Source of the DNA: Bdellovibrio bacteriovorus HD100
GTDB taxonomy: Bacteria > Bdellovibrionota > Bdellovibrionia > Bdellovibrionales > Bdellovibrionaceae
DNA: 64,000 bases
Assembly (NCBI RefSeq): GCF_000196175.1
Contig: NC_005363.1
Span: 1,612,001 to 1,676,000, forward strand
Direction of reading: 5' to 3'
Part shown: piece after piece, positions 1 through 64,000 of the stretch
Numbering within the stretch: position 1 is the first letter of the stretch
How the letters are laid out: each line of letters starts with the position of its first letter
Made by a program: the position numbers and the translations under genes
The notes under the pieces: model-generated
Seen by the model: the letters and a program-made list of their open reading frames with translations, nothing else
Databases searched by the model: none
Told to the model about the DNA's origin: nothing

Positions 1-1305
1 TCGAAGAAGCAGCTCTTGTTCTTGCCGGTGTTTTTTGTTGTTGCGACATCTTTTGTGCAGGAGCGGCAGCCAACTGAAACTCAAGACAGTTTGGTGGGTA
101 CCTTGTTTAAGGTGACCCGGGTGAACTATGTGGATTGGAGTTTCACCACCAACGTCAAAGAAAATGGCATTTTGAATCATATTTTCCTGACTTTACCAAC
201 GGGCCAGATCCCGGCCAAAGGCAAGCTTCCATATGACGATGTAAAGTCTTTGGTGGATGTAAAAAGGCCGAAGGAAGAACCCGATGTGTTCCTGGTGCTT
301 TGCGAATCCTGTTACACCAGCAGTAATGATAGCTTTGTGACCCCGATTGCAGACCTTGAAAAAGAGGGCTTTGCTCATTCGACGGTGATTTCTCCGGTGT
401 ATGGTGGGATGACGGCCGAGGCCGAGTTCGAGGTTTTGACGGGTTTGCCAAGCCGTCGCTATAAGGGCATTGATTTTCAGTACTTTGCTGAGCGTTACTC
501 CAAGACAGCCATGGCGGTTCCTCGAATATTTTCTGAAAATGGTTATGACACATGGTCTGCACACGCCAATGACGGCTTTTTCTGGAAGCGTGATATCGTT
601 CACCCGAAATTCGGATTTCAAAGATCTTTCTTTGCAGAGGATATGAATTTGCCTGAAAAAGGTAAGTATCCAGAAGATAAAGTGCTTTTTGATCTGGCTC
701 TTGCAAAGTACCAAGAAAGTCTTGAGGCTGGAAAAAAGACTTTTGCTTTTCTTATCACTGTTTATACCCACGGACCCTATGCTGACACAGATGGTGACGG
801 TGGCGAGGCGGTTTATAAAGAAAAACTTGATAAAACTGTAAAACAGTTTTTAGAGTTCCAGTCTGCGGCCGCAGAGTTGGCGAAGAAAAACAAACGTCCT
901 GTGATGTTTGTGATTTTCGGTGATCATAAGCCTGCAATGACGCTGTCTTTTTATCGCCGACATGAGTTTACAGAGGACTATTTCAGCACGACCGGGTCAA
1001 GAAACCAGTCCTTTCTGTTTTCGACTTTGAGTCCCTCGCAGCAGATTGTGTATGGCAAGGTGCCGATGTATGTGAAGGGGTATGGTCTGAAAGCAGATGG
1101 TGTGTCTGAGGCTATTGCTAGAGCGAATGAAGAGCGTCCGATATTCTGTCTGCCTGGTGTTTTGTCTGAAAAGATAGGAATTCATAATTCATTCTATAGT
1201 TATCTGGTAGATGCTTGTCGCAAGAATCCTGAGTACCTAGTAGATCCTGAATTCCTCAGAAAATACTTTGCTGAGGGGATTTATGGCGGGCGATTGTTTG
1301 ATTAG
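1..1305 (+). CDS. LtaS/OpgB-like sulfatase-fold phosphotransferase (5' end outside window)
   Basis: The reading frame is open from base 1, so the true start probably lies upstream and only the C-terminal part is seen. A hydrophobic segment (LLFLPVFFVVATSFV) at the left edge looks like the last membrane helix before an extracytoplasmic alkaline-phosphatase-like domain. Family signatures visible are DVFLVLCES, the nucleophile-Thr region YGGMTAEAEFE (about residue 137 from the window edge), YTHGPY and the metal-site motif FGDHKPAM. LtaS-family enzymes move phosphoglycerol or phosphoethanolamine from a phospholipid to a glycan outside the inner membrane. Beside a polysaccharide locus it may decorate periplasmic or LPS glycans, which is inference. 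The TTG at 16 is unlikely to be the start. Confidence 0.8.
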   Translation, partial: SKKQLLFLPVFFVVATSFVQERQPTETQDSLVGTLFKVTRVNYVDWSFTTNVKENGILNHIFLTLPTGQIPAKGKLPYDDVKSLVDVKRPKEEPDVFLVLCESCYTSSNDSFVTPIADLEKEGFAHSTVISPVYGGMTAEAEFEVLTGLPSRRYKGIDFQYFAERYSKTAMAVPRIFSENGYDTWSAHANDGFFWKRDIVHPKFGFQRSFFAEDMNLPEKGKYPEDKVLFDLALAKYQESLEAGKKTFAFLITVYTHGPYADTDGDGGEAVYKEKLDKTVKQFLEFQSAAAELAKKNKRPVMFVIFGDHKPAMTLSFYRRHEFTEDYFSTTGSRNQSFLFSTLSPSQQIVYGKVPMYVKGYGLKADGVSEAIARANEERPIFCLPGVLSEKIGIHNSFYSYLVDACRKNPEYLVDPEFLRKYFAEGIYGGRLFD

Positions 1306-1494
1306 TTAGAATATATTAGAAATTTCGGAAGCTATTTGTTGTGTGTTCCAAGCTACCGAGGTTCAGTTTATTTTGAAGAAGTAGTATTGGGTGTTGTAAA
1401 CCTCGCTGGCGCCCCGCGGCGGGATTTTCGATCAAAGAAGTGACTACTTCAGAGTATTCTGGTTGGTCTTATATAGAGAGATGGAGTTGAGTCA

Positions 1495-2115
1495 GTGAAG
1501 TATTTTTGGATGTTGGAGTATCTGGTTTGCAAAGCTTTGAAAAAGTTGAGACCAAGAGCGATTAGAGGAAGTTCTGTCCATAAGGGCTCCAGCATTGGGC
1601 CGGGGTCTGAGTTTTTGAGTTCAGAAATGGATCGAAATTCGTATCTCGGAGTGTCATGTAGAGTGGTGGATACTAAAATTGGCAGTTTCTGCTCAATTGC
1701 AAATGATTGTTGCATAGGTTTAGATACGCACTCAATAGATTGGGTTTCCACCTCCCCAGTGTTCAATAAGAATAGGGAACAAATTAAAACAAAATATTCG
1801 AAGCATGAGTTTAAGACGCGGACTGTTGTCTCTATAGGCAACGATGTATGGATTGGGGAGAAGGTGGTCATTAAGTCGGGTGTTACTATCGGCACCGGCG
1901 CAATAATTGGTGCAGGTAGTGTCGTGACCAAAGATGTACCCCCCTATGAGATTTGGGGTGGGGTACCTGCTAAGTGTATTCGACAGCGATTTCCGGCCGA
2001 GCTGGCGGAGGGACTCCTTAAGAGTAGATGGTGGGAGTTAAGTGATGAAGAATTGACCCGTGTTGCTCCATTTGTTAAGGATCCAGCTGTTTTTCTGAGG
2101 AAATTGAATGAGTAG
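1495..2115 (+). CDS. Hexapeptide-repeat acyltransferase (CatB/LbH family)
   Basis: This 206-residue protein begins with GTG, preceded by a purine-rich ggagttgag. It shows left-handed beta-helix hexapeptide periodicity from about residue 30, and the family signature [21 protein letters not shown] followed by [22 protein letters not shown] near residues 118-160. Proteins with this ending are usually acetyl-CoA-dependent O- or N-acetyltransferases acting on sugars or antibiotics. It overlaps the next gene by 8 bp, suggesting coupled translation. An O-acetyltransferase acting on the surface glycan is the most likely role. The acceptor cannot be read from sequence. Confidence 0.8.
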
Positions 2116-2893
2116 GCAGAGGCTAAAGAGTTTCTTAGATAATTTTGTCTTAATAATTCACAATGCTTTGCTTGACATGATTTTTGTTTTGTCGCCAGCA
2201 CGAGCAGTTGTGAGGAAAAATAGAGTCTATAGGGGGAAGCATAGAGGGCAGAGCTGTATTATTTTTGGCAATGGCCCTTCCTTGAAAAGTTTCGATGTTG
2301 GTCAAGTTAAGGATAACGTCGTTTTTGTCGTCAATTATTTTTATAAGAATACTATTTTGCCAGATATCCGCCCGGATTATTATGCGCTTGTTGATGAGTT
2401 GTTTTATGGGGGTGAGATTGGTGCGACACAAAAAGCAATTGCTAAATATCCGAATTGTGTTTTTTTATTCAAAAGTAAGTGTTTGAGGAACCCTTATTTG
2501 CGCAAGTTTGTTGGGGGGGCGGGCAGATCGATCGTTACTTTCAATCAAAAAGCACTTATTGGTGGCGATGTACGCTACGATATGACTAAGAATTTCACAG
2601 CTTCTATCAATGTGGTTAATCATTGTATTCAAGTGGCTCTGGATATGGGGTTTGATAGAATCTATCTGGTGGGCTGTGATTTTAATTCGTTCACGTCAAG
2701 TAAAATGCAACACTTTTATGATAATGAAAGTGATGAAAAAAGCTTATCGCTGGGGGATGAGTTGAAATTTTACGCAGAGGTTTGTTATCACCATTATGCT
2801 TTGAATAAAATTGCACAGGAAAAGGGCATTCAAATTATTAACGCGACTCCCGGCAGTCTTTTGGATGCTTACAAACGAAGCAATTTGCCTTAA
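2108..2893 (+). CDS. DUF115 / sialyltransferase-like protein, candidate nonulosonic-acid transferase
   Basis: This 261-residue protein has no signal peptide. The N-terminal third carries [15 protein letters not shown] (about residues 48-62) followed by a NYFYKN segment. That matches the nucleotide-binding start of bacterial GT42 sialyltransferases (GNGPSLKEID in Campylobacter Cst proteins) and of the DUF115/MptE-like fold. A second conserved segment, [16 protein letters not shown], lies near residues 178-193. The gene overlaps the upstream acyltransferase and precedes the nonulosonic-acid operon, so transfer of the CMP-activated nonulosonate to the glycan is a reasonable guess. A sugar-phosphate-modifying DUF115 role is the alternative. 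Confidence 0.6.
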
Positions 2894-2912
2894 TTTTTGG
2901 TTTCAACTTGTA

Positions 2913-2950
2913 GATTGCGTACTTCGATCGTTGCCTTAAGGTACGCAATC
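2913..2950. promoter_or_regulatory. 10-bp perfect inverted repeat upstream of legB
   Basis: GATTGCGTAC at 2913-2922 is mirrored exactly by GTACGCAATC at 2941-2950, with an 18-bp spacer. An eight-T run (2968-2975) follows 17 bases later, too far for a standard intrinsic terminator. The element lies in the 159-bp gap between the DUF115-like gene and legB. It may be a transcription-factor site, a leader RNA hairpin or a weak terminator. A recognisable -35/-10 pair could not be assigned with confidence downstream of it. Confidence 0.45.
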
Positions 2951-3052
2951 ATTCCTACGCTAATGTGTTTTTTTTGCTTTAAGTCAAATCTGCTTTGGAT
3001 AGACTCGTTTATTCATGGGGGATACTATCTTGCGCTTAAGTAGGAGTGTCCC

Positions 3053-4036
3053 TTGTCGAAAAAAGTTCTTGTTACTGGCGCTGACGGATTTATTGGGTCT
3101 CATTTAACGGAGTTATTGGTTAGTGAAGGGTACAGTGTTAGGGCTCTTGTTAACTATAATTCGTTTAATTCCTGGGGCTGGCTGGATTCATCGGCGGTGA
3201 GAAGCGATATTGAGGTCGTATCCGGAGACATTCGTGATCCGTTTTTGTGTCGAGATATTACGAAAGGTATGGATGCGATTTTTCATTTGGCTGCCTTGAT
3301 AGCGATTCCTTACTCATACGTTGCCCCACAGAGTTACGTTGAGACAAATGTCACGGGTACTTTAAATATTTGCAAAGCTGCCTTGGACAATGGGGTTGCC
3401 AAAGTTGTGCATACTTCTACGAGTGAAGTATACGGAACTGCGCAGTATGTTCCAATAGATGAGAAGCATCCTTTGCAACCACAGTCCCCGTATAGTGCAT
3501 CCAAGATAGCCTCTGATGCTATGGCAATGAGTTTCTTCAATTCATTTGGATTGCCGTTGACTATAGCGCGTCCATTCAACACGTACGGTCCTCGCCAATC
3601 CGCTAGGGCAGTGATTCCTACAATCATCGCTCAAATTGCTTCGGGAAAAAAAGAAATTAGCATAGGGGATATGACACCCACTAGGGATTTCAATTACGTT
3701 ACCGACACATGTAGGGGATTTTTGGCTTTGGCGGCTAACTCCAATTGTATTGGAAAGACAGTGAACATTGGATCGAATTATGAAATTTCCATCAAGGATA
3801 CATTGGAGTTAATTAAGGGGATCATGGGATCAAATATCTCGATTCAATATGATAGCCATAGAGTTAGACCTAAAAATTCCGAAGTTCATAGATTATGGTG
3901 TGATAATACTTTGATTAATTCTCTTACTGGATTTAGCCCATTAGTTAACATCGAGCAGGGACTGAGAATGACGGTGGATTGGTTTAGTCAACGAGAGAAT
4001 CTGGCAAAATATAAGGCAGATGTCTATAATGTTTAG
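3053..4036 (+). CDS. legB: NDP-sugar 4,6-dehydratase, legionaminic-acid pathway (LegB type)
   Basis: An extended short-chain dehydrogenase of 327 residues starting with TTG behind aggag. The Rossmann motif TGADGFIGSHL lies at residues 7-17. The catalytic threonine region HTSTSEVYGTA and the YSASK motif are present around residues 122-151. LegB makes the 4-keto-6-deoxy intermediate from UDP- or GDP-GlcNAc in the first dedicated step of legionaminic acid synthesis. The C-terminus overlaps legC by 17 bp, and the downstream genes complete the pathway. A GDP-sugar substrate is suggested by the PtmE-like gene further down, which is inference. Confidence 0.88.
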   Translation: MSKKVLVTGADGFIGSHLTELLVSEGYSVRALVNYNSFNSWGWLDSSAVRSDIEVVSGDIRDPFLCRDITKGMDAIFHLAALIAIPYSYVAPQSYVETNVTGTLNICKAALDNGVAKVVHTSTSEVYGTAQYVPIDEKHPLQPQSPYSASKIASDAMAMSFFNSFGLPLTIARPFNTYGPRQSARAVIPTIIAQIASGKKEISIGDMTPTRDFNYVTDTCRGFLALAANSNCIGKTVNIGSNYEISIKDTLELIKGIMGSNISIQYDSHRVRPKNSEVHRLWCDNTLINSLTGFSPLVNIEQGLRMTVDWFSQRENLAKYKADVYNV

Positions 4037-5177
4037 TGATGTAATCGCTTTTATTCAGGATCTGTACGGTAGTAAGAGTTTTATTCCCTTACATGCTCCT
4101 ATTTTTACGGGGAATGAAAAAAAATATGTAATTGAAGCAATTGACTCCACATATGTCTCATCAGTTGGAGCATTTGTAGATCGCTTTGAGGTGGATTTTG
4201 CGAAATATGTTGGTGCGAAGAAAGCTGTCGTTACTGGAAATGGAACCTCTGCTCTTCATGCTGCTCTACATTTATTGGGTGTATCTCGCGGAGATGAAGT
4301 CATTACCCAAGCTCTAACATTTGTAGCAACTCCGAATGCGATTTCATATTGTGGAGCTAGTCCTGTATTTCTCGATAGTGATGAGTTGACATTAGGGCTT
4401 TCAGTAACGTCATTGGCAGAATTTTTATTCCAGAATGCCGAGGTAAGAGGGGACTTTTGTTATAACAAAAGAACTGGAAATCGTATAATGGCCTGCATGC
4501 CTATGCATGTTTTTGGCCATCCGGTTCAAATCAAGGAAATAGTCAAGCTATGTGATGAATATTCAATTCCGGTGATTGAAGATGCTGCAGAGTCATTAGG
4601 TAGTGAGTTCGAAGGACGGCATACGGGGTTATACGGCCGAATTGGGGTGTTTAGTTTTAACGGTAATAAAATAATTACCTCCGGTGGTGGAGGAATGCTT
4701 GTTACTAATGATGTGGATCTAGGTATTCGCGCAAAGCATTTAACTACTACAGCAAAAGTGCCGCATGCTTGGGAGTTCTTTCATGATGAAATCGGATTTA
4801 ATTATAGAATGCCGAACTTAAATGCTGCATTGATTGTGGGTCAGTTGGAGCAGCTGCCTAGATTCGTAAGGGATAAACGAGAAACAGCTCAGATTTATAA
4901 TTCTTATTTTTCTCATAAGGGTATTGAATTTGTGTGTGAACCTTTTGGGGCGAAGTCCAACTATTGGCTTAATGCCATTCTTTTGAGTAGTAGATCTGAA
5001 CGCGATTCGTTTCTGAATGAGACGAATAGAAGTGGTGTTATGACGAGGCCAGTATGGAATTTAATGCCCGATCTTCCTATGTATCGCACTAATTTGTGCG
5101 GTGACATATCTGTGGCACGAATGCTGTCTGATCGGCTCGTAAACATTCCAAGCAGTGTAAGGCTTCCTCGAGGTTAA
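4020..5177 (+). CDS. legC: PLP-dependent sugar aminotransferase LegC
   Basis: A 385-residue DegT/DnrJ/EryC1-family aminotransferase. Typical features are PLHAPIFTGNEKKYV near the N-terminus, GNGTSALHAALHL, EDAAESLGS, and the PLP-lysine loop SFNGNKIITSGGGG around residues 213-226. It adds the C4 amino group to the 4-keto-6-deoxy sugar made by LegB, using glutamate. The start used here overlaps legB by 17 bp. An in-frame ATG at 4029 is an alternative that would leave an 8-bp overlap. It is followed by a 34-bp gap before the 2-epimerase gene. Confidence 0.9.
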   Translation: MSIMFSDVIAFIQDLYGSKSFIPLHAPIFTGNEKKYVIEAIDSTYVSSVGAFVDRFEVDFAKYVGAKKAVVTGNGTSALHAALHLLGVSRGDEVITQALTFVATPNAISYCGASPVFLDSDELTLGLSVTSLAEFLFQNAEVRGDFCYNKRTGNRIMACMPMHVFGHPVQIKEIVKLCDEYSIPVIEDAAESLGSEFEGRHTGLYGRIGVFSFNGNKIITSGGGGMLVTNDVDLGIRAKHLTTTAKVPHAWEFFHDEIGFNYRMPNLNAALIVGQLEQLPRFVRDKRETAQIYNSYFSHKGIEFVCEPFGAKSNYWLNAILLSSRSERDSFLNETNRSGVMTRPVWNLMPDLPMYRTNLCGDISVARMLSDRLVNIPSSVRLPRG

Positions 5178-5214
5178 TGGACCTTGGTGAGTTGTTGATT
5201 TTACGGGGGATTTG

Positions 5215-6387
5215 GTGAAAAGACGAATTTGTGTGTTAAGTGGAACGAGGGCAGACTACGGCCTGCTCTACTGGCTTATGAAAGAGCTTCAGACTTACTC
5301 GTCAGTAGACCTGCAAATCATTGCGACCGGTATGCACTTAAGTCCTGAATTTGGTATGACATATAAATTCATCGAGGCTGACGGTTTTCTAATTAATGAA
5401 AAAGTTGAGATGCTACTGTCGGGAGATTCTGTAACAGCCCTGTGTAAATCAATGGGTTTAGGGGTCATGGGTATTTCGGAGGCATTGGCAAGACTTTCCC
5501 CGGACCTGCTAGTTGTTCTGGGTGATAGATTTGAAGCCCTTGCTGGAGCTCAGGCTGCGATGATTCACCGTATACCGATTGCTCATCTTCATGGCGGTGA
5601 AGCTACCGAAGGCTTGATTGATGAAGCCATTCGGCATTCGATCACTAAGATGTCGCACTTGCATTTTGTTGCAGCCGAAGCATATCGAAATAAAGTTATT
5701 CAGTTGGGGGAGTCTCCAGATAGGGTTTTCAACTTTGGAGCTACGGGAATCGACAACATTAAGAGACTTCCTCTTTTTAATCGTGAGGAAGTGGAAGAAA
5801 GGATTCCTGTGCTGAAAGGTGCAAAGGGGCCTGTTTTTCTTGTCACTTATCACCCAGTGACACTTTTAAATAGTTCTCCAGAGCAGGCGATGGCTGATTT
5901 GCTGTCAGCGATCGAGGAGTTCTCGGATGCTTGTGTAATATTGACGAAATCAAACGCTGATACAGCAGGCCGCGTAATTAATGAAATGATTGATCAGTTT
6001 TGTCTGAAGCATCCTGAAAGAGCAATGTCTAGTGTTTCCCTGGGGCAGAAGCTGTACCTGAGTGTGATGTCCATAGCTAATGTGGTCGTTGGAAACTCAT
6101 CGAGTGGTATTATTGAGGCTCCGGCTATGAATATTCCAACAGTTAACATTGGTCCTCGTCAGCAGGGGCGAGCCAAAGCCCCATCCGTTTTGGACTGTAA
6201 CGAGACAAAATCTGAGATTGTAAGTGGTATTCAAACCGTTCTCGAAAATAGCTTTATGGCATCCCGCAAAGATAAACATGTATATGGCGATGGAAATACG
6301 GCTGTTAAGGTTGCTGAAGTCCTTGCCTCTTATGATCTTGACGGAATCATTTTCAAAAAATTTTATAGTATTGATGGCGTGAAATGA
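5215..6387 (+). CDS. legG: Hydrolysing UDP/GDP-sugar 2-epimerase (NeuC/LegG)
   Basis: 390 residues. It carries the NeuC/WecB-family signature LSGTRADYGLLY at the N-terminus, LGDRFEALAGA near residue 100, HGGEATEGLIDEAIRHS near 125-141, and the nucleotide-binding GNSSSGIIEAP near 298-308. Members invert C2 and release the nucleotide, producing the free 6-deoxy-mannosamine-type precursor for the synthase. GTG at 5215 is preferred over TTG at 5212 because of the Shine-Dalgarno-like acggggga just upstream. The 3' end shares ATGA with the formyltransferase gene. Confidence 0.9.
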   Translation: MKRRICVLSGTRADYGLLYWLMKELQTYSSVDLQIIATGMHLSPEFGMTYKFIEADGFLINEKVEMLLSGDSVTALCKSMGLGVMGISEALARLSPDLLVVLGDRFEALAGAQAAMIHRIPIAHLHGGEATEGLIDEAIRHSITKMSHLHFVAAEAYRNKVIQLGESPDRVFNFGATGIDNIKRLPLFNREEVEERIPVLKGAKGPVFLVTYHPVTLLNSSPEQAMADLLSAIEEFSDACVILTKSNADTAGRVINEMIDQFCLKHPERAMSSVSLGQKLYLSVMSIANVVVGNSSSGIIEAPAMNIPTVNIGPRQQGRAKAPSVLDCNETKSEIVSGIQTVLENSFMASRKDKHVYGDGNTAVKVAEVLASYDLDGIIFKKFYSIDGVK

Positions 6388-7271
6388 AGATTGCGTTTAT
6401 TGGCTGCGTGGATTTTAGTGAAGCTATGCTCAGAACGGTACTTAACGTTCCAAAAGCTGAAGTTTGCTGTATTATCACCCGTAAGGCTTCATCATTTAAC
6501 AGCGACTTTCGAGACCTGACTCCCATTGCTGAAGAAAGGAAGATCCCAGTGTTTCATGCGACGGGGAATATGCAGTCGTCCATGGAATCTTTCCTTCAAG
6601 AGCACTCTCCAGATGTAATTTTTTGCTTTGGTTGGTCTTATTTGCTTCAGCCCGCAATATTGAACTTATCACGTTTGGGAGTTGTTGGTTTCCATCCGGC
6701 AGAGCTACCTGAAAATCGCGGACGCCATCCTATTATTTGGGCTTTAGCATTGGGGTTGAAGCAGACAGCTTCAACATTCTTTTGGATGGATGACGGAGCT
6801 GATAGTGGAGATATCCTCAGTCAACAACCTATTCAGATCTCAGACGACGATGATGCAGCCTCTCTTTATCATAAAGTTATTGAGACAGCTCAGAATCAAG
6901 TTGCCGTATTTGTGACTGACTTGCTGGTGGGTAGAGTAATTAGACTTCCTCAGGATGCCACTCGGGCAACATATTGGAGAAAACGAGGTAAGTCAGATGG
7001 GCGAATTGACTTTAGGATGAGTTCTTCCGGAATTCATAATTTGGTACGTGCTCTAGCAAGGCCCTATGTAGGTGCCCATGTCGAGAAGGATGGTCAAGAC
7101 TACAAGGTTTGGAAAACTCGATTAAGTTCTGTTGTCTTTCCAGTGAATATTGAGCCGGGCAAAGTTGTGGCTGTGAATGGTTCAGTTCTTACAATTAAGA
7201 CTTCAGATTCTGCTATCGATATTCTTGAACATGAATTTACAAATCTACCTACCATAGGGGAATACTTGTAA
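6384..7271 (+). CDS. Formyltransferase-family protein of the nonulosonic-acid operon
   Basis: 295 residues, translationally coupled at both ends (ATGA overlap upstream, one-base overlap downstream). The N-terminal domain (to about residue 190) is a Fmt/ArnA-like formyltransferase with GFHPAELPENRGRHPI and the Asp-containing MDDGADSGDIL. A small C-terminal Fmt_C-like domain follows. Relatives move a formyl group from N10-formyl-tetrahydrofolate to an amino group. The Asn of the usual NxH triad is Gly here (GFHP). By context it would formylate an amine on the nonulosonic acid or its precursor. The exact acceptor is unknown. Confidence 0.82.
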   Translation: MKIAFIGCVDFSEAMLRTVLNVPKAEVCCIITRKASSFNSDFRDLTPIAEERKIPVFHATGNMQSSMESFLQEHSPDVIFCFGWSYLLQPAILNLSRLGVVGFHPAELPENRGRHPIIWALALGLKQTASTFFWMDDGADSGDILSQQPIQISDDDDAASLYHKVIETAQNQVAVFVTDLLVGRVIRLPQDATRATYWRKRGKSDGRIDFRMSSSGIHNLVRALARPYVGAHVEKDGQDYKVWKTRLSSVVFPVNIEPGKVVAVNGSVLTIKTSDSAIDILEHEFTNLPTIGEYL

Positions 7272-7939
7272 TGTCTAAAAATGTAGTGGTTATTGCGCCT
7301 CATCCTGACGATGAGACTCTAGGTTGTGGCGGTACAATTTTGAAGCACATAAAGTCGGGTGATTCAGTTCACTGGATCATTGTGACCAGAATGAGTACTG
7401 AAAGATTTACCGAGACCCAGCGATCACGCAGAAGTAGTGAAATATCGGAGGTTGCCAATAGATATGGCTTCTCATCAACGACGATTTTGAATTTTAATGC
7501 TGCTGAGCTAAACAGTGTTAATCTTGGTGACCTGATTGATGAATTATCTCAAGTCTTTCAAAGAATTAGGCCGGAGGTTGTGTATTCTCCATTCTATGGG
7601 GATGTACATACTGATCACGGGTGGACCTTTAAGGCGGTTCTTGCTTGTACCAAGTCGTTTCGTTATTCGTTTATTAAACGGGTACTTTGCTACGAAACTA
7701 TTTCTGAAACAGAGTTTGGTTCAGTCAATGGGGCAGCGCAGTTTCTTCCGCAAGTGTTTGTGGACGTTACGGATACATTCGAAAAGAAAATGGAAATTAT
7801 GAAAATCTACGCTTCGGAAATGGGGGAGTTTCCATATCCACGTAGTGCTGAAGCAATTAAGTCTCTCGCTCAGCTTCGTGGCTCGACTGCGGGAGTAAAG
7901 AATGCAGAAAGCTTTCAGTTAATTAGGGAGATACTATGA
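7271..7939 (+). CDS. PIG-L/LmbE-family sugar N-deacetylase
   Basis: A 222-residue single-domain protein. The zinc motif APHPDDETLGCGG sits at residues 8-20 and the third ligand region GDVHTDHGWT near residues 113-122. This family removes acetyl groups from GlcNAc-type sugars. It lies between the formyltransferase and the synthase, overlapping both by a few bases. A plausible role is to deacetylate an intermediate so that another group, perhaps formyl, can be placed on the free amine. That pairing is inference from operon order. Confidence 0.85.
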   Translation: MSKNVVVIAPHPDDETLGCGGTILKHIKSGDSVHWIIVTRMSTERFTETQRSRRSSEISEVANRYGFSSTTILNFNAAELNSVNLGDLIDELSQVFQRIRPEVVYSPFYGDVHTDHGWTFKAVLACTKSFRYSFIKRVLCYETISETEFGSVNGAAQFLPQVFVDVTDTFEKKMEIMKIYASEMGEFPYPRSAEAIKSLAQLRGSTAGVKNAESFQLIREIL

Positions 7940-9006
7940 CATATATCATTGCAGAAGCTGGCGTAAATCATAATGGTTCGTTGGAGATGGCCAAAAAACT
8001 TGTTGATGTTGCGAAAGAATCTGGTGCAGATGCCGTAAAGTTTCAAACGTTTAAAGCAGAGAATATTGTCAGCAAAAAAGCTCCAAAAGCAGACTACCAA
8101 GTTGAAACGACAGGTAATAATGAGACTCAGCTTCAGATGATTCAAAAGCTAGAGCTCGACGAGGAAGCGCATGCCGTTTTGGTCGAGTATTGCAAAAAGA
8201 AGGGAATTGATTTTCTTTCAACACCATTTGATATCCCGAGCGTAGGACTATTGGCGAAGAAAATGGGTGTGCCTCGTTTAAAAGTGCCTTCTGGTGAGAT
8301 TATCAATGCTCCGCTGCTTTTGAAGGTGGCGCAAACAAATCTCCCAGTAATTGTTTCCACGGGAATGGCTACTTTGGGAGAAATTGAAGCAGCTTTGGGT
8401 GTATTGGCTTTCGGTTATCTGGGATCAAAAGAGCAACCATCAGTTCGTCAATTCCAAAATGCATTTATCAGTGAAGAGGGGCGTAGGAAGCTATCTGAAA
8501 AGGTCACGATTTTACATTGCACCACTGACTATCCAGCAAAGCTTGAAGAAGTAAATCTGAATGCAATGTTGACGATCAAAAATGCTTTTGGTCTGCCAAT
8601 TGGTTACTCGGATCATACTGTTGGAATTTCTGTGGCGATTGCAGCCGTAGCAATGGGGGCCACGTTAATTGAAAAGCACTTCACTTTAGATAGAAATCTG
8701 CCGGGGCCGGATCATAGAGCCTCGTTGGAGCCTCAGGAATTGAAAAATATGGTTGATGGCATCAGAGCTGTTGAGAAAGCCAAAGGCTCCTTTGTCAAAG
8801 GTCCAACACCCGCTGAAGTTTTGAATCGTGCGGTTGTTAGAAGAAGTCTTGTCGCAAAAGCAGAGATTCAGGTAAATGAAAGGTTTAGTGAGAATAATCT
8901 TGATGCGAAAAGGCCGGGTACTGGGGTTTCACCAATGTTGTTTTGGGAGTATTTGAGTAAGTCTTCTTCCAAGGCTTACGCCGTGGACGATTTGATTGAG
9001 GATTAA
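7936..9006 (+). CDS. legI: N-acylneuraminate/legionaminate synthase (NeuB/LegI)
   Basis: 356 residues. The N-terminal TIM barrel begins IIAEAGVNHNGS and includes KFQTFKAE, VPSGEIINAPLLLK, GYSDHTVG and the EKHFTLDRNLPGPDH metal-site region near residue 243-257. A C-terminal SAF/antifreeze-like domain (VVRRSLVAKAEI to the end) completes the family layout. The enzyme condenses the six-carbon precursor with phosphoenolpyruvate to give the nine-carbon acid. ATGA overlap with the PIG-L gene. Context points to legionaminic acid or a variant rather than Neu5Ac. Confidence 0.92.
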   Translation: MTYIIAEAGVNHNGSLEMAKKLVDVAKESGADAVKFQTFKAENIVSKKAPKADYQVETTGNNETQLQMIQKLELDEEAHAVLVEYCKKKGIDFLSTPFDIPSVGLLAKKMGVPRLKVPSGEIINAPLLLKVAQTNLPVIVSTGMATLGEIEAALGVLAFGYLGSKEQPSVRQFQNAFISEEGRRKLSEKVTILHCTTDYPAKLEEVNLNAMLTIKNAFGLPIGYSDHTVGISVAIAAVAMGATLIEKHFTLDRNLPGPDHRASLEPQELKNMVDGIRAVEKAKGSFVKGPTPAEVLNRAVVRRSLVAKAEIQVNERFSENNLDAKRPGTGVSPMLFWEYLSKSSSKAYAVDDLIED

Positions 9007-9011
9007 TATAT

Positions 9012-9671
9012 ATGTCTGTTGCGGGAACAATTGTTTTGGGTGCAGGCGGGCATTCAAAAGTTGTGGTTGACACCTTAATTGCCAGTTCTGTTGTTGTTGT
9101 TGGTCTGACTGATATAGATCTGGCGAGGCAAGGTACTCTTGTATTAAATATTCCAGTTATTGGTACCGATAATGAGATTTTGAAGTATGCGACGGATGGT
9201 ATTGTCCTTGCGTTGGGTATTGGATCTGTCCGGGCAAGCACTTTGAGAGAGAAGGTCTTTCAAAAGTATACAAGTTTGGGTTATTCATTTCCCAAAATAG
9301 TTCACCCTTCAGCGATTCTCAGCTCCGTGGTACATATTGGTGAAGGTGTTCAAATTATGGCAGGCTGTATTGTCCAGGCTGGAGTCGAAATTGGAGACAA
9401 CTCTATTTTGAATACTGGCGCTCAGTTGGACCATGACTGTATTATTGGCAAAAATGTTCATATATCACCTGGAGCTAATTTGTCGGGTGGTGTCGTTGTT
9501 GAGGACGGAGCTCACGTCGGTGTCGGTGCTACTATCATTCAGGGGGTACGTGTTGGGGCGAGGTCTACAGTTGGCGCTGGGGCTGTCGTTGTTAAAGATG
9601 TACCTCCCGATACAATTGTTTTTGGGGTTCCGGCAAGGGAAGTTAAGTCACAAGTGCGGTCGTCACTTTAG
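9012..9671 (+). CDS. neuD: NeuD/PglD-family sugar acetyltransferase
   Basis: 219 residues. A short Rossmann-like N-terminal part (VLGAGGHSKVVVD) is followed from about residue 95 by a left-handed beta-helix (IGEGVQIMAGCIVQAGVEIGDN) ending VVVKDVPPDTIVFGVPAR. This layout is that of PglD and NeuD, which acetylate amino or hydroxyl groups using acetyl-CoA. It directly follows the synthase (5 bp) and precedes the nucleotidyltransferase (8 bp). It may supply the 4-N-acetyl step (LegH role) or O-acetylate the finished acid. Confidence 0.88.
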   Translation: MSVAGTIVLGAGGHSKVVVDTLIASSVVVVGLTDIDLARQGTLVLNIPVIGTDNEILKYATDGIVLALGIGSVRASTLREKVFQKYTSLGYSFPKIVHPSAILSSVVHIGEGVQIMAGCIVQAGVEIGDNSILNTGAQLDHDCIIGKNVHISPGANLSGGVVVEDGAHVGVGATIIQGVRVGARSTVGAGAVVVKDVPPDTIVFGVPAREVKSQVRSSL

Positions 9672-9679
9672 GGTTATTT

Positions 9680-10732
9680 ATGATGGTGAATTCTGATTTT
9701 TTCGTTTCTTTGGATGATACTTTAAGGCATGCAATGGAAGTTCTCGAGAGAAATTCTATTCAAATCTGCTTTGTCTTGGATGACAACAAAAAGCTAGTAG
9801 GTGCACTTACCGATGGGGATATTCGACGAGCCCTCTTAAAGTGTTCCGATTTGGATCAATTGGTTAAAGGAGTAATGAATAAGAACCCTAAAAGTATATC
9901 GGAGGGATTGTCGAGGAACGAGATTGTTGCGAAAATGCGCCAATGGAGAGTTAGGCATTTACCTGTGTTAAACAGTGCTGGCTGTGTAGTTCGAATCGAA
10001 GGTACTGATAGTATTCTTGGTTTGTTAAGGCGAGAAAATAAAGTTGTCCTAATGGCTGGTGGCTTTGGGAAGAGGCTGAGTCCACTAACAGACAGCGTTC
10101 CCAAACCACTCTTGAGGGTTGGTGGCCGTCCGATTTTGGAAACAATATTGATGCGTTTCTGTGAATTGGGGTTCTATAATTTTATTTTTGTTGTTAATTA
10201 TCGTGCGGAGATGATTAAGGAGTATTTTCAAAACGGTGAAAAGTGGGGCGCAACGATAGAGTATTTGCATGAGGAGATACCGCTGGGTACATGTGGAGGC
10301 CTATCGTTGCTATCCGAAAAACCGTCATCTCCAATTTTTGTGATGAACGGTGATATTTTAACTAGAGCAAACTTTGCAGAAATGTTGGATTTTCACGCAT
10401 CCAGTATGGCCACGGCCACAATGGTCGTTCGAGAGCATATTATTGAAATTCCTTACGGTGTGGTAAAAGTAAATGGTGATGAAATAGTCTCAATTGAGGA
10501 GAAACCGAAAGAAAAAACCTTTGTCAATGCTGGGATTTACATATTATCCCCTGAGGCCCTTGAGTATATTCCTAGAGATCAATTTTATGATATGCCTAGT
10601 TTATTTATGTCCCTTAAGGACAAAGAAAAATTGATACAGAGTTTTAAACTTAAAGATTACTGGGTCGACATCGGTAGGCTGGAAGATTTTCATAAAGCTC
10701 AGTCTGATTTTGAAGGGTACTTCGGTGGGTAG
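9680..10732 (+). CDS. ptmE: CBS-domain sugar-1-phosphate nucleotidyltransferase (PtmE-like)
   Basis: 350 residues. Two CBS motifs (GALTDGDIRRALL and RHLPVLNSAGCVV) occupy about residues 1-115. A nucleotidyltransferase domain from residue 120 starts VVLMAGGFGKRLSPLTDSVPKP (read as two adjoining motifs) and contains FVMNGDILT and FVNAGIYIL. In Campylobacter, PtmE is a GlcN-1-phosphate guanylyltransferase that feeds GDP-GlcNAc to LegB/LegC. The same layout here suggests a GDP-sugar entry into the pathway. CBS domains may sense adenine nucleotides. A second ATG lies at 9683. Confidence 0.85.
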   Translation: MMVNSDFFVSLDDTLRHAMEVLERNSIQICFVLDDNKKLVGALTDGDIRRALLKCSDLDQLVKGVMNKNPKSISEGLSRNEIVAKMRQWRVRHLPVLNSAGCVVRIEGTDSILGLLRRENKVVLMAGGFGKRLSPLTDSVPKPLLRVGGRPILETILMRFCELGFYNFIFVVNYRAEMIKEYFQNGEKWGATIEYLHEEIPLGTCGGLSLLSEKPSSPIFVMNGDILTRANFAEMLDFHASSMATATMVVREHIIEIPYGVVKVNGDEIVSIEEKPKEKTFVNAGIYILSPEALEYIPRDQFYDMPSLFMSLKDKEKLIQSFKLKDYWVDIGRLEDFHKAQSDFEGYFGG

Positions 10733-11402
10733 CTTAGCTATAATACCAGCACGAGCTGGATCGAGAAGATTGCCAGGGAAGAACAAGAGGAATTTTGCTG
10801 GAAAACCTTTGGTTCAATGGACGATAGAAGCGGCTTTAGATTCTTCTGAATTTAGTTGTATTGTTGTTTCAAGTGACGATTTGGATGTGTTGTCATTGGT
10901 TGAGAAGTTTCCTTCTGTGCTTTTTTTGGAGCGTGATCCACGACTATCAAGCGATAGTGCAACAAGTGTTGATGTAATGTTGGATGTTATTGATAGGGTT
11001 GGTGCAAAATTTCAGACTGTAACACTTTTGCAGCCGACCTCGCCTCTGCGTGATAGTGATTGTATTCGAAATGCATTTTCATTTTATCGGAGTTGTGGTT
11101 TTAAACAGGTAGTTAGCGCAAGGGATTTAAAAGAAAATGTTAACCACTTGGCGGTGGTAACAGATGGCAAATTAAATAGAATCGCGAGTGATAAACTATT
11201 TATGACTGAAGGAAGTAGTTTAGTTGCTCTTAATGGTGCGATTTATATATCGGAGTTCGATTATTTTAGGGCAATGAAGTCTTTGTTTACTGAAAGCACG
11301 ACTGCTTTTTTGATGGAGGCGCTTATCTCAATTGATATTGACTACGAAGATGACTGGCAAAAAGCAGAATCGGTTGCGCTAGCACTTGGTAAGGCGAAGT
11401 AG
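10725..11402 (+). CDS. legF: CMP-nonulosonic acid cytidylyltransferase (NeuA/LegF)
   Basis: 225 residues with the family signature LAIIPARAGSRRLPGKNKR at the N-terminus and LLQPTSPLRDSD near residue 105. It activates the nonulosonic acid with CTP for transfer. I place the start at GTG 10725 rather than TTG 10710, because tgaagg at 10711-10716 is a good ribosome-binding site for the former and the family starts right before the IIPARAGS motif. The start lies inside the preceding gene, with an 8-bp overlap. Confidence 0.88.
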   Translation: MGSLAIIPARAGSRRLPGKNKRNFAGKPLVQWTIEAALDSSEFSCIVVSSDDLDVLSLVEKFPSVLFLERDPRLSSDSATSVDVMLDVIDRVGAKFQTVTLLQPTSPLRDSDCIRNAFSFYRSCGFKQVVSARDLKENVNHLAVVTDGKLNRIASDKLFMTEGSSLVALNGAIYISEFDYFRAMKSLFTESTTAFLMEALISIDIDYEDDWQKAESVALALGKAK

Positions 11403-11479
11403 GTGGACGAGGCATTAGTATCCTTTTTTTTGAGTGGCAGTCTCAACGGATTCGCATATTTTATTGAAAGGCAGCTTTT

Positions 11480-12298
11480 ATGAATGATAATTGGGGTAAA
11501 ATAAGTTCCAAAAAATGGATAATAATTGTCGTTTCTTTTTCTGTTGCGCTAGTGGGGTACGTCTTTGCATTCAGGTATCTGTCTGAAAATGAAACCGAGA
11601 GGGTTAGTTTCGCTATCCGATCGGCGGTAGAGGATGAGCGAGATATTATTCTTTTGAATTCTTTTGATATTAAGTTTTTGTCTTCTTCTGCTTCGATAAT
11701 GTCTGGTGAAATGTTGCGCAGGCAGGTCGGGGAGGTAGTTGGTAACACCGATGAAATGAAACTCCTAAGAGTTGCATTGGCAAATAAGGGTTTGGTTGAT
11801 GTGCGCGGATATTATGATCCTTATAAAAGAAGATACAACTTATTTGTCACTCGTTCGAAGGATTCTCAACGTCAAATAGGAGATGAGATCTTTTTGTTGT
11901 TAGAGAAACGAGTGAACGTTTTGTTTCAAGATAGGGCCAATATTGAAATTGATACAAAACTTGCGAAATTACGTGCTCAAGAGAAGAGGTTAGAGAGGGA
12001 GAACGTTATTTTGGATGAGTTGGCACGATTTAATAGTAATCAGCGAGAGCGGCTGGATATTAAAAAGAATATTTTACTTATAAGGTCTGAAATTAAAGAA
12101 CTTCTTGAATTTAAGGATAGGACGCTGAGTATTCCAATTTTTGATAAAGTTGAATATGTCGGTGGCGTTATAGATTATTATAGGAAAAGTTTTATTTTCT
12201 TCTTGTTGTGTTTTTTTGCCTCCTCAGTGATTTGCATAATTTATGTATGTATTCCCATGTCAGAGTTACGTTTGAAGCCTTCAAATATTAAGAGCTAA
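11480..12298 (+). CDS. Wzz-like chain-length determinant family membrane protein
   Basis: 272 residues with the Wzz topology: one membrane helix near residues 13-31, a long soluble periplasmic part containing a charged coiled-coil segment (about residues 155-215, rich in Lys, Arg, Glu and Leu), and a second helix near 233-256 with a short cytoplasmic tail. No signature motif beyond topology was recognised. It sits next to wzx and wzy, so control of glycan chain length is the likely role. The DNA here is clearly AT-rich. It begins 77 bp after legF, which leaves room for a separate promoter. Confidence 0.65.
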   Translation: MNDNWGKISSKKWIIIVVSFSVALVGYVFAFRYLSENETERVSFAIRSAVEDERDIILLNSFDIKFLSSSASIMSGEMLRRQVGEVVGNTDEMKLLRVALANKGLVDVRGYYDPYKRRYNLFVTRSKDSQRQIGDEIFLLLEKRVNVLFQDRANIEIDTKLAKLRAQEKRLERENVILDELARFNSNQRERLDIKKNILLIRSEIKELLEFKDRTLSIPIFDKVEYVGGVIDYYRKSFIFFLLCFFASSVICIIYVCIPMSELRLKPSNIKS

Positions 12299-12302
12299 TG
12301 GC

Positions 12303-13571
12303 ATGAGTTCCATATCAATTAGATCTTTAGGAATTAGCTCTTTGACATATCTTTTTTCTGGCGTATTAAGCGCAGTTGTGCCGTTTCTTGCGCTCCCATT
12401 TTTTACGAAATATCTGTCTGCTGATGAATATGGTTTAGTGGGGTTATTCCAGGGTGTATTTACGATTTTTCTCGCAGTTGTCGGTCTTGGCGTGGCGGGA
12501 TCAGTTGTCAAAAAGAGAGGTGATCTGAACGACCATGAGTTTGGTGTGTATAATTTCAACCTACTCCTGATTTGGTTGGCGAGTGGGGTAGTGATTGCGT
12601 TTCTAGTTGCATTGCTGAATCCGTATTTAACTGGGTACTTTGTTGTTTCTTCTTTTGTGATATGGGCCGGATTTTTTTATGCGTTCTTTACTTTCGCAAC
12701 TAACATTCAGTTGGCCATCCTTCAATCGGAAAACAAAAGTTATACTTATAGCTTTATTCAGGTGATGAGTGTAGTTCTGAATGTTTTGTTGGGTGTGATT
12801 GCTGTTCGATACTTTATGGCTAGCGGAGAGAGTCGAGTTCTGTCGATGGTTATTGCATCAGTTGTTATGGCTTTTTGTTCAATAATTTTTATTGTTAAAA
12901 GCAAGAGAGTTATATTTTTCTATAATGTGGAGCATATTAAGATGGCAATGCGCTTCGGTGTTCCGCTTATGCCTCACGGTCTTACAATATTTTTGAGTAA
13001 TTGGGCTTCGCTGTTTGTGTTAAAGATGTTTGTTGATGCAGATTCTGTGGGCATATATCTTTTTGCTTTCCAACTTTCAATGGTACTCGGGGTTGCCTGT
13101 GATGCCTTTAATCGCGCATATGTACCATGGCTTTTTTCGCATCTAAAGGTCAATCTTTTTAAAGATAAGGTGCGAATAGTTAAAGTCACATATGTTCATT
13201 TTGTCGTTACTCTAGGTGTTGCAATATCATCTTTTTATTTGGGGCCGACTTTTATTAAGTTTGTGTTCAGTAGAGAATATTGGGAATCTGCCGAGATTGT
13301 CGGCATTCTGGTGTTAGGTCAGGCATTTGGTGGGATGTATTTGATGGTGACAAATTATTTATTCTTTATGGAGCGCACGACTATTTTGTCCGCTGTGACA
13401 ATATCTACGAATATTTTAGGTCTTGGGTTGTGCTTTTTGCTCGTACAAGACTTTGGCTTAGTTGGCGCTGCGTACGCTTTTTTATTCACAAGAGTTATCT
13501 CGTTCGTTTTTGTGTGGATAGCGTCTAGCCGAATTTATAATATGCCATGGTTTTTACGGACTACAGCATGA
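12303..13571 (+). CDS. wzx: O-antigen flippase Wzx
   Basis: 422 residues with about 12 hydrophobic segments spread over the full length and few charges. The N-terminal pattern (SLTYLFSGVLSAVVPFLALPFFTKYL, read as two short motifs) and EYGLVGLFQG are typical of MATE-like polysaccharide transporters (Polysacc_synt family). It would flip the undecaprenyl-linked repeat unit across the inner membrane. It starts 4 bp after the Wzz-like gene and shares ATGA with the polymerase gene when the latter starts at 13568. Confidence 0.85.
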   Translation: MSSISIRSLGISSLTYLFSGVLSAVVPFLALPFFTKYLSADEYGLVGLFQGVFTIFLAVVGLGVAGSVVKKRGDLNDHEFGVYNFNLLLIWLASGVVIAFLVALLNPYLTGYFVVSSFVIWAGFFYAFFTFATNIQLAILQSENKSYTYSFIQVMSVVLNVLLGVIAVRYFMASGESRVLSMVIASVVMAFCSIIFIVKSKRVIFFYNVEHIKMAMRFGVPLMPHGLTIFLSNWASLFVLKMFVDADSVGIYLFAFQLSMVLGVACDAFNRAYVPWLFSHLKVNLFKDKVRIVKVTYVHFVVTLGVAISSFYLGPTFIKFVFSREYWESAEIVGILVLGQAFGGMYLMVTNYLFFMERTTILSAVTISTNILGLGLCFLLVQDFGLVGAAYAFLFTRVISFVFVWIASSRIYNMPWFLRTTA

Positions 13572-14770
13572 ATATGTTTGCACGGTTTTTAGGTTTTTCT
13601 ACTTTTTGTCGAGATGAGAAGTTCGAAGTTGTTTCTGTCTCATTATTTCTTTTTTTGACGTTTTTTTTGTTTGCGGCGCAGGCTGTTGGTTTTATGGTTG
13701 TCTGGACTTGTTTTGGTGTTTTGTTTTTTTGTCAGTATGTACGGCTCGATCCGGTTGCGCGGAACAATGTTGGCGAGCGCATTGCAATAACCTACTTTCT
13801 TTTTGTAGTTATGTCGTGTCTATTCGTTTTGCCATTTTCGGGGGCTCGCGGTTTAAGTAGTGTATACTATGCACTGAATGTAGCGCTTGTGTTTGGAATT
13901 GCACATTTTATCTCAAAGCGAGCATTGGTGTTTTATTCTGGTTTTACAGTAGCTTTGTATTTGATTCAGTTTGTCCTTTTGTCGATTATTTTGTTGAGTC
14001 CATATTTAGATCCGCTTGGATCTATTGTCGAGGGGTCTAGTTCTAACGGAATAACATCTTACTTAATTCTAGTTCAGGCTTGTTATAACGGAATCACTTA
14101 TGTGCTAAAACGTAATGTGCCTCCTTGGGGGATGAACGTTATTACCTTTTACATTTGCTTTGTTGGTCAGGGAAGAGGATCGATAGCTGCGGGCTTTTTG
14201 TTACTAGGTATAAATATTTTATATGTACTCGTGTCCGGTGGTTCACGAAAGAGGTTTGGGTACGCAGTAGTAATTATTGTCGCTTTGCTATTTGCTGTAT
14301 TGAAGTTCGATTTATTGTTTAGCTTTGCAATGAAAACTAACTTAGCTAGGGGGTTCTATGACCAACCTAGAATCGAAATGTGGATTGATTATTTTCGAAG
14401 CCTTTCGTTTGTTGAGAGTGTCGTTGGTGGAGATTTAAATGGAACTATTATTGGTGATTTTTACCTTGGCAATCCGCATAACTCCTTTTTAAGGGCGCAT
14501 AATAAGTTTGGTGTTCTTTATATGCTGCTTATGGTTGTTAGTCCCTTCGGATTATTTTTGAAAGGTAATTTTGGGAAAGAGCAGATTTTTATGTTTCTAA
14601 CACTTGCCGTGGTGTTTTTTCGTGCCATGACAGAACCTATACTTTTTCCTACTTTTTTGGATTTGTTCTACTTTTCGTCAATTTACTGTGCGGTTAGGGC
14701 TTCTTACTTAGGGACTGAAAGTGTGGTGGATGGGAGGGGGGCATGGTCGCGGCGCGACATCCTCGATTAA
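13568..14770 (+). CDS. wzy: O-antigen polymerase-like membrane protein (Wzy)
   Basis: 400 residues with at least 10 predicted membrane helices and no conserved soluble domain. A loop near residues 255-310 contains RIEMWIDYF and the NPHNSFLRAHNKFG segment, a His-containing motif typical of the Wzy/O-antigen ligase superfamily (Wzy_C). The upstream ATG at 13547 is in frame, but ATG 13568 makes the ATGA overlap with wzx and is preferred. With wzx next door, polymerisation of repeat units in the periplasm is the likely role. A WaaL-type ligase cannot be excluded. Confidence 0.78.
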   Translation: MNMFARFLGFSTFCRDEKFEVVSVSLFLFLTFFLFAAQAVGFMVVWTCFGVLFFCQYVRLDPVARNNVGERIAITYFLFVVMSCLFVLPFSGARGLSSVYYALNVALVFGIAHFISKRALVFYSGFTVALYLIQFVLLSIILLSPYLDPLGSIVEGSSSNGITSYLILVQACYNGITYVLKRNVPPWGMNVITFYICFVGQGRGSIAAGFLLLGINILYVLVSGGSRKRFGYAVVIIVALLFAVLKFDLLFSFAMKTNLARGFYDQPRIEMWIDYFRSLSFVESVVGGDLNGTIIGDFYLGNPHNSFLRAHNKFGVLYMLLMVVSPFGLFLKGNFGKEQIFMFLTLAVVFFRAMTEPILFPTFLDLFYFSSIYCAVRASYLGTESVVDGRGAWSRRDILD

Positions 14771-14846
14771 ATTTTAGAGTTTCTCTCTTTGTGATGAATG
14801 GCTTATGCTATCGGTTCTTTCGTTAATTAAATATTCGGGATGCTAT

Positions 14847-15989
14847 ATGGATGATACAAATTATAAAATTTGCCGTAAATGTATTATGGACACTAGTGAT
14901 CCAAATATCGTTTTTGACGGTAGCGGGCAATGCGACTATTGCAATAACTTCGAAAATAATATCAAGCCGAATTGGCACACAGATTCGCGCGGCCGTGAAG
15001 AACTCATGAGGCTTGCTGCGAAAATCAAGAAAGACGGCGAAAAGCGTGAGTTCGACTGCATTATTGGGTTGAGTGGAGGTCTTGATAGTTCCTATGCCGC
15101 ATACGTAGCTAAAGAGATTATGGGATTGCGTCCTCTGTTATTCCATGTCGACGCTGGTTGGAATACTGATCAGGCTGTTGGTAATATCGAACGCTTGGTA
15201 GATGGACTGGGCCTTGATCTTTATACTGAGGTTATTAACTGGGAAGAAATGAAGGATATGCAAACGGCATTCTTGAAGGCACAGGTTGCGGATCAAGATA
15301 TTCCTCAAGATACGGCATTCTTTTCCGCGTTATATAAATTCGCAAAGTCACATAAAATCAAATACGTCCTGACCGGGGGCAATTATTCAACTGAGTGTTG
15401 TAGAGAACCCGAGGAGTGGGGGGCATATCCCGGAATTGATCGTATGCTCATTCAGGATATTCATTCGAAATTTGGGAAAAGAAAATTGAAGTCCTTTCCG
15501 ATAGTCGATGTTTTATCCTATAAGATCTTCTATCGTTATGTCCTTGGCATGCAGGTTGTAAGACCTTTAAATTTGGTGCCTTATGTGAAGAAGGATGCAG
15601 AAGATACACTTGAGCGTCTCTTTGGTTGGAAGCGTTTCCAGCACAAGCACCACGAATCGCGTTTTACACGTTTTTATGAAGACTATTGGATGCCGCGCAA
15701 ATTTGGTTACGAAAAGAGAAGAGCGCATTTTTCAAGCCTCATCATGACAGGGCAGATGACGCGCGAGCAGGCGTTGGAGCGTATATCTAAGCCGGAAATG
15801 GATGCGAACTTCTTAAAGACTGAATTCGAATACGTAGCGAACAAGCTAGATATGACAGTTGATGAGCTCCAGCAAATTTTCGATGGCAAGAATAGAACGT
15901 GTCTTGACTATAAGAATAAACGGTTTGTCATTGGGCTTGGGTCCAGAGTTATGAGTGCTTTGGGGTTGGAAAGAAGACTATTCCGATGA
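14847..15989 (+). CDS. wbuX: N-acetyl sugar amidotransferase (WbuX/WbpG/PseA family)
   Basis: 380 residues. It has an N-terminal pair of Cys motifs (CRKCIMD and CDYC) likely to bind zinc, and a PP-loop ATP-pyrophosphatase motif IIGLSGGLDSSYAAY around residues 72-86. The family converts an N-acetyl group of a sugar into an acetamidino group, using ammonia delivered by HisH/HisF-like partners, which follow directly. ATG 14847 is chosen over ATG 14805 because cggga lies six bases upstream and the Cys motif begins just after it. The 3' end shares ATGA with hisH. Confidence 0.88.
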   Translation: MDDTNYKICRKCIMDTSDPNIVFDGSGQCDYCNNFENNIKPNWHTDSRGREELMRLAAKIKKDGEKREFDCIIGLSGGLDSSYAAYVAKEIMGLRPLLFHVDAGWNTDQAVGNIERLVDGLGLDLYTEVINWEEMKDMQTAFLKAQVADQDIPQDTAFFSALYKFAKSHKIKYVLTGGNYSTECCREPEEWGAYPGIDRMLIQDIHSKFGKRKLKSFPIVDVLSYKIFYRYVLGMQVVRPLNLVPYVKKDAEDTLERLFGWKRFQHKHHESRFTRFYEDYWMPRKFGYEKRRAHFSSLIMTGQMTREQALERISKPEMDANFLKTEFEYVANKLDMTVDELQQIFDGKNRTCLDYKNKRFVIGLGSRVMSALGLERRLFR

Positions 15990-16600
15990 TCAAAATTGTC
16001 GATTATGGTCTTGGTAATATTCAGGCCTTTGCCAATTTGTATAAAAGACTCCATATTCCGGTTGTCGTTGCCAGAACCGCTGATGAGCTTGCTGGCGCCA
16101 CAAAGATTATTCTTCCGGGGGTTGGGGCTTTTGATCATGCAATGGCAAGATTAAATGAATCAGGAATGCGTGAAATACTGGAAAGCTTGGTTCAAAAAGA
16201 CAAAGTACCGGTGTTAGGAATTTGCGTCGGAATGCAAATGCTTGCTAACTCCAGCGACGAGGGTGTCTTGCCGGGTTTAGGTTGGGTCCCAGGTCGTGTT
16301 AGAGAATTTCGGAATATTCCAGGTTTAGAGGGGATCGCCCAACCTCATATGGGTTGGAACGATGTTAAGCCTGTTGTTAGCTCGGGTCTTTTTAAGGGAC
16401 TGGAGACTGATGCTCGTTTCTATTTTCTTCATTCGTTCTTTTTTGAATGCCAAAATCCGGATTACTCTCTAGCTAGCGCAAACTATGGTTTGGAATTCAG
16501 CTGTGCAGTGGCTAATCGCAACGTCTATGGTGTTCAATTTCACCCTGAAAAAAGTCACGACTTCGGAATGACGCTGTTGAAGAACTTTTCGGAGATTTAG
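15986..16600 (+). CDS. hisH: HisH-like glutaminase subunit (WbuY)
   Basis: 204 residues, a class I glutamine amidotransferase. It has VDYGLGNIQ at the N-terminus, the nucleophile elbow GICVGMQML with Cys near residue 80, and FHPEKSHD with the His-Glu pair near the C-terminus. In histidine synthesis HisH feeds ammonia to HisF. Here the gene sits between a sugar amidotransferase and a HisF paralogue inside the glycan locus, so it most likely supplies ammonia for acetamidino sugar formation. It is probably a specialised copy, not the histidine-operon gene. Confidence 0.9.
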   Translation: MIKIVDYGLGNIQAFANLYKRLHIPVVVARTADELAGATKIILPGVGAFDHAMARLNESGMREILESLVQKDKVPVLGICVGMQMLANSSDEGVLPGLGWVPGRVREFRNIPGLEGIAQPHMGWNDVKPVVSSGLFKGLETDARFYFLHSFFFECQNPDYSLASANYGLEFSCAVANRNVYGVQFHPEKSHDFGMTLLKNFSEI

Positions 16601-16601
16601 T

Positions 16602-17381
16602 ATGTTAAGACCACGTATAATTCCGTGCCTCCTAGTTAAGGATGGCGGTCTAGTTAAAACGGTAAAATTCAAGGATCCTAAATATGTGGGCGATCCGATT
16701 AATGCTGTTAAAATATTTAATGAAAAGCGTGCTGATGAGCTGATTGTTGTGGACATTGATGCAACAGTTAATGGCGTCGAGCCAAATTATAAAATGATCA
16801 GTAATCTGGCTATGGAATGCCGTATGCCGCTATGTTATGGCGGTGGAGTTCGAACAGCCGCTCAAGCGAAGAAGATTGTGTCATTGGGAGTAGAGAAGGT
16901 CGCAATCAGTGCGGCGGCTCTTGAAAATATGAGTCTTATCACTCAGATGGCCGAGGAAATCGGACGCCAGAGTGTTGTTGTCGTCTTAGACGTAAAAAAG
17001 CGGTTGTTAGGGCGTACATTTGATGTTTGGACTCACAATGGCACTAAGAATACAAAGCGCGAGTTTATTGAGGTAGCTAAAGAGGCAGAGCAGCTTGGAG
17101 CGGGAGAGATAGTCGTTAACTCAATTGACGACGATGGTAAAATGTCTGGCTACGATGTCGCTCTTATTAAAAAGCTGCGTGAGTCGGTGAAAATTCCGGT
17201 TACAGTTCTTGGGGGGGCGGGTTCCCTCGATGATATTTCTAAAGTTATTGAGGAATGCGGTACTGTTGGCGTGGCTGCAGGAAGTTTGTTTGTCTTCAAG
17301 GGGCCCTATAAGGCTGTTCTGATCAATTACCCGGATTTGCGTCAGAAGGATGAAATGATCAAAAGCGCATTGCGCAGGTAA
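16602..17381 (+). CDS. hisF: HisF-like cyclase subunit (WbuZ)
   Basis: 259 residues, a (beta-alpha)8 barrel of the HisA/HisF type starting RIIPCLLVKDGGLVK. It shows VVDIDATVNG near residues 47-56, CYGGGVRT near 80, and INSIDDDG-like VVNSIDDDGKMSGYD near 176-190. It starts one base after the hisH stop. As in Pseudomonas WbpG-HisH2-HisF2 and E. coli WbuXYZ, it probably forms the ammonia-channelling complex with HisH and WbuX in amidation of a surface sugar. Confidence 0.9.
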   Translation: MLRPRIIPCLLVKDGGLVKTVKFKDPKYVGDPINAVKIFNEKRADELIVVDIDATVNGVEPNYKMISNLAMECRMPLCYGGGVRTAAQAKKIVSLGVEKVAISAAALENMSLITQMAEEIGRQSVVVVLDVKKRLLGRTFDVWTHNGTKNTKREFIEVAKEAEQLGAGEIVVNSIDDDGKMSGYDVALIKKLRESVKIPVTVLGGAGSLDDISKVIEECGTVGVAAGSLFVFKGPYKAVLINYPDLRQKDEMIKSALRR

Positions 17382-17393
17382 TGAGAGATTAAT

Positions 17394-18437
17394 ATGGCTT
17401 CGTATTTTAACGGTAAAACATTGTTGATCACTGGCGGAACAGGCTCTTTTGGGAATGCTGTTCTTAATAGATTCTTAAAGACTGACATTAAGGAAATTCG
17501 CATTTTTAGCCGGGACGAGAAGAAACAGGATGATCTTCGTAAAAAGTATCGCAGTGAAAAATTGAAATTTTATATCGGTGATGTTCGTGATTCTCGCAGT
17601 ATTGAGAATGCTTGTCGTGGAGTAGATTTCATCTTTCACGCGGCCGCTTTAAAGCAGGTGCCGTCTTGTGAGTTTCACCCTATGGAAGCGGTTAAAACCA
17701 ACGTCAATGGGACGGAAAACGTTCTTGAGGCTGCCATTCATGCCAAAGTGAAGAAGGTCGTGTGCTTGAGTACCGACAAAGCAGTGTATCCCATTAACGC
17801 CATGGGCATCTCCAAAGCCATGATGGAAAAAGTGATGGTTGCGAAATCCCGTGGATTGAATGATTCTGAAATTGTGATCTCCGGGACCCGCTATGGGAAT
17901 GTGATGGCTTCACGTGGATCAGTGATTCCGTTGTTTGTGGATCAGATTCGCGCTGGTAAATCGATCACGGTGACAGATCCTAACATGACTCGATTCATGA
18001 TGACTCTGGAAGATGCTGTTGATTTGGTTTTATACGCTTTCGAAAATGCAAAGAACGGGGATATTTTTGTTCAAAAGGCTCCGGCGGCTACTGTTGAAGT
18101 GTTGGCTAGGGCATTGATGGACTTGTTGGGATCCGGTGGTCATAAGATTGATGTGATCGGAACTCGTCATGGCGAAAAGCTCTATGAAACTTTGTTAAGT
18201 AGAGAGGAAATGGCTTCAGCGGAAGACCTGGGGGGATACTACCGCGTTCCACCTGATCTCCGTGATTTGAATTATGGAAAGTATGTTGATCAAGGTGAAG
18301 TCGCTATCACTAAATCCGAGGATTACAATTCGCATAATACAGAACGTCTTGATGTCGCTGGGATGAAAGAGCTTTTGCTTAAGCTTGAATTCATTCGTGC
18401 TATTAAAGATGGACGCTCGGTAAATCCGGAGGATTAG
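17394..18437 (+). CDS. fnlA: UDP-GlcNAc 4,6-dehydratase/5-epimerase (FnlA/WbjB/CapE)
   Basis: 347 residues, the short FlaA1-like class without membrane helices. The Rossmann motif is ITGGTGSFGNAVL at residues 11-23, and the active-site block is STDKAVYPINAMGISKAMMEK (two adjoining motifs, about residues 124-144). FnlA converts UDP-GlcNAc to the 4-keto L-talo intermediate in UDP-N-acetyl-L-fucosamine synthesis. fnlB and fnlC follow in the standard order. The DNA becomes less AT-rich from here on, compared with the leg and wzx/wzy region. Confidence 0.9.
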   Translation: MASYFNGKTLLITGGTGSFGNAVLNRFLKTDIKEIRIFSRDEKKQDDLRKKYRSEKLKFYIGDVRDSRSIENACRGVDFIFHAAALKQVPSCEFHPMEAVKTNVNGTENVLEAAIHAKVKKVVCLSTDKAVYPINAMGISKAMMEKVMVAKSRGLNDSEIVISGTRYGNVMASRGSVIPLFVDQIRAGKSITVTDPNMTRFMMTLEDAVDLVLYAFENAKNGDIFVQKAPAATVEVLARALMDLLGSGGHKIDVIGTRHGEKLYETLLSREEMASAEDLGGYYRVPPDLRDLNYGKYVDQGEVAITKSEDYNSHNTERLDVAGMKELLLKLEFIRAIKDGRSVNPED

Positions 18438-18439
18438 CC

Positions 18440-19540
18440 ATGAAGGTTCTGATCACGGGTTCCCAAGGATTTCTGGGCAAGAATCTGATCGTTCGACTTC
18501 GGGAGCTTAAAAAGTACGAGATTGTTGAGTTTAATCGTGAAAATACGGTTGCTGATCTTCCGAAGCTTGTTGGCGGGGCAGATTTTGTATTCCATTTGGC
18601 AGGAGTAAATCGCCCTCAGAATGATTTGGAATTCAAGGCAGGGAACGCGGACCTTACTCAAGAGTTATGCAGGGTTTTGAAGGAAACTGGAAAATCAATT
18701 CCTGTGGTTTATGCCTCTTCCATTCAAGCAGAGCTAGAGAATGCTTATGGGCAGTCAAAAAAGGCGGCAGAAGATTTTCTGCTTGAACTGACAGGCAAGC
18801 TTCCTGTTTCAATCTATAGATTGCCGAATATTTTCGGAAAGTGGAGTCGGCCTAATTATAATTCAGCTGTAGCCACTTTTTGCCATAATATTTCCCAAGG
18901 TTTGCCGATTGCAATTAACAATCCAGACGCGGCTGTGACACTTGTCTACGTCGATGATGTGGTATCTCAGTTTTTGACTCACTTGGAAGGTCCCGATGCC
19001 AAGGAGTTGTTCCCGGCCATTGCTCCTACCTACAAAGTGACAGTTGGGGAGCTCGCGAGGCAGATCGAAGCATTTAAGGAAAGCCGAAGTAGTCTGGTAA
19101 CAGAGGCTGTTGGGGCTGGGCTGGTTCGGGCTCTTCATGCTACTTATCTTAGCTTTTTGAAGCCGGATCAGTTTGCCTACTCTGTGCCTCGGTACGGTGA
19201 TAATCGCGGTGTGTTTGTTGAAATGCTTAAAACAAAAGATTCTGGTCAGTTTTCCTTCTTTACTGCGCATCCTGGTATTACGCGTGGTGGACACTATCAT
19301 CACAGTAAGACTGAGAAGTTTTTGGTTTTGAAAGGGAAAGCTCGTTATCGTTTCCGTCACATTGTCACTAAAGAGTTCTACGAGCTTGATGTGGATGCTG
19401 TGGATTCGAAGATTGTGGAGACTATTCCTGGCTGGTCTCATGACATTACCAATATTGGCAACGAAGAGTTGGTAGTTATGTTATGGGCCAATGAGATTTT
19501 TGATCGCGCAAAACCTGATACGGTAGCGCACGAGGTTTAG
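18440..19540 (+). CDS. fnlB: UDP-sugar C4 reductase with cupin domain (FnlB/WbjC/CapF)
   Basis: 366 residues in two parts. The N-terminal part is an SDR with ITGSQGFLGKNL and YGQSKKAAED. From about residue 245 there is a cupin-like domain containing RGGHYHHSKTEKF and WSHDITNIG, as in CapF. CapF first acts on the 4-keto sugar through the cupin domain and then reduces it with NADPH. A perfect ggagga lies just upstream of the ATG. It is two bases from fnlA and two from fnlC, consistent with one transcript. Confidence 0.9.
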   Translation: MKVLITGSQGFLGKNLIVRLRELKKYEIVEFNRENTVADLPKLVGGADFVFHLAGVNRPQNDLEFKAGNADLTQELCRVLKETGKSIPVVYASSIQAELENAYGQSKKAAEDFLLELTGKLPVSIYRLPNIFGKWSRPNYNSAVATFCHNISQGLPIAINNPDAAVTLVYVDDVVSQFLTHLEGPDAKELFPAIAPTYKVTVGELARQIEAFKESRSSLVTEAVGAGLVRALHATYLSFLKPDQFAYSVPRYGDNRGVFVEMLKTKDSGQFSFFTAHPGITRGGHYHHSKTEKFLVLKGKARYRFRHIVTKEFYELDVDAVDSKIVETIPGWSHDITNIGNEELVVMLWANEIFDRAKPDTVAHEV

Positions 19541-19541
19541 T

Positions 19542-20669
19542 TTGAAGAAAATGAAAGTAATGACAGTTTTAGGTACCAGACCTGAGATTATTCGGTTGTC
19601 CCGGGTTTTGGCTAAATTAGATCAACACTGTGAACATAAAATAGTCCACACAGGTCAAAATTATGATTTTGAATTGAACGAGATTTTCTTTCAGGACCTC
19701 GGTGTGCGAAAGCCGGATTTCTTCTTGAATGCAGCGGGAGAATCTGCGACCGAAACAATTGGTAATATCATCAAAACCGTAGATAAAGTTATGGGTGAAT
19801 TTCTGCCCGAGGCAGTGCTAGTTTTGGGCGATACTAACAGTTGTCTATCTGTGATCGCGGCAAAACGTCGGAAAGTTCCTATTTTTCATATGGAAGCAGG
19901 CAATCGATGTTTTGATCAAAGAGTTCCTGAAGAGACCAATAGAAAGATCGTAGATCATACGGCCGATATCAATCTGACTTATAGCTCGATTGCGCGAGAA
20001 TACCTCTTGCGCGAAGGACTGCCGCCTGATCGTGTGATTAAGACTGGCAGCCCCATGTTTGAAGTGCTTACTCATTATCGAAAACAGATTGACTCCTCAG
20101 ATGTACTATCCCGACTTGGATTGAAGTCTGGGCAGTACTTTGTGGTCAGCGCTCACCGTGAAGAGAATATTGAGTCCGATGTAAACTTTGATAAATTGGT
20201 GGAATCTCTCAATCTTGTAGCTGAAACATTCGATATCCCTGTGGTAGTGAGCACTCATCCGAGAACTCAGAACCGCATCGACAAAAGGGGAAGTAAGTTC
20301 CATTCCAATGTCAGATTGCTGAAGCCTCTTGGATTTAGTGATTACAATCATCTTCAGCTTCATGCGCGAGCAGTTCTTTCTGATAGTGGTACTATCACTG
20401 AAGAATCTTCTATCATGAATTTCCCTGCGCTGAATATCCGGGAAGCGCATGAACGTCCTGAAGGATTTGAAGAGGCTTCGGTGATGATGGTGGGGTTGGA
20501 TAAAATCCGCATTATGCAGGCATTGCGGATTCTTGAAACACAACCTCGCGCGGATGATCGATTGTTGCGACAGGTGGCGGATTATTCGATGCCAAACGTA
20601 TCAGACAAGGTGGTTCGAATTATTCAGAGCTATACAGATTATGTGAATAGGGTTGTTTGGCGTAAATAA
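19542..20669 (+). CDS. fnlC: UDP-L-FucNAc-forming 2-epimerase (FnlC/WbjD/CapG)
   Basis: 375 residues of the WecB family: VLGTRPEIIRLS at the N-terminus, HTGQNYD near residue 36, HMEAGNRCFDQRVPEETNR near 112-130, VSAHREENIE near 200 and the uridine-binding SDSGTITEES near 283. It performs the last step to UDP-N-acetyl-L-fucosamine. TTG 19542 is listed, with gagg six bases upstream. ATG 19551 is possible. The stop overlaps the next start by one base. Confidence 0.9.
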   Translation: MKKMKVMTVLGTRPEIIRLSRVLAKLDQHCEHKIVHTGQNYDFELNEIFFQDLGVRKPDFFLNAAGESATETIGNIIKTVDKVMGEFLPEAVLVLGDTNSCLSVIAAKRRKVPIFHMEAGNRCFDQRVPEETNRKIVDHTADINLTYSSIAREYLLREGLPPDRVIKTGSPMFEVLTHYRKQIDSSDVLSRLGLKSGQYFVVSAHREENIESDVNFDKLVESLNLVAETFDIPVVVSTHPRTQNRIDKRGSKFHSNVRLLKPLGFSDYNHLQLHARAVLSDSGTITEESSIMNFPALNIREAHERPEGFEEASVMMVGLDKIRIMQALRILETQPRADDRLLRQVADYSMPNVSDKVVRIIQSYTDYVNRVVWRK

Positions 20670-21886
20670 TGAATATTCTGATTGTTACACAGTACTTTTT
20701 TCCGGAGACCTTCATTATCAATGACTTGGTTGTTGAGATGGAAAAGCAAGGTCACAATGTGACAGTCTTGACCGGGAAGCCAAATTATCCAGATGGTAAG
20801 ATATTCTCTGGTTATAAAGCGTCTGGTGTGGTTCGCGAAAAGTATGCTGAGGATGTTGAGATTGTTCGTGTTCCCCTGAGACCAAGGGGGGCGGGGGGCG
20901 CAAAGAATCTTATTCTAAATTATTTGTCCTTCGTCTTGTTTGGATGTTTGTTGGGGCCGTGGTTGCTCCGTAAGAAGAAGTTTGATGTGTCATTTGTATT
21001 CGTACCTTCGCCAATTACCGGCGCTTTTCCTGCGATGGTACTAAAAGGGCTGACAGGGACGCCAATTGCTTTGTGGGTTTTGGATTTATGGCCGCAAAGT
21101 CTGGTTGTTACTAAGTTTGTAAAGAATCCCGTTCTGCTGAAGGCCGTGGAGGCAATGGTTTGGTTTATTTACCGCTGCTGCGACTCGGTTCTTGTTCAAT
21201 CTAAATCTTTCATTGAACCGGTTAAGAAAATAGACAGTAAATGTACTCCAATTTATTATCCTAATTCTTTTAAGAAGATGTCCATTGATCCTACTTTGAC
21301 TCTGCCTTTGGATGCGGAGAATGCTTTGAAGAAGCACTTTTCTGTGGTCTTTGCCGGCAATATCGGTAAAGCACAATCCGTCGAAACTATTGTTGCGGCA
21401 GCCAAATTGCTCCAGGATCTGCCTGATTTGAAAATTGTTTTCGTGGGCAGCGGTAGCATGTTGTCTTGGATTCAAGATAAGATCAAGATTGACGGTCTTT
21501 CAAATATTCAGTGCTTGGGACGGTTCGATATTTCTTACATTCCCCTTATCTACGCTCAGTCCAGTGCGCTATTGTTGACTCTTAATGCGGATGAAATTTT
21601 GAAATACACTCTTCCTTGGAAGACTCAATCATATATGGCAGCGGGAAAGCCCATTATTGGTGCAATCGATGGTGAAGGTGCTAGGACTATATTAGAGGCA
21701 GAATGCGGCCTGTGTGGGCCGGCTGAGGATGCTCAGGCGCTTGCCGACAATATTCGCAGAATGTATGTAATGGATCCATTAGAGCTAGAGGCCATGGGAA
21801 ATCGCGGCAAAAAGTACTACGAGGATAACTTTGAAATGACGACGCAAACCACTCGGTTGATAAATATTTTAAGAACAACTAAGTAA
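20669..21886 (+). CDS. wbuB: GT4-family glycosyltransferase (WbuB-like)
   Basis: 405 residues, GT-B fold. The N-terminal domain begins ILIVTQYFFPETFIINDL and the C-terminal nucleotide-sugar domain has VVFAGNIGKAQSVET and the family 4 region IGAIDGEGARTILEAECG near residues 328-345. It follows fnlC with a one-base overlap, the usual position of WbuB, which transfers L-FucNAc in several E. coli O-antigens. Transfer of L-FucNAc or its acetamidino form to the lipid-linked acceptor is inferred. It is the only clear classical glycosyltransferase in the locus. Confidence 0.83.
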   Translation: MNILIVTQYFFPETFIINDLVVEMEKQGHNVTVLTGKPNYPDGKIFSGYKASGVVREKYAEDVEIVRVPLRPRGAGGAKNLILNYLSFVLFGCLLGPWLLRKKKFDVSFVFVPSPITGAFPAMVLKGLTGTPIALWVLDLWPQSLVVTKFVKNPVLLKAVEAMVWFIYRCCDSVLVQSKSFIEPVKKIDSKCTPIYYPNSFKKMSIDPTLTLPLDAENALKKHFSVVFAGNIGKAQSVETIVAAAKLLQDLPDLKIVFVGSGSMLSWIQDKIKIDGLSNIQCLGRFDISYIPLIYAQSSALLLTLNADEILKYTLPWKTQSYMAAGKPIIGAIDGEGARTILEAECGLCGPAEDAQALADNIRRMYVMDPLELEAMGNRGKKYYEDNFEMTTQTTRLINILRTTK

Positions 21887-21892
21887 GTCATC

Positions 21893-22762
21893 TCAGTTCT
21901 GAATCATCTCAGCCAGTCCCTCCTGGGTAGACAAAGGTGCATTGTATCCAATGATTTTGTCGCCTTCTGCGCTGTTCATGGCAAGAGTTCCAAAAAGACG
22001 TAGTGAGATTTTAGGTGTTAAAAGGAAAAGAATTTTCAGCAGTATCTGGGGTGGTGTGAAGATAATACGTTTCACTCCCAAAGCAAGCGCAATAGATTCG
22101 ACCAGGGCTCCAATGGAGATAGGTTCTCTATCTTGCGGAAGGAAGACTCCTGCGGCTCTTTTTTTGATAACTAGCGATAGGTAGTGGCAAAGATTTCCTA
22201 CGGAAACAATGCTCCTGGCATTTTCCCTGTATCCTAAAGGAATAAAGGGGGCCTTTTTTACTAACTTGATAAGGCTGAGTATATTTCCTTTGGCGCCTCT
22301 ACCATAAACCATTGGCGGCCTTACAATTGAAACTGTAAATGCTTCGCTGGAAATAGATTGTAGGTATTCTTCTGCCGCAAGTTTACTTTTGCCGTAAGGG
22401 TCATGAGGGTGACATGGTGACTTTTCATTGAGTCTTTTGTCGTGTTGGTACAAGTCTCCTGAGTCTCCAAACACGTGCGCCGTACTTATGTAAATAAAGT
22501 GATGAACTCCGGCTCTTTTGGCCGTGTCGGCCAGTTTTTTTGTCAATTCGTAATTGATTGTAAAATATTGTTCCTCTGGAGCACCTTGCATCTGGTGCAC
22601 GAGAGCTGCGCAGTGAAGAATACAATCATAGGAGCTAAGGTTCAGCGCTTCAGGGGAAGATGATTTTAAGCTTACCGTGGTGATAGCGAACTCTTTGCCA
22701 TGACGTTGCAGAAAATTGCTGCCAACAAAGCCAGATGCGCCAGTTAACAAGACCTTAATCAT
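21893..22762 (-). CDS. NAD-dependent epimerase/4-ketoreductase (WbpV-like)
   Basis: 289 residues, an extended SDR: LLTGASGFVGSNF at residues 5-17, the CAALVHQM segment typical of WbpV-type reductases near residue 50, the YGKSK catalytic motif near 131, and VRPPMVYGRGAKGN near 156-169. WbpV and relatives reduce the 4-keto product of WbpM-type dehydratases to make UDP-D-FucNAc or UDP-QuiNAc, the sugar used by the initiating transferase. Its start overlaps the stop of the initiating transferase gene by one base, so the two are coupled. Confidence 0.82.
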   Translation of the reverse strand: MIKVLLTGASGFVGSNFLQRHGKEFAITTVSLKSSSPEALNLSSYDCILHCAALVHQMQGAPEEQYFTINYELTKKLADTAKRAGVHHFIYISTAHVFGDSGDLYQHDKRLNEKSPCHPHDPYGKSKLAAEEYLQSISSEAFTVSIVRPPMVYGRGAKGNILSLIKLVKKAPFIPLGYRENARSIVSVGNLCHYLSLVIKKRAAGVFLPQDREPISIGALVESIALALGVKRIIFTPPQILLKILFLLTPKISLRLFGTLAMNSAEGDKIIGYNAPLSTQEGLAEMIQN

Positions 22763-23325
22763 TAGTGGCTAACTCCGTCACTGCGCATTACCTTAAGAAC
22801 TGTCATGAACAGAATTTTGATGTCTAAGGTAATGGATTTGTTGTCCAGATAGTATTTATCGAACTCAACTTTAACTGGAATAGGCAGCTCATCGCGTCCA
22901 TTTACTTGGGCCCATCCAGTGATCCCTGGCTTTAGTTTTTCAACTCCATACTGGGTGCGCAGGGCAACCAAGTCATCCTGATTGAATAGGGCCGGTCTTG
23001 GCCCTACGAAGCTCATGTCGCCAGTAAGGACCGATAAAAGCTGGGGCAATTCGTCCAAGCTTGTTTTTCGGATCAGCCCACCAATGGGTGTCAGATACTT
23101 TTTAGGATCTGCTAACAGGTGCGTAGCTACTTGGGGGGTGTCCACCATCATGGAGCGAAATTTGGGCATAAGGAAAATCTTATTGTCACGCCCCACTCGT
23201 TTGGACCAGTGAAGGGCGGGGCCTTTTGAGGTTAATTTGACCGCTGCATAGACGAGCAGCAGTGGGATTCCAAAAATTGCGAAAGCAATAATACAAAGAG
23301 CAAGGTCGAAGATACGTTTGATCAT
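22762..23325 (-). CDS. Initiating phosphoglycosyl transferase (PglC/WcaJ C-domain type)
   Basis: 187 residues, the small monotopic form like PglC. A single N-terminal hydrophobic re-entrant helix (residues 5-28) is followed by SKGPALHWSKRVGRDNK, PKFRSMMVDTP, the catalytic DELPQLLSVLTGDMSFVGPRP (two adjoining motifs) and GITGWAQVNGRD. The family joins a sugar-1-phosphate to undecaprenyl phosphate, the first step of repeat-unit assembly. Flanked by a WbpV-like reductase, a PglD-like acetyltransferase and a divergent WbpM-like dehydratase, it probably uses a UDP-activated 6-deoxy-amino sugar. Confidence 0.9.
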   Translation of the reverse strand: MIKRIFDLALCIIAFAIFGIPLLLVYAAVKLTSKGPALHWSKRVGRDNKIFLMPKFRSMMVDTPQVATHLLADPKKYLTPIGGLIRKTSLDELPQLLSVLTGDMSFVGPRPALFNQDDLVALRTQYGVEKLKPGITGWAQVNGRDELPIPVKVEFDKYYLDNKSITLDIKILFMTVLKVMRSDGVSH

Positions 23326-23375
23326 AGATAGGCACTGATACTATAGTGAGATGAATTACGTTTCCATATAAAGCA

Positions 23376-23957
23376 CTATTTGCGCGCCGTTTCAACTACA
23401 GTCGCCGATGGTAAGGCTGTGTTCCCGGGAACAACGGCGAGTTTTTCAATGATGCTACCGGGACCAACTAGAGAGTTTGAGCCAACTTGGGCTCCCCCGG
23501 CGATCACCACCCCTTGGCTCAAGTGAGTGAACCTTCCTACTGTCGAATCATGGTCAACGATTGCCCCACAATTGACGATGGTGCCGTCACCTACTTTGGC
23601 GGAGGGGCCAACGACAGCCATGGCGCACACTAAAACACCTTGAGACAGTTCGGCACTTGGAGAAACGGAGGCTGAAGGGTGAGTAAAGTGAGGAATTGTG
23701 TAGTCATTTTCAAGAAGAATACTGGACCAACGAGATCGAGCAACGTTGTCACCGATAGCAACAAATGCATGGCGTACGGTAGGGTGGGAGCTCTGGGTCA
23801 GTGCTAGGGTTTTAAAGACGGGCTTTCCTAGGAAAGTGGCGGAGGTGCTGCCTTCGTCAATATAGGCGATGATCTCCCAGCTGCTACTAGAGATGATTTC
23901 AGATGCTACTTTGGAGTGTCCGCCAGCCCCAATAACGATGATGGGTGTCTTAGTCAT
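23376..23957 (-). CDS. PglD/NeuD-family acetyltransferase
   Basis: 193 residues. It begins IIVIGAGGHSKVASEII, the Rossmann-like substrate domain, and continues from about residue 95 as a left-handed beta-helix (ELSQGVLVCAMAVVGPSAKVG, read as two motifs; GAIVDHDSTVGRFTHL with the catalytic-type His). It is the first gene of a three-gene minus-strand unit, 50 bp before the initiating transferase. PglD acetylates a 4-amino-4,6-dideoxy sugar, but no PglE aminotransferase is seen next to it, so the acceptor is uncertain. Confidence 0.83.
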   Translation of the reverse strand: MTKTPIIVIGAGGHSKVASEIISSSSWEIIAYIDEGSTSATFLGKPVFKTLALTQSSHPTVRHAFVAIGDNVARSRWSSILLENDYTIPHFTHPSASVSPSAELSQGVLVCAMAVVGPSAKVGDGTIVNCGAIVDHDSTVGRFTHLSQGVVIAGGAQVGSNSLVGPGSIIEKLAVVPGNTALPSATVVETARK

Positions 23958-24121
23958 TAATATCCCTCAAGTCACAACGTTTCAAAATCTAGAGGTCTGT
24001 GTCAATGTTGATATCTGATTGTGAGTTCTTTGATGGGGGTGCGCCATAGCCTAGATTTGAAATATTGTAGATCAAAGTTCCTTATGTAATGATCCATCAC
24101 TGGTTTTATAAGGAATCTCAG
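23958..24121. promoter_or_regulatory. Divergent intergenic region
   Basis: This 164-bp gap separates the minus-strand acetyltransferase unit from the plus-strand WbpM-like gene, so it should contain promoters for both directions. I could not pick a convincing -35/-10 pair by eye. Aagga at 24110-24114 serves as ribosome-binding site for the ATG at 24122. Confidence 0.4.
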
Positions 24122-25969
24122 ATGTTTGTGCGTATTGCGGGGCTGCCGCGAAGAATTAAGATTTTCATCATGCTTTTCTGCGACGTCATTCTTCTTCCGC
24201 TGGCGTTGTATTCAGCAATAGCTTTGCGGTTGGGTACAATTCGTCCCGAAGTTTCTCCGTTTTGGTGGCTGTTTCTTGCTATTCCATTTCTGACTGTTCC
24301 CATCTTTGTTCGTGTCGGTTTGTATCGCGCAGTTATCCGATACATGGATGATCGAATTATTGCTACTGTCTTTTATGGTGTGAGTCTTTCTGTGTTGCTG
24401 CTTACCGCGGCCGTAGTAATGGGAAATGTTACGGGTGTTCCGCGTTCATCCATAGTGATTTACTGGATTATTGCGATTGCTTATATTACTTCGAGTCGTT
24501 TTATCGCCCGAGGTGTGTTGCGCTCTTTAGAGCGAGAGCAAGATCGCAGGCAACCCGTAGCTATTTACGGTGCAGGCCGATCTGGTTTGCAAACGGCTTT
24601 GGCACTGATGTCCGGTCCTGAGTTCAGGCCGGTTGCATTCTTCGACGATAATAGACAGCTGCACGGGACTAGTGTTGCTGGTATCCGCGTTTACTCTCCT
24701 GACGAAGCTTTGAATATCATGGGTGCTGAGGACTGCAATCAGCTTCTCATCGCAATGCCTTCAGCAAGCAGATCCCGCCGCCGTGAAATCATCCAACGTT
24801 TCGAAAATGTCGACATTCGCTTAAAAACTCTTCCAGGCATTGGCGAACTTGTCGATGGTAAGGTCCGTATCGAAGACATCCGCGAGGTGGGCGTCGAGGA
24901 TCTGTTGGGCCGCGATCCTGTTCCACCGTTTGAAGACCTGATTAAGTCATGCATTCGCGATAAGGTCGTATTGGTGACAGGGGCGGGCGGATCTATTGGC
25001 TCTGAGTTGTGTCGGCAGATCATCTTGAACACCCCGAAGAAGCTGATCATCTTTGAGCAGGCCGAGTACGCACTGTACAAGATCGAGCAAGATATCCTTA
25101 AGCACCGTATTAATTTTGAAGTTGTGCCGGTTCTGGGTGATGTTCTAAATACCGAACATTTAGAAAAAATTATCGCAAGCCACGGAGTTCAAACGATCTA
25201 TCACGCGGCTGCCTATAAACACGTGCCCCTTGTTGAATCCAATGTCATTGCGGGCATTGTGAACAATGTCTTTGGAACCCTGTCGGCATCAAAAGCGGCT
25301 ATCAAATGTAAGGTAGAAACCTTTGTTCTGATTTCCACCGACAAGGCGGTTCGACCAACAAACATTATGGGTGCTTCAAAACGTCTGGCCGAGCTGGTTT
25401 TGCAAGGGTTGTCTCAGGATAAGTCCCATTCTACGCGTTTTTGCATGGTTCGTTTCGGAAATGTACTAGGGTCCTCCGGCTCTGTCGTACCTTTGTTTAA
25501 AGAACAGATTCGTCACGGGGGCCCGGTTACTGTAACTCATCCCGATATCACTCGTTACTTCATGACCATCCCCGAAGCGGCTCAGCTTGTTTTGCAGGCC
25601 GGAGCCATGGGTAAGGGCGGGGATGTCTTCGTGCTTGATATGGGCGAATCAGTAAAGATCGTGGATCTTGCAAAAAAGATGATCGAGCTCAGTGGTCTTG
25701 AGGTTCGAAACCCAGATACCGGACAAGGTGATATCAGTATAGAATTCACCGGACTTCGCCCTGGCGAAAAGCTGTATGAAGAATTGCTTATCGGTGAAAA
25801 CGTAAGCTGGACTGCTCACCCTCGAATCATGACAGCGGAAGAGGCTTCGATCGAATTGTCTAAGCTTATGCAGTCTTTAGATCAGATGCGCAGCGCATGC
25901 AGTACGGGTGATGAGCCTGCCGTGCGCGAGGTGCTAAAAAGATTGGTGCCGGAGTATAAGCCGACTTAA
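24122..25969 (+). CDS. Membrane nucleotide-sugar 4,6-dehydratase (WbpM/FlaA1/PglF family)
   Basis: 615 residues. About four membrane helices in the first 130 residues are followed by a CoA-binding-like Rossmann domain (VAIYGAGRSGLQTA near 150) and a catalytic SDR domain with VTGAGGSIGSELCRQI near 285 and STDKAVRPTNIMGASKR near 405. Members dehydrate UDP-GlcNAc to the 4-keto-6-deoxy form. ATG 24122 is preferred to 24089 because agga lies 7 bases upstream and the protein then starts right at its basic leader. It probably feeds the divergent WbpV-like reductase. Confidence 0.92.
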   Translation: MFVRIAGLPRRIKIFIMLFCDVILLPLALYSAIALRLGTIRPEVSPFWWLFLAIPFLTVPIFVRVGLYRAVIRYMDDRIIATVFYGVSLSVLLLTAAVVMGNVTGVPRSSIVIYWIIAIAYITSSRFIARGVLRSLEREQDRRQPVAIYGAGRSGLQTALALMSGPEFRPVAFFDDNRQLHGTSVAGIRVYSPDEALNIMGAEDCNQLLIAMPSASRSRRREIIQRFENVDIRLKTLPGIGELVDGKVRIEDIREVGVEDLLGRDPVPPFEDLIKSCIRDKVVLVTGAGGSIGSELCRQIILNTPKKLIIFEQAEYALYKIEQDILKHRINFEVVPVLGDVLNTEHLEKIIASHGVQTIYHAAAYKHVPLVESNVIAGIVNNVFGTLSASKAAIKCKVETFVLISTDKAVRPTNIMGASKRLAELVLQGLSQDKSHSTRFCMVRFGNVLGSSGSVVPLFKEQIRHGGPVTVTHPDITRYFMTIPEAAQLVLQAGAMGKGGDVFVLDMGESVKIVDLAKKMIELSGLEVRNPDTGQGDISIEFTGLRPGEKLYEELLIGENVSWTAHPRIMTAEEASIELSKLMQSLDQMRSACSTGDEPAVREVLKRLVPEYKPT

Positions 25970-26028
25970 GTGCTTAAGTGGCAAGTGTGATCGGACGATT
26001 GCTGGCGAGCGCTAGCGTCACAGTCTTA

Positions 26029-26049
26029 AGTTGAAATCATATTTCAACT
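26029..26049. promoter_or_regulatory. 9-bp perfect palindrome before the methyltransferase gene
   Basis: AGTTGAAAT and ATTTCAACT flank a three-base CAT. No T-run follows, so it does not look like an intrinsic terminator. A TATAGT at 26060-26065 could be a -10 box. The element may be an operator for the methyltransferase gene starting at 26092. Confidence 0.4.
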
Positions 26050-26091
26050 AAACAACAATATAGTTTCATCAACCTTCATGCGGCTGGAACT

Positions 26092-26919
26092 ATGTATTTC
26101 TTCGGTTCAAAAGACATTAAGTTTTACGTACAAAATTGGATTGAGAATCGAAAGGATTTCTTTGCTGGCAAAGATGTCCTGGATTTGCCAGCCGGGAATG
26201 GTGTTTCAGCAAGGCAGCTTCATGCTCTGGGTGCCAACGTCGTTGCCGGCGACCTGATTCCAGAATTCTTCCGTGTTCCAGAGATCAACTGTGCCTATGT
26301 CGACCTCGCCGAAAAACTTCCATATGCAGATCAAACTTTCGCCTTTATCTTGTGTCAGGAGGGCATAGAACACGTAACCGATCAGCTCCGGGTTCTGGCC
26401 GAGTTCGCGCGAGTTCTTAAAAGCCAGGGCACATTATTGGTCACAACTCCCAATTATTCCAATTTGCGGGCTCGAATGTCGTACCTTTTTAATGAAAGTG
26501 AACTCATGGGTAAGATTATGCCACCCAATGAAATCGACAGCGTTTGGTTCAATCCCGATCGCCAAAACAAGATGTATTTTGGGCATGTGAATCTTATTGG
26601 TATCCAAAGACTTAGGCTCTTTGCAAAACTTGCCGGCTTGGAGCTGGTCAAAGTTCATGCGAATCGGGTGAATTATACAGCCCTGATGTTGTTTCCTTTG
26701 ATTTATCCTTTTGTCTGCTATTTTTCATGGGCGTCGTATCGTCGAATGAAAAGAAAGCAGGGGGCTGATGCCGCAAACCAGGTCCGCGAAGTTTTTGCGT
26801 TAGCGCTTTCTCCTGCTATTTTGTTGCAGAATCATTTGCTCGTCGAGTTCGTCAAAACGGCGGAACCCCGCACAGCGGTTGGTAGAAAAACTAACTTGGC
26901 CCATGACTTTGTGACTTAG
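26092..26919 (+). CDS. SAM-dependent methyltransferase (class I)
   Basis: 275 residues. Motif I is VLDLPAGNGVSARQL near residues 30-44, followed by VAGDLIPEF and a motif-IV-like FILCQEGIEHV near 83-93, which places it in the Methyltransf_11/UbiE-like group. A hydrophobic stretch near residues 198-215 (LMLFPLIYPFVCYFSWA) suggests membrane association. It lies at the end of the glycan locus, so methylation of a glycan or a lipid intermediate is possible. The substrate cannot be told. Confidence 0.75.
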   Translation: MYFFGSKDIKFYVQNWIENRKDFFAGKDVLDLPAGNGVSARQLHALGANVVAGDLIPEFFRVPEINCAYVDLAEKLPYADQTFAFILCQEGIEHVTDQLRVLAEFARVLKSQGTLLVTTPNYSNLRARMSYLFNESELMGKIMPPNEIDSVWFNPDRQNKMYFGHVNLIGIQRLRLFAKLAGLELVKVHANRVNYTALMLFPLIYPFVCYFSWASYRRMKRKQGADAANQVREVFALALSPAILLQNHLLVEFVKTAEPRTAVGRKTNLAHDFVT

Positions 26920-26997
26920 CGAAATTGTCCTGGTCGTATGTCGAAAAAATAGGTACCTCTTGAGTTTACAAAACAAATAAAGATATATTTATAAGCC

Positions 26998-27606
26998 ATG
27001 ATTGGTTTTAAGAATGTATTGATATGGGCGTTGTTATTTTGCTTGAGTGGTTTTTTGGTAGGCTGCGCCCAAGAGTGCGGCAGCAATGCTATTTACCCGG
27101 CCGATATTTCATATGAAGGCCATCGCATGGCAACTAAATCTTCAGGACATAGCTTCCCCCATAATTCGCTAGAGAGCTTGAAAGACCTAATTGCGTCGGA
27201 AGTCTCAACCGTCGAGTTTGACGTGCGATCCACCAGGGACAATGAGTTGATCATCATGCATGATTCAGATACCTGTAGCTATGGTGAAAAGAATGTTGTG
27301 ATTTCTAAAACAATGCTGTCAGAAATGCCAAGAATGAAGGGTGGGTTTAAGGTGCCCACCATGCAAGAAGTCGTAAGTATGTTGACGGGGCGAAGATTCG
27401 CAACTGTTCTTATCGATATGAAAGCTGCCGGAAGTGATTCGATCAAACGTTTTGAGGATATGGTTAAAGAGTTGATCGTAGATCATGATAAAGTAGTTAT
27501 TTTATATGACTATTCCGACAGGACATTAAGAAAATCAATGTGTGATATTGCTTATAGAAACGGTATTGAGGTCCAAAACTACAAGTTTCAGGTTATTTGC
27601 AGATAG
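26998..27606 (+). CDS. Short glycerophosphodiester phosphodiesterase-like lipoprotein
   Basis: 202 residues. A signal peptide ends at a lipobox (GFLVGC, Cys near residue 23), so the product is a lipoprotein. The first half of a GDPD barrel follows: GHRMATKSSG with the catalytic His-Arg, TVEFDVRSTRDNELIIMHDSD with the Glu-x-Asp metal pair, and VLIDMK near residue 140. The family is usually 240 residues or more after the signal. This one stops early, so the last strands of the barrel appear to be missing. It could be a truncated relic or a minimal form. Confidence 0.68.
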   Translation: MIGFKNVLIWALLFCLSGFLVGCAQECGSNAIYPADISYEGHRMATKSSGHSFPHNSLESLKDLIASEVSTVEFDVRSTRDNELIIMHDSDTCSYGEKNVVISKTMLSEMPRMKGGFKVPTMQEVVSMLTGRRFATVLIDMKAAGSDSIKRFEDMVKELIVDHDKVVILYDYSDRTLRKSMCDIAYRNGIEVQNYKFQVICR

Positions 27607-27630
27607 CCGTTTTTATGCCCGGACGGGGGC

Positions 27631-28101
27631 TTAAAACCTCAACCGCACCCCAATCCCCACGTCCAAATCCACATCCGTCTCCGGCGTCAAATCCACCGCA
27701 ACGGAAAGCTCCCCAAAGATCTCAATGTCCGGATTATTAATATTATAAAGCAACCCCAGCGGGGCACGCGGACCGATGGCCAGCTCGCCATCGTGCTCGC
27801 CCTTGTTGAAGTTAATCAACCGCACCCCAAGCCCATAATACATCTCAATCGGACCGCCACCTTGCACAGCAAAAGTCCGGGCGCGATCCCAAAGGTACGT
27901 GGCGTGAATATGAAGTCCGGAATGGTCCCCCGTGGCATAGGCCAGGGCGCCTTCGATGGAATGCTGTCCATCCAGGGAAGCTCGTCCTGAGATCCCCGAT
28001 GGATCGCCCAGCACAATACCGATGGCATTGTCGGCAAGGGCGTTAGAAGTGGTAATCATCATTGATAGAGACAACGTCGCTGCTGCCATTAACTTCTTCA
28101 T
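27631..28101 (-). CDS. Small outer-membrane beta-barrel-like protein
   Basis: 156 residues with a clear signal peptide cleaved after ALA near residue 23. The mature part alternates short polar and hydrophobic segments (GALAYATGD, GLHIHATYLW, YYGLGVRLINF, DVDLDVGIGVRLRF) and ends in a terminal Phe, as in outer-membrane barrels. No specific family was recognised. It is convergent with the GDPD-like gene, with 24 bp between the stops. Confidence 0.65.
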   Translation of the reverse strand: MKKLMAAATLSLSMMITTSNALADNAIGIVLGDPSGISGRASLDGQHSIEGALAYATGDHSGLHIHATYLWDRARTFAVQGGGPIEMYYGLGVRLINFNKGEHDGELAIGPRAPLGLLYNINNPDIEIFGELSVAVDLTPETDVDLDVGIGVRLRF

Positions 28102-28213
28102 GAAGTCCTCCGCTGAAGTTCATTATCCGCAATCGAATAAAGAACTCCATATAAAAGAACAACCTGTTTCAAGCTGAGTGGCAACAGTCAAAAATTTCGA
28201 CAGTTTATTAAAC

Positions 28214-29692
28214 TTATACTGTCAGCGGGGCCTCAGATTGAAGTGCAACCTGTGCCGTGCCATCAAGGCCCAGCAGATAAGCCACAACATCCCTCGCACT
28301 GTAAGAGCTTTTTCCCTTCAACATACGAGCGACATTGTTCAAGTCATCACCCGCCGTCAACAAAGGCTGCTCTTCCACGCCGCCGGCCTGGATTTGCCCC
28401 ATGCCAACGTCAGCCATCAAAGCATTGCACAGACATTTGCGTCCGACAGTGTCTTCTTCCAAGCCGCCTTTTTTAACATAATCATTCACCGGTTCAGCAG
28501 GGCATCTTTGACCCACACTGCCGTCTGGCTTTTGGTAAGCATGGCGCAAATAACCCAGATCGCAAATACGTTTGCGGGACAGGTACAAAGCTTCTTCAGA
28601 AATAGTTCCCGAAAGACGAGCGGCCTTAAACGGAAAACCCGTTGGTGAAGAGCGAGGATCGGTAAAGATCCAGCCACCTTCAGGGGCAGTTTCGGTCGTG
28701 ATTTTCTTCAAAGCCTGGGCCTTGTGTTCTTCCTTCACGCCGGATTCTTCCGAGAAGGCAAACAAAGTTCCCACTTGAACGCCGTGTGCACCCTGAGCGC
28801 GAACTTCAGCCAGCTTTTCCGGAGTCGCATAATAACCCGCCATCCAGAACGGAAGCTCCAAAGCCGCCATTTCCTTCAAGCACACTTCATCGCGAGTTCC
28901 ATAAACCGGCTCGCCGCGTTCATTCAACTTCATTGGACCGCGTGGAGGCGCATTGTGGCCGCCAGCCAAAGGACCTTCCACGATAAAGCCATCGACGCGA
29001 CCTGTGGATTTCTTTTTCAGATTCGCTGCCAGAATTGCAGAGGAAACGATCGGGAAGAAGTAAGGGCGTTTCAGTGGGACAAGCTCAGTGCCCTCCATCA
29101 CAGACTGCGGATCAAAAGATGTAATGCCATCTTCAGCCGCACCCGCGACCGGAACTTTCAAAGTCGCTTTTTGGTTCTGAGCAAGCAGATCCAAAGCCCC
29201 CGGGATTTCACGCGGAATACCCGCACCCATGATCACGTAATCCACACCCGCCAGCAGGCCGCCGTAAAGGCACGCCAGATTTGGCAGAACCACTTTTTCC
29301 AAAAGGTTCAAGCCGATCAAACCATTGTGACCTTCACGCGCCAGCCACACTTCAACAAAGCTTGCGGCCACAGTCAGCTGTAACAAGGCCTTTGGAGATT
29401 CCAGGTTGAACATCGGAGGACGTTTGTAAGGCTGGTTCGCTGGGCGACCACCTTCGATGAAATATGTGTCCAGAATCTTCTGAGCGATTTCCTGGGAAGG
29501 GAAGGCTTTCAAAGCACGGCGGCAGTCGCCGGCAGCATCACCATCTTGCAGACGACGAACTAGAACTGAATTGATCGCAGTTCCAGAAACAACGCCCAAC
29601 TGGCCTGTTTGTGAAACTGTCTTTGCCAAACGCCAGTCAGAGACTGCGATCCCCATGCCACCTTGTATTACGATCGGATGATTAAATTGCAT
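28214..29692 (-). CDS. Nitronate monooxygenase-family flavoprotein
   Basis: 492 residues of the NMO/2-nitropropane dioxygenase TIM-barrel family. Signatures are IVIQGGMGIAVSDWRLA at the N-terminus, GPLAGGHNAPPRG near residue 240, and a phosphate-binding GAHGVQVGTLFAF near 303-315. FMN is the expected cofactor. The C-terminal 150 residues include a Cys-containing segment, VGRKCLCNALMADVG. Members oxidise nitronates. The longer PfaD-like forms act as enoyl reductases in polyketide-type lipid synthesis, but no such partner is seen here. Confidence 0.85.
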   Translation of the reverse strand: MQFNHPIVIQGGMGIAVSDWRLAKTVSQTGQLGVVSGTAINSVLVRRLQDGDAAGDCRRALKAFPSQEIAQKILDTYFIEGGRPANQPYKRPPMFNLESPKALLQLTVAASFVEVWLAREGHNGLIGLNLLEKVVLPNLACLYGGLLAGVDYVIMGAGIPREIPGALDLLAQNQKATLKVPVAGAAEDGITSFDPQSVMEGTELVPLKRPYFFPIVSSAILAANLKKKSTGRVDGFIVEGPLAGGHNAPPRGPMKLNERGEPVYGTRDEVCLKEMAALELPFWMAGYYATPEKLAEVRAQGAHGVQVGTLFAFSEESGVKEEHKAQALKKITTETAPEGGWIFTDPRSSPTGFPFKAARLSGTISEEALYLSRKRICDLGYLRHAYQKPDGSVGQRCPAEPVNDYVKKGGLEEDTVGRKCLCNALMADVGMGQIQAGGVEEQPLLTAGDDLNNVARMLKGKSSYSARDVVAYLLGLDGTAQVALQSEAPLTV

Positions 29693-29790
29693 CCGAGCAA
29701 TCTATCGGGGGGCGAAGTAGGCATCAAACATATAAAGCCACTCGGGTTAATTTTATGTTCGTTTCGGAGCGGCGACCCAAAAGGTCTAGT

Positions 29791-29810
29791 ATTTACATAT
29801 AATTTACATA
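29791..29810. repeat. Tandem ATTTACATA direct repeat
   Basis: ATTTACATA occurs at 29791-29799 and again at 29802-29810, an 11-bp period, about one helical turn. It lies in the 293-bp gap between the nitronate monooxygenase gene and the HTH gene and could belong to a promoter for either. Confidence 0.4.
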
Positions 29811-29889
29811 TACATTGACCAAAGCTAGACTGTGGAAATAGAGTTTCTAAGACAGATTCAGTTTGTTCCCTCTAAAAATACCAATTACG

Positions 29890-29971
29890 TCTACTTTTAA
29901 GTAGATAATTTATACCTATAGGTCTATCTAAAAATAGACGATATGTTGTATTATATCTATCTATAGATAGA
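29890..29971. promoter_or_regulatory. Three palindromic operators at exact 33-bp spacing
   Basis: Three 16-bp sites share TCTA(n8)TAGA: TCTACTTTTAAGTAGA (29890-29905), TCTATCTAAAAATAGA (29923-29938) and TCTATCTATAGATAGA (29956-29971). The first has 7-bp perfect arms and the last is a perfect 16-bp palindrome. The centres are exactly 33 bp apart, about three helical turns, so bound dimers would lie on the same DNA face. The array ends 14 bp before the GTG of the HTH gene. Autoregulation by that HTH protein is the natural reading. This is inferred, not shown. Confidence 0.8.
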
Positions 29972-29985
29972 CGAATGGGGGACTT

Positions 29986-30456
29986 GTGAAATCCAAAACC
30001 GCAAAATTGAGAAGAGCTCAATTGGACCGGCAGTTTTATGCGGCGCAGGGAATTGGTGCCTTAAAGACGCCCAAAACGGGTTGGGTGCGCGAAATCCGCA
30101 CCGCCCTGGGGATGTCGATGAATGATCTGGCCACTCGTTTGGGAGTCATCAAACAGCGAATCGAAGGGCTTGAAAAGAACGAGGCGGCAGGCACCGTCAC
30201 GCTGGAGTCTTTAAGAAAGGCGGCAGAAGCCATGAACTGCGAATTCGTTTATTACTTTGTCCCTAAGCAGGGGCTGCAAAAGACCTTGGAGGCTCAGGCC
30301 CTTAAAGTTGCCGATGAAATCGTCAAATCCAGTGAACACTCGATGAGTCTTGAATTGCAAGCGACGTCCAAATCCGCACAAAAAGCGCTTACCGAAGAAA
30401 TTGCCCAAGAGTTGTTGCGCAACGAAGATCGCCGTATCTGGAGCCGGAAAAAATGA
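29986..30456 (+). CDS. XRE-family regulator, mobile mystery protein A
   Basis: 156 residues, starting with GTG behind tggggga. A helix-turn-helix covers about residues 33-60 (REIRTALGMSMNDLATRLGV and IKQRIEGLEKNE). The N-terminal TAKLRRAQLDRQF and the pairing with a Fic protein match the family named mobile mystery protein A, found with protein B in scattered genomes and often on mobile DNA. The stop shares ATGA with the Fic gene. It probably represses its own operon through the upstream palindromes and may act as the antitoxin-like partner. Confidence 0.87.
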   Translation: MKSKTAKLRRAQLDRQFYAAQGIGALKTPKTGWVREIRTALGMSMNDLATRLGVIKQRIEGLEKNEAAGTVTLESLRKAAEAMNCEFVYYFVPKQGLQKTLEAQALKVADEIVKSSEHSMSLELQATSKSAQKALTEEIAQELLRNEDRRIWSRKK

Positions 30457-31040
30457 AAATCCCAGACATCCCCGGAGCCACACCTTTGGATGATGAGACC
30501 TTGCGTGGTCTGATCCCGGGCTTGACCACTCACGGGGAGCTGGATGAATTTGAGGCGGCCAATATCGCGCGGGCCATTCTGTGGGCCGAATCCAGCAGGT
30601 CTTTGAAAAAGGATCTGCTAAGCCTGACCGGGCTGAAGCGGCTGCATCAGAAGATGTTTGAGGACACCTGGCGTTGGGCCGGGGACTTGAGAACTCGGCA
30701 AACCAACATAGGTGTGTCGCCGCTGTCGATTCAGAGTGATATGGCTATTCTTTTGGGTGATATCAGCTACTGGCTGCAGAATCAGACTTTCTCAGTCGAA
30801 GAAATTGCCATCCGTTTTCATCATCGTCTTGTGTATATTCATCCCTTCCCGAACGGCAACGGGCGTTGTGCACGATTGGCGACGGATCTATTTCTGAAGC
30901 AGCAAGGGTATTCTGGTTTTACCTGGGGGCGCGCCAGTCTGGCCTTGGCGGGGCACTTGCGCAAAGAATATATTCGTTGTCTAAAGTTGGCGGATAAAGC
31001 AGGGGAGTATGGCCCCCTGTTAAATTTTGCCAAGAGCTAA
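30453..31040 (+). CDS. Fic-domain protein, mobile mystery protein B
   Basis: 195 residues. The Fic core motif HPFPNGNGRCARLATD lies near residues 129-144, preceded by the conserved RFHHRLVYI helix. Fic proteins normally transfer AMP or another nucleotide part to target proteins. The acidic residue of the usual HxFx(D/E)GNGR motif is Asn here, so catalytic strength or chemistry may differ. It is coupled by ATGA overlap to the HTH protein. The pair resembles a toxin-antitoxin unit. Confidence 0.88.
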   Translation: MKIPDIPGATPLDDETLRGLIPGLTTHGELDEFEAANIARAILWAESSRSLKKDLLSLTGLKRLHQKMFEDTWRWAGDLRTRQTNIGVSPLSIQSDMAILLGDISYWLQNQTFSVEEIAIRFHHRLVYIHPFPNGNGRCARLATDLFLKQQGYSGFTWGRASLALAGHLRKEYIRCLKLADKAGEYGPLLNFAKS

Positions 31041-31292
31041 ATCTAAAAATGACTCAAGCCAAATCCTTTACTGGGTTGTGGCTGGGCGAGATTCGGAATC
31101 TCTGTCCTGCCAGCCTCCATTGTTAAGTCGTTCGTTTCTGCATAATCATTGCTTATCCCTATGGAATTACACAGATATTAAAAGTATGGCTATTTGCCAT
31201 ACAAGTAGGTATAATCTATGAGGCGGATAAATCCCTCCGGAAAGATATATAACCATGTATAAGAGCCGCAAACTTAAGAAGGAGTATGGATT
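31041..31292. promoter_or_regulatory. Promoter/operator region of the RHH gene, with a 13-codon leader ORF
   Basis: A perfect 7-bp inverted repeat GTATGGC-TATTT-GCCATAC (31184-31202) sits immediately upstream of a consensus TATAAT (31210-31215), a position suited to repression. No good -35 was found. A 13-codon ORF (ATG 31255, TGA 31294-31296) with the sequence MYKSRKLKKEYGL overlaps the RHH start in ATGA fashion. aagaaggag at 31276-31284 serves the RHH ATG. No toxin-sized ORF is visible in the gap. Confidence 0.5.
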
Positions 31293-31613
31293 ATGAAAAG
31301 AAAACGAATTCCCACCCAAAAAGAGTTGGAAGATAATTTTTCAAGCTGGAAGTCCGTCAGTAAAGAAAAAGTTGCCGCAATCAATGCTCGGAACGAAGTT
31401 TTAAGACGTGAAAAAGAAAAGAAAGAAGCAAAGTTTACGGCGCGATTAACACAAGCGGACTTTGAAGGTTTTAAGGCGGTTGCAGAAAGAAAAGGCATTC
31501 CTTATCAAACTCTTTTGGGGTTTGTGATTCATGCCTATGTGCAAGGAAGTCTCGTCGATGTCGAAGAAATTCGTAAAGTATTTCCAGCTCTAAAACTTAA
31601 AAAAGAGGCTTGA
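31293..31613 (+). CDS. Ribbon-helix-helix (CopG/BrnA-like) protein, orphan antitoxin-like
   Basis: 106 residues. A basic N-terminus (KRKRIPTQKELEDNF) and a charged middle lead to a C-terminal RHH-like segment, FTARLTQADFEGFKAVAERKG followed by IPYQTLLGFVIHAY, near residues 49-83. This pattern fits CopG-family antitoxins that normally pair with BrnT or RelE-like toxins. No toxin gene is present on either side: a Fic gene lies upstream and a convergent DUF296 gene downstream. The palindrome at the promoter suggests autorepression. Confidence 0.72.
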   Translation: MKRKRIPTQKELEDNFSSWKSVSKEKVAAINARNEVLRREKEKKEAKFTARLTQADFEGFKAVAERKGIPYQTLLGFVIHAYVQGSLVDVEEIRKVFPALKLKKEA

Positions 31614-31614
31614 G

Positions 31615-32037
31615 TCAGCGTTTTTTAATCACCAGTTCTTTGTATTGGGTATGTCCATCCACTTCCCGGTGGAAAGTCAGATCATGATTTTCCAAAAGCA
31701 CAATCTCGGCCGTCGTGTGAATCACCGAGCCATCCATCAAATGCCCTCCGATCACCTGACCTTCATAGTTGCTAATCGCCATATGCAAGTGAGCCCCATC
31801 GGGTCCCAGCGTTCCGGACAAGGACACAATCTCAAACGGCCCCTGGAACTCCACAACGTCCTTGCCGCCAGACATACGTAAATGCGCCTTATCGACGCTG
31901 CCGACGGCGCTCACGACGCAGGCCGCATGAAGGTGGTACTTTTGACAATAGAACAAGAGTTCCTTTTTTAAGTCCTGGCCCGGTCTCAAACGGAAACAAT
32001 AGCTGGTGTTCGTGCTGGAAAAAGGTTCAGTTGCCAT
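31615..32037 (-). CDS. PPC/DUF296-domain protein
   Basis: 140 residues, a single PPC (plant and prokaryote conserved, DUF296) domain. Typical segments are FRLRPGQDLKKELLFYC, ACVVSAVGSVDKAHLRM and VIGGHLMDGSVIHTTAEIVL. In plants the domain follows AT-hooks and forms trimers. Bacterial stand-alone copies have no settled function, though a metal- or nucleotide-related role has been proposed because of conserved His residues. It is convergent with the RHH gene, one base apart. Confidence 0.85.
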   Translation of the reverse strand: MATEPFSSTNTSYCFRLRPGQDLKKELLFYCQKYHLHAACVVSAVGSVDKAHLRMSGGKDVVEFQGPFEIVSLSGTLGPDGAHLHMAISNYEGQVIGGHLMDGSVIHTTAEIVLLENHDLTFHREVDGHTQYKELVIKKR

Positions 32038-32140
32038 AGGATTTCCCCTTATTAACGAAATGAAAACAAAAAACCATAAACTTCATCTTTGTCCGGTCCC
32101 GCAACGGGAGTATCATGGAAGATACGGAGATCGGCATCTT

Positions 32141-33130
32141 ATGAGAATATATTCTGATATCACGAAAACCATTGGTCAAACCCCCTTAATCGAAATGCAA
32201 AGAATCGGCAAAGGTTTGCCGGGGCGTCTTCTGCTAAAGCTTGAGTTCTTTAATCCCCTGGGATCCGTCAAAGACCGCATCGGTCTGGCGATGATCGAGG
32301 ACGCCGAGCGCTCAGGTCAGCTAAAGCCTGGGATGAAAATTATCGAACCCACAAGCGGCAACACAGGCATTGCGCTGGCTTTTGTGGCCGCTGCCAAAGG
32401 TTATGATATCACTCTGACCATGCCAGAAACCATGTCTCAAGAGCGCCGCACGTTGCTGCTGATGCTGGGGGCGAAAATTATTCTGACTCCGGGGCCCTTG
32501 GGTATGAAGGGGGCCATTGCCAAAGCCATGGAGCTTCTGGAACAAACACCCAATGCCTGGATGCCTCGTCAGTTTGACAATCCGGCCAATCCGGCCATTC
32601 ACAAAGAAACCACGGCTCTTGAAATCTGGAACGACACCGATGGCAAGGTCGATATGGTCGTTAGCGGCGTCGGGACTTCCGGCACCATCACTGGTGTGGG
32701 CACCGTGCTTAAAGCCAAAAACAAAAACATCAAAATCATCGCTGTCGAACCGGCTGAAAGCCCGGTGCTTTCCGGCGGTAAACCCGGGCCTCACAAGATC
32801 CAGGGCCTGGGGGCAGGTTTTGTTCCCAGCGTGATGGACAGATCTGTTGTCGATGGGGTGGAGCAGGTGTCTTCGGAAGAGTCCATAAAAGTGGCTCGGG
32901 AAGTGATCAAAAAAGAAGGCATCCCGGTGGGGATTTCCTCGGGGGCGGCGATCAGTGCCGGTCTTCGCCAAGCGGCGAAAGAGGAAAACCGCGGTAAGAA
33001 TATCGTCGTGATTATTCCAAGCACCACCGAACGGTATCTGTCGACCTTGTTGGCCGAACAGGAACGGGCAGAGGCATTGAGTTTGCCTGTCGCTACGGTG
33101 GATGAAAATTACCTGAGTAAAGTGAAGTAA
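32141..33130 (+). CDS. cysK: Cysteine synthase (O-acetylserine sulfhydrylase)
   Basis: 329 residues. PLP-lysine motif GSVKDRIGLAMIED near residues 40-53, EPTSGNTGIALA near 70-81 with the substrate-binding loop, FDNPANPAIHKETTALEIW near 144-162, VSGVGTSGTITGVG near 175-188 and GISSGAAISAG near 264-274. It makes cysteine from O-acetylserine and sulfide. The ORF is open further upstream, but ATG 32141 is chosen since homology begins there. No serine acetyltransferase is adjacent. Confidence 0.93.
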   Translation: MRIYSDITKTIGQTPLIEMQRIGKGLPGRLLLKLEFFNPLGSVKDRIGLAMIEDAERSGQLKPGMKIIEPTSGNTGIALAFVAAAKGYDITLTMPETMSQERRTLLLMLGAKIILTPGPLGMKGAIAKAMELLEQTPNAWMPRQFDNPANPAIHKETTALEIWNDTDGKVDMVVSGVGTSGTITGVGTVLKAKNKNIKIIAVEPAESPVLSGGKPGPHKIQGLGAGFVPSVMDRSVVDGVEQVSSEESIKVAREVIKKEGIPVGISSGAAISAGLRQAAKEENRGKNIVVIIPSTTERYLSTLLAEQERAEALSLPVATVDENYLSKVK

Positions 33131-33132
33131 AA

Positions 33133-33879
33133 ATGGTTCCTTTTATCGTTCCGGCCAAAGAAAAAGTGCTGCTGAAAATCGGAGAGGCCCCAAAGCTTCC
33201 TCTGGCATCTTCGCAGTTTGATATCTTTGTCTGGAACGTTTACAAGGGGCAGAAGGCTCATCTGTTTGAGCAGGACTTCAAGCGGCTGGGGGAAAACAAG
33301 GATTTTATTTTCCTGCAAGAGGCTTTGCTTGATCAGCGCATGCCCGCCATGTGGCGCTCGGATTTTTCCGCCTATGAATGGCATCTGGCGCAGAGTTTTC
33401 ACTATAAAAAAGATCTTTCCAGCACCGGGGTCGCGATTGGTTCAAAGCTGACACCTTTGTCGGTGGACTTTATCCGGTCCAAAACCCGCGAGCTGTTCTG
33501 GCTGACGCCCAAGCTGACCCTGTTCAGTGAATACAGTTTCGGTGAAAAGAAAGCCCTGTTCGTCTGCACGCATGTGTTGAATTTTGTGACCTTAAAAGCG
33601 TTCACGTCTTCGCTGTACGAAATCGCAGAGAAGATCTCACACTTCGACGGCCCCGTGGTGTTGGCCGGGGACTTCAACACCTGGAACTTTAAACGCTACA
33701 TGATCATGAAGTCCATCTTCCGTGAGTTGGGCCTGGAGCATCTGGATTTGGAAGATGACGGGCGCATCCTGAAGTTGGATCACGTCTTTGTCCGTGGCTT
33801 TGACGTGGTCAAAGCCAAAGTCCACCACACGATCGTAAGCTCCGATCATTTCCCCCTGGAAATCACCCTCAAACTCTAA
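33133..33879 (+). CDS. Endonuclease/exonuclease/phosphatase (EEP) family protein
   Basis: 248 residues. It has the EEP metal and catalytic motifs: VWNVYKG near residue 31 (Asn), FLQEALL near 58 (Glu), CTHVLNF near 143 (His), VLAGDFNTWN near 177 (Asp, Asn), KLDHVFV (Asp) and SSDHFPLEI (Asp-His) at the C-terminus. There is no signal peptide, so it is cytoplasmic. The layout resembles E. coli YafD. The substrate could be a nucleic acid, phosphoinositide-like lipid or other phosphodiester. It starts two bases after cysK and is probably co-transcribed. Confidence 0.82.
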   Translation: MVPFIVPAKEKVLLKIGEAPKLPLASSQFDIFVWNVYKGQKAHLFEQDFKRLGENKDFIFLQEALLDQRMPAMWRSDFSAYEWHLAQSFHYKKDLSSTGVAIGSKLTPLSVDFIRSKTRELFWLTPKLTLFSEYSFGEKKALFVCTHVLNFVTLKAFTSSLYEIAEKISHFDGPVVLAGDFNTWNFKRYMIMKSIFRELGLEHLDLEDDGRILKLDHVFVRGFDVVKAKVHHTIVSSDHFPLEITLKL

Positions 33880-33919
33880 AAGGTTCCCGGTTCTTTTTCG
33901 AGTCTACACTGCGTCAGCT

Positions 33920-36900
33920 TTACTTGCTGTTAAGTACAGCTTTTTCCAATCGATCCATCCGGGCTTTCAGTTCTGCCAGCTCTTTGTCTTTTTGGGCTTT
34001 GTCCTGCTCCAGAGCCAGAATACGCTGGTCTTTGTCGGCCAGTGAGTCTTTCAAGGCGCTGACTTCATCATACAGCGCCTTGATAGCTTCCACCAAAGGG
34101 GACACCAAGTGCGAGTAATTCACCGACTTCATGCCCTGGGGGTCGGTTTCGACAAGCTCGGGATAAATCTTTTCAAGCTCTTGCGCAATAAAGCCCAGTT
34201 GCGGGCGCTTGCCATATTCTGGATTTTTCCAGTTGTAACTGACACCTTGAATCTTCAGGATGCGTTGCAAGGCCTCTGAAGAAGACAGCGAGGCAATGTC
34301 ACGTTTCAGACGGATATCTGAAGAATCGGTGATCCCAAACCCGCGAAGGGTTCCATTGACATCGAGTCTGTATCCCGGAGTCGTTGTTCCAATTCCGACA
34401 TTTCCATTGATCGCAAAGTGCATGCGGGCGGCGTTGTTGGAATAAATCTGCAAAACCCCGTCAGTCACCCATTCAAGCCCCGTGTCCTGATCCCCGATGG
34501 CCAGAGCAATACCCGGAGTCACAGAGCCCCAGCCGGAGTTGTTATAAACGTACAGTCTGTCTTTGACGAAGGTGTTCCCCTCGACATGCAGTTTGGTGTT
34601 GGGCGAATTGGTGCCGATACCGGTATTACCGGTGAAGACGTTGGTTGAAGCCGTGTCATCCTGATAGATGCCGTACTTGGTCGTTCCGGCAATAGAGCCG
34701 ATATGCAGACCGTAACCTGTGTCGATGGTTCCGCCCCCGGTGTTGGCGACAGTCAGATAGGCCGCTTTGGCCAGAGTCACTGTACCAGTGGAAGTGTTTT
34801 GCACATTGGCCTGCAGACCCGTTGCATTGGACATCGTGGAGGCGGACTTGTGATGAACGTCGTTAACCGAGCCAATAGCGTTACTGATGTTGCCTGTTTG
34901 CCCGGCTGAATCTTCGATACGATTTACGGCCCCGTAAAGCGCTCCGGTAAATGACTGCGCCGAGCCGACCAAAATTGTATTCCAAATCGCGTGCAAGTTC
35001 TGAGTGACCGTCGCCGTCGGAGCCGGAGACAAAGAGTTACGCACGAGCACTGCCGGAGGTGACGCGGCGGACGTGGTCACATGCAACAGTGAGCTCGGGG
35101 AGGCTGTGCCGATACCAACGTTGCCTGCATTATCAATGCGCATTCTCTCGTTCGCGCCACCGCTGGTGTTGGTTGCAAAGGTAATGGCTGTGTTGGAGTA
35201 AGTGTTGATTTTGAAATTCCAGTTGGAATTCGATTCGATGTAAGTCAGGGCACTTCCGCTGCCCTGGCCCCAAGTGCCGAGGCTGAGGCTGTTGGTTCCG
35301 GCTTTGGCGTTGATGTAAGCGCCCCCGGTGTTGTTTGTATTGTTGATCTGGATGCCTTTGCTGGTAGTTGCAGAAGCCTGAACTTCCAATGGGAATGTGG
35401 GGGTGGTTGTGCCAATACCCACTTCCCCTGTACTAAGCACCGTCATCCGCGTCGTACTATTGGTTTCAAGATTCAACGCCTGAGCATCGTTAGTTCCTAA
35501 AGTCGCAGCAGCACCAAAACTATTCCCGCCATTGGCAAAAAGGCCCGAAGAAGCGTAGCTTGTACAGCCCATCACCCCGCCAGCGTCAAAGGTCATCAGC
35601 TGGCCCACAGCGCACGTGAACGCGGTCACGGTGGCGCCAGTGCCATCACTTGCCAAAAGACGATTGGCGGTCAGTGAACTCACGCCCGTACCACCTTTTG
35701 AAACGGGAACCACTGGCAATTGAGACGTGGCAATTGAGCCACTGATATCTGCAAAGCCTAGCAGTGTATTCACCCAGTCGGTGCCGTTGTAGCGCAGAGT
35801 TTGGCCTGTTGCATACGCGGCTGGAGTCACAGCTTTGCCTTTGATCTTATCAACACTGGTCGTGCCGGACGTACCACTGACATCGCCAGAGAAAGTCGAG
35901 CCCGTTCCCAGCTTGTTGTTAAAGGTGTTCCAGTCTGTCGAGCTCAAATAACCATTGGTCGTGGTGTTGGCCTGAGTGAGGGTGATATTCGGAGAAGTGC
36001 CACCGCTGGAAGCCAGGGGAGCACTTGCCGTGACAGTTGTAACACCGTTAGAGCCCGCGCCATCGCCGACTTTGACCCACGCACTTCCGGTGTCGCGGTA
36101 AAGGGAGTTGTCATCAGTGCCAATATAAAGACGTCCTGCCGTAGCTGCCGCTGGGCGGCTGGCCACCGTTCCGGATTGCACGCTTGGCGTGCCGCCGGCA
36201 TTTTGAACGGAATCTGTGATTCCATATCCTGACAAGGTGGTGGGTTTACCCGTGGTGATTTTTGTCCAATCCAAGGAAGGAACATCAGCCGCGGCCAGAG
36301 TCGTGCCCGAAGTCACGCGTCCTTGAGCATCTGTGGTGACTTTCGTGTAAGTTCCCGCGGTGCCGGTGTTCTTAAGAGTGACGACTCCCGTGGCGGACAT
36401 CGTCGCGTCTCCACTTAAAGAAGAAGGCGTGTACTGAGTGCCGTTGTAAATCAGAATCTGCGCGGAAGTCGGCGCTGTTGCACTGACGGCCGTGCCTTTG
36501 ATTTTATCAACACTTAATGCTGCGGAAGTGCCGCTGACATCACCAGCAAACGTCGATGCTGTGCTCAGTTTATTGTTAAACGTGTTCCAGTCTGTCGAAG
36601 TCAAAAGACCTGCCGTGGAGCCACTGGATGTCGGGATCGCCACGTTGCCAGCCGCCGTCAAGCGACCTTGTGCATCCACGGTGAAGCTGGGGACCTGCGT
36701 ACCGGCCCCGTAAGATCCGGCAGTGACAGAAGTGTTCGCCAAGGAGATTGTTCCCGTGGAAGTAATCGGGCCTCCAGAAAGACCGGTGCCTGTGGCTATA
36801 TTGGTCACGGTGCCGCCGCCATTGCTGTCGTTGGCGGGAGCCCACTTCGTCCCGTCGTATTTCAAGACCTGCCCAGTGGCAAGTCCCGTGATGTCCACAT

Positions 36901-38017
36901 TCACGCCTTTGATTTTATTCACCGTCACTGCGCCAATGCTGCCACTCACGTCACCCGCGACAGATACATTGATCGCCTGACACTGGAACGAACCCGACAC
37001 AGAACTCCAGTACGGAGTTTCATAAGCCGCGCAATTCGCACTGCCGACGGCTGCATTAAAGGCCGCCGTCGTGTGATAGCTGGCCAGGTTTGTGGAAAGA
37101 TTGGTCACGTCTGTGATTTCAATAGAGGATGGAATCCACTGGGCGCCGTCATGTTTAAAGAACTTGCCACTGGTGGGGGCCGTGCTGGAGACGGCCACGC
37201 CCTGGATTTTCACAACGGAGGGGCTTGGGAACGTGCCCGCCAGGTCTCCTCCTGCTGAGCCCGTCGGCGTGCGGGAGTCAGACAAGCGGGGGTCATTGCC
37301 GGCAGCGACAGTGCCTGCGGCGGAGCCCACGTTCAGAGTCAGGGCTGGAGCCGAGGTGGAGTTCGCAACGGTGATATAGGAATTGCTTGAAGTCACTTCC
37401 GTGACTGTGCCACCAGCCGCCCCACTGACCGGAGCACACACCATCGCTGTGCCATTCCAGGAAAGGAACTCATTGGCCAAACAGGTTGGAACTGCGGCTT
37501 TCAGAACAAAGTCTGCTTCAACTTTGTTTCCCAGTTTCTCCGCCGACAGAGCGTAGGCAGAGTAGGGAACAGAGCGAATTTCATTGGCCGGCGAAATCAC
37601 CTTCCAGCCGGAACCGTCGTGGAACTGAACTTTCAACAGACGCACATCACCAGTGCCCGCGGTGTAAGTGGCGCCGCCAAAGCAGTTGTGCACCAGCGAG
37701 TTGTTGAAAGAATCCAAAAGTGTGAACAGAGGATCCGCCGGGAAAAGTTTGGTGCCAGATCCGATCGGCACATCAAAGACGCCTTTGGAATTCAGCATAC
37801 TCACGCCATCGCGTTGTTCGCGATAGATCACACAGTTGCCGTTGGGGCTGGTGATTTCAAATAAGAAGCTGGTGTTGCCGTACTCCAATGGAGTGCCATC
37901 GGCTTTAATAATTCGCCCTTGATAAGTCAGATTGGAAGGTGCTGCATAACCTAACTGGAGCCAGAAAGTACAGATGAACAGGGTCAAACAGAGCACCATT
38001 AACGTTCGTTTGCTCAT
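33920..38017 (-). CDS. Giant secreted fibre/adhesin with C-terminal S74 intramolecular chaperone
   Basis: 1,365 residues. A signal peptide (cleavage near AYA, residue 25) is followed by an N-terminal domain beginning PSNLTYQGRIIKADG. Then comes a long Gly/Ser/Thr-rich shaft with repeats such as STDWNTFNNKL and GDVSGTS..VDKIKG, seen near residues 474-505 and 693-725, plus phage-fibre-like GNVGIGT segments near 860-1220. The C-terminal S74 domain has SDIRLKRDI near residue 1232, keeping the Ser-Asp self-cleavage site, and ends in a coiled coil (about 1305-1365). Such trimeric fibres resemble the mosaic adhesive fibres described in Bdellovibrio, so prey recognition is a plausible role. Confidence 0.85.
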   Translation of the reverse strand: MSKRTLMVLCLTLFICTFWLQLGYAAPSNLTYQGRIIKADGTPLEYGNTSFLFEITSPNGNCVIYREQRDGVSMLNSKGVFDVPIGSGTKLFPADPLFTLLDSFNNSLVHNCFGGATYTAGTGDVRLLKVQFHDGSGWKVISPANEIRSVPYSAYALSAEKLGNKVEADFVLKAAVPTCLANEFLSWNGTAMVCAPVSGAAGGTVTEVTSSNSYITVANSTSAPALTLNVGSAAGTVAAGNDPRLSDSRTPTGSAGGDLAGTFPSPSVVKIQGVAVSSTAPTSGKFFKHDGAQWIPSSIEITDVTNLSTNLASYHTTAAFNAAVGSANCAAYETPYWSSVSGSFQCQAINVSVAGDVSGSIGAVTVNKIKGVNVDITGLATGQVLKYDGTKWAPANDSNGGGTVTNIATGTGLSGGPITSTGTISLANTSVTAGSYGAGTQVPSFTVDAQGRLTAAGNVAIPTSSGSTAGLLTSTDWNTFNNKLSTASTFAGDVSGTSAALSVDKIKGTAVSATAPTSAQILIYNGTQYTPSSLSGDATMSATGVVTLKNTGTAGTYTKVTTDAQGRVTSGTTLAAADVPSLDWTKITTGKPTTLSGYGITDSVQNAGGTPSVQSGTVASRPAAATAGRLYIGTDDNSLYRDTGSAWVKVGDGAGSNGVTTVTASAPLASSGGTSPNITLTQANTTTNGYLSSTDWNTFNNKLGTGSTFSGDVSGTSGTTSVDKIKGKAVTPAAYATGQTLRYNGTDWVNTLLGFADISGSIATSQLPVVPVSKGGTGVSSLTANRLLASDGTGATVTAFTCAVGQLMTFDAGGVMGCTSYASSGLFANGGNSFGAAATLGTNDAQALNLETNSTTRMTVLSTGEVGIGTTTPTFPLEVQASATTSKGIQINNTNNTGGAYINAKAGTNSLSLGTWGQGSGSALTYIESNSNWNFKINTYSNTAITFATNTSGGANERMRIDNAGNVGIGTASPSSLLHVTTSAASPPAVLVRNSLSPAPTATVTQNLHAIWNTILVGSAQSFTGALYGAVNRIEDSAGQTGNISNAIGSVNDVHHKSASTMSNATGLQANVQNTSTGTVTLAKAAYLTVANTGGGTIDTGYGLHIGSIAGTTKYGIYQDDTASTNVFTGNTGIGTNSPNTKLHVEGNTFVKDRLYVYNNSGWGSVTPGIALAIGDQDTGLEWVTDGVLQIYSNNAARMHFAINGNVGIGTTTPGYRLDVNGTLRGFGITDSSDIRLKRDIASLSSSEALQRILKIQGVSYNWKNPEYGKRPQLGFIAQELEKIYPELVETDPQGMKSVNYSHLVSPLVEAIKALYDEVSALKDSLADKDQRILALEQDKAQKDKELAELKARMDRLEKAVLNSK

Positions 38018-38145
38018 GCCTGTCTTATCGGCTTCTTGACTGAAAACTACAGTGATTTCAGATTTTTAAGAATGACGTTCAGGTATGAGACGCGCTTTTC
38101 CCCCAGGTGGGGGAGCAAAAATAAGCTCCTGCCTCGTTAAATGAA

Positions 38146-38667
38146 TTAAATATCGTGCAGGAGTCTTTTGAGGGCCTGCTTGCGTACGGTCATTAGTTCG
38201 GCCCCCAAGGCGGCGCCAAAGAACCATAACAGCGCACTTTCCCATGTGACTTCGTGACTAAGCGACGAGAACACTCCCAAAGATACCAAAGCCAGACTGG
38301 CAATACTCAACGTGCGGTTTTTCAAAAGCACCAGCCACTCTTCGCGATTCAATATCATTCGCGCCAGCAGGAAAGTGGCCGCCAGATAGTAGGCACCACA
38401 CAAGCTGTGACAGAAAGTCTCGCTGATATTCATAAACGAATGCATCAGATCATGGCCGGTATTAAACAGGGTCACACCAAACTGCGAACAGGAGGCTAGC
38501 GTCACGGAGGTTGCCACGGTGTGGGCAATCCCCAGTTTGCCAGCCACTTTCCATGGGGATGGCAGTTCCGCTTGCAGAGTGCTGTTGATTTTATTCAAGA
38601 CAAAAGAGGATCCAGCCGGGGAGCTGTCTTCAGCAAATGATTCAAAGTCTTTTTTGATATCTTTCAT
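38146..38667 (-). CDS. Membrane protein coupled to an ECF sigma factor, candidate anti-sigma
   Basis: 173 residues. The N-terminal 55 residues are soluble and acidic/polar, and about four hydrophobic segments follow (HTVATSVTLASC, CGAYYLAATFLLARMIL, LSIASLALVSLGVF, SALLWFFGAALGAELM). ATG 38667 overlaps the sigma stop as ATGA and is chosen over an upstream in-frame start. No classical HxxxCxxC zinc anti-sigma motif is seen; CHSLC near residue 90 is the nearest. The position is that of an anti-sigma factor. Function is inferred from context only. Confidence 0.65.
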   Translation of the reverse strand: MKDIKKDFESFAEDSSPAGSSFVLNKINSTLQAELPSPWKVAGKLGIAHTVATSVTLASCSQFGVTLFNTGHDLMHSFMNISETFCHSLCGAYYLAATFLLARMILNREEWLVLLKNRTLSIASLALVSLGVFSSLSHEVTWESALLWFFGAALGAELMTVRKQALKRLLHDI

Positions 38668-39194
38668 TTCGACACTCCTTTCGGTTTTTGGCCTCTTAAG
38701 AACTTCAGACTGCGCGAAACAATCTGGCGGATGTTGCTTTCGGACTCCTGCAAAAGAGCCGCGATTTCGTTGTATTCCATCTCGTCCAGATAGCGCAGGC
38801 GCAGGATTTCCTGCTCCCGGGGCTTCAGGTCCTGTAACAGGGCTTCGGCCTCGTCCTTCTGTTCTAGTATAGGAGAGGACTCTGATGTTTGTGACAGGGA
38901 ATCGTCCCACTCGAGGAAATCTTTGATTTCGCGATTTCTATAGTCTTTTAGCTCACTTCGGGTGATGACATAAATCCAGGCCAGGGCCGAGTGTTTGGGG
39001 TCGTACAGGTGTTTTTTACGGTAAATCTGCAAAAACACGATCTGCAGCAAGTCTTCGGCGCGCTCTTGGGAAAGGCGTCTTTTTAAGGCATAACTGAGCA
39101 CGCGGCCCGAATGTCTTAGATAGAGGATGTCCAGGGCTTTGCGTTCGCCCTCAGCAAGTTTTATTAATAGATCCTCGTCACTCAAGTCATTCAT
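38664..39194 (-). CDS. ECF-type RNA polymerase sigma factor
   Basis: About 176 residues from ATG 39194. An in-frame ATG at 39236 would add 14. Region 2 is seen as LYLRHSGRVLSYALKRRL and EDLLQIVFLQIYRKKHLYD near residues 25-65. Region 4 appears as LKPREQEILRLRYLDEMEYNEIAALL with an HTH near residues 118-160. It directs polymerase to a small regulon, usually held by an anti-sigma factor. The coupled membrane protein downstream is the obvious partner. The large fibre gene lies further downstream on the same strand, 128 bp after that partner. Confidence 0.88.
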   Translation of the reverse strand: MNDLSDEDLLIKLAEGERKALDILYLRHSGRVLSYALKRRLSQERAEDLLQIVFLQIYRKKHLYDPKHSALAWIYVITRSELKDYRNREIKDFLEWDDSLSQTSESSPILEQKDEAEALLQDLKPREQEILRLRYLDEMEYNEIAALLQESESNIRQIVSRSLKFLRGQKPKGVSK

Positions 39195-39394
39195 GTTCCC
39201 TGAAGGTACGCTGAGCTTTTTAGGAAAGCAACGCATCGTTAAAAGGGCGGCAGAAGTGAATTATGCCCAATCGTTGAGCATAATGCGGTGCAAATTCAGC
39301 TGCTACGGCCCCCTCCCAGATTGACTCGATGTAATGAGACGCGGTAACTCTAAGCCTTCGTAATTAAAACGAGAAATCATAAACGGAGTGCAAC

Positions 39395-41461
39395 ATGTTT
39401 AGTGAATCTTTGCTGATCTCTCCTGCAATTGCAGGGGTCGTTGGTTTGATCGTTGCTTTGGCTCTGTACCTTCGCGTGAAGGCACAACCAGCGGGCAATG
39501 AGACAATGAATCGTATCGCGTCCTACGTGCGCGAAGGTTCTATGGCGTTCCTTGTGCGTGAGTACAAGGTCCTTTTCGTCTACGCAATCGTCGTAGGCTT
39601 GGCTCTTTGGTTCGCCTTGGGCGGTATCGCAGCAGGATCCTTCATCCTGGGTGCGTTCCTGTCTTTGCTTGCGGGCTTCTTCGGTATGAAGGCGGCAACT
39701 TATGCCAACGTTCGTACCTCTCAAGCCGCAGCTGGCGGTTCTAAAGCGGCGGCATTGCTGGTTGCTTTGGACGGCGGCGCTGTAATGGGTCTTTCCGTTG
39801 CAGGTCTTGGTTTGATCGGTCTTGGTGGTTTGTATGTTGCCTTCCAGGGTGATGCTCACCTGGGCACAATCCTTCACTCCTTCGCAGTGGGTGCTTCCTC
39901 TATCGCTCTATTTGCGCGTATCGGTGGTGGTATCTACACTAAAGCGGCGGACGTGGGTGCCGACATCGCTGGTAAAGTTGTAGAAAACATCCCTGAAGAC
40001 GACCCTCGTAACCCTGGTGTAATCGCCGACAACGTTGGTGACAACGTGGGTGACGTTGCTGGTATGGGCGCAGACATCTATGAGTCCATGGTTGCTGCGA
40101 TCGTTTCTGCTATGGCGATTGCTTTGACAATCCCTGCAGAAGGTCTTTCTGCTTTGATGACGGGTGCGGATGCTGAGACGGTGCGTGTTGCCGGTGTTGC
40201 ATTGCCAATCCTGTTGTCCACTTTGGGTCTGGTGATCTCTATCATCGTTATCTTTGCTGCTCGCGCGTTCAAAAACGGCAAGCCTGCAACTGTATTGCGT
40301 AATGCTTTGATCTTCCCTCCAATTCTTTTGACTATCGCTGCTTACATCATTCTTCCGATGTTCGGCATCAATCAGAGTGTGACTGTGGCTTTGGCTGCGG
40401 GTGCGTTCGGTGGTGCTTTGATCGGTTTGATCACTGAGTACTACACAGCGGCTCGTCCCATCCGTCTGGTTGCTGAAGCGGCTTTGACTGGTGCGGGCAC
40501 TGGTGTGATCCGTGGTTTGGCAGTGGGTATGGAATCCACAGCGATCCCAATGTTGATCGTTGTTATCGCAGCTTACGTGGCTGACCAGGCTTTGGGTCTG
40601 TACGGTATCGCAATGGCGGCAGTGGGTATGTTGGCTGGTACTGCAGTTGTAATGACTGTAGATGCTTACGGTCCAATCGCTGACAACGCGGGTGGTATCT
40701 CTGAAATGTCCGGTCTGGGCAAAGACGTTCGTGCGATCACTGACGAATTGGATGCGGTTGGTAATACAACGGCAGCTATCGGTAAAGGTTTCGCGATCGG
40801 TTCTGCGATCCTGACAGTTGTGGCATTGTTCTCTGCATTCAACATGGAAGTAAACCACGTTCGTGAGGGCGCGGGTCTTGCTAAAATGTCTTTGGATCTG
40901 ACTTCTTCCGGCGTTCTGATCGGTATCTTGTTGGGCTCTATCCTTCCATTCCTGGTGGGTGCGACAACAATGACTGCGGTTGGTAAAGCGGCTCAGAAAA
41001 TCGTTCAAGAGATCGCTCGTCAATTCAAAGAAATCCCAGGTCTTCGTGAAGGTAAAGCGGAACCACAACCAGCTAAGATCGTGGACATTGCAACTCAGGC
41101 TGCATTGTTCGAAATGATCCTGCCAGGTATGATCGCGATCCTTGCTCCAGTGGCAGTTGGTTTCTTGTTGGGGCCTCAGGCTTTGGCAGGTCTACTTGCT
41201 GGTGGTTTGGCTGTCGGTGCAACTATGTCCCTGTTCATGGCGAACGCGGGTGGTGCATGGGATAACGCTAAGAAATACATCGAAAAAGGCGGCCTTCCAG
41301 GTCATCCAAAAGGTTCCGATGCTCACAAAGCAGCGGTTGTTGGTGACACTGTCGGTGACCCGTTCAAAGACACTTCCGGTCCTGGCGTTGCGATCCTTAT
41401 CAAAGTTATGTCCGTCGTATCTTTGTTGATCGCTCAATTGATCGCTACTATCGGCGGCTAA
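39395..41461 (+). CDS. hppA: Membrane-bound proton/sodium-pumping pyrophosphatase, K+-dependent type
   Basis: 688 residues with about 16 membrane helices. The catalytic loop [13 protein letters not shown] and [20 protein letters not shown] lies near residues 186-220, and later loops carry [13 protein letters not shown] and [14 protein letters not shown]. The enzyme splits pyrophosphate and pumps H+ or Na+ outwards. The K+-determining motif near residue 454-463 reads [10 protein letters not shown]. Ala at the key position marks the K+-dependent class, where K+-independent enzymes have Lys. Codons are strongly T/C-ending, suggesting high expression. A strong terminator lies about 155 bp downstream. 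Confidence 0.95.
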
Positions 41462-41493
41462 GGCGCGGCAGCGCAGGAGGCCGTAGGGCCGCT

Positions 41494-41596
41494 ACTCCGG
41501 CACTGCCGGAGTGTAAGCGGTCGCGAAGGCTGGACTTCGGCTCTGCCGAGGAGGCGTAGCTGGACTCCGGCTCTGCCGAGGAGGCGTAGCTGGACT
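41494..41596. repeat. GC-rich tandem repeat with small hairpins downstream of hppA
   Basis: A hairpin ACTCCGGC-ACT-GCCGGAGT (41494-41512) precedes two 30-bp direct repeats (41530-41559 and 41560-41589) that differ at one base, plus a partial third copy, CTGGACT. Each repeat includes CGGCTCTGCCG, which can fold into a short stem. The composition differs from that of neighbouring genes, so it may be a dispersed palindromic element. No protein-coding sense is likely. Confidence 0.75.
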
Positions 41597-41616
41597 TTCT
41601 TCCTGGTTACAATTCA

Positions 41617-41655
41617 AACCCCACAAGCTAACACTTGTGGGGTTTTCTTTTTTTT
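41617..41655 (+). terminator. Intrinsic terminator after hppA
   Basis: An 11-bp stem AACCCCACAAG / CTTGTGGGGTT with a six-base loop is followed directly by TTCTTTTTTTT. This is a textbook rho-independent terminator for the hppA transcript. Confidence 0.92.
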
Positions 41656-41726
41656 GTCCACAGGACCTCGGGCCATTCTGACACCAAACTTGTGACAAGT
41701 CTGTTTGGCAGGTCGTATAAACAAGT

Positions 41727-42266
41727 ATGCGTAAACCACAACTTGCACTTTACGGAACACTCTTGGCTTTACTGCTTTCTTCCTGCGGCGGCATCGAATC
41801 GATGATTGGTCCGTCCGAAATTCTTTACGAAATTCCTTCTGAAATGTTTTATCAGACCAAGGGTGACTGCACCCAAGGTGATCTGTCTTTCAGTATTCTG
41901 GTGGCGGCAGGCACGCAAATGTGGACGGATCCCGCAGCCGTACTGCATTCGCAGCAAGAGCTTTATCTGCACTCCAATCAAACCTTTGATATGCGCTATC
42001 GTGAATTCACTTTGGATGATGTGGCCTTTGATACAAGGTTGCAATCGCGTTTCAGTATCGATGGCCACAGTGGGCGCGTGAAGCTCAACGGAGTCGGTGA
42101 AGGTTTTGTGATTCAGGACAACGGACGCCGCTATTTGCAATTGCAGTTCACTCAAGCCCTGAACTCGCCAGAGCTGGTTGGTAAAACGGCGCGCTTTCGT
42201 TTGATGAATTCAATGAACGGACTCGACACGGACCGTGCCGAGTATTGTGGATACACGCTGTATTAG
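41727..42266 (+). CDS. Putative lipoprotein of unknown function
   Basis: 179 residues. A signal peptide ends at a lipobox (LLLSSC, Cys near residue 20). The mature part is mainly beta-type, with no known motif; Cys residues near 48 and 175 may form a disulfide. The charged/aromatic pattern (QELYLHSNQTFDMRYREFTLDD) does not match a family I know. It overlaps the convergent GDT1-like gene by four bases. No function is offered. Confidence 0.7.
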   Translation: MRKPQLALYGTLLALLLSSCGGIESMIGPSEILYEIPSEMFYQTKGDCTQGDLSFSILVAAGTQMWTDPAAVLHSQQELYLHSNQTFDMRYREFTLDDVAFDTRLQSRFSIDGHSGRVKLNGVGEGFVIQDNGRRYLQLQFTQALNSPELVGKTARFRLMNSMNGLDTDRAEYCGYTLY

Positions 42267-42538
42267 GACTTCGCTGCCAGAACCCAGATACCGACCAGAA
42301 TAAACAAACTGCCGGAAACGTACTTCATGACTTGGGGGCTTAACATGGTCCCCAGGAATTTTCCAAAGATCACTCCCAGGGCGCCAGCCAGACCCAGAGC
42401 CAACACAACGGCCAGTAATACCGTCATTGTCGACTTTGTTTGTGAAGATGCAGCCAACGCAGCAAATTGGGTCTTGTCTCCCATTTCAGCCAAAAATATA
42501 GTGATAAAGGTGCTGGCAAAAATCTTCCAATCCATCAT
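42263..42538 (-). CDS. GDT1/TMEM165-family cation transporter, half-size
   Basis: About 91 residues with three hydrophobic helices and the family motif EMGDKTQFAALA at residues 17-28. GDT1 proteins export Mn2+ or Ca2+. Most carry two such motifs in opposite orientation, while half-size bacterial forms must pair as dimers. Start ATG 42538 (or 42535) follows aaaggac. The longer open frame to 42682 would overlap the divergent ExoD start and is not supported. Confidence 0.83.
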   Translation of the reverse strand: MMDWKIFASTFITIFLAEMGDKTQFAALAASSQTKSTMTVLLAVVLALGLAGALGVIFGKFLGTMLSPQVMKYVSGSLFILVGIWVLAAKS

Positions 42539-42598
42539 GGGTCCTTTGTTCGAAAAATGAAAACCTAGTGATAAAAGGATAGGTGAGGGAAGGCAAGT

Positions 42599-43186
42599 TT
42601 GAAAAGTCGATTTATTACCGCCATGGATCTTTTGCAGGAAGAAGCTTCCAAAGGAGACCTCACTTTGCGAAGAGTCTTCCAACTATTGGGAGAAGAAGGC
42701 CACGCCATGCTGGTGTTGTTCTTCTGTCTGCCGTTCTTGCAGCCGATCCCTATTCCCGGACTTTCCACTCCGTTGGGAATCATGATTTCAGTGGTGGCGT
42801 TTTTCCTTTATCTGCAAAGGCCCCCGTGGCTTCCCAAACGATTTGAAAATGTGAAACTCTCCTCCGAGCTGGTGATCAAGGTCTCGGAAGTGGCGGAAAA
42901 GATCTGGACGTACGTTTCCCGCATCGTCAAAGAGCGCCTGACCTTCTTCCATGACCTGTGGTTTTTCCGCATGGTGAATCTGGTGGTGTTTGTGATAAAT
43001 GCCGCCCTTCTTTCGCTGCCGTTGCCGATTCCCTTTTCCAACACGGTGCCGGCGGTGGGAATCATTCTGTGCGCCATCGGCCACATGGAAAAAGACGGTG
43101 TTTTTATCCTTTTTAGCTACCTGTGGTGTCTTATTGTTGCTTCGTTCTTTGCAACACTGGCCATGGGGGCGATCAACTTCGTTTAG
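42599..43186 (+). CDS. exoD: ExoD-family membrane protein
   Basis: 195 residues with about four to five hydrophobic segments. The characteristic ExoD pattern is visible: LGEEGHAMLVLFFCLPFLQP, then IPGLSTPLGIMI, and a second half with a similar LPLPIPFSNTVPAVGIIL. The family is linked to exopolysaccharide synthesis and alkali tolerance in rhizobia; the mechanism is unsettled. The TTG start at 42599 follows gagggaagg. It is divergent from the GDT1-like gene with a 60-bp gap. Confidence 0.85.
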   Translation: MKSRFITAMDLLQEEASKGDLTLRRVFQLLGEEGHAMLVLFFCLPFLQPIPIPGLSTPLGIMISVVAFFLYLQRPPWLPKRFENVKLSSELVIKVSEVAEKIWTYVSRIVKERLTFFHDLWFFRMVNLVVFVINAALLSLPLPIPFSNTVPAVGIILCAIGHMEKDGVFILFSYLWCLIVASFFATLAMGAINFV

Positions 43187-43288
43187 CAATCCCAAGGTCC
43201 AGCCGTACAGAAAGGACCAACAAGACCTCAAGCTCTTTGTCGGACTTCCCGGGCTGCTCTAAGATGATTATCTAGAGGGGGTACTCAT

Positions 43289-43675
43289 ATGGGAAAATGG
43301 ATTGCAGCAGTTTTGATTCTTTGTTTTGCCAATATATCAATCGCCAAGGGGCCGAATGACGTCTGCGCCCAGGATCGCGAAACACTGTGCGGAAAAGTCG
43401 AGCGTGGTGAGGGCCGTGTGCTGAAGTGCATGATGGAAAACAAGGACAAGCTGTCAGCCGACTGTAAGGCTAAGTTCGAGAAAATGAAAGATCACGCGAT
43501 GGAGATGAAAGATGCCTGTCACGAGGATCATGAAAAGTTCTGCGCGAATGCCTCTGGAGGCAAGGGTCGCAAAATGAAATGCATGATGGAACATAAAGAT
43601 GAACTGTCTGCAGACTGCAGGGCGCAAATGGAAAACATGAAGGACGCCCGCAAGAAAATGAGAAAGGGTAACTAA
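43289..43675 (+). CDS. Secreted Cys-rich repeat protein (GLG1-type repeats)
   Basis: 128 residues. A signal peptide (to about residue 19) precedes two tandem units of about 51 residues beginning at Cys 26 and Cys 77. Each unit has the pattern C..D...(L/F)C, then GR..KCMM..KD.LSADC, matching the cysteine-rich Golgi-protein-like repeat. Each unit holds four Cys, so disulfides in the periplasm or outside are expected. A strong agaggggg ribosome-binding site precedes the ATG. Function is unknown. Confidence 0.78.
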   Translation: MGKWIAAVLILCFANISIAKGPNDVCAQDRETLCGKVERGEGRVLKCMMENKDKLSADCKAKFEKMKDHAMEMKDACHEDHEKFCANASGGKGRKMKCMMEHKDELSADCRAQMENMKDARKKMRKGN

Positions 43676-43683
43676 AGAACCTT

Positions 43684-44940
43684 ATGCGCGAAAGAAGTCT
43701 TAGACTCAGTCTTTTCGACGCTTTTCTTTGTTCACTGATGATTGGAGCCGGCGAAACTTATTTGCCGGCTTATTCTTTATCCATCGGCATGGGCGAAATC
43801 TTTGCCGGTATTCTTTCAACGCTTCCGATTGTCAGCGGAGCGTTCCTGCAGCTGATCACCCCGCGCGGATTGCAGCGCATTCGGTCTCATAAAAACTGGG
43901 TGGTGGCGTCCGCCACGTTGCAGGCTCTGACCTTCATTCCATTGATTTATTTTTCGGCCACGAAAGCGCCGAATTTCTGGATGCTGTTTTTGATTTTGTC
44001 TTTGTACTGGGGCTCTGGCTTTGCTGCGGGACCGGCGTGGAACTACTGGATGGGCCGTCTGGTGCAAGTCGAAGAGGGCAGCCGCTATTTTGCCAAACGC
44101 GCCCGGGTTTCCCAGTTCGGAATTCTGCTGGGACTGATCGGGGGCGGTGTGGCCCTGCACAACAATGTTGAGATCGGACCTTTTTCGTCGGTCTTTACGA
44201 TGCTCTTTGTGTTTGCTTTTGCCTGCCGTCTGATTTCATCGTTCATTCTTTCATCACAGTATTTTGACCCGGCCTGGAACAAGGAACCAAAACTTGGTTT
44301 CCGCGCCTCTTGGAAAGTCTTTTGGGCGAACAAATCCAAACGCCAGTTTTTCTTTTACCTGGCGCCGTTTCAGGCGGCGGTTTTTGTTTCGTCACCGTTT
44401 GTCACTCCGTACATGCTGGCGCAGGTGAAGATGGACTATGGCGCCTATATGACGGCGATCGGGGTTTTGTTCATCGGAAAAATTCTGACTCTGACCTTGA
44501 TTGACCGGTTCCGCCAGAGTGCTTCCGGTTTCAACCTGCTGGTGTTCGGTGCGGGCGCCATTGTGCCGCTGCCGGCGATGTGGGCGGTTAGCAGTGACAT
44601 GTATTTCATTTTCTTCCTGCAGTTCATCAGTGGCATGGCGTGGGCTTTTGTGGAAGTCGGCTTGTCTTTGATTTTCTTTAAAGACATCAAACACGACGAA
44701 AAAGTGCCGATGCTGACCGTGTACAATCTGTTGAATTCCCTGGCGATCATTCTGGGAACCTATATCGGCGGCAAAGTGCTGTGGGTCTTCGGTGAAAAAG
44801 TATCCAGCTATTATGCTGTTTTTATCTTGGGATCCCTTGTACGTGGCGCGGGGTTCTATCCACTTTATCGCTATGTGCGCAATCATCTGGGCAATTCCGA
44901 ACGCCTTGGTGAAGGTCTTTCGACCGAAAAAGCCTCCTAA
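43684..44940 (+). CDS. MFS transporter
   Basis: 418 residues with about 12 membrane helices in two halves and a cytoplasmic loop near residues 200-215. The N-terminus SLFDAFLCSLMIGAGETYLPAY fits bacterial MFS members of unassigned substrate. A RARVSQFG segment after the fourth helix resembles the MFS motif-A/B region only loosely. It begins eight bases after the Cys-rich gene, so the two may be co-transcribed. The substrate is not predictable. Confidence 0.8.
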   Translation: MRERSLRLSLFDAFLCSLMIGAGETYLPAYSLSIGMGEIFAGILSTLPIVSGAFLQLITPRGLQRIRSHKNWVVASATLQALTFIPLIYFSATKAPNFWMLFLILSLYWGSGFAAGPAWNYWMGRLVQVEEGSRYFAKRARVSQFGILLGLIGGGVALHNNVEIGPFSSVFTMLFVFAFACRLISSFILSSQYFDPAWNKEPKLGFRASWKVFWANKSKRQFFFYLAPFQAAVFVSSPFVTPYMLAQVKMDYGAYMTAIGVLFIGKILTLTLIDRFRQSASGFNLLVFGAGAIVPLPAMWAVSSDMYFIFFLQFISGMAWAFVEVGLSLIFFKDIKHDEKVPMLTVYNLLNSLAIILGTYIGGKVLWVFGEKVSSYYAVFILGSLVRGAGFYPLYRYVRNHLGNSERLGEGLSTEKAS

Positions 44941-45074
44941 TCTTTAAATGCCGCTGAACGTCTTGCCAGACGGGGCGCACTGGTGTTTCCAATATGGAAA
45001 TAGGCGTGTTCCTATTTACAATAGGCAGGCCCGGGGATTCTGTCTATAACAGCTTCAGTAGAAAAGGAGCTTTT

Positions 45075-45641
45075 ATGAAAAATCTGATTCTTTCTGTTTT
45101 TGTTCTGGGCTTTGTTTCAACGGGCTGGGCGGCACCGGCAACAGTTCCCTTTGTGGATCTGAACAAGTATCTGGGCAAGTGGCACGAGGTTGCCAGCATT
45201 CCGATGGTGTTTCAAAAACAGTGTGTTGGAAACACGACCGCCGAGTATTCTGTGGCGGAAGAGGGCATGATCCAGGTTTTGAATTCCTGTGACACCAAGA
45301 GCGGTGATCGCTCCGTCGCCGAAGGCCGGGCGAAAGTTGTTGATAGCGACAGCAACGCCAAGCTGAAGGTGACGTTTGTTAAAATCATCGACTGGGTCTT
45401 TGGCTTCGGTGGAGACTATTGGATCCTTGATCTGGCTCCTGATTATTCTTATGCGGTGGTTGGTGATCCGACGCTTCAGTATGCGTGGATTCTTTCACGT
45501 CAGCCGGCTTTAAGCCGGGAAGCATTCCTGGCGGCCGAACAAAAATTAAAAACTCTGGGCTACGACACGTGCTCCATTCTGACATCGGTTCAGGACGGCG
45601 GCTTAAGTCAGCGCACGCCTCTTTGTGAATTTGTGAAGTAG
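45075..45641 (+). CDS. blc: Bacterial lipocalin (Blc-like), secreted
   Basis: 188 residues. A signal peptide (MKNLILSVFVLGFVSTGWA) precedes the lipocalin signature VDLNKYLGKWHEVASIPMVFQ near residues 25-45 (two adjoining motifs). WVFGFGGDYWILDLAPDYSYAVVG follows, then an SRQPALSREA region typical of Blc. There is no lipobox, so unlike E. coli Blc it appears soluble in the periplasm. It binds small lipids or hydrophobic ligands. ATG 45075 has aaaggag at the right distance. The next gene follows within four bases. Confidence 0.9.
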   Translation: MKNLILSVFVLGFVSTGWAAPATVPFVDLNKYLGKWHEVASIPMVFQKQCVGNTTAEYSVAEEGMIQVLNSCDTKSGDRSVAEGRAKVVDSDSNAKLKVTFVKIIDWVFGFGGDYWILDLAPDYSYAVVGDPTLQYAWILSRQPALSREAFLAAEQKLKTLGYDTCSILTSVQDGGLSQRTPLCEFVK

Positions 45642-45645
45642 GGTG

Positions 45646-46554
45646 ATGGATAAACGTCTTTCGAAAATTTCATTCTTTGATCTGATGCTTTTGGCGGAAC
45701 TGCCGGACCATAAGTCCTTAAGGTCGCTGTCCCGTTCGCTGGGGGTTGAACCGCCGCGTTTGACCAAGGTTCTAAAGTCCGTCGGGCATCAGTTGCAGTT
45801 TGAGATAATCAAGACGTCTTCCCACGGCTATATCATGACGGCCGAAGGCTCTTATGTAAGCCTTCAGGCCAAAGAACTTTTGAAAAAATCCGAGGACTTT
45901 ATCCCCCGAAAGTCCCAGTTTCTGGCGCCGTCGACCACTTACACAGTGGGTGGTCGCGGCTTTATGAATGTGTTTTTTTCCGGAGTAATGATTACAAGTC
46001 TGGAGTCCGCCGGAGTGAAAGCCTTGCTGCGGTTTATGGATTTGTCGCCGGAAGAGTTGCGCCAAACCGCCACGGAAGGGGTTTTGGATGTGGCCCTTCA
46101 TTTGGAAGAAATCAAGTGGCCTCAGACTTGGAGCGCGGCGGAAGTGGGCGCGATGAGTTGGAATCTGTATGTCGGGAAAAACCATCAGTTGAAGGGCACG
46201 GTTTCGAAAGAGGAGCTTTTGAAGTTTCCCTTCGCCCGGTCTGCCTACTGGAATGGACGGGCGATTGCTCAGGCAGCCGACAACTTCCCCATTCCCCGCA
46301 ATGAGCGGATCATGGGGCATGAAATGCAAACGGCCCTGACCGCCATTGAGATTGTTCAGCACTCTAACAACGTGGCGCTGATACCCAATATCATCGCCCG
46401 AAAGTATGAGGAAGCCGGTTTGATTCGAAGTCTGAAGGTGCGCGGGCTGGATTTGGTTGAATCCAAAATTTACCTGTCAGTTCGTTCTGACAAGATCAGC
46501 CAGCGACTTTTTAAACAGTGGCAAACACAGTTAAAAGGTCTGCTGAAAACATAG
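45646..46554 (+). CDS. LysR-type transcriptional regulator
   Basis: About 302 residues. The N-terminal winged HTH is seen as LLAELPDHKSLRSLSRSLGVEPPRLTKVLKSV (two adjoining segments, residues 12-44). The C-terminal part is a periplasmic-binding-like sensor with the usual EIVQHSNNVALIPNIIA near residue 235. ATG 45646 is used; GTG 45643 is in frame. It sits between the lipocalin and the carotenoid operon, oriented the same way as both. Control of crtE onwards is possible but unproven, as LysR genes more often control divergent neighbours. Confidence 0.8.
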   Translation: MDKRLSKISFFDLMLLAELPDHKSLRSLSRSLGVEPPRLTKVLKSVGHQLQFEIIKTSSHGYIMTAEGSYVSLQAKELLKKSEDFIPRKSQFLAPSTTYTVGGRGFMNVFFSGVMITSLESAGVKALLRFMDLSPEELRQTATEGVLDVALHLEEIKWPQTWSAAEVGAMSWNLYVGKNHQLKGTVSKEELLKFPFARSAYWNGRAIAQAADNFPIPRNERIMGHEMQTALTAIEIVQHSNNVALIPNIIARKYEEAGLIRSLKVRGLDLVESKIYLSVRSDKISQRLFKQWQTQLKGLLKT

Positions 46555-46686
46555 AAATGTCATTTGACATGATTTGCACAATAGAGATGCCCCAACAAAG
46601 GGTGCTTTATATTTTAATGACATCATCACGGAGTTACTTTAGTTACTCACTTTGGCCCCGGGGTAATAATTTGAGGAGTTATTCTA

Positions 46687-47676
46687 GTGAATTTGATTCT
46701 TTCTTCAGCTCTTCAAGTGAGCTCTGCATCGAGTGTTGAGCAGTTTTGGAGCACATTTTTGCACGATCCTGCCCGGGAATTCATGTCTCGTCCCAAAAAA
46801 GAGTTTCGGGCCGAGCTGGTTTCACTGGGTTGCAGGCTTTATTCAAAGGGAGCTCCGCTTACTGAAAAACAAAAGTCCGTCATCGCCGAGCTGTCCAGGG
46901 TCCTTGAATGGATCCATGCCGGTTCATTGATCGTTGATGACATTCAGGATGACAGTCTGGAGCGCCGAGGCGGGCCCACCGCCCATCGTTTGTACGGAGT
47001 GGGGCCGGCCCTGAATTTGGGTAACTGGATGTATTTCGAGGCCCTGAAGGGATTGCACGCTCTTCCGGTGGATGATTCTGTCAAATTGAAAATCATCAGC
47101 TGTGCCCACGAGGCCATGCATCAGGCCCACCTGGGCCAGGCGCTGGATCTGGGGGCGAACATGAAAACTCTGTCAGCTGAGCAGATTCAGGAAGTAGTTC
47201 ATAAAAGTCATTCATTGAAAAGCGGCGCTTTGGTGGCGCTGGCCATGCAGGTGGGCGCCCTGATCGGAGATGCGCAGGCGGACCTTCAGCTTTTGCAGGA
47301 GCTGGGAATGCAGCTGGGATCGTCTCTGCAGCGCTTTGATGATCTTGGAAATTTAAAATTTAACTGTACTGACAGCAAGGCGCTGGAAGATCTGAAGCTG
47401 GGCCGTCCTTCCTGGATTTGGATGTTTTTGGCCTCGTGCGGGGACAGCGCTGAAATCCGGGCCTTCAAAGACTGCCTGGAGTTCTTGCCCGAGACTCACG
47501 CGTTGGAAAGTTTCGTGCAAAGTGCGGATTTGAAAAAACGCGCCCACGCAGAAGCCCTCAGGCTTCATCGTGAAATGGAAGAAAGACTGAAAGCGTCTTT
47601 TGCCGGTCTTGAGAACGCCCAGACACTAAACCTACTAAAAAACCTGACAGAGAGAATTGTCCATGCCTATGAATAA
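46687..47676 (+). CDS. crtE: Geranylgeranyl/polyprenyl diphosphate synthase
   Basis: 329 residues, GTG start with gaggag eight bases upstream. The first Asp-rich motif is DDIQDD near residue 83-88, as in short-chain prenyl synthases. The second, normally DDxxD, appears as FDDLGN near residue 218, where the last Asp is replaced. The divergence suggests a modified enzyme but the crt context supports GGPP supply for phytoene. It overlaps the start of crtI. Confidence in the family is high; product chain length is inferred. Confidence 0.85.
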   Translation: MNLILSSALQVSSASSVEQFWSTFLHDPAREFMSRPKKEFRAELVSLGCRLYSKGAPLTEKQKSVIAELSRVLEWIHAGSLIVDDIQDDSLERRGGPTAHRLYGVGPALNLGNWMYFEALKGLHALPVDDSVKLKIISCAHEAMHQAHLGQALDLGANMKTLSAEQIQEVVHKSHSLKSGALVALAMQVGALIGDAQADLQLLQELGMQLGSSLQRFDDLGNLKFNCTDSKALEDLKLGRPSWIWMFLASCGDSAEIRAFKDCLEFLPETHALESFVQSADLKKRAHAEALRLHREMEERLKASFAGLENAQTLNLLKNLTERIVHAYE

Positions 47677-49150
47677 AAAAGTTGCAGTAATTGGAAGTGG
47701 ATTCGGTGGATTGAGTGCCGCCATTCGTCTTCAGGCCGCGGGCTTTGAAGTTCGTATTTTTGAAAAGCGGGATATGCCTGGTGGCCGGGCCTATGTTTAC
47801 CGGGACAAGGGATTCACCTTTGATGCCGGACCGACGGTGATCACCGCTCCGGAATGTCTGGAAGAACTTTTTGCCCTGAAAAACAAAAAGATGTCCGACT
47901 ATGTTGAGATGATTCCTGTTTCGCCATTTTATCGCCTGCTGTGGGATGATGGTTACAAGTTTGATTACAGCAATAATACCGACGAACTTTATGCCCAGAT
48001 TCAGAAAAAATCCCCGGACGATGCCAAGGGGTATGAGAAGTTCTTAAAATATTCTGAAGAGGTCTTTAACGAGGGCTACACCAAACTGGTGGCAACACCT
48101 TTCCTGCATCTTTGGAGCATGGTAAAGGTTTCCCCGCAGCTTCTTCGTCTGGGAGCCTATCGCAGTGTTTATTCAGTGGTTTCAAAGTACGTCAAAGACG
48201 ATCATCTGCGCCAGGCCTTTTCTTTTCATTCCCTGCTGGTCGGGGGGAATCCTTACAGCACGTCGGCTATTTATACCCTGATTCATTTCCTGGAAAGAAA
48301 CTGGGGCGTGTTCTTCCCACGCGGCGGGACCGGAGCTTTGGTGCAGGCGCTGGTGCGCTACTTTACTGAAATGGGTGGTGAGATCCGCTGCCAAAGTGAA
48401 ATCTCCCGGATTCTGACCTCTGACGGTAAAGTCACAGGCATCAGAACTGTTCAAGGGGATGTCTGGGAATGTGATGCCGTGGTCAGCAATGGCGATATCG
48501 TGCACACCTACCGCGATCTGCTGGGGCAAGAACCCCTGGCGGCGAAAAAATCCAAAGAGATGCAGAACAAAGACTTCAGCATGAGTTTGTTCCTGATCTA
48601 TTTTGGCACGAAGAAAAAGTATCCGCATCTGGCCCATCACAATGTTCTGTTCGGCCCCCGCTACAAAGGGCTGCTGGAGGATATTTTCAGCAACGGGACT
48701 TTGCCGGATGATTTTTCACTGTACTTGCATGTGCCCAGTTTGACCGATCCGAATCTGGCGCCGGAAGGGCATGAGTGCTTCTATGTTCTTGCTCCGGTCG
48801 CGCATCTGGGCAAGATGAACATCGACTGGAAAAAAGAAGGTCCGGTCTATGCGGAAAAGATCCTGAAATACATGGAAGAAAAATACATGCCGGGGCTGCG
48901 GGAAAATATCGTGACCCAAAGAATATTCACCCCCGAGGATTTCTCCACAGAGCTGAATTCGTTCCATGGCTCGGCGTTTTCGCTGGAACCAAAACTGACT
49001 CAAAGTGCTTACTTCCGTCAGCACAATAAGGATTCGCAGATTCAAGGACTGTACTTTGTGGGGGCGGGGACACACCCCGGTGCCGGGGTCCCAGGGGTTG
49101 TGAACTCTGGTAAAGCCACAGCCGGTTTGGTTGTTGAGGACCTTGTTTGA
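47663..49150 (+). CDS. crtI: Phytoene desaturase
   Basis: About 495 residues. The FAD-binding motif AVIGSGFGGLSAAIRLQAAG is at the N-terminus, followed by GGRAYVYRDKGFTFDAGPTVI (two adjoining motifs). The bacterial CrtI signature VGAGTHPGAGVPGVVNSGK lies near residues 470-488. It introduces double bones of desaturation stepwise, turning phytoene into lycopene. ATG 47663 is preferred (agagaga upstream), with 47669 and TTG 47657 possible. It overlaps crtE by 14 bp and crtB by one base. Confidence 0.93.
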   Translation: MPMNKKVAVIGSGFGGLSAAIRLQAAGFEVRIFEKRDMPGGRAYVYRDKGFTFDAGPTVITAPECLEELFALKNKKMSDYVEMIPVSPFYRLLWDDGYKFDYSNNTDELYAQIQKKSPDDAKGYEKFLKYSEEVFNEGYTKLVATPFLHLWSMVKVSPQLLRLGAYRSVYSVVSKYVKDDHLRQAFSFHSLLVGGNPYSTSAIYTLIHFLERNWGVFFPRGGTGALVQALVRYFTEMGGEIRCQSEISRILTSDGKVTGIRTVQGDVWECDAVVSNGDIVHTYRDLLGQEPLAAKKSKEMQNKDFSMSLFLIYFGTKKKYPHLAHHNVLFGPRYKGLLEDIFSNGTLPDDFSLYLHVPSLTDPNLAPEGHECFYVLAPVAHLGKMNIDWKKEGPVYAEKILKYMEEKYMPGLRENIVTQRIFTPEDFSTELNSFHGSAFSLEPKLTQSAYFRQHNKDSQIQGLYFVGAGTHPGAGVPGVVNSGKATAGLVVEDLV

Positions 49151-50064
49151 TGACGCTGAACCAGGATCTGGAGCTGCATAAACAGAGCATCCAAAAAGGC
49201 TCAAAAAGTTTTGCCCTGGCTTCTTTGTTTTTTTCAAAGCAACAGAAGCTGGCGGCCTGGAAGCTTTATTCCTGGTGCCGGTACTGTGATGATCAAATCG
49301 ACGGGGCCGCGGTGTCGACAGCCCCTCGAAGACTGCAGGAGCTGATTCAGTTGACCCGGTCTTTGCCGCAGGACCCAGCAGCGATGCCGTTTCAGTTCCG
49401 GGGCCTTAGGGATGTTCTTTCCGCGCATCATATTCCCGCACAGTATCCCCTGGATCTGCTTCGTGGGATGGAAATGGATGTGCAGAATCGTCGCTACCAG
49501 ACTTTGCAGGATCTGGAAGAATACTGCTATTGTGTGGCTGGTGTTGTGGGATTGATGATGTGTCATATTATGGGTGTTCGGTCTGATCAGGCTTTAAGGC
49601 ATGCCATTGCGATGGGGAATGCCATGCAGCTGACAAACATATGCCGGGACATACGTGAGGATGCAAATCTTGGGCGTTGTTATTTACCGCAAGAATGGTT
49701 GAAACAAGCCGGGATGACCGAGACCACGTTGTTTCTGCCTGAACATCGCGGGTCTTTGGTAACGATCCAGGAGCGCCTGCTGCAGAGAGCAGATGAACTT
49801 TATGCGGAAGGCTTCGCCGGGTTGCGGTTTTTGTCACTCCGTTCTTGCTGGGCGGTTTTGATTGCGGCTAAAGTGTATTCATACATTGGTGAGCTGATAC
49901 GCCGGGATTCTGACCGTGGTTTGACCCGGCGGATTCATGTGAGCTTTTGGAAAAAGATAGTGTTGATCGGGTCCACGGCAAAGTACTTTGTGCCACAGGT
50001 GTGGTGGTCTTTGAAGTCGACAGAGGCTGTGCGTCCGCCAGCCAGGATTTGGAGTTTGAAGTGA
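49150..50064 (+). CDS. crtB: Phytoene synthase
   Basis: 304 residues of the squalene/phytoene synthase family. The first Asp-rich motif is RYCDDQIDG near residue 44, and the second is LTNICRDIREDANLGRCYLP near residues 158-177. It joins two GGPP molecules to make phytoene. The ATG at 49150 overlaps the crtI stop (TGATG). The stop overlaps the next gene in GTGA fashion, showing a continuous four-gene operon from crtE. Confidence 0.94.
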   Translation: MTLNQDLELHKQSIQKGSKSFALASLFFSKQQKLAAWKLYSWCRYCDDQIDGAAVSTAPRRLQELIQLTRSLPQDPAAMPFQFRGLRDVLSAHHIPAQYPLDLLRGMEMDVQNRRYQTLQDLEEYCYCVAGVVGLMMCHIMGVRSDQALRHAIAMGNAMQLTNICRDIREDANLGRCYLPQEWLKQAGMTETTLFLPEHRGSLVTIQERLLQRADELYAEGFAGLRFLSLRSCWAVLIAAKVYSYIGELIRRDSDRGLTRRIHVSFWKKIVLIGSTAKYFVPQVWWSLKSTEAVRPPARIWSLK

Positions 50065-50642
50065 GTACCAGTTTTGTTAAAGAGACATGGATATATGCCA
50101 GCCGGGTTCGCGAATTCAGTCTGAAGGACTGGATCGTGTATGTGCTTTGGGTCGGAATGATGTATGGGCTTTTCGCCGTGGTGACTCTGTTTATCGGCGT
50201 GGGGCACGTCAACGGCGTTAATTTCCCTGCATATGTTTACAATATTCCACTGGGGATCTTTATTTTCTCCACGGCTATTGCATTTGATACCATTGGACAT
50301 CGCACGATCTATAAAGAGTTTTTGCAAAAGGCCGAAGCTCTGGTTCATCACATCACGATTTTTGCCGGTATCACCAGCGTTTTGGTTCTGTGTATGGCTT
50401 ATCACTTCCCGGTGTTCTTAAGAATTCCGGCTTTGGTTTTGGTCTCGTTAAGTATTGTTTACTCTTTGATTGATGAAGGTTTGCACTGGTACCGCTATTT
50501 GGCCCAGCACTCGGACCGAGTCGAAATGTGGAGTCATTTTTTTATTTTCGTCGGCCATCTGATCATGATTCTGGCGTGGTGGCAGTGGTACAGCGAAGGC
50601 TATCAGGGAGTTAACGAAACTCTTGCTCTTGGGTTTTTCTAA
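50061..50642 (+). CDS. Unassigned His/Glu-rich membrane protein in the carotenoid operon
   Basis: 193 residues from GTG 50061, which overlaps the crtB stop as GTGA. About five hydrophobic helices. Conserved-looking polar residues lie at helix ends: FDTIGHRTIYKEF, KAEALVHHITIF, SLIDEGLHWYRYL and EMWSHFFIFVGHLI. Repeated Glu and His in these positions could bind a metal, as in membrane diiron oxygenases, but no known motif is met. It is in the exact place of a carotenoid-modifying gene. I do not recognise the family. Its 3' end overlaps the convergent ABC permease gene by 32 bp. Confidence 0.65.
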   Translation: MSTSFVKETWIYASRVREFSLKDWIVYVLWVGMMYGLFAVVTLFIGVGHVNGVNFPAYVYNIPLGIFIFSTAIAFDTIGHRTIYKEFLQKAEALVHHITIFAGITSVLVLCMAYHFPVFLRIPALVLVSLSIVYSLIDEGLHWYRYLAQHSDRVEMWSHFFIFVGHLIMILAWWQWYSEGYQGVNETLALGFF

Positions 50643-51357
50643 ATAGAAACAGCGACGCCGCCAGGAACAGGGCGGCGTATAGCGCCAGTCCCCAGATGTG
50701 CTTCGAGTTCGTGGACTGATCCAGCAAAGAAGCCCAGACCACTTCGCCCAGAAATCGTGTGGGCAGGTATTCCGATATCTTTTGAACAACCTTGGGAAGA
50801 GCCTGGGGTGGCATCCACAGTCCGCCCGCAAAAGACAGCGGCAGATAAACCAGATTTGCCAGGGGAACAATGGATTTGGCGCTGGCCGAATAACCCAGGC
50901 AGGCACCCAAAAGAGCAAACGGAACCGAGCCCAGCATCAGACTGGTAAGGAAGTTCATCCACGGAAGCTCTTGCCAGTTTAGTGGTGTCGTCATCATCGC
51001 CACAATCACCACCGCGGCAATCGACAGCAAAGAAACAAAAAGGGCATTTAGCACCTTTGGTAAAAACGTCAGGATTTTTGGCAAAGGCAGAATGTGCAGA
51101 TAGTGAGACCAGGCGGTACCTTTTTCCTGGGCAATGCCGATGGCAAATTGAAACAGCACCACCCCCAGGACTCCAAAGCAGGCAAAGGATCCCGTCAGCA
51201 TGGCGGCGGCGTCTTCCGTTTGTGCATTCGGCACACCGAAGAACCAGAAAAACATCGCGGGGAAAACCAGGGTTGAAAGCAGGTACATGGGTTGGCGGAT
51301 AAGCTCCAGGAACTGATAGTAAGTGTGCTGCAGTGTCAGCTTAAGGTGCTTTTTCAT
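50611..51357 (-). CDS. ABC-2 type transporter permease
   Basis: 248 residues with six predicted membrane helices. The ABC-2 signature region LPLSFAGGLWMPPQALPKVVQ lies near residues 173-193, before the last helix. The start overlaps the ATPase gene by 17 bp. It forms an exporter with that ATPase. It is placed between carotenoid genes, so export of a lipid, pigment or drug is possible, but nothing in sequence fixes the substrate. Confidence 0.88.
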   Translation of the reverse strand: MKKHLKLTLQHTYYQFLELIRQPMYLLSTLVFPAMFFWFFGVPNAQTEDAAAMLTGSFACFGVLGVVLFQFAIGIAQEKGTAWSHYLHILPLPKILTFLPKVLNALFVSLLSIAAVVIVAMMTTPLNWQELPWMNFLTSLMLGSVPFALLGACLGYSASAKSIVPLANLVYLPLSFAGGLWMPPQALPKVVQKISEYLPTRFLGEVVWASLLDQSTNSKHIWGLALYAALFLAASLFLFRKTQEQEFR

Positions 51358-52204
51358 GATGCTTCTTTCTTAAATGAATAAAAGCCTCTTCGAGAGTGGC
51401 CGAAGAAACCTCCAGATCCTCCAGGAAGTATTCATTGTTGATCAGTTCTTTCAGCAGTGCCTCAGTGTGCTGGGTCAGCACCCGGTGGCTATGTCCCTCG
51501 CTGAAGCAGTCGTCAATAAGTCCGGAAACCGGGGCTTCAGGTGCGCGGAACTTCAGTGTTTTGAATTTTAAACTGCGGGTGATGTCAGCGGTGGGGCCAT
51601 CAAACAGGACAGTTCCATGATCAATGATGACCACTCGGTGGGCCACCTGGGAAACTTCATTCAGATCATGAGTGGACAGCAGGACCGCGCCGCCATCCTG
51701 GGCAAAATTGCGAATTTCCTGCCACAGATGAATGCGTGACTCAACATCAAGACCCGTGGTGGGTTCGTCCAGCACCAGAACCTGCGGGGCTCCAATAAGC
51801 GCGCAAGCCAGCGAGACCCGGCGTTTTTCGCCGCCGCTAAGTCCCCCCATCTGGCGGTGTAAAAAAGGATACAAATAAAAATGCTTTGCCATCTGGTCGA
51901 TGGAGGGCCCGCGGTCATAGTGTGCCTTAACCAGACGAAGAACTTCGATGGTTTTCAAATGGGCCGGGAACGAAATTTCCTGTCCGGCATACCCAATCAG
52001 GGACTTGTCGGGTTTTTGGATGACCCCTTCGTCGGCGCTTCGTAAGCCCAGCAATATCTTCAGGGTCGTGCTTTTGCCCGCGCCATTGGGTCCTAACAGA
52101 GCCACAATTTGCGAAGGCTCCACCGAAAAGCCCACATTGTGCAAGGCGACCTTGGCACCGTAGCTTTTTTTAAGATTGGCGATAGAGATAAGCGGCGATC
52201 TCAC
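51341..52204 (-). CDS. ABC transporter ATP-binding protein
   Basis: 287 residues. Walker A LLGPNGAGKSTTLK near residues 34-47, ABC signature GLSGGEKRRVSLA near 120-132, and Walker B VLVLDEPTTGLD near 141-152, with the H-loop STHDLNEVS. The fold is of the CcmA/DrrA group. The C-terminal 75 residues are an accessory domain. It overlaps the permease by 17 bp and the upstream hydroxylase gene by four bases (ATGA), so the three form one operon. Confidence 0.93.
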   Translation of the reverse strand: MRSPLISIANLKKSYGAKVALHNVGFSVEPSQIVALLGPNGAGKSTTLKILLGLRSADEGVIQKPDKSLIGYAGQEISFPAHLKTIEVLRLVKAHYDRGPSIDQMAKHFYLYPFLHRQMGGLSGGEKRRVSLACALIGAPQVLVLDEPTTGLDVESRIHLWQEIRNFAQDGGAVLLSTHDLNEVSQVAHRVVIIDHGTVLFDGPTADITRSLKFKTLKFRAPEAPVSGLIDDCFSEGHSHRVLTQHTEALLKELINNEYFLEDLEVSSATLEEAFIHLRKKHHEKAP

Positions 52205-53022
52205 GTGCTTTGATCCGTTTCGCCGGTGTTTTTCATAAACTGCGCCTCATAGGCGGGATGCTGGGTCCCCAGCAGATGGTCCCAGATCGTGTAGAACAGG
52301 CCGAAGTTGTATTTGTAATAGCGATGATGACCTGAATGATGGGTTCCTGAGATCAGCCATTTTCCCAGCGGATGTCTGGCCGATCCCCGCGGTAAAAGCT
52401 CAAAGCCCAAATGATTCACAATTGCCGATAGGGTCATCAAAGTCAGATAGACCAGCAGAACCAGCGGATGCAGGGGCAGGAACAACAAGATCAAAGGCAG
52501 TGGCAGGGCTTCGATAATGGATTCGACCGGATGAAAAGAAAAGGACGCCCACGGGGAAGGCTGAAGTGAAGCATGGTGAACCGCATGGAAGCGGCGGTAC
52601 AGCCATGGAATATGCAAAGCCCGGTGAGTCACATAGAAATAAAAATCATGCAGCAGCGACAGCAAAAAACCACTCAGCAGTAAGTAGCCCCATCCGTATT
52701 CATCCAGGGGCAGGTAAAAACGCGCCCATCCGGTTTGCCACAAAATACCCAGCAGCACTCCGCCCAATCCAAATATTCCTGAACTGATGACCGACCATTT
52801 GATTTCGAAAAGCTGAATTTTTTTGTCAGGCAAAGTGGGGTAGATTTGTCGGCTTTTGGCCCAGGGCCAGCTTTTCCTGTAAAAGGCGACATAGAAGCAG
52901 GTCGTCAAAGCCAGATAGCGAATTAAAACCACCGAAGTCAGGGCTAATGTTGCAAGCAAAAAGTTCTGCGGCACCAATAGATCGAAGGGAATGTACGATT
53001 CATACTTCTCGAAGTGGTTCAT
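52201..53022 (-). CDS. Fatty-acid hydroxylase/sterol desaturase family enzyme (candidate carotenoid hydroxylase)
   Basis: 273 residues with about four membrane helices. The diiron His motifs of the family are present: DFYFYVTHRALH near residue 130, RRFHAVHHASL near 144 and SGTHHSGHHRYYKYNFGLF near 225-243. It is about 100 residues longer than typical CrtZ hydroxylases. Between crtB and crtY, hydroxylation of a carotenoid ring is a reasonable guess. Lipid or sterol hydroxylation is the alternative. It is coupled to an ABC exporter and starts 37 bp from the divergent crtY. Confidence 0.8.
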   Translation of the reverse strand: MNHFEKYESYIPFDLLVPQNFLLATLALTSVVLIRYLALTTCFYVAFYRKSWPWAKSRQIYPTLPDKKIQLFEIKWSVISSGIFGLGGVLLGILWQTGWARFYLPLDEYGWGYLLLSGFLLSLLHDFYFYVTHRALHIPWLYRRFHAVHHASLQPSPWASFSFHPVESIIEALPLPLILLFLPLHPLVLLVYLTLMTLSAIVNHLGFELLPRGSARHPLGKWLISGTHHSGHHRYYKYNFGLFYTIWDHLLGTQHPAYEAQFMKNTGETDQST

Positions 53023-53059
53023 AATTGATTGCTATCTTAAAGCACGATATTTGTAAAAC

Positions 53060-54199
53060 ATGTTTGTTCAGGCGGAAGATAATATTTGGGATTGCCTTAT
53101 TGTTGGCGGTGGCTTGGCCGGGGGACTGCTGTTGCAGGCCTTGCGTACAGAGCAACCCGAATTGAAAGTCCTGCTGCTTGAGCGGGGAACACAGCTGGGT
53201 GGGAATCACACCTGGAGTTTTCATGGCTCTGACGTGCCTGGCGACGCCACATGGTTGCAGTCCTTGATCTCAAAAACATGGCCCGCCTATGAAGTTCGTT
53301 TCCCCAGATATCAAAGAAAAATTCAGAGCTCTTATTGCTCCATCAAAGCCCAGGATTTCCATCAAAAGCTTCTTGGTCAGCACGGCAGTCAAATTCTGCT
53401 TCAAGCTTCGGTGCAGGAAGTGCGCCGCGATTCAGTGACCCTGCTTGATGGCAGGATGTTTCGCGCCAAGTGTGTGATCGATGCCCGTGGCTGGGGGGCT
53501 GCTGCTGATGTGAAACGTGGGTATCAGAAATTTGTTGGTTTGGATGTGAAGCTGTCTCAGCCACACGGGTTGAACCATGTGATTCTGAAAGATGTTCTTG
53601 TCCCGCAGGTGGATGGTTATCGATTTGTCTATATTTTACCCTGGAGTGAAACAGAACTTCTGGTAGAAGACACTTATTACTCCAATACTCCGGATTTGGA
53701 TGTGACAGCACTCAAGTCAGGCATTCTTGACTATATTGCCGGTAAAGGCTGGGTCACTGAATCCGTGATCAGGCAAGAGGTGGGCTGTCTGCCTCTGGAT
53801 CTTTATGATGTGCCTGTGGAGGGTGGCCCATCGGGCGGGCCTTTAAATCTTGGCGCCGCCTCGGGTGTTTATCAACCGGTAACGGGCTATACGTTCCCAC
53901 AGACCGTAGCCTGCGTTCAGGCATTAGCCAAAAGCTCTCTGGACACCTGGGGGGAAGTTCTGCCAGCGCTTCAGCTGAATTATAAAAAGCAAGCACGTTA
54001 TCTGCGAATCCTGAATCGTATGATGTTCCTGGCAGCCGTCCCGGAAAAAAGATACGTGATACTTGAAAGATTTTATCTGCTGTCCGAGGCGTTGATTGAG
54101 CGCTTTTACCAAGGCCGTCTGACGGTTTTGGATCAAGTGCGCATTTTGTGTGGCAAGCCTCCGGTTTCAGTCTGGCGTGCCTTAAAGAGTTTGTTCTAA
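53060..54199 (+). CDS. crtY: Lycopene cyclase (CrtY type)
   Basis: 379 residues. The FAD-binding motif CLIVGGGLAGGLL is near the N-terminus, with LLLERGTQLGGNHTWSFHGSD near residues 38-58 (the LGGNHTWSFH stretch is diagnostic of CrtY). LGAASGVYQPVTGYTFPQ lies near 270-287. It closes the ends of lycopene to give beta-rings. It is divergent from the hydroxylase-ABC operon. With crtE, crtI and crtB it should allow beta-carotene synthesis. Confidence 0.92.
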   Translation: MFVQAEDNIWDCLIVGGGLAGGLLLQALRTEQPELKVLLLERGTQLGGNHTWSFHGSDVPGDATWLQSLISKTWPAYEVRFPRYQRKIQSSYCSIKAQDFHQKLLGQHGSQILLQASVQEVRRDSVTLLDGRMFRAKCVIDARGWGAAADVKRGYQKFVGLDVKLSQPHGLNHVILKDVLVPQVDGYRFVYILPWSETELLVEDTYYSNTPDLDVTALKSGILDYIAGKGWVTESVIRQEVGCLPLDLYDVPVEGGPSGGPLNLGAASGVYQPVTGYTFPQTVACVQALAKSSLDTWGEVLPALQLNYKKQARYLRILNRMMFLAAVPEKRYVILERFYLLSEALIERFYQGRLTVLDQVRILCGKPPVSVWRALKSLF

Positions 54200-54205
54200 G
54201 CTGCT

Positions 54206-54982
54206 TCAGAAGTTCTTTTGAAAGTTTTTTTGAAAATTGCGATGCAAGGCCTTGTCCTGATAAGTGTCCTCGGGGGTGTTCAGGTCTTCTTCGGTGTACC
54301 CGGAGAAAATTCTGATCACACTGACGTGGTGGCCCTGAATTTCAAACCGAGCACGCCAGGTGCGATAGGCGATGACAAATCCTGAACCTTCGGGTTTCAC
54401 GCGCTTCTTGCGGGAATTATCCGGTTCAAATTCCAGCTGATGCTGCAAGAATCCACGCAGTTGATGTACCTGGTGAAGCTCCAGCCATTCCAGTTCCTGT
54501 TTGGCTTCGACTGAATAATCTATGGTAAAGCGCTCAGCATTTTTCAGCCACGCAGGCTCCACACCGGGGAATGAATCCGCATAGGCCACATAAGGTTTGA
54601 TGTCCAAAATCGGACTGCCATGCAAAAGGTCAGCACCTTCCACATGGATTTTAAGTTTGTCGATGGATTTAACTTTCACGCAGCTCATGCCCACGGGATT
54701 AGGGCGGTACGGGGATCTGGTCGCAAACACGCCTTGTTTGGTATTGCCACCGCGTGGGGGTAGCACCATCGGGCTCCAGTGGTCATTATGATGAAACAAG
54801 AACACCACCCAGATGCGCTCACAACCTTCAAGGCCTGTGAGGGCTTGTTCAAAATTGTGGCCGGGTTCAAGTTCAATCACGCCTTGCGAGTGAAACTCAT
54901 CCGGCTGGCGTCCGGCCTCGTAAGGGTGCACCTGTGGGCTTTTGAAAGTGCCGATGGCGGTAAGCTTTATTTCAGTCGCCAT
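54206..54982 (-). CDS. trmO: tRNA (N6-threonylcarbamoyladenosine-37) methyltransferase TrmO
   Basis: 258 residues from ATG 54982, where ggatgag precedes it. The N-terminal TsaA/YaeB domain has AIGTFKSP, VFLFHHND, RSPYRPNPVGMSCVKV (about residues 90-105) and HGSPILDIKPYVAYAD. A C-terminal domain follows from about residue 150. TrmO methylates t6A37 in some tRNAs. The last residues duplicate FQKNF, a small tandem repeat at the extreme end. It overlaps the SpoU gene by 16 bp. Confidence 0.92.
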   Translation of the reverse strand: MATEIKLTAIGTFKSPQVHPYEAGRQPDEFHSQGVIELEPGHNFEQALTGLEGCERIWVVFLFHHNDHWSPMVLPPRGGNTKQGVFATRSPYRPNPVGMSCVKVKSIDKLKIHVEGADLLHGSPILDIKPYVAYADSFPGVEPAWLKNAERFTIDYSVEAKQELEWLELHQVHQLRGFLQHQLEFEPDNSRKKRVKPEGSGFVIAYRTWRARFEIQGHHVSVIRIFSGYTEEDLNTPEDTYQDKALHRNFQKNFQKNF

Positions 54983-55743
54983 TGTCTCATCCATTCAAAG
55001 CCTGCCACGGCCGCGGTAACGCCGACATTCAAGGAGTTTTTGCGCCCGCGCAAGGGGATGATGCGGACTTCGTCGATGATCTTTAAAACTTCCGGATCAA
55101 GGCCGAAGCGTTCATTCCCCAAAACAAAGGCGGTAGGTTCGGATTCAAATTTTTCAAACAGATCTGAAGCGCTGGCTGCGGTCTCTAAGGCGACAATACG
55201 GTAGCCTTCGTCCTTCAGCTCTTCCAGGCACTCTAAAAGTTTCGGAGCCTCTTCCCAAGCAAGGTATTCTTGAGTCCCCATGGCGGTCTTTTCGACTTTC
55301 CATTGGGTCGGAAGCGGGGTGTAGCCGCAAAGATAAATCTTTTCAGCCCCCAGGCACTCGGCGGTGCGGAAGATGGATCCTACATTGAAGGCAGAGCGGA
55401 TGTTGTCCAGAACAAATACCAACGGCAATTTGCTTTCAGCTTGTTCGCGGTCGTTTTCAACCACCAAGAATTCATCGTCCTGCAGGTTTTTATGTAAAAG
55501 GCGCTCAAAAGGTATGGCATAGCTGACGAAATGTTTCAGCGTCATGCCCGGGGTCAGGTGTTTTTCCAAGGGCGCCAGACGGGAAACATCAGGATTCTCA
55601 CAAACAGACAAAGCCGAAATTAGAGTTTTCAGTTTTTTTAGTTCTGCCTCGGAAAAAGAAAAATCCCCCGAGGATTTCTCCAGCTTCAGAAAAAGCTGAT
55701 GGATTTCTTCGAGGGATTTTTTATCCTGAATGGAAAGATTCAT
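54967..55743 (-). CDS. SpoU/TrmH-family RNA 2'-O-methyltransferase
   Basis: 258 residues. The SPOUT domain motifs are LDNIRSAFNVGSIFRTAECLG (motif 1, about residues 112-132), VLGNERFGLDPEV (motif 2, near 210-222) and IPLRGRKNSLNVGVTAAVAGFEW (motif 3, near 230-252), together forming the knotted SAM site. The N-terminal ~100 residues are a helical extension. It methylates ribose in tRNA or rRNA; the site is unknown. The start overlaps the metG stop by one base. Confidence 0.9.
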   Translation of the reverse strand: MNLSIQDKKSLEEIHQLFLKLEKSSGDFSFSEAELKKLKTLISALSVCENPDVSRLAPLEKHLTPGMTLKHFVSYAIPFERLLHKNLQDDEFLVVENDREQAESKLPLVFVLDNIRSAFNVGSIFRTAECLGAEKIYLCGYTPLPTQWKVEKTAMGTQEYLAWEEAPKLLECLEELKDEGYRIVALETAASASDLFEKFESEPTAFVLGNERFGLDPEVLKIIDEVRIIPLRGRKNSLNVGVTAAVAGFEWMRQWRLK

Positions 55744-57806
55744 TATTTTACTCTCTGGCCGACCTGGGCTCCGTCATCCGCCGAAAGCACGAACAGATCG
55801 CTGCCACCAGTTCCTGCCGCCAACACCATGCCTTCAGACATGCCGAACTTCATTTTGCGTGGTTTCAAGTTTACACAAACCAGCACTTTGCGACCCACCA
55901 GTTGTTCTGGTTTATAAGCCGCTTTGATGCCGGAAATGATCTGGCGGATCTGGCCTTCGCCGATGTCGATCTTAAGACGCAAAAGTTTGTCAGCTTCCTT
56001 GATTTCTTCAGCTTCAATGACCTGACCGATACGCAGATCCACTTTGTCAAAATCAGCAAATTCGATTTCAGCCGGGCGATCGCCCGCTGTCGCAGCTGCA
56101 GCAGGGGCCGGAGCCGCCGCTGGTTTTGCGGTGGAAGCCGCTTTTTTCGCCGCTTGAATCTCTTCGTTGATCTTACGACCTTCCTCGACCATGGCTTTGA
56201 CTTTGTCAGCCTCAATACGGGTTGCCAGATGTTCATAGTCATTGATTTCACGGTTGGTAAGAACCGTGTTCAGATCAGACCACACATAGTCTTTTTCACC
56301 CAAAAGTTTTGCCACCTTTTGGCTATAGAATGGCAAGACCGGCTTCAGGTAAATCGCAAGCATTCGGAACATGTTCAGAGTGGTGGTGATAACCTGCTTG
56401 GTGCCTTCTGGATCAGCTTCCAGGGTTTTCCAAGGAGCTTTTTCGTCAAAGTACTTATTGGCGTCATCAGCCAGGCCACGGATTTCACCCAATGCTTTGG
56501 CAAAGTCGCGGGCTTCATAATGAGCGGCGATGGATTCAGCCGTTTTTTGAGCGTGCTCAATCAGTTTTTTGCCTTCAGCATCCGGCACGCTCATTTTGCC
56601 GTCCATTTTCTTTTTCAGCATCTGGCCACCACGGGAACCCAGATTTGTGATTTTACCCACAAGCTCGGAATTCACACGGTTGGTGAAGTCTTCCAGATTT
56701 AAATCGATATCGTCCACAGAGCTCGACAGCTTGGTGGAATAGTAATAACGAAGATATTCCGGGTTCAGATGGTTCAGATACGTTCTTGCGGCGATGAACG
56801 TCCCTTTGGACTTGGACATTTTCTCGCCATTAACCATCAAGTGACCGTGCACGAACACCTGATTAGGCGAGCGGAATTCCGCAGCCTTCAGGAATGCCGG
56901 CCAGAAGATGGTGTGGAAGCGGGCAATGTCTTTGCCAATGAAATGATAAATTTCACGGCTTGGGTCCTGCCAGATGTCTTTCAGGGTTTTGCCCTGGGAT
57001 TTCGCCCATTGCTCGGTGGTGGACATGTAGCCCATGGGAGCATCCACCCACACATAGAAGAATTTTTTATTGTTGGTGCCCGGAATCGCGAAGCCGAAAT
57101 AAGGCTCATCACGGGAAATATCCAGATCCTTCAGGTCCTCGTTGAACCATTCCAGCATCTTTTTGGAGATTTCAGGGGAGCAGTGTTTAGGGATCCATTC
57201 TTCCAGGTACTGTTTGAAGTCGTTCAGTTTGAAGAAGATGCTCTCGGAATCTTTCATCACCGGAGCTGTCCCGCAAAGCGAACAGTGAACGTCCTTCATG
57301 TCGCTCGGGGAGTAAGTCGAAGCACACACATCACAGGAATCACCGTACTGTTCCTTGGCGCCGCACTTAGGACAGGTGCCCTTTACGAAGCGGTCCGGCA
57401 GGAACATTTTGTCGTGATTACAGTACATCTGCTGAATCGGCTGGCTGCGGGTGTGGTTGCCTTCCTGCATTTTTTTGTAGAAGTACTCACAAAGCAGGCG
57501 GTTTTCTTCCGAATTGGTGGAACCAAAGTGCGAGAACTGAACCTGGAAATCAGCAAAGTCCTGGGTGTGTTCTTTATAGCTTTGTGCGATCAAAGCTTCC
57601 GGAGTGATGCCCAGTTCGCGGGCTTTCACCATGATCGGGGTGCCGTGAGTGTCATCTGCGCAAATGAAGACGCATTCGTTGCCACGCATATTCTGAAAAC
57701 GGGCCCAGAAGTCGGCCTGAAGATATTCCACCAGGTGACCCAGGTGAATGTATCCGTTTGCGTAGGGAAGAGCACAGGTGATCAGAATCTTGCGTTTGTC
57801 GTTCAT
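55743..57806 (-). CDS. metG: Methionyl-tRNA synthetase
   Basis: 687 residues. The class I HIGH motif appears as YIHLGHLVEY near residues 19-28, the zinc-binding CPKCGAKEQYGDSCDVC near 145-161, and KMSKSKG near 330. The C-terminal anticodon-binding region is followed by an Ala/Pro-rich linker (about residues 558-578) and a tRNA-binding OB domain (DFDKVDLRIGQVIEAEEI to the end), as in dimeric MetRS. It is the first gene of a metG-SpoU-trmO unit on the minus strand and starts right after the upstream lipoprotein gene. Confidence 0.97.
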   Translation of the reverse strand: MNDKRKILITCALPYANGYIHLGHLVEYLQADFWARFQNMRGNECVFICADDTHGTPIMVKARELGITPEALIAQSYKEHTQDFADFQVQFSHFGSTNSEENRLLCEYFYKKMQEGNHTRSQPIQQMYCNHDKMFLPDRFVKGTCPKCGAKEQYGDSCDVCASTYSPSDMKDVHCSLCGTAPVMKDSESIFFKLNDFKQYLEEWIPKHCSPEISKKMLEWFNEDLKDLDISRDEPYFGFAIPGTNNKKFFYVWVDAPMGYMSTTEQWAKSQGKTLKDIWQDPSREIYHFIGKDIARFHTIFWPAFLKAAEFRSPNQVFVHGHLMVNGEKMSKSKGTFIAARTYLNHLNPEYLRYYYSTKLSSSVDDIDLNLEDFTNRVNSELVGKITNLGSRGGQMLKKKMDGKMSVPDAEGKKLIEHAQKTAESIAAHYEARDFAKALGEIRGLADDANKYFDEKAPWKTLEADPEGTKQVITTTLNMFRMLAIYLKPVLPFYSQKVAKLLGEKDYVWSDLNTVLTNREINDYEHLATRIEADKVKAMVEEGRKINEEIQAAKKAASTAKPAAAPAPAAAATAGDRPAEIEFADFDKVDLRIGQVIEAEEIKEADKLLRLKIDIGEGQIRQIISGIKAAYKPEQLVGRKVLVCVNLKPRKMKFGMSEGMVLAAGTGGSDLFVLSADDGAQVGQRVK

Positions 57807-58556
57807 TTATCGAAACTCCACATTTCCAGCTTCCAGATGGTAGACAGCCTTCACTATCTTTACATCACCCGAGGTCACAGCGTCACGCAGGATTGCGGAG
57901 CGTTCTAGCAGTTCATTGGCAAGGCCTTCCGCAGCTGTCAGATCACCGCAAGAGTCCGAGCCCATGATCACCACCAGATTGGTGCCCAAAGTGCCTACAG
58001 AATACTCAAGACTTTCCTGAACATTTTTGTCCAGAATCAGCTCACCGGTGCGAACCACATAGATTTCACCCAATTTCTGGTCAAATACGATTTCAGGCGA
58101 AACACGGGAATCGCTGCAGGTGTAGATTGCCGAATGGGGGCGCTGCAAAGCGCTTACGCGGCGGCGGTCAGCAGCCGAGGCGCCGTCATTACGGAAGGTG
58201 CCGCGCACAAAACGGGTGTTGCCGTTTTTAAGCCAGCCAAATGCTTTTTCTGCAGGCACTGGTCCGGCTTCGCGGGGAGCTTTGCCATGAGTGTCTTGAA
58301 TATGTTGAGCAGCAGCGGCAACGGCCTCTTTCACTTCCGTGGCGTGGGCTTGTGCTTCAGCATCGCTGCCAACCTCAACGCGGGTCATTTCTTTTTCGCC
58401 GCCGGTGCTGGTGGCTTGAGCCGGGGCTTCTTTAACACCGCCTTTGCCGTCTTTCAGGGTCACTTTCGTTTCCTGATTTGGTTCGCGATGGCTGGTGAAA
58501 GATGCGCAGGCTGTAAGGTTCAGAGCAAGAAGCCCGATAATGAGATTGGTTTGCAT
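57807..58556 (-). CDS. Beta-carbonic-anhydrase-like lipoprotein lacking the zinc His
   Basis: 249 residues from ATG 58556, which has ggagg upstream. A lipoprotein signal (LNLTAC, Cys near residue 17) is followed by a low-complexity acidic/Ala-rich linker (to about residue 100) and a beta-carbonic-anhydrase domain. The first zinc Cys and its Asp-Arg pair are kept in YTCSDSRVSPE near residues 138-148. The second site reads GSDSCGD where the family has GHxxCG, so the His ligand is replaced by Ser. Loss of normal CO2 hydration is likely. An envelope location for this family is unusual. Confidence 0.82.
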   Translation of the reverse strand: MQTNLIIGLLALNLTACASFTSHREPNQETKVTLKDGKGGVKEAPAQATSTGGEKEMTRVEVGSDAEAQAHATEVKEAVAAAAQHIQDTHGKAPREAGPVPAEKAFGWLKNGNTRFVRGTFRNDGASAADRRRVSALQRPHSAIYTCSDSRVSPEIVFDQKLGEIYVVRTGELILDKNVQESLEYSVGTLGTNLVVIMGSDSCGDLTAAEGLANELLERSAILRDAVTSGDVKIVKAVYHLEAGNVEFR

Positions 58557-58683
58557 TGACGTCCTCCGTGATGTCTTATTGTCAGGACCTCCCTTGGGAA
58601 TGGTCAAATTAAAAACAAAAAAAACTTCACGCCGAACCGACGTGAATCTAGAATGAAACGGTGATTTTTTAATAAGGACGTTT

Positions 58684-59658
58684 ATGAATCTACCCATTCT
58701 TTCTTCTGCGGATGTTCAGGCCCAACTTTTAAAGCGACAATACCAGGCTCAAGGCAGCTATCTGGCGATGTACAGCAGCTGGTATGGCGGGGTGATTAAA
58801 GACCCGGGGCTGATGATGGTGCCGGTGGATGATCACCTTGTGCACCGCGGGGATGGTGTCTTTGAGGCGATCAAAGTCGTGGATGGTCAGGTGTTTTTGA
58901 TGCAAGAGCATCTGGAGCGTCTGCAGTCTTCCGCCCAGCAGATCGGTATCAGTCTGCCGCACAGCCTGGAAGACATGAAAAAGATTATTCTCGAAACCAC
59001 GCGCATTGCCGGCGCGCCTTATGCAGTTTTGCGCCTGTATATTTCCCGTGGTCCGGGGTATTTTACGACAAATCCTTACGATTCCATCAGCTCGCAGATG
59101 TATTTGATTGTGACTTCGTTTACGCCGTTAACAGATGAAAAGTACTTGAAGGGCGTGAAGGTCGGGCGCAGTCAGATTGTTCCCAAAGACCCGTGGCTGG
59201 CTCGGATTAAGACCTGCAATTATTTGCCGAACGTAATGATGAAAAAAGAAAGTGTGGACCGCAAGATCGACTTCACCATCGGCATTGATCCGCAAGGGTT
59301 CATCACGGAAGGCAGCACGGAAAACATCGTTCTGATTGATAAAGACAAAAACCTGCTTCGCCCAAAACTGCGCCAAATTCTGAAAGGCACAACCATGATG
59401 CGCACCTTTGATCTGGCTGAAAGCCTGTTGGCGTCGGGGGAGTTAAAGTCCATCCAGGAAAAGGATCTGACCGAGCAGGATATTCTCAGCGCATCTGAAG
59501 CCATGATGATCGGAACAACTTTGGATGTGTTGCCAGTGACCGAATACGAAGGTCAGCAGATTGGCGAGGGCAAACAAGGAGCGCTCGCGTTTAAGCTTTT
59601 GCAGCTGCTCCGCGAGGATATGAAAAAGGGGCCGAAAACGACCCCTGTAAAGTTCTAA
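58684..59658 (+). CDS. Aminotransferase class IV (branched-chain aminotransferase-like)
   Basis: 324 residues, PLP fold type IV. Recognisable segments are DDHLVHRGDGVFEAIKVVDG near residues 57-76, the lysine region ARIKTCNYLPNVMMKKES near 177-194, GFITEGSTENIVLID near 208-222 and the phosphate-binding GTTLDVLPV near 278-286. The family includes IlvE, D-amino-acid aminotransferase and aminodeoxychorismate lyase; I cannot choose firmly, though the length favours an aminotransferase. It overlaps the convergent mreB by four bases. Confidence 0.85.
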   Translation: MNLPILSSADVQAQLLKRQYQAQGSYLAMYSSWYGGVIKDPGLMMVPVDDHLVHRGDGVFEAIKVVDGQVFLMQEHLERLQSSAQQIGISLPHSLEDMKKIILETTRIAGAPYAVLRLYISRGPGYFTTNPYDSISSQMYLIVTSFTPLTDEKYLKGVKVGRSQIVPKDPWLARIKTCNYLPNVMMKKESVDRKIDFTIGIDPQGFITEGSTENIVLIDKDKNLLRPKLRQILKGTTMMRTFDLAESLLASGELKSIQEKDLTEQDILSASEAMMIGTTLDVLPVTEYEGQQIGEGKQGALAFKLLQLLREDMKKGPKTTPVKF

Positions 59659-60698
59659 ACTTCCAACTGAATTTTATCGAGCAGTTCTGGATCACTCAGC
59701 ACTGCTTCGCCGCCCTTGGCGATCGCCGTCAGCGGGTCATCCGCGATGCGAACCTGCAGGCGAACCTCATTCTGAATGCGCAGGTCAAAGTCGCGAATCA
59801 AAGCGCCACCGCCAGCAAGTGTGATACCTCTTTCGATAATATCAGACACCAATTCCGGCGGAGTGTGTTCCAGCGCGCGGTGAATCGCATTGATGACTTC
59901 CTGAATACACCCATTCATTGCCAGGCCCACGTCTTCGGAGCTGACTTCCATTGTGCGGTTCATGCCGGTGTCAGCATCGCGACCCGTAATGGAGACACTG
60001 CGAATGTCTTTTTTCGGAACAGCTGTTCCGATAGTGACCTTCAGGTATTCGGCCGTGGTGTCAGAGATGATCAGTTTTTTGTATTTTTTGAAGTAATCAA
60101 TGATCGCATCGTCCAGACGGTGACCACCCACGCGGGCCGCTTCGCAGTAAACGATGTCAGCCAGAGCGATCACAGCCACTTCCGTGGTTCCGCCGCCGAT
60201 GTCGATGATCATGTTGCCTTCTGCGGACTTCACATTCAGGCCGGATCCAATCGCAGCCGCCATCGGTTCGTCGATCAGATAAACTTCTTTTGCGCCAGCC
60301 GCTTTACAGGATTCAATCACGGCCTTCTTTTCAACCTCAGTCACGCCGTAGGGAAGTGACACCACCACGCGCGGGCGGGAAAAGGCTCCTTTGACTCCTG
60401 GTTGGCTGAGGAAGTGCTTCAGCATCACTTCAGAGGTTTCAAAGTCGGCAATCACGCCATCGCGAATTGGTTTTTGCGCGAAGATGCTGCCCGGGTTGTT
60501 CGCCAGCTTTTCTTTGGCGTCATTTCCCACGGCGATCACGCGCTTTTTGCCGGGGCTGGTCTGCTGGTAAGCAATCAGCGAGGGCTCATTCAGGATGATC
60601 CCTTTGCCACGAGCTGCGATGAGTGTATTGGCAGTCCCCAAATCTACGTATAGATCTGCAGCTGTTCCGGTTTCGTCCTTAAAGAACCATGAAAACAT
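59655..60698 (-). CDS. mreB: Rod-shape-determining protein MreB
   Basis: 347 residues from ATG 60698, with ggggaag-like sequence upstream. Actin-fold motifs are DLYVDLGTANTLIAARGKG near the N-terminus, IDEPMAAAIGSGL near residue 140, MIIDIGGGTTEVAVIAL near 160-176 and LAGGGALIRDFD near 295-306. MreB filaments under the inner membrane guide cell-wall synthesis and rod shape. No mreC or mreD follows here, so this copy stands alone in the window. Confidence 0.97.
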   Translation of the reverse strand: MFSWFFKDETGTAADLYVDLGTANTLIAARGKGIILNEPSLIAYQQTSPGKKRVIAVGNDAKEKLANNPGSIFAQKPIRDGVIADFETSEVMLKHFLSQPGVKGAFSRPRVVVSLPYGVTEVEKKAVIESCKAAGAKEVYLIDEPMAAAIGSGLNVKSAEGNMIIDIGGGTTEVAVIALADIVYCEAARVGGHRLDDAIIDYFKKYKKLIISDTTAEYLKVTIGTAVPKKDIRSVSITGRDADTGMNRTMEVSSEDVGLAMNGCIQEVINAIHRALEHTPPELVSDIIERGITLAGGGALIRDFDLRIQNEVRLQVRIADDPLTAIAKGGEAVLSDPELLDKIQLEV

Positions 60699-60699
60699 A

Positions 60700-61314
60700 T
60701 TACTTCCCGAATCCTTTGTGGCTTTCAAATGGGAATGTCAGATAAAGGGAGATGTAGGAATAAGACTTGTTCAAGTCAATACCCACTTCCGCGCCCATAT
60801 TTACTTCTTTCCAGTCAACATAGTGGAATTCGCTTCCCAACGCCAGGTTGGAAGCAACGAAGTTTTCGTCTTTGGTGTTCAGGAATGTAAACGGCACCGC
60901 CAGGTAAGGCACGGTCAATCCGTATTCTGTGTCAAAGCGTTTGCTGACCAGGGGGGCAAACTGGAATTGGATCAGGTTTTCGTCCTCATCGCGGGCAATC
61001 CCGGCGCCAGCACGAAGGCCCATCGCAGGCTGGTTGTCCACGTCAGGGATCGGGATCCATTTAACGCTGGCAAAAGTGTTAAAATCCACAGCTCCTGCGC
61101 CCATGCTGATGCGTGCGCTGGAAGAATCGCTCAGGGCCGTATCAAAGAACACGTTGAAGTTGGCACCATTACCTTTGTTGGTCAAAAGCTGAGGCTCAAC
61201 ACCCACTTGATATTTGCCAGGAGCCAAAAGCTCGCCGGATTCCGCGATGCTCAGGTAAGCATGCGCTTGAGAGGTTAGAAACAGTCCGAAAACGAAGTAT
61301 TTAGCAAAATTCAT
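60700..61314 (-). CDS. Putative outer-membrane protein
   Basis: 204 residues. A signal peptide ends at AHA near residue 19. The mature part shows beta-strand alternation (GKYQVGVEPQLL, ARISMGAGAVDF, AMGLRAGAGIA, YISLYLTFPF), consistent with a barrel. No family signature was recognised. The gene ends just before the mreB start and its ATG overlaps the first ATG of the divergent glycosyltransferase frame. Function unknown. Confidence 0.68.
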   Translation of the reverse strand: MNFAKYFVFGLFLTSQAHAYLSIAESGELLAPGKYQVGVEPQLLTNKGNGANFNVFFDTALSDSSSARISMGAGAVDFNTFASVKWIPIPDVDNQPAMGLRAGAGIARDEDENLIQFQFAPLVSKRFDTEYGLTVPYLAVPFTFLNTKDENFVASNLALGSEFHYVDWKEVNMGAEVGIDLNKSYSYISLYLTFPFESHKGFGK

Positions 61315-61396
61315 GGATAAAAGCCTTTCGATTCAAAAAATGGTATCGAGTCGTGAATCGTTTGACAAGACCTTGATCCAAAGAGAATCTGATTCC

Positions 61397-62161
61397 GTGA
61401 CGAAACTTCCCATTTCCCTCGTGATCATTACCTTGAACGAAGAGGCGCACATTGAGCGCTGCATTCGCTCCGCCCCCTTTGTTGACGATGTTGTCGTGGT
61501 CGACAGCTTTTCGACGGATCGCACCGTTGAGATTGCTGAAAAGTGCGGCGCCCGGGTGTTCCAGGAAAAATGGAAGGGTTTTGGTCCACAAAAGGCCTTT
61601 GCAACGGCTCAGGCAAAAAACGATTGGGTGTTGTCCTTGGATGCGGATGAGGCTCTCAGTCCAGAACTGGCTTCCGAGTTGTATGAAAGCTTTCAATCCC
61701 TGGATCCCGAAGCGGGCTATCTGTTCCCGCGAAAGTCCTTTCATTTGGGGCGCTGGATCGTGCACGGCGGGTGGTACCCTGACTATCAACTAAGGCTGTT
61801 TAATAAATCCCGTTCCCAGTGGAATTCCGCGGACGTACACGAAAAAGTGGAAGTCAAACGCATGATTAAAATGAAGCGGGATCTGCTGCACTGGGTGTTT
61901 GATGGTCTGAGTGACCAGGTTGTTACCAACGACCGTTATTCCACCCTGGGCGCCAAGCAGTTGGCGGCTTCAGGCAAGAAATTCTCTTACTTAAAGTTGA
62001 TCTTTAAGCCTTGGGGCAAGTTTATAGAGACCTATTTTGTAAAGCGCGGCTTTATGGATGGGATGCCGGGCTTTGTGATCGCCGTCGGAGCAGCCTATTC
62101 GCTGTTCTTGAAGTTCGCCAAACAGTGGGAGATGGAACGTGTTCACAAAAAGCCTGAATAG
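61397..62161 (+). CDS. Glycosyltransferase family 2 (WaaE/KdtX-like LPS core transferase)
   Basis: About 254 residues from GTG 61397. The GT2 start ISLVIITLNEEAHIERCIRS is at the N-terminus, VVVDSFSTDRTVEIA and LSLDADEALS (DxD-type) follow near residues 32-80, and RKSFHLGRWIVHGGWYPDYQ (two adjoining motifs) is typical of the WaaE group of LPS core glucosyltransferases. An in-frame ATG at 61313 overlaps the divergent outer-membrane gene. I prefer the GTG because family homology begins right there. The 3' end overlaps the next gene by 23 bp. Confidence 0.83.
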   Translation: MTKLPISLVIITLNEEAHIERCIRSAPFVDDVVVVDSFSTDRTVEIAEKCGARVFQEKWKGFGPQKAFATAQAKNDWVLSLDADEALSPELASELYESFQSLDPEAGYLFPRKSFHLGRWIVHGGWYPDYQLRLFNKSRSQWNSADVHEKVEVKRMIKMKRDLLHWVFDGLSDQVVTNDRYSTLGAKQLAASGKKFSYLKLIFKPWGKFIETYFVKRGFMDGMPGFVIAVGAAYSLFLKFAKQWEMERVHKKPE

Positions 62162-63122
62162 TCTTCTTGCGGTTCTTTTGCTGGCGGGGGGCTCTTTGGT
62201 GGATTCCCATGCTTTTGCGACTCCTCCCAAATATCCCGCGGTTCGTGAGGTTCGTGGACAGGTGTGGGTGACGGGGAAAGACGGCAAACGTTTGTCTCTA
62301 AGGGGCGCCACCACTCTGCGTGAAAAGGCGACCCTGGAAACCTCTCTGGACGGGGAAGTTAAAGTACAACTTGATGAAAAACGCAGTTTCACCGTTTTGG
62401 GTGCAAGTGAGCTGGTTATTCCTGTGATCAGTTGGGAAGGCGGCGAGGCTCCGGTTTTGAACCTGAAGTCGGGCCATCTTCACTGGCGTCAGTCCCTCAA
62501 GGACAAGGGGGCTTACAATGTGGCCGTGCGTTCGGACATTTTCGAATTCATCGCCCCGGCCGGGGATTATGTCCTGAGTATGGATCCGGACAAAGCTTTT
62601 GCCGGCGTGAAGATGTTTGAAGGTTCCATGGAGTTTTCCGCCCTGAACGGCGAAGATTCGGCGAAGGTTCAAAGTGGGCAGCAGGTCGGGTTCCAGGGTG
62701 TGCTTGAGGGCGGTGAAATTGCCTATGACATCCTTTTGCAGGGCCGGAAGATCCCTCGCGGGCGACTGACCTCAGTCACGGCTATTGATTTGAAGGAATT
62801 GTCCAAGGCCAGTGAGGCGGAAAAAATGCGCCTGAAAAAACAGGCCTCGGAAAAAGAGCGTGCTGCCAAGGCGAGGGCTGAAAACAAGAGAGCGGGATCC
62901 ATTTGTGAAAAGCCTGCCGGGCGCTTTAACGAATGCTCGTGGACCTGTTTAAACAATCCCAAGAAAGAAAAGAAGGTCTGTCGGGTGGAAATGGCAGGGG
63001 TGTCCTGCGTTCGTCACCGCTGTAACGCCAATGGCGAATGGGCCGAAGAAACGGTCCTTGATGCCGAAAAAGGGGGCAGCGCCTGTAAGGCGCAGGTGGT
63101 CGTAGGCCCTTGTGATTATTAG
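62139..63122 (+). CDS. Secreted FecR-domain protein with Cys-rich C-terminus
   Basis: 327 residues, GTG start with gggag upstream. A signal peptide (LLAVLLLAGGSLVDSHA) precedes a FecR-like beta domain (VREVRGQVWVTGKDG, LREKATLETSLDGEVKVQL, NLKSGHLHWRQ) to about residue 195. A charged, Lys/Ala/Glu-rich helix follows near 225-255, then a C-terminal domain with eight Cys (CEKPAGRFNECSWTC and onwards). It starts inside the WaaE-like gene, so they are co-expressed. The role is unknown; peptidoglycan or LPS structural roles are guesses. Confidence 0.78.
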   Translation: MFTKSLNSLLAVLLLAGGSLVDSHAFATPPKYPAVREVRGQVWVTGKDGKRLSLRGATTLREKATLETSLDGEVKVQLDEKRSFTVLGASELVIPVISWEGGEAPVLNLKSGHLHWRQSLKDKGAYNVAVRSDIFEFIAPAGDYVLSMDPDKAFAGVKMFEGSMEFSALNGEDSAKVQSGQQVGFQGVLEGGEIAYDILLQGRKIPRGRLTSVTAIDLKELSKASEAEKMRLKKQASEKERAAKARAENKRAGSICEKPAGRFNECSWTCLNNPKKEKKVCRVEMAGVSCVRHRCNANGEWAEETVLDAEKGGSACKAQVVVGPCDY

Positions 63123-63160
63123 ACCTTTTTAAAATCTGTCATCCGGGGCCATTTTCGTGC

Positions 63161-63189
63161 TTGCACTTTCTTTGGCAAGGCCCTATAAA
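63161..63189 (+). promoter_or_regulatory. Sigma-70-type promoter of the tRNA-His gene
   Basis: TTGCAC (63161-63166) and TATAAA (63184-63189) are separated by exactly 17 bp and lie 14 bp before the tRNA 5' end. Spacing and position fit a housekeeping promoter. Confidence 0.82.
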
Positions 63190-63203
63190 AGATCTTCCTT
63201 TGT

Positions 63204-63280
63204 GGTGGGTATAGCTCAGTTGGTAGAGCATCGGATTGTGATTCCGAGTGTCGCGGGTTCAAGCCCCGTTACTCACCCCA
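63204..63280 (+). tRNA. tRNA-His (anticodon GTG)
   Basis: The acceptor arms GTGGGTA and TACTCAC pair over seven positions, with a D-arm AGCTCAGTTGGTAGAGC, anticodon stem TCGGA/TCCGA with loop TTGTGAT (anticodon GTG at 63238-63240), and a T-arm GGGTTCAAGCCCC. The 3' CCA is encoded (63278-63280). The G at 63204 is opposite C at 63277, giving the extra G-1:C73 pair that marks histidine tRNA. Confidence 0.97.
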
Positions 63281-63301
63281 ATTTTTCTTCGAATTTCAAA
63301 A

Positions 63302-63327
63302 GGGAGCTGATTCAGCTCCCTTTTTTT
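63302..63327 (+). terminator. Intrinsic terminator after tRNA-His
   Basis: GGGAGCTG-ATT-CAGCTCCC forms an eight-pair hairpin followed by seven T residues. It closes the single-gene tRNA transcript. Confidence 0.92.
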
Positions 63328-63388
63328 ATTTCTAAACTCCTGTAAAAGACAAAGTGCCGCGACTCTGAACCCGGCGTATGCTTTTTCT

Positions 63389-63910
63389 ATGAAGTTACTT
63401 CTGTTGATCGCATTTTCGCTTCTGTTGGGGTGTCAAACCCGTCCGGGTCCTATTCAGATTGATCTGCCTCAGTTGAAGTCTTATTTGACTCAGAAAAATG
63501 AAGTCGCCCCGTGGAGCAGTAAAGCTCGCACGGCATCCTTGGGGGGACGTGCCCCCAGTCAGCAATTAGCACCGACCTTCGGAATGCCTTTCAGTCAGGC
63601 CAAACACAAGGCCCATGTTCTGGATGTGCGCAGCGAAGCGGATTTTGCGCAGTTTAATATGAGCATGGATCCCAGCACCCAAATGCCCGTCAGTAATATT
63701 CCGGCCTTCGTGTTAAAACCTTTGTCGCCGGAGGCGGCTGTAAAGGTGATCGGAGAAAAGGGCATGACGGCGGATTCGATCATTATCGTGGTTTGCAGTC
63801 AGGGGGCGGGGGCTCCGGATATCGCTCAGCAGATTTTCACTTGGGGCTTTCCCCGGGTGTTGAATTATTCCGGCGGTTATTCCGGACTGCCAGGCTGCCG
63901 GGGACAGTAA
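63389..63910 (+). CDS. Rhodanese-like lipoprotein
   Basis: 173 residues. A lipoprotein signal ends at LLLGC (Cys near residue 15). From about residue 70 a rhodanese domain begins with HVLDVRSEADFAQFN and continues VSNIPAFVL, then IIIVVCSQGAGAPDIAQQI with the catalytic-type Cys near residue 136, and VLNYSGGYSGLPG. The usual active loop CRxGxRS is altered to CSQGAG. Envelope rhodaneses may handle sulfane sulfur or act as protein-binding domains. It follows the tRNA terminator and stands alone. Confidence 0.85.
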   Translation: MKLLLLIAFSLLLGCQTRPGPIQIDLPQLKSYLTQKNEVAPWSSKARTASLGGRAPSQQLAPTFGMPFSQAKHKAHVLDVRSEADFAQFNMSMDPSTQMPVSNIPAFVLKPLSPEAAVKVIGEKGMTADSIIIVVCSQGAGAPDIAQQIFTWGFPRVLNYSGGYSGLPGCRGQ

Positions 63911-63955
63911 TATTTTCCAACCAACTATAAACAAAAAGTCTTTTCTTTGTGTTCG

Positions 63956-64000
63956 ATGAAAATGCCCGTATATGAATTGCACTCAATTAAATTCAACGGA
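63956..64000 (+). CDS. Possible start of a gene cut by the window edge
   Basis: An open frame of 15 codons starts at ATG 63956 (MKMPVYELHSIKFNG) and runs off the right edge. No strong Shine-Dalgarno sequence precedes it. It may be a real gene start, but the evidence is thin. Confidence 0.25.
   Translation, partial: MKMPVYELHSIKFNG

Follow-up and report, generated by a model that had tools for sequence, protein, structure and literature searches.

Three evenly spaced palindromes upstream of the mobile mystery A/B genes of Bdellovibrio bacteriovorus: a putative self-regulatory operator whose pitch is kept across phyla while its letters change

Immediately upstream of the gene for mobile mystery protein A, a Cro/C1-type helix-turn-helix (HTH) protein of Bdellovibrio bacteriovorus HD100, stand three palindromes at a regular 33-bp pitch. 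Judging from sequence comparisons, this array appears to be a real, conserved, self-regulatory operator, which probably serves the operon formed by A and its neighbour B (HTH–Fic) and would lie over the promoter of that operon and hold neighbouring repressor dimers in fixed contact. What is new here is that the spacing is conserved over phyla while the recognition letters and the recognition helix change together. We found no description of operators of the mobile mystery family in the open-access literature, a body of text that leaves most subscription journals outside. The elements of the locus, numbered along the 64-kb stretch of HD100 DNA that was analysed (the window), are the following:

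29889–29906, no strand assigned: operator site 1, GTCTACTTTTAAGTAGAT, centre at 29897/29898, first of three in register at 33-bp pitch
29907–29921, no strand assigned: linker between sites 1 and 2, 15 bp, fixed in length, letters not conserved
29922–29939, no strand assigned: operator site 2, GTCTATCTAAAAATAGAC, centre at 29930/29931, in the 33-bp register
29940–29954, plus strand: linker between sites 2 and 3, containing the -10-like hexamer TATTAT at 29949–29954
29955–29972, no strand assigned: operator site 3, ATCTATCTATAGATAGAC, centre at 29963/29964, in the 33-bp register
29986–30456, plus strand: mobile mystery protein A (TIGR02612, HTH_3), Cro/C1-type HTH, presumed autorepressor/antitoxin
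30148–30159, plus strand: codons I55-K56-Q57-R58 of A, start of the recognition helix (predicted at 56–68), I55 and K56 co-varying most with the half-site letters
30343–30360, plus strand: codons M120-x-L-E-x-Q125, a C-terminal motif of A that hardly varies and may contact B
30453–31040, plus strand: mobile mystery protein B (TIGR02613, Fic PF02661), Fic-domain protein
30840–30875, plus strand: Fic active-site motif HPFPNGNGRCAR of B, intact as read directly, conserved in the family

Direct reading of the window confirmed the geometry on which the original prediction was built. The three TCTAn8TAGA palindromes begin at 29890, 29923 and 29956, the spacing from centre to centre is exactly 33 bp, and the array ends 14 bp before the start codon, these being the bases between the last 16-mer and the GTG of A at 29986. 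On most arms the symmetry runs one base further, giving GTCTAn8TAGAC-like palindromes of 18 bp (GTCTACTTTTAAGTAGAT, GTCTATCTAAAAATAGAC and ATCTATCTATAGATAGAC), and the window holds no fourth copy of TCTAn8TAGA (0.33 expected). That such regular phasing exceeds chance, as had been claimed, was borne out both by shuffles and by uniqueness in the genome. Three TCTAn8TAGA sites were reached by 0 of 100 shuffles of the whole window, and 20,000 dinucleotide-preserving shuffles of positions 29693–29985 gave three sites in none and two sites in 9. Pattern searches of the whole 3.78-Mb genome for paired sites returned an exact 33-bp-spaced pair only at the array itself (the overlapping pairs 1–2 and 2–3), the next-best matches carrying 3 mismatches in 16 letters.

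We then asked how far this arrangement extends among 120 family loci, using as controls 36 loci with unrelated HTH genes that were analysed like the family loci. The family set spans the home phylum, that of Treponema porcinum, and plasmids of alpha- and gammaproteobacteria. Exact TCTAn8TAGA sites occurred in 12 of the first 76 loci, all close relatives; the poor conservation that this exact-letter search suggested was overturned by analyses of lag and palindrome register that fix no letters. Upstream regions resembled themselves at a lag of 33 bp (at least 13/18 identity) in 62 of 76 loci, any other lag being reached in at most 13, and the control HTH loci showed no 33-bp peak. A pitch score for three palindromes that share one half-site of any letters, searched over pitches of 20–49, peaked at 33 for 63 of the 90 home-phylum loci and for 9 of the 14 plasmid loci. 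Mean consensus scores at pitch 33 (41.0 for the home phylum, 38.6 for plasmids) were well above those at other pitches, whereas the 36 controls scored 31.1 at 33, no higher than elsewhere, and seldom had 33 as their best. With both pitches left free, 184 of 240 family intervals fell at 31–34 bp, compared with 8 of 72 control intervals, figures to be read with the caveat that placing sites by maximal score inflates their similarity, in the identically handled controls as well. The comparison included 60 arrays less than 70% identical, and, with A clustered at 50% identity, both pitches stay at 32–33 in 21 of 41 clusters. The upstream DNA has thus diverged too far for the recurrent pitch to be put down to common ancestry alone.

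Around this rule there is some latitude. About three sites are usual, and a fourth slot up- or downstream matches in roughly a quarter of the loci, against a background of 5%. In several lineages the pitch shifts by 1 bp, above all in the Treponema group, which combines 32 and 33 bp; pitches of 32/32 or 32/33 replace 33/33 in its loci L001–L006, L107, L109 and L112 and in L138, L139, L142 and L144. In L036, L042 and L051 the sites are of a very strong GGTGCn8GCACC type, two apparently being strong and the third, near the start codon, weak or displaced. One candidate, G000:302115, has letters identical to a site of L021 and was rejected because it stands alone, at the 3' end of a different gene, and is not part of an array. 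The comparison of upstream regions from other genomes carrying the A/B pair, in which the original prediction had expected the same spacing, returned 32–33 bp again, although with different site letters; and the search for homologous loci devoid of palindromes, which would have spoken against an operator, found that most B-containing loci have them at a 33-bp-type pitch in other letters. The array accompanies A in 92 of 104 loci with B and in 8 of 15 without B (p = 0.003), a contrast confounded by the fact that the B-less loci represent more distant A lineages. The latter include L053, L054, L135 and L148–L151, as well as L006 and L113, which still carry the array; the lower frequency may reflect a role of B in the array or a different A lineage.

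The pair has the same neighbours as in HD100 in two close genomes and occupies a different location in other members of the genus, which indicates that the array and the genes travel together. A small gene at 31293–31613, between B and the next conserved gene, has no family match; it is present in L008 and absent from the same place in L009, such that the right edge of A/B differs between close relatives. In phages, the operon region had no DNA match, and viral contigs gave one weak protein match.

The site letters vary by lineage (GTCTA, GTATA, GGTGC, ATCAG, AAGG, TTATGTA and others), and particular residues of A go with particular half-sites: IKQ[RN] pairs with GTCTA, GHGS or SHGS with GTATA, [HQ]HSS with GGTGC, RPQT with ATCAG, TPQT with AAGG, TQPR with TAAC, GKNS with GGTCA and SRNQ with GTATC. 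Identity of the recognition residues predicts half-site similarity with a partial Mantel correlation of 0.205 (null maximum 0.109 in 1000 permutations), an effect of modest to moderate size that controls for the rest of the A protein. When all alignment columns of A were scanned for half-site tracking, K56 and I55, neither singled out beforehand, ranked first and second; the two residues form the start of the predicted recognition helix (56–68). Since the half-site letters track the recognition helix of A, the array is tied to A itself, and the reading that each site would be recognized by an A dimer through this helix is well supported. The assignment of the array to the adjoining HTH protein, as originally proposed, likewise gains support from the family-wide pitch together with the co-variation of letters and helix.

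Promoter elements are found within the same register. TTGACA and TATAAT are enriched in register across the family arrays, and consensus promoters lie, according to lineage, around site 2, around site 3, or so that the -10 immediately precedes site 3. The HD100 array yielded no good -35 and no promoter of consensus quality; its promoter may consist of the -10-like TATTAT between sites 2 and 3, which would fit the third arrangement, and the relatives L011–L013 have TATAAT at about the same place. Because the position of the promoter varies by lineage while the pitch stays constant, the promoter seems not to set the pitch. In L030 and L073, a consensus or near-consensus -35/-10 pair straddles site 3 and ends some 10 bases short of the start codon of A, a position suggestive of a leaderless or nearly leaderless transcript.

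What, then, fixes the distance? The original prediction placed the three dimers on one face of the DNA, and of this claim the spacing of nearly three turns stands, whereas the alignment itself is imperfect: 33 bp corresponds to 3.14 turns at 10.5 bp per turn, leaving successive sites rotated by about 50 degrees. If helical phasing alone set the pitch, three turns bringing the sites to the same face with no fixed-length contact between dimers, the dominance of 32–33 bp, near three turns, would be accounted for. Spacings of two turns (10 of 240 family intervals versus 16 of 72 in controls) and four turns (16 of 240 versus 5 of 72), which share that face, are however not enriched, and 33 bp is 1.5 bp off three exact turns; we regard this explanation as unlikely, and the absence of such enrichment indicates that distance is conserved, not helical face alone. 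Direct repeats at exact pitch also look as if a 33-bp unit had recently been duplicated in tandem, the spacing then being incidental to replication slippage, and the array might have started from an ancient duplication. Against a recent one, the linkers are 0.41 identical where composition predicts 0.36, the sites reach 0.73, and the pitch recurs with wholly different site letters, all of which makes it most improbable. With duplication, helical face and promoter each unlikely to set the pitch, a fixed-length contact between dimers would be the explanation left.

The identity of the binder and the level at which the palindromes act can be weighed in the same way. A/B genes are often found on plasmids, some of them beside ParA/ParB genes, as might be expected if a host regulator or a plasmid partition or replication factor bound the sites and A merely adjoined them. 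Yet it is A's own recognition helix that shows the best co-variation with the half-sites, and the array is unique to the A locus in the genome and accompanies A in unrelated genomic places, so that a foreign binder is very unlikely. A role of the palindromes as hairpins of a leader RNA, with control by attenuation, is the least credible of the explanations considered: the strand does fold better than its shuffles (z -3.5), as would any array of palindromes, but sites 1 and 2 lie upstream of the -10-like element and would both be left untranscribed, no Rfam match was obtained, and the co-variation with a DNA-reading helix would go unexplained.

Both genes belong to their namesake families, A scoring 224.5 bits against TIGR02612 (curated cut-off 122.6) and the adjoining B 311.4 bits against TIGR02613 (curated cut-off 124.4), and the start codon of B overlaps the stop of A (ATGA). 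An AlphaFold2 model of A, made with 7 sequences, was confident in the HTH only (mean pLDDT 58). In the C-terminal region, the motif M-x-L-E-x-Q is kept across phyla (M in 113, L in 114, E in 114 and Q in 113 of about 120 aligned A proteins); it is near-invariant although the remainder of this region is variable. This motif is a candidate site for contact with, or inhibition of, B.

Two genes with the DNA-binding protein first and a palindromic operator over the promoter (in HD100, a -10-like match only) form the layout of a type II toxin–antitoxin operon. Compared with the active Fic motif HxFx(D/E)GNGRxxR, HPFPNGNGRCAR has N in place of D/E, and we counted it as an active motif. The inhibitory motif (S/T)xxxE(G/N) was found in none of 74 B proteins, from which an inhibitor acting in trans is expected. 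It does occur in the C-terminal half of A in 6 of 120 family members; HD100 A has no match, its S119-M-S-L-E123-L having no G or N after the E. As A mostly lacks the motif, the pair falls outside the definition of FicTA class I (PMC3667792). A is nonetheless presumed to be the antitoxin of the Fic protein B, and the pair would constitute a toxin–antitoxin-like operon in which A may bind and repress cooperatively, perhaps in the switch-like way originally suggested, and B may be toxic.

In the self-regulatory operator that we favour, each 18-bp palindrome would be bound by one A dimer, and three dimers 33 bp apart would cover the promoter, the -35/-10 pair of which straddles site 2 or 3 in relatives, and exclude RNA polymerase as long as A is plentiful. 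Neighbouring dimers would touch, either directly through the C-terminal part of A or by way of B, thereby preserving the pitch and making binding cooperative, and repression would follow the A:B ratio, as in type II toxin–antitoxin operons. Over time, the site letters would drift and the helix of A would drift along with them while the distance stays, each lineage thus holding an insulated copy of the same machine. A more specific version, possible though doubtful, is that the Fic enzyme B bridges A dimers on successive sites into a rigid, repeating nucleoprotein unit, the array serving as a ruler by which the operon is repressed and Fic kept inactive; the 32–33-bp unit would then be the conserved trait and the letters exchangeable.

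For two families that are both still named "mystery", the fixed pitch supplies a testable structural prediction (a repeat unit of 32–33 bp) and makes it possible to predict binding sites from the sequence by itself. The natural pairs of helix and operator on one geometry make up a catalogue for changing repressor specificity with cooperativity kept, and the family offers repressor–operator pairs that are insulated from one another.

Among known systems, the closest and best-studied analogue of the A array appears to be hipBA of E. coli, whose HipB is a Cro/C1-type autorepressor that binds several TATCCn8GGATA sites cooperatively (PMC3920265, PMC3376134). The two share the fold class, a gene upstream of the toxin gene and 18-bp palindromes whose half-sites stand 8 bp apart; A nevertheless gives a weak score of 22 bits against the model of the HipB-coupled subfamily (cut-off 71.65) and has about 70 residues after the HTH, unlike HipB. 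On the K-12 genome (L187), we measured the centres of the HipB sites at -125, -97, -58 and -30, which gives four sites at pitches of 28/39/28 and a HipA-type kinase as partner, where A–B has three sites at 33/33 and a Fic partner. In the account of Makarova et al. (2009; PMC2701414), neighbouring Xre and Fic/Doc genes are predicted toxin–antitoxin pairs with 22 occurrences, to which A–B, with a gene for an Xre-type HTH protein adjoining a Fic/Doc gene, seems similar; the word "mystery" is absent from the main text, and its passages on Xre–Fic/Doc mention neither operators nor spacing. In FicTA class I (VbhA–VbhT, PMC3667792), likewise, a Fic gene with an active-type motif is immediately preceded by a small gene, and the Fic protein has no inhibitory helix motif of its own, as in B, but A is an HTH protein that mostly lacks (S/T)xxxE(G/N) (6 of 120). 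As described for Xre–RES of P. putida (PMC12204516), the toxin holds the Xre repressor in a complex with two DNA-binding sites and higher-order operator binding, which resembles what is proposed for A–B in that a toxin partner can hold repressor dimers for higher-order DNA binding; the description differs in having a single imperfect inverted repeat, with a second site proposed, and an NADase toxin, and mentions no multi-site pitch shared between phyla. Finally, RptR of phage-defence islands (PMC12255303) is an autorepressor whose operon promoter is overlain by three repeats that are kept from genome to genome. These are 6-bp palindromes within 9-bp repeats, the letters of which are conserved, whereas the A array varies its letters and preserves its distance.

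Follow-up and report, generated by a model that had tools for sequence, protein, structure and literature searches.

The window analysed here, a stretch of 64,000 nucleotides at positions 1612001-1676000 of the Bdellovibrio bacteriovorus HD100 genome (a single contig of 3,782,950 bases), contains beside metG a gene for a lipoprotein that resembles a beta-carbonic anhydrase (beta-CA) and has a serine where the zinc-binding histidine should be. The locus raises the question of whether such a protein can still be an enzyme and, if it is not, what has kept it. The favoured answer, held with somewhat better than even confidence, is that it is a selected pseudoenzyme: a beta-CA-derived envelope lipoprotein kept for a non-catalytic role.

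The gene and its product

The features considered are the following, in coordinates of the window.
57807..58556, minus strand: coding sequence of the zinc-less beta-CA-like lipoprotein, 249 amino acids (open reading frame and profile match)
58506..58556, minus strand: lipoprotein signal peptide and lipobox, residues 1-17, with Cys17 (lipobox pattern)
58266..58505, minus strand: linker, residues 18-97 (80 residues), predicted helix at 65-89 (model and selection)
57810..58265, minus strand: beta-CA-fold core, residues 98-249 (profile and predicted structure)
58104..58118, minus strand: CSDSR, residues 147-151, first zinc Cys position and Asp-Arg dyad
57945..57962, minus strand: GSDSCG, residues 199-204, zinc His replaced by Ser, second Cys kept
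57927..57935, minus strand: approximate site of the missing helical region of about 45 residues, around residues 208-210 (comparison with full-length orthologs)
57856..57886, minus strand: DNA element GTGACG-N17-GTAAARAT in the 3' end of the coding sequence, candidate metG promoter (synonymous-site conservation)
55743..57806, minus strand: metG, ATG directly after the lipoprotein stop codon
58684..59658, plus strand: ilvE-like aminotransferase, divergent syntenic neighbour (named by reading of the sequence)

The lipobox of the HD100 protein is LTAC (residues 14-17), within a stretch that classes as a lipoprotein signal peptide, and every one of the 21 distinct genus rows at this locus (L002, L004-L023) shows the lipobox pattern. 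Pfam PF00484 (Pro_CA) matches the protein with 73.5 bits, the cut-off being 25.7, and the best stretch spanning just profile positions 3-71 of 156; the cut-off of the NF011765 / PRK15219 subfamily is missed (72.8 bits vs 221). The core fold is predicted with confidence by AlphaFold, with pLDDT values of 92-98 except for one ten-residue block at 88 (blocks counted from residue 101 on), and the model aligns with Mycobacterium tuberculosis Rv3588c (2a5v_D) over 152 residues with a Z of 21.4 and an rmsd of 1.4. The preliminary description of this gene had proposed a lipid-anchored protein with a beta-CA fold, an 80-residue linker, a preserved CxDxR and second cysteine, and GHxxCG turned into GSDSCG; the open reading frame, the profile match and the model bear out the fold, the lipobox, the linker and the motifs.

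Loss of the zinc histidine

The Asp-Arg dyad of CxDxR is intact in the HD100 protein (D149, R151). A C-S-C set stands in place of Cys-His-Cys in all four genomes of the clade, so that the zinc ligands are incomplete throughout it. The Ser200 codon is TCG (57959-57957), from which CAT or CAC is unreachable by any single base change. Three of the clade genomes have TCG and the fourth has TCT; this fourth member of the zinc-less clade is strain kdesi of B. bacteriovorus, which was the nearest relative with a name among those found. Ser200 is thus real and kept. A read error, which had already been thought no simple explanation on the grounds of the codon, is ruled out by the shared serine and the synonymous codon difference.

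Loss of the helical region

A further lesion had escaped the preliminary description: some 45 residues of a helical region that follows GSDSCG are gone, the deletion falling, in alignment with relatives, between this motif and the C-terminal 'ERSAILRD'. The segment from GHxxCG to 'ERS' has 13 residues in the HD100 protein, and the helical region is not found there. Among 129 rows scored (L056, L107, L110 and L111, being partial or remnant, were left out before the motif counts), 116 have Cys-His-Cys, and the segment takes up 42-66 residues in 113 of these and 16 in the other three; in the 13 rows without Cys-His-Cys it has 9-27 residues in eight and 56-59 in five. In the model of the ligand-intact ortholog L011 the missing part is helical (105-114, 122-138, 145-165), and the HD100 model has a helix at 206-219. 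Since both the ligand set and the helical region are incomplete, the HD100 protein is, by the available tests, a beta-CA homolog and not a carbonic anhydrase.

The three short Cys-His-Cys rows, L007, L008 and L009, have the helical deletion with all zinc ligands kept, and may be intermediates or a distinct small beta-CA. Because of them, the deletion by itself is no proof of inactivity.

Repeated ligand loss at one locus

The lipoprotein gene lies between the divergent ilvE-like gene and metG throughout the genus and in many other family members. Among whole-genome rows, a zinc ligand is lost in 10 of 37 at this locus, vs one of the 47 beta-CA rows that the same genomes have at other loci, the latter count leaving out loci L115 and later. 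A locus was taken as syntenic when metG or ilvE was matched within its sequence stretch, and one whose flanks are short may therefore have been put in the wrong group. The sole exception elsewhere, L024, is the same kind of lipoprotein from another family of the order, with no metG or ilvE match in its sequenced flanks. A further zinc-less row, L152, comes from a named collection. This homolog lies at 3585-3980 in a Bdellovibrionales bin (ALOHA), with what looks by eye like the start of a class IV aminotransferase directly after it.

The ligand patterns differ by lineage (C-S-C, C-Y-C, S-N-gap, G-H-S, S-H-S, P-T-C and S-N-S), and the helical deletion often accompanies the ligand loss in the other lineages at this locus. 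The Asp and Arg of SDSR persist in all 12 zinc-less Bdellovibrionota rows. In L018 all zinc ligands are present and Gln replaces the dyad Arg, and L179 (in a record named Methyloceanibacter), outside the Bdellovibrionota group, has neither the first Cys nor the Arg. The preliminary reading stood as to fold, histidine loss, lipobox and conserved serine; it was incomplete, since other lineages have also lost ligands here.

Several independent losses across the family are likely. The zinc state must have changed at least seven times on the tree of metG+ilvE, with 38 rows scored, and at least five times on the beta-CA core tree (49 rows), which was built without the motif and deletion columns; L152 and L179 are absent from both trees. 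The deletion changes differ by tree, with five on metG+ilvE vs three on the core tree, where all nine deletion rows of the genus group together in a single unstarred clade (85/90). Inside the genus there may have been a single ancestral loss of the zinc site, since AU tests on metG+ilvE reject neither a single clade of the six genus zinc-less rows (p 0.256) nor one of the nine genus deletion rows (p 0.061).

The gene is not present everywhere. In G004 no lipoprotein gene lies between ilvE and metG (L208, G004:C1), about 190 bases separating the neighbours, and in G035 (L111, G035:C22, about 1800-1960) just the last 40-50 codons are left between them. The role of the lipoprotein is therefore not universal. 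In G021, a single-contig genome that is 99% complete, neither the lipoprotein gene nor an ilvE or metG of this type was matched; all three being absent together, most likely through a missing stretch, it was not counted as a gene loss.

Selection on the zinc-less protein

Selection within the zinc-less clade is strongly purifying: dN/dS is 0.033-0.039 in three close, unsaturated pairs and 0.063-0.075 in the three pairs with kdesi, the latter values being rough, with dS above 1 and near saturation. The linker has no nonsynonymous change in the three close pairs and is under purifying selection as in the core. Its 80 residues had been regarded as an oddity; they are present as described, and the selection on them argues against filler. 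Between the HD100 protein and kdesi there are 34 replacements, of which three (V157I, I197L, M198L) fall within residues 143-212. This region, which spans the remodelled site, has w about 0.029 and is the most strongly constrained, so that the site is being held and is not drifting. Fisher's test gives p 0.007 for it, a post hoc value, since the region was picked after the replacements had been viewed. Catalytic residues are lost and the protein is kept by selection, as expected of a pseudoenzyme, and its inactivity would follow from the ligands and helices lost.

Proposed role and the fate of the site

The repeated ligand loss at the locus, the purifying selection, the retained Asp-Arg pair and the confident fold together argue for the selected pseudoenzyme. 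Its ancestor would have been an exported, probably active beta-CA whose gene stood next to metG. The HD100 clade would have lost the zinc site by the change of His to Ser, along with the helices C-terminal to it, while the beta-CA scaffold would have been kept together with its Asp-Arg pair, both cysteines that once held zinc, and a pocket in remodelled form. A lipid anchor and the 80-residue linker would hold the protein in the envelope, on the periplasmic side, as a non-catalytic dimer, most likely binding a protein or a small anion at the remodelled face, and the two cysteines may form a disulfide that replaces zinc in the oxidising periplasm. We infer that such a protein carries no zinc and does not hydrate CO2; its envelope role is probably binding or scaffolding.

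A bolder version is rather doubtful: an exported beta-CA would have turned non-catalytic at least five times independently at one Bdellovibrio-group locus, its role having been binding or structural from the start, and in the clade of the window a disulfide would have replaced zinc while the pocket was reshaped to take a different ligand.

Because both cysteines and the Asp persist, the protein may still bind some metal. An altered metal site, formed by Cys147, Cys203, Asp149 and perhaps Asp201 or Asp206, with a weak or different hydrolytic activity, is the strongest of the alternatives, though an unlikely one. The retained Arg, the location of the most constrained part of the core at this site in the comparison with kdesi, and L012, whose C-x-C pattern matches with Tyr for His, are all in its favour. 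Six other zinc-less rows (L017, L024, L029, L042, L105, L152) have no core cysteine, however, and the loop after Arg169 has changed as well as the helices after the motif. In plant betaCA1, moreover, mutating either zinc Cys cut activity from 2 WAU to below 0.05, according to PMC7463553.

The cysteines suggest another role, in which the freed pair would act as a thiol-disulfide redox switch. The 12 zinc-less rows have two core cysteines or none, never one. The HD100 clade and L012 have the pair, as does L043, where one cysteine sits at a new position; the six rows just named have none. The absence of a lone thiol would fit an oxidising periplasm and permit a disulfide where the pair is kept. 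Pairing may, however, merely avoid a lone thiol, and a switch cannot be the shared function since half of the rows have no cysteines, which makes this reading improbable.

A DNA element in the 3' end and a possible metG promoter

Part of the conservation of the gene concerns its DNA. In a synonymous-identity scan of 16 thinned genus rows, the excess peaks at codons 219-232, with a z of 4.0 in the best windows among 231 overlapping ones, and the Val232 codon is GTA in all 16. Over the last 40 codons, synonymous changes number 1/38 for L002/L004, 1/38 for L008/L009 and 5/38 for L022/L023; in the first 20 codons of metG, synonymous change is low in the HD100-clade and L022/L023 pairs and not in L008/L009. 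All 20 genus rows have GTAAA, and 19 of the 20 also have GTGACG 17 bases earlier (L020 differs). In HD100 the element lies some 50 bases ahead of the start of metG, a position that makes a metG promoter plausible; the assignment draws only on conservation and position, as a scan for the sigma-70 consensus gave no hit there. The exact pattern occurs once in the genome, and allowing one mismatch yields no more matches than a reversed control does, which gives no sign of a regulon. Rfam has nothing in the gene region. The element also differs from the attack-phase promoters described in PMC3627812, whose motif, TTAAG-N16-CCGATA, resembles that of FliA.

Such an element could mean that the reading frame persists mainly as cis-regulatory DNA for metG, the protein being dispensable. 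The lipoprotein stop codon abuts the metG ATG in the HD100 clade, and the G035 remnant retains both the GTGACG and GTAAA parts with the rest of the gene gone. Synonymous conservation is limited to about the last 40 codons, however, and the whole protein, linker included, has a dN/dS near 0.03 in close pairs, so the chance that DNA is the main reason for persistence is slight. A gene decaying under relaxed selection, as the G035 remnant, the G004 absence and the several lineages without ligands and helices might suggest, is disfavoured still more by dN/dS values as low as those of ligand-intact pairs (0.033 in L008/L009, 0.058 in L022/L023) and by the intact frame and lipobox.

Other carbonic anhydrases in the genus

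The only other beta-CA found in the HD100 genome, L001, is intact, of a different type and likely cytosolic, as it has no lipobox match. No alpha-CA was found in the 14 of 14 genus genomes searched, and of the six genus genomes with a zinc-less protein, just G014 (L036) and G015 (L053) showed a further beta-CA match apart from the L001-like type. No second exported carbonic anhydrase was thus found that would explain the loss, and the idea that one offsets it is unsupported. An inactive subunit assembling with an active carbonic anhydrase would have precedent in pseudoenzymes that regulate active paralogs (PMC5201418), but with L001 as the only other beta-CA found in the genome it is highly improbable. 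In G005, an L001-like match with two internal stops (G005:C1:2402572-2402943) may be broken, frameshifted or matched beyond its start.

Pseudoenzymes are common; among the papers that literature searches listed, none was described for the beta class and nothing on this protein was found under Bdellovibrio and carbonic anhydrase. The word 'carbonic' is absent from the main texts of PMC12546842 and PMC2797640. For the selected pseudoenzyme, the intact, half-dismantled and zinc-less orthologs at one locus offer a natural series on non-catalytic beta-CA roles in the envelope of a predator that serves as a laboratory model, and the candidate metG element inside the coding sequence is a testable case of a pseudoenzyme gene carrying control DNA of its neighbour.

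Comparison with known systems

Rv3588c (1ym3, 2a5v) is the best solved relative by sequence (E 4.7e-25) and also by fold (2a5v, Z 21.4). In Rv3588c H-x-x-C is intact and is followed by a longer region than in the HD100 protein; it is not known to have a lipoprotein linker. Closer to HD100 is L011, from the same locus as L116 (Bdellovibrio sp. RX1_metabat.bin.37), which shares the locus, lipobox, linker and core at 63% identity and differs in its intact CSDSR and GHESCG and its 58-residue helical segment. The carbonyl sulfide (COS) hydrolase of Thiobacillus (3vqj/3vrk), a zinc enzyme, shows the beta-CA fold serving another function, with a Z of 15.9 to the HD100 model. The animal CA-related proteins VIII, X and XI belong to the alpha class, whose fold is unrelated to that of the beta class. 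They are catalytically silent members of a carbonic anhydrase family, as the HD100 protein would likewise be, and CA-related protein VIII also lacks a zinc His, according to PMC6609565 and PMC13253706.
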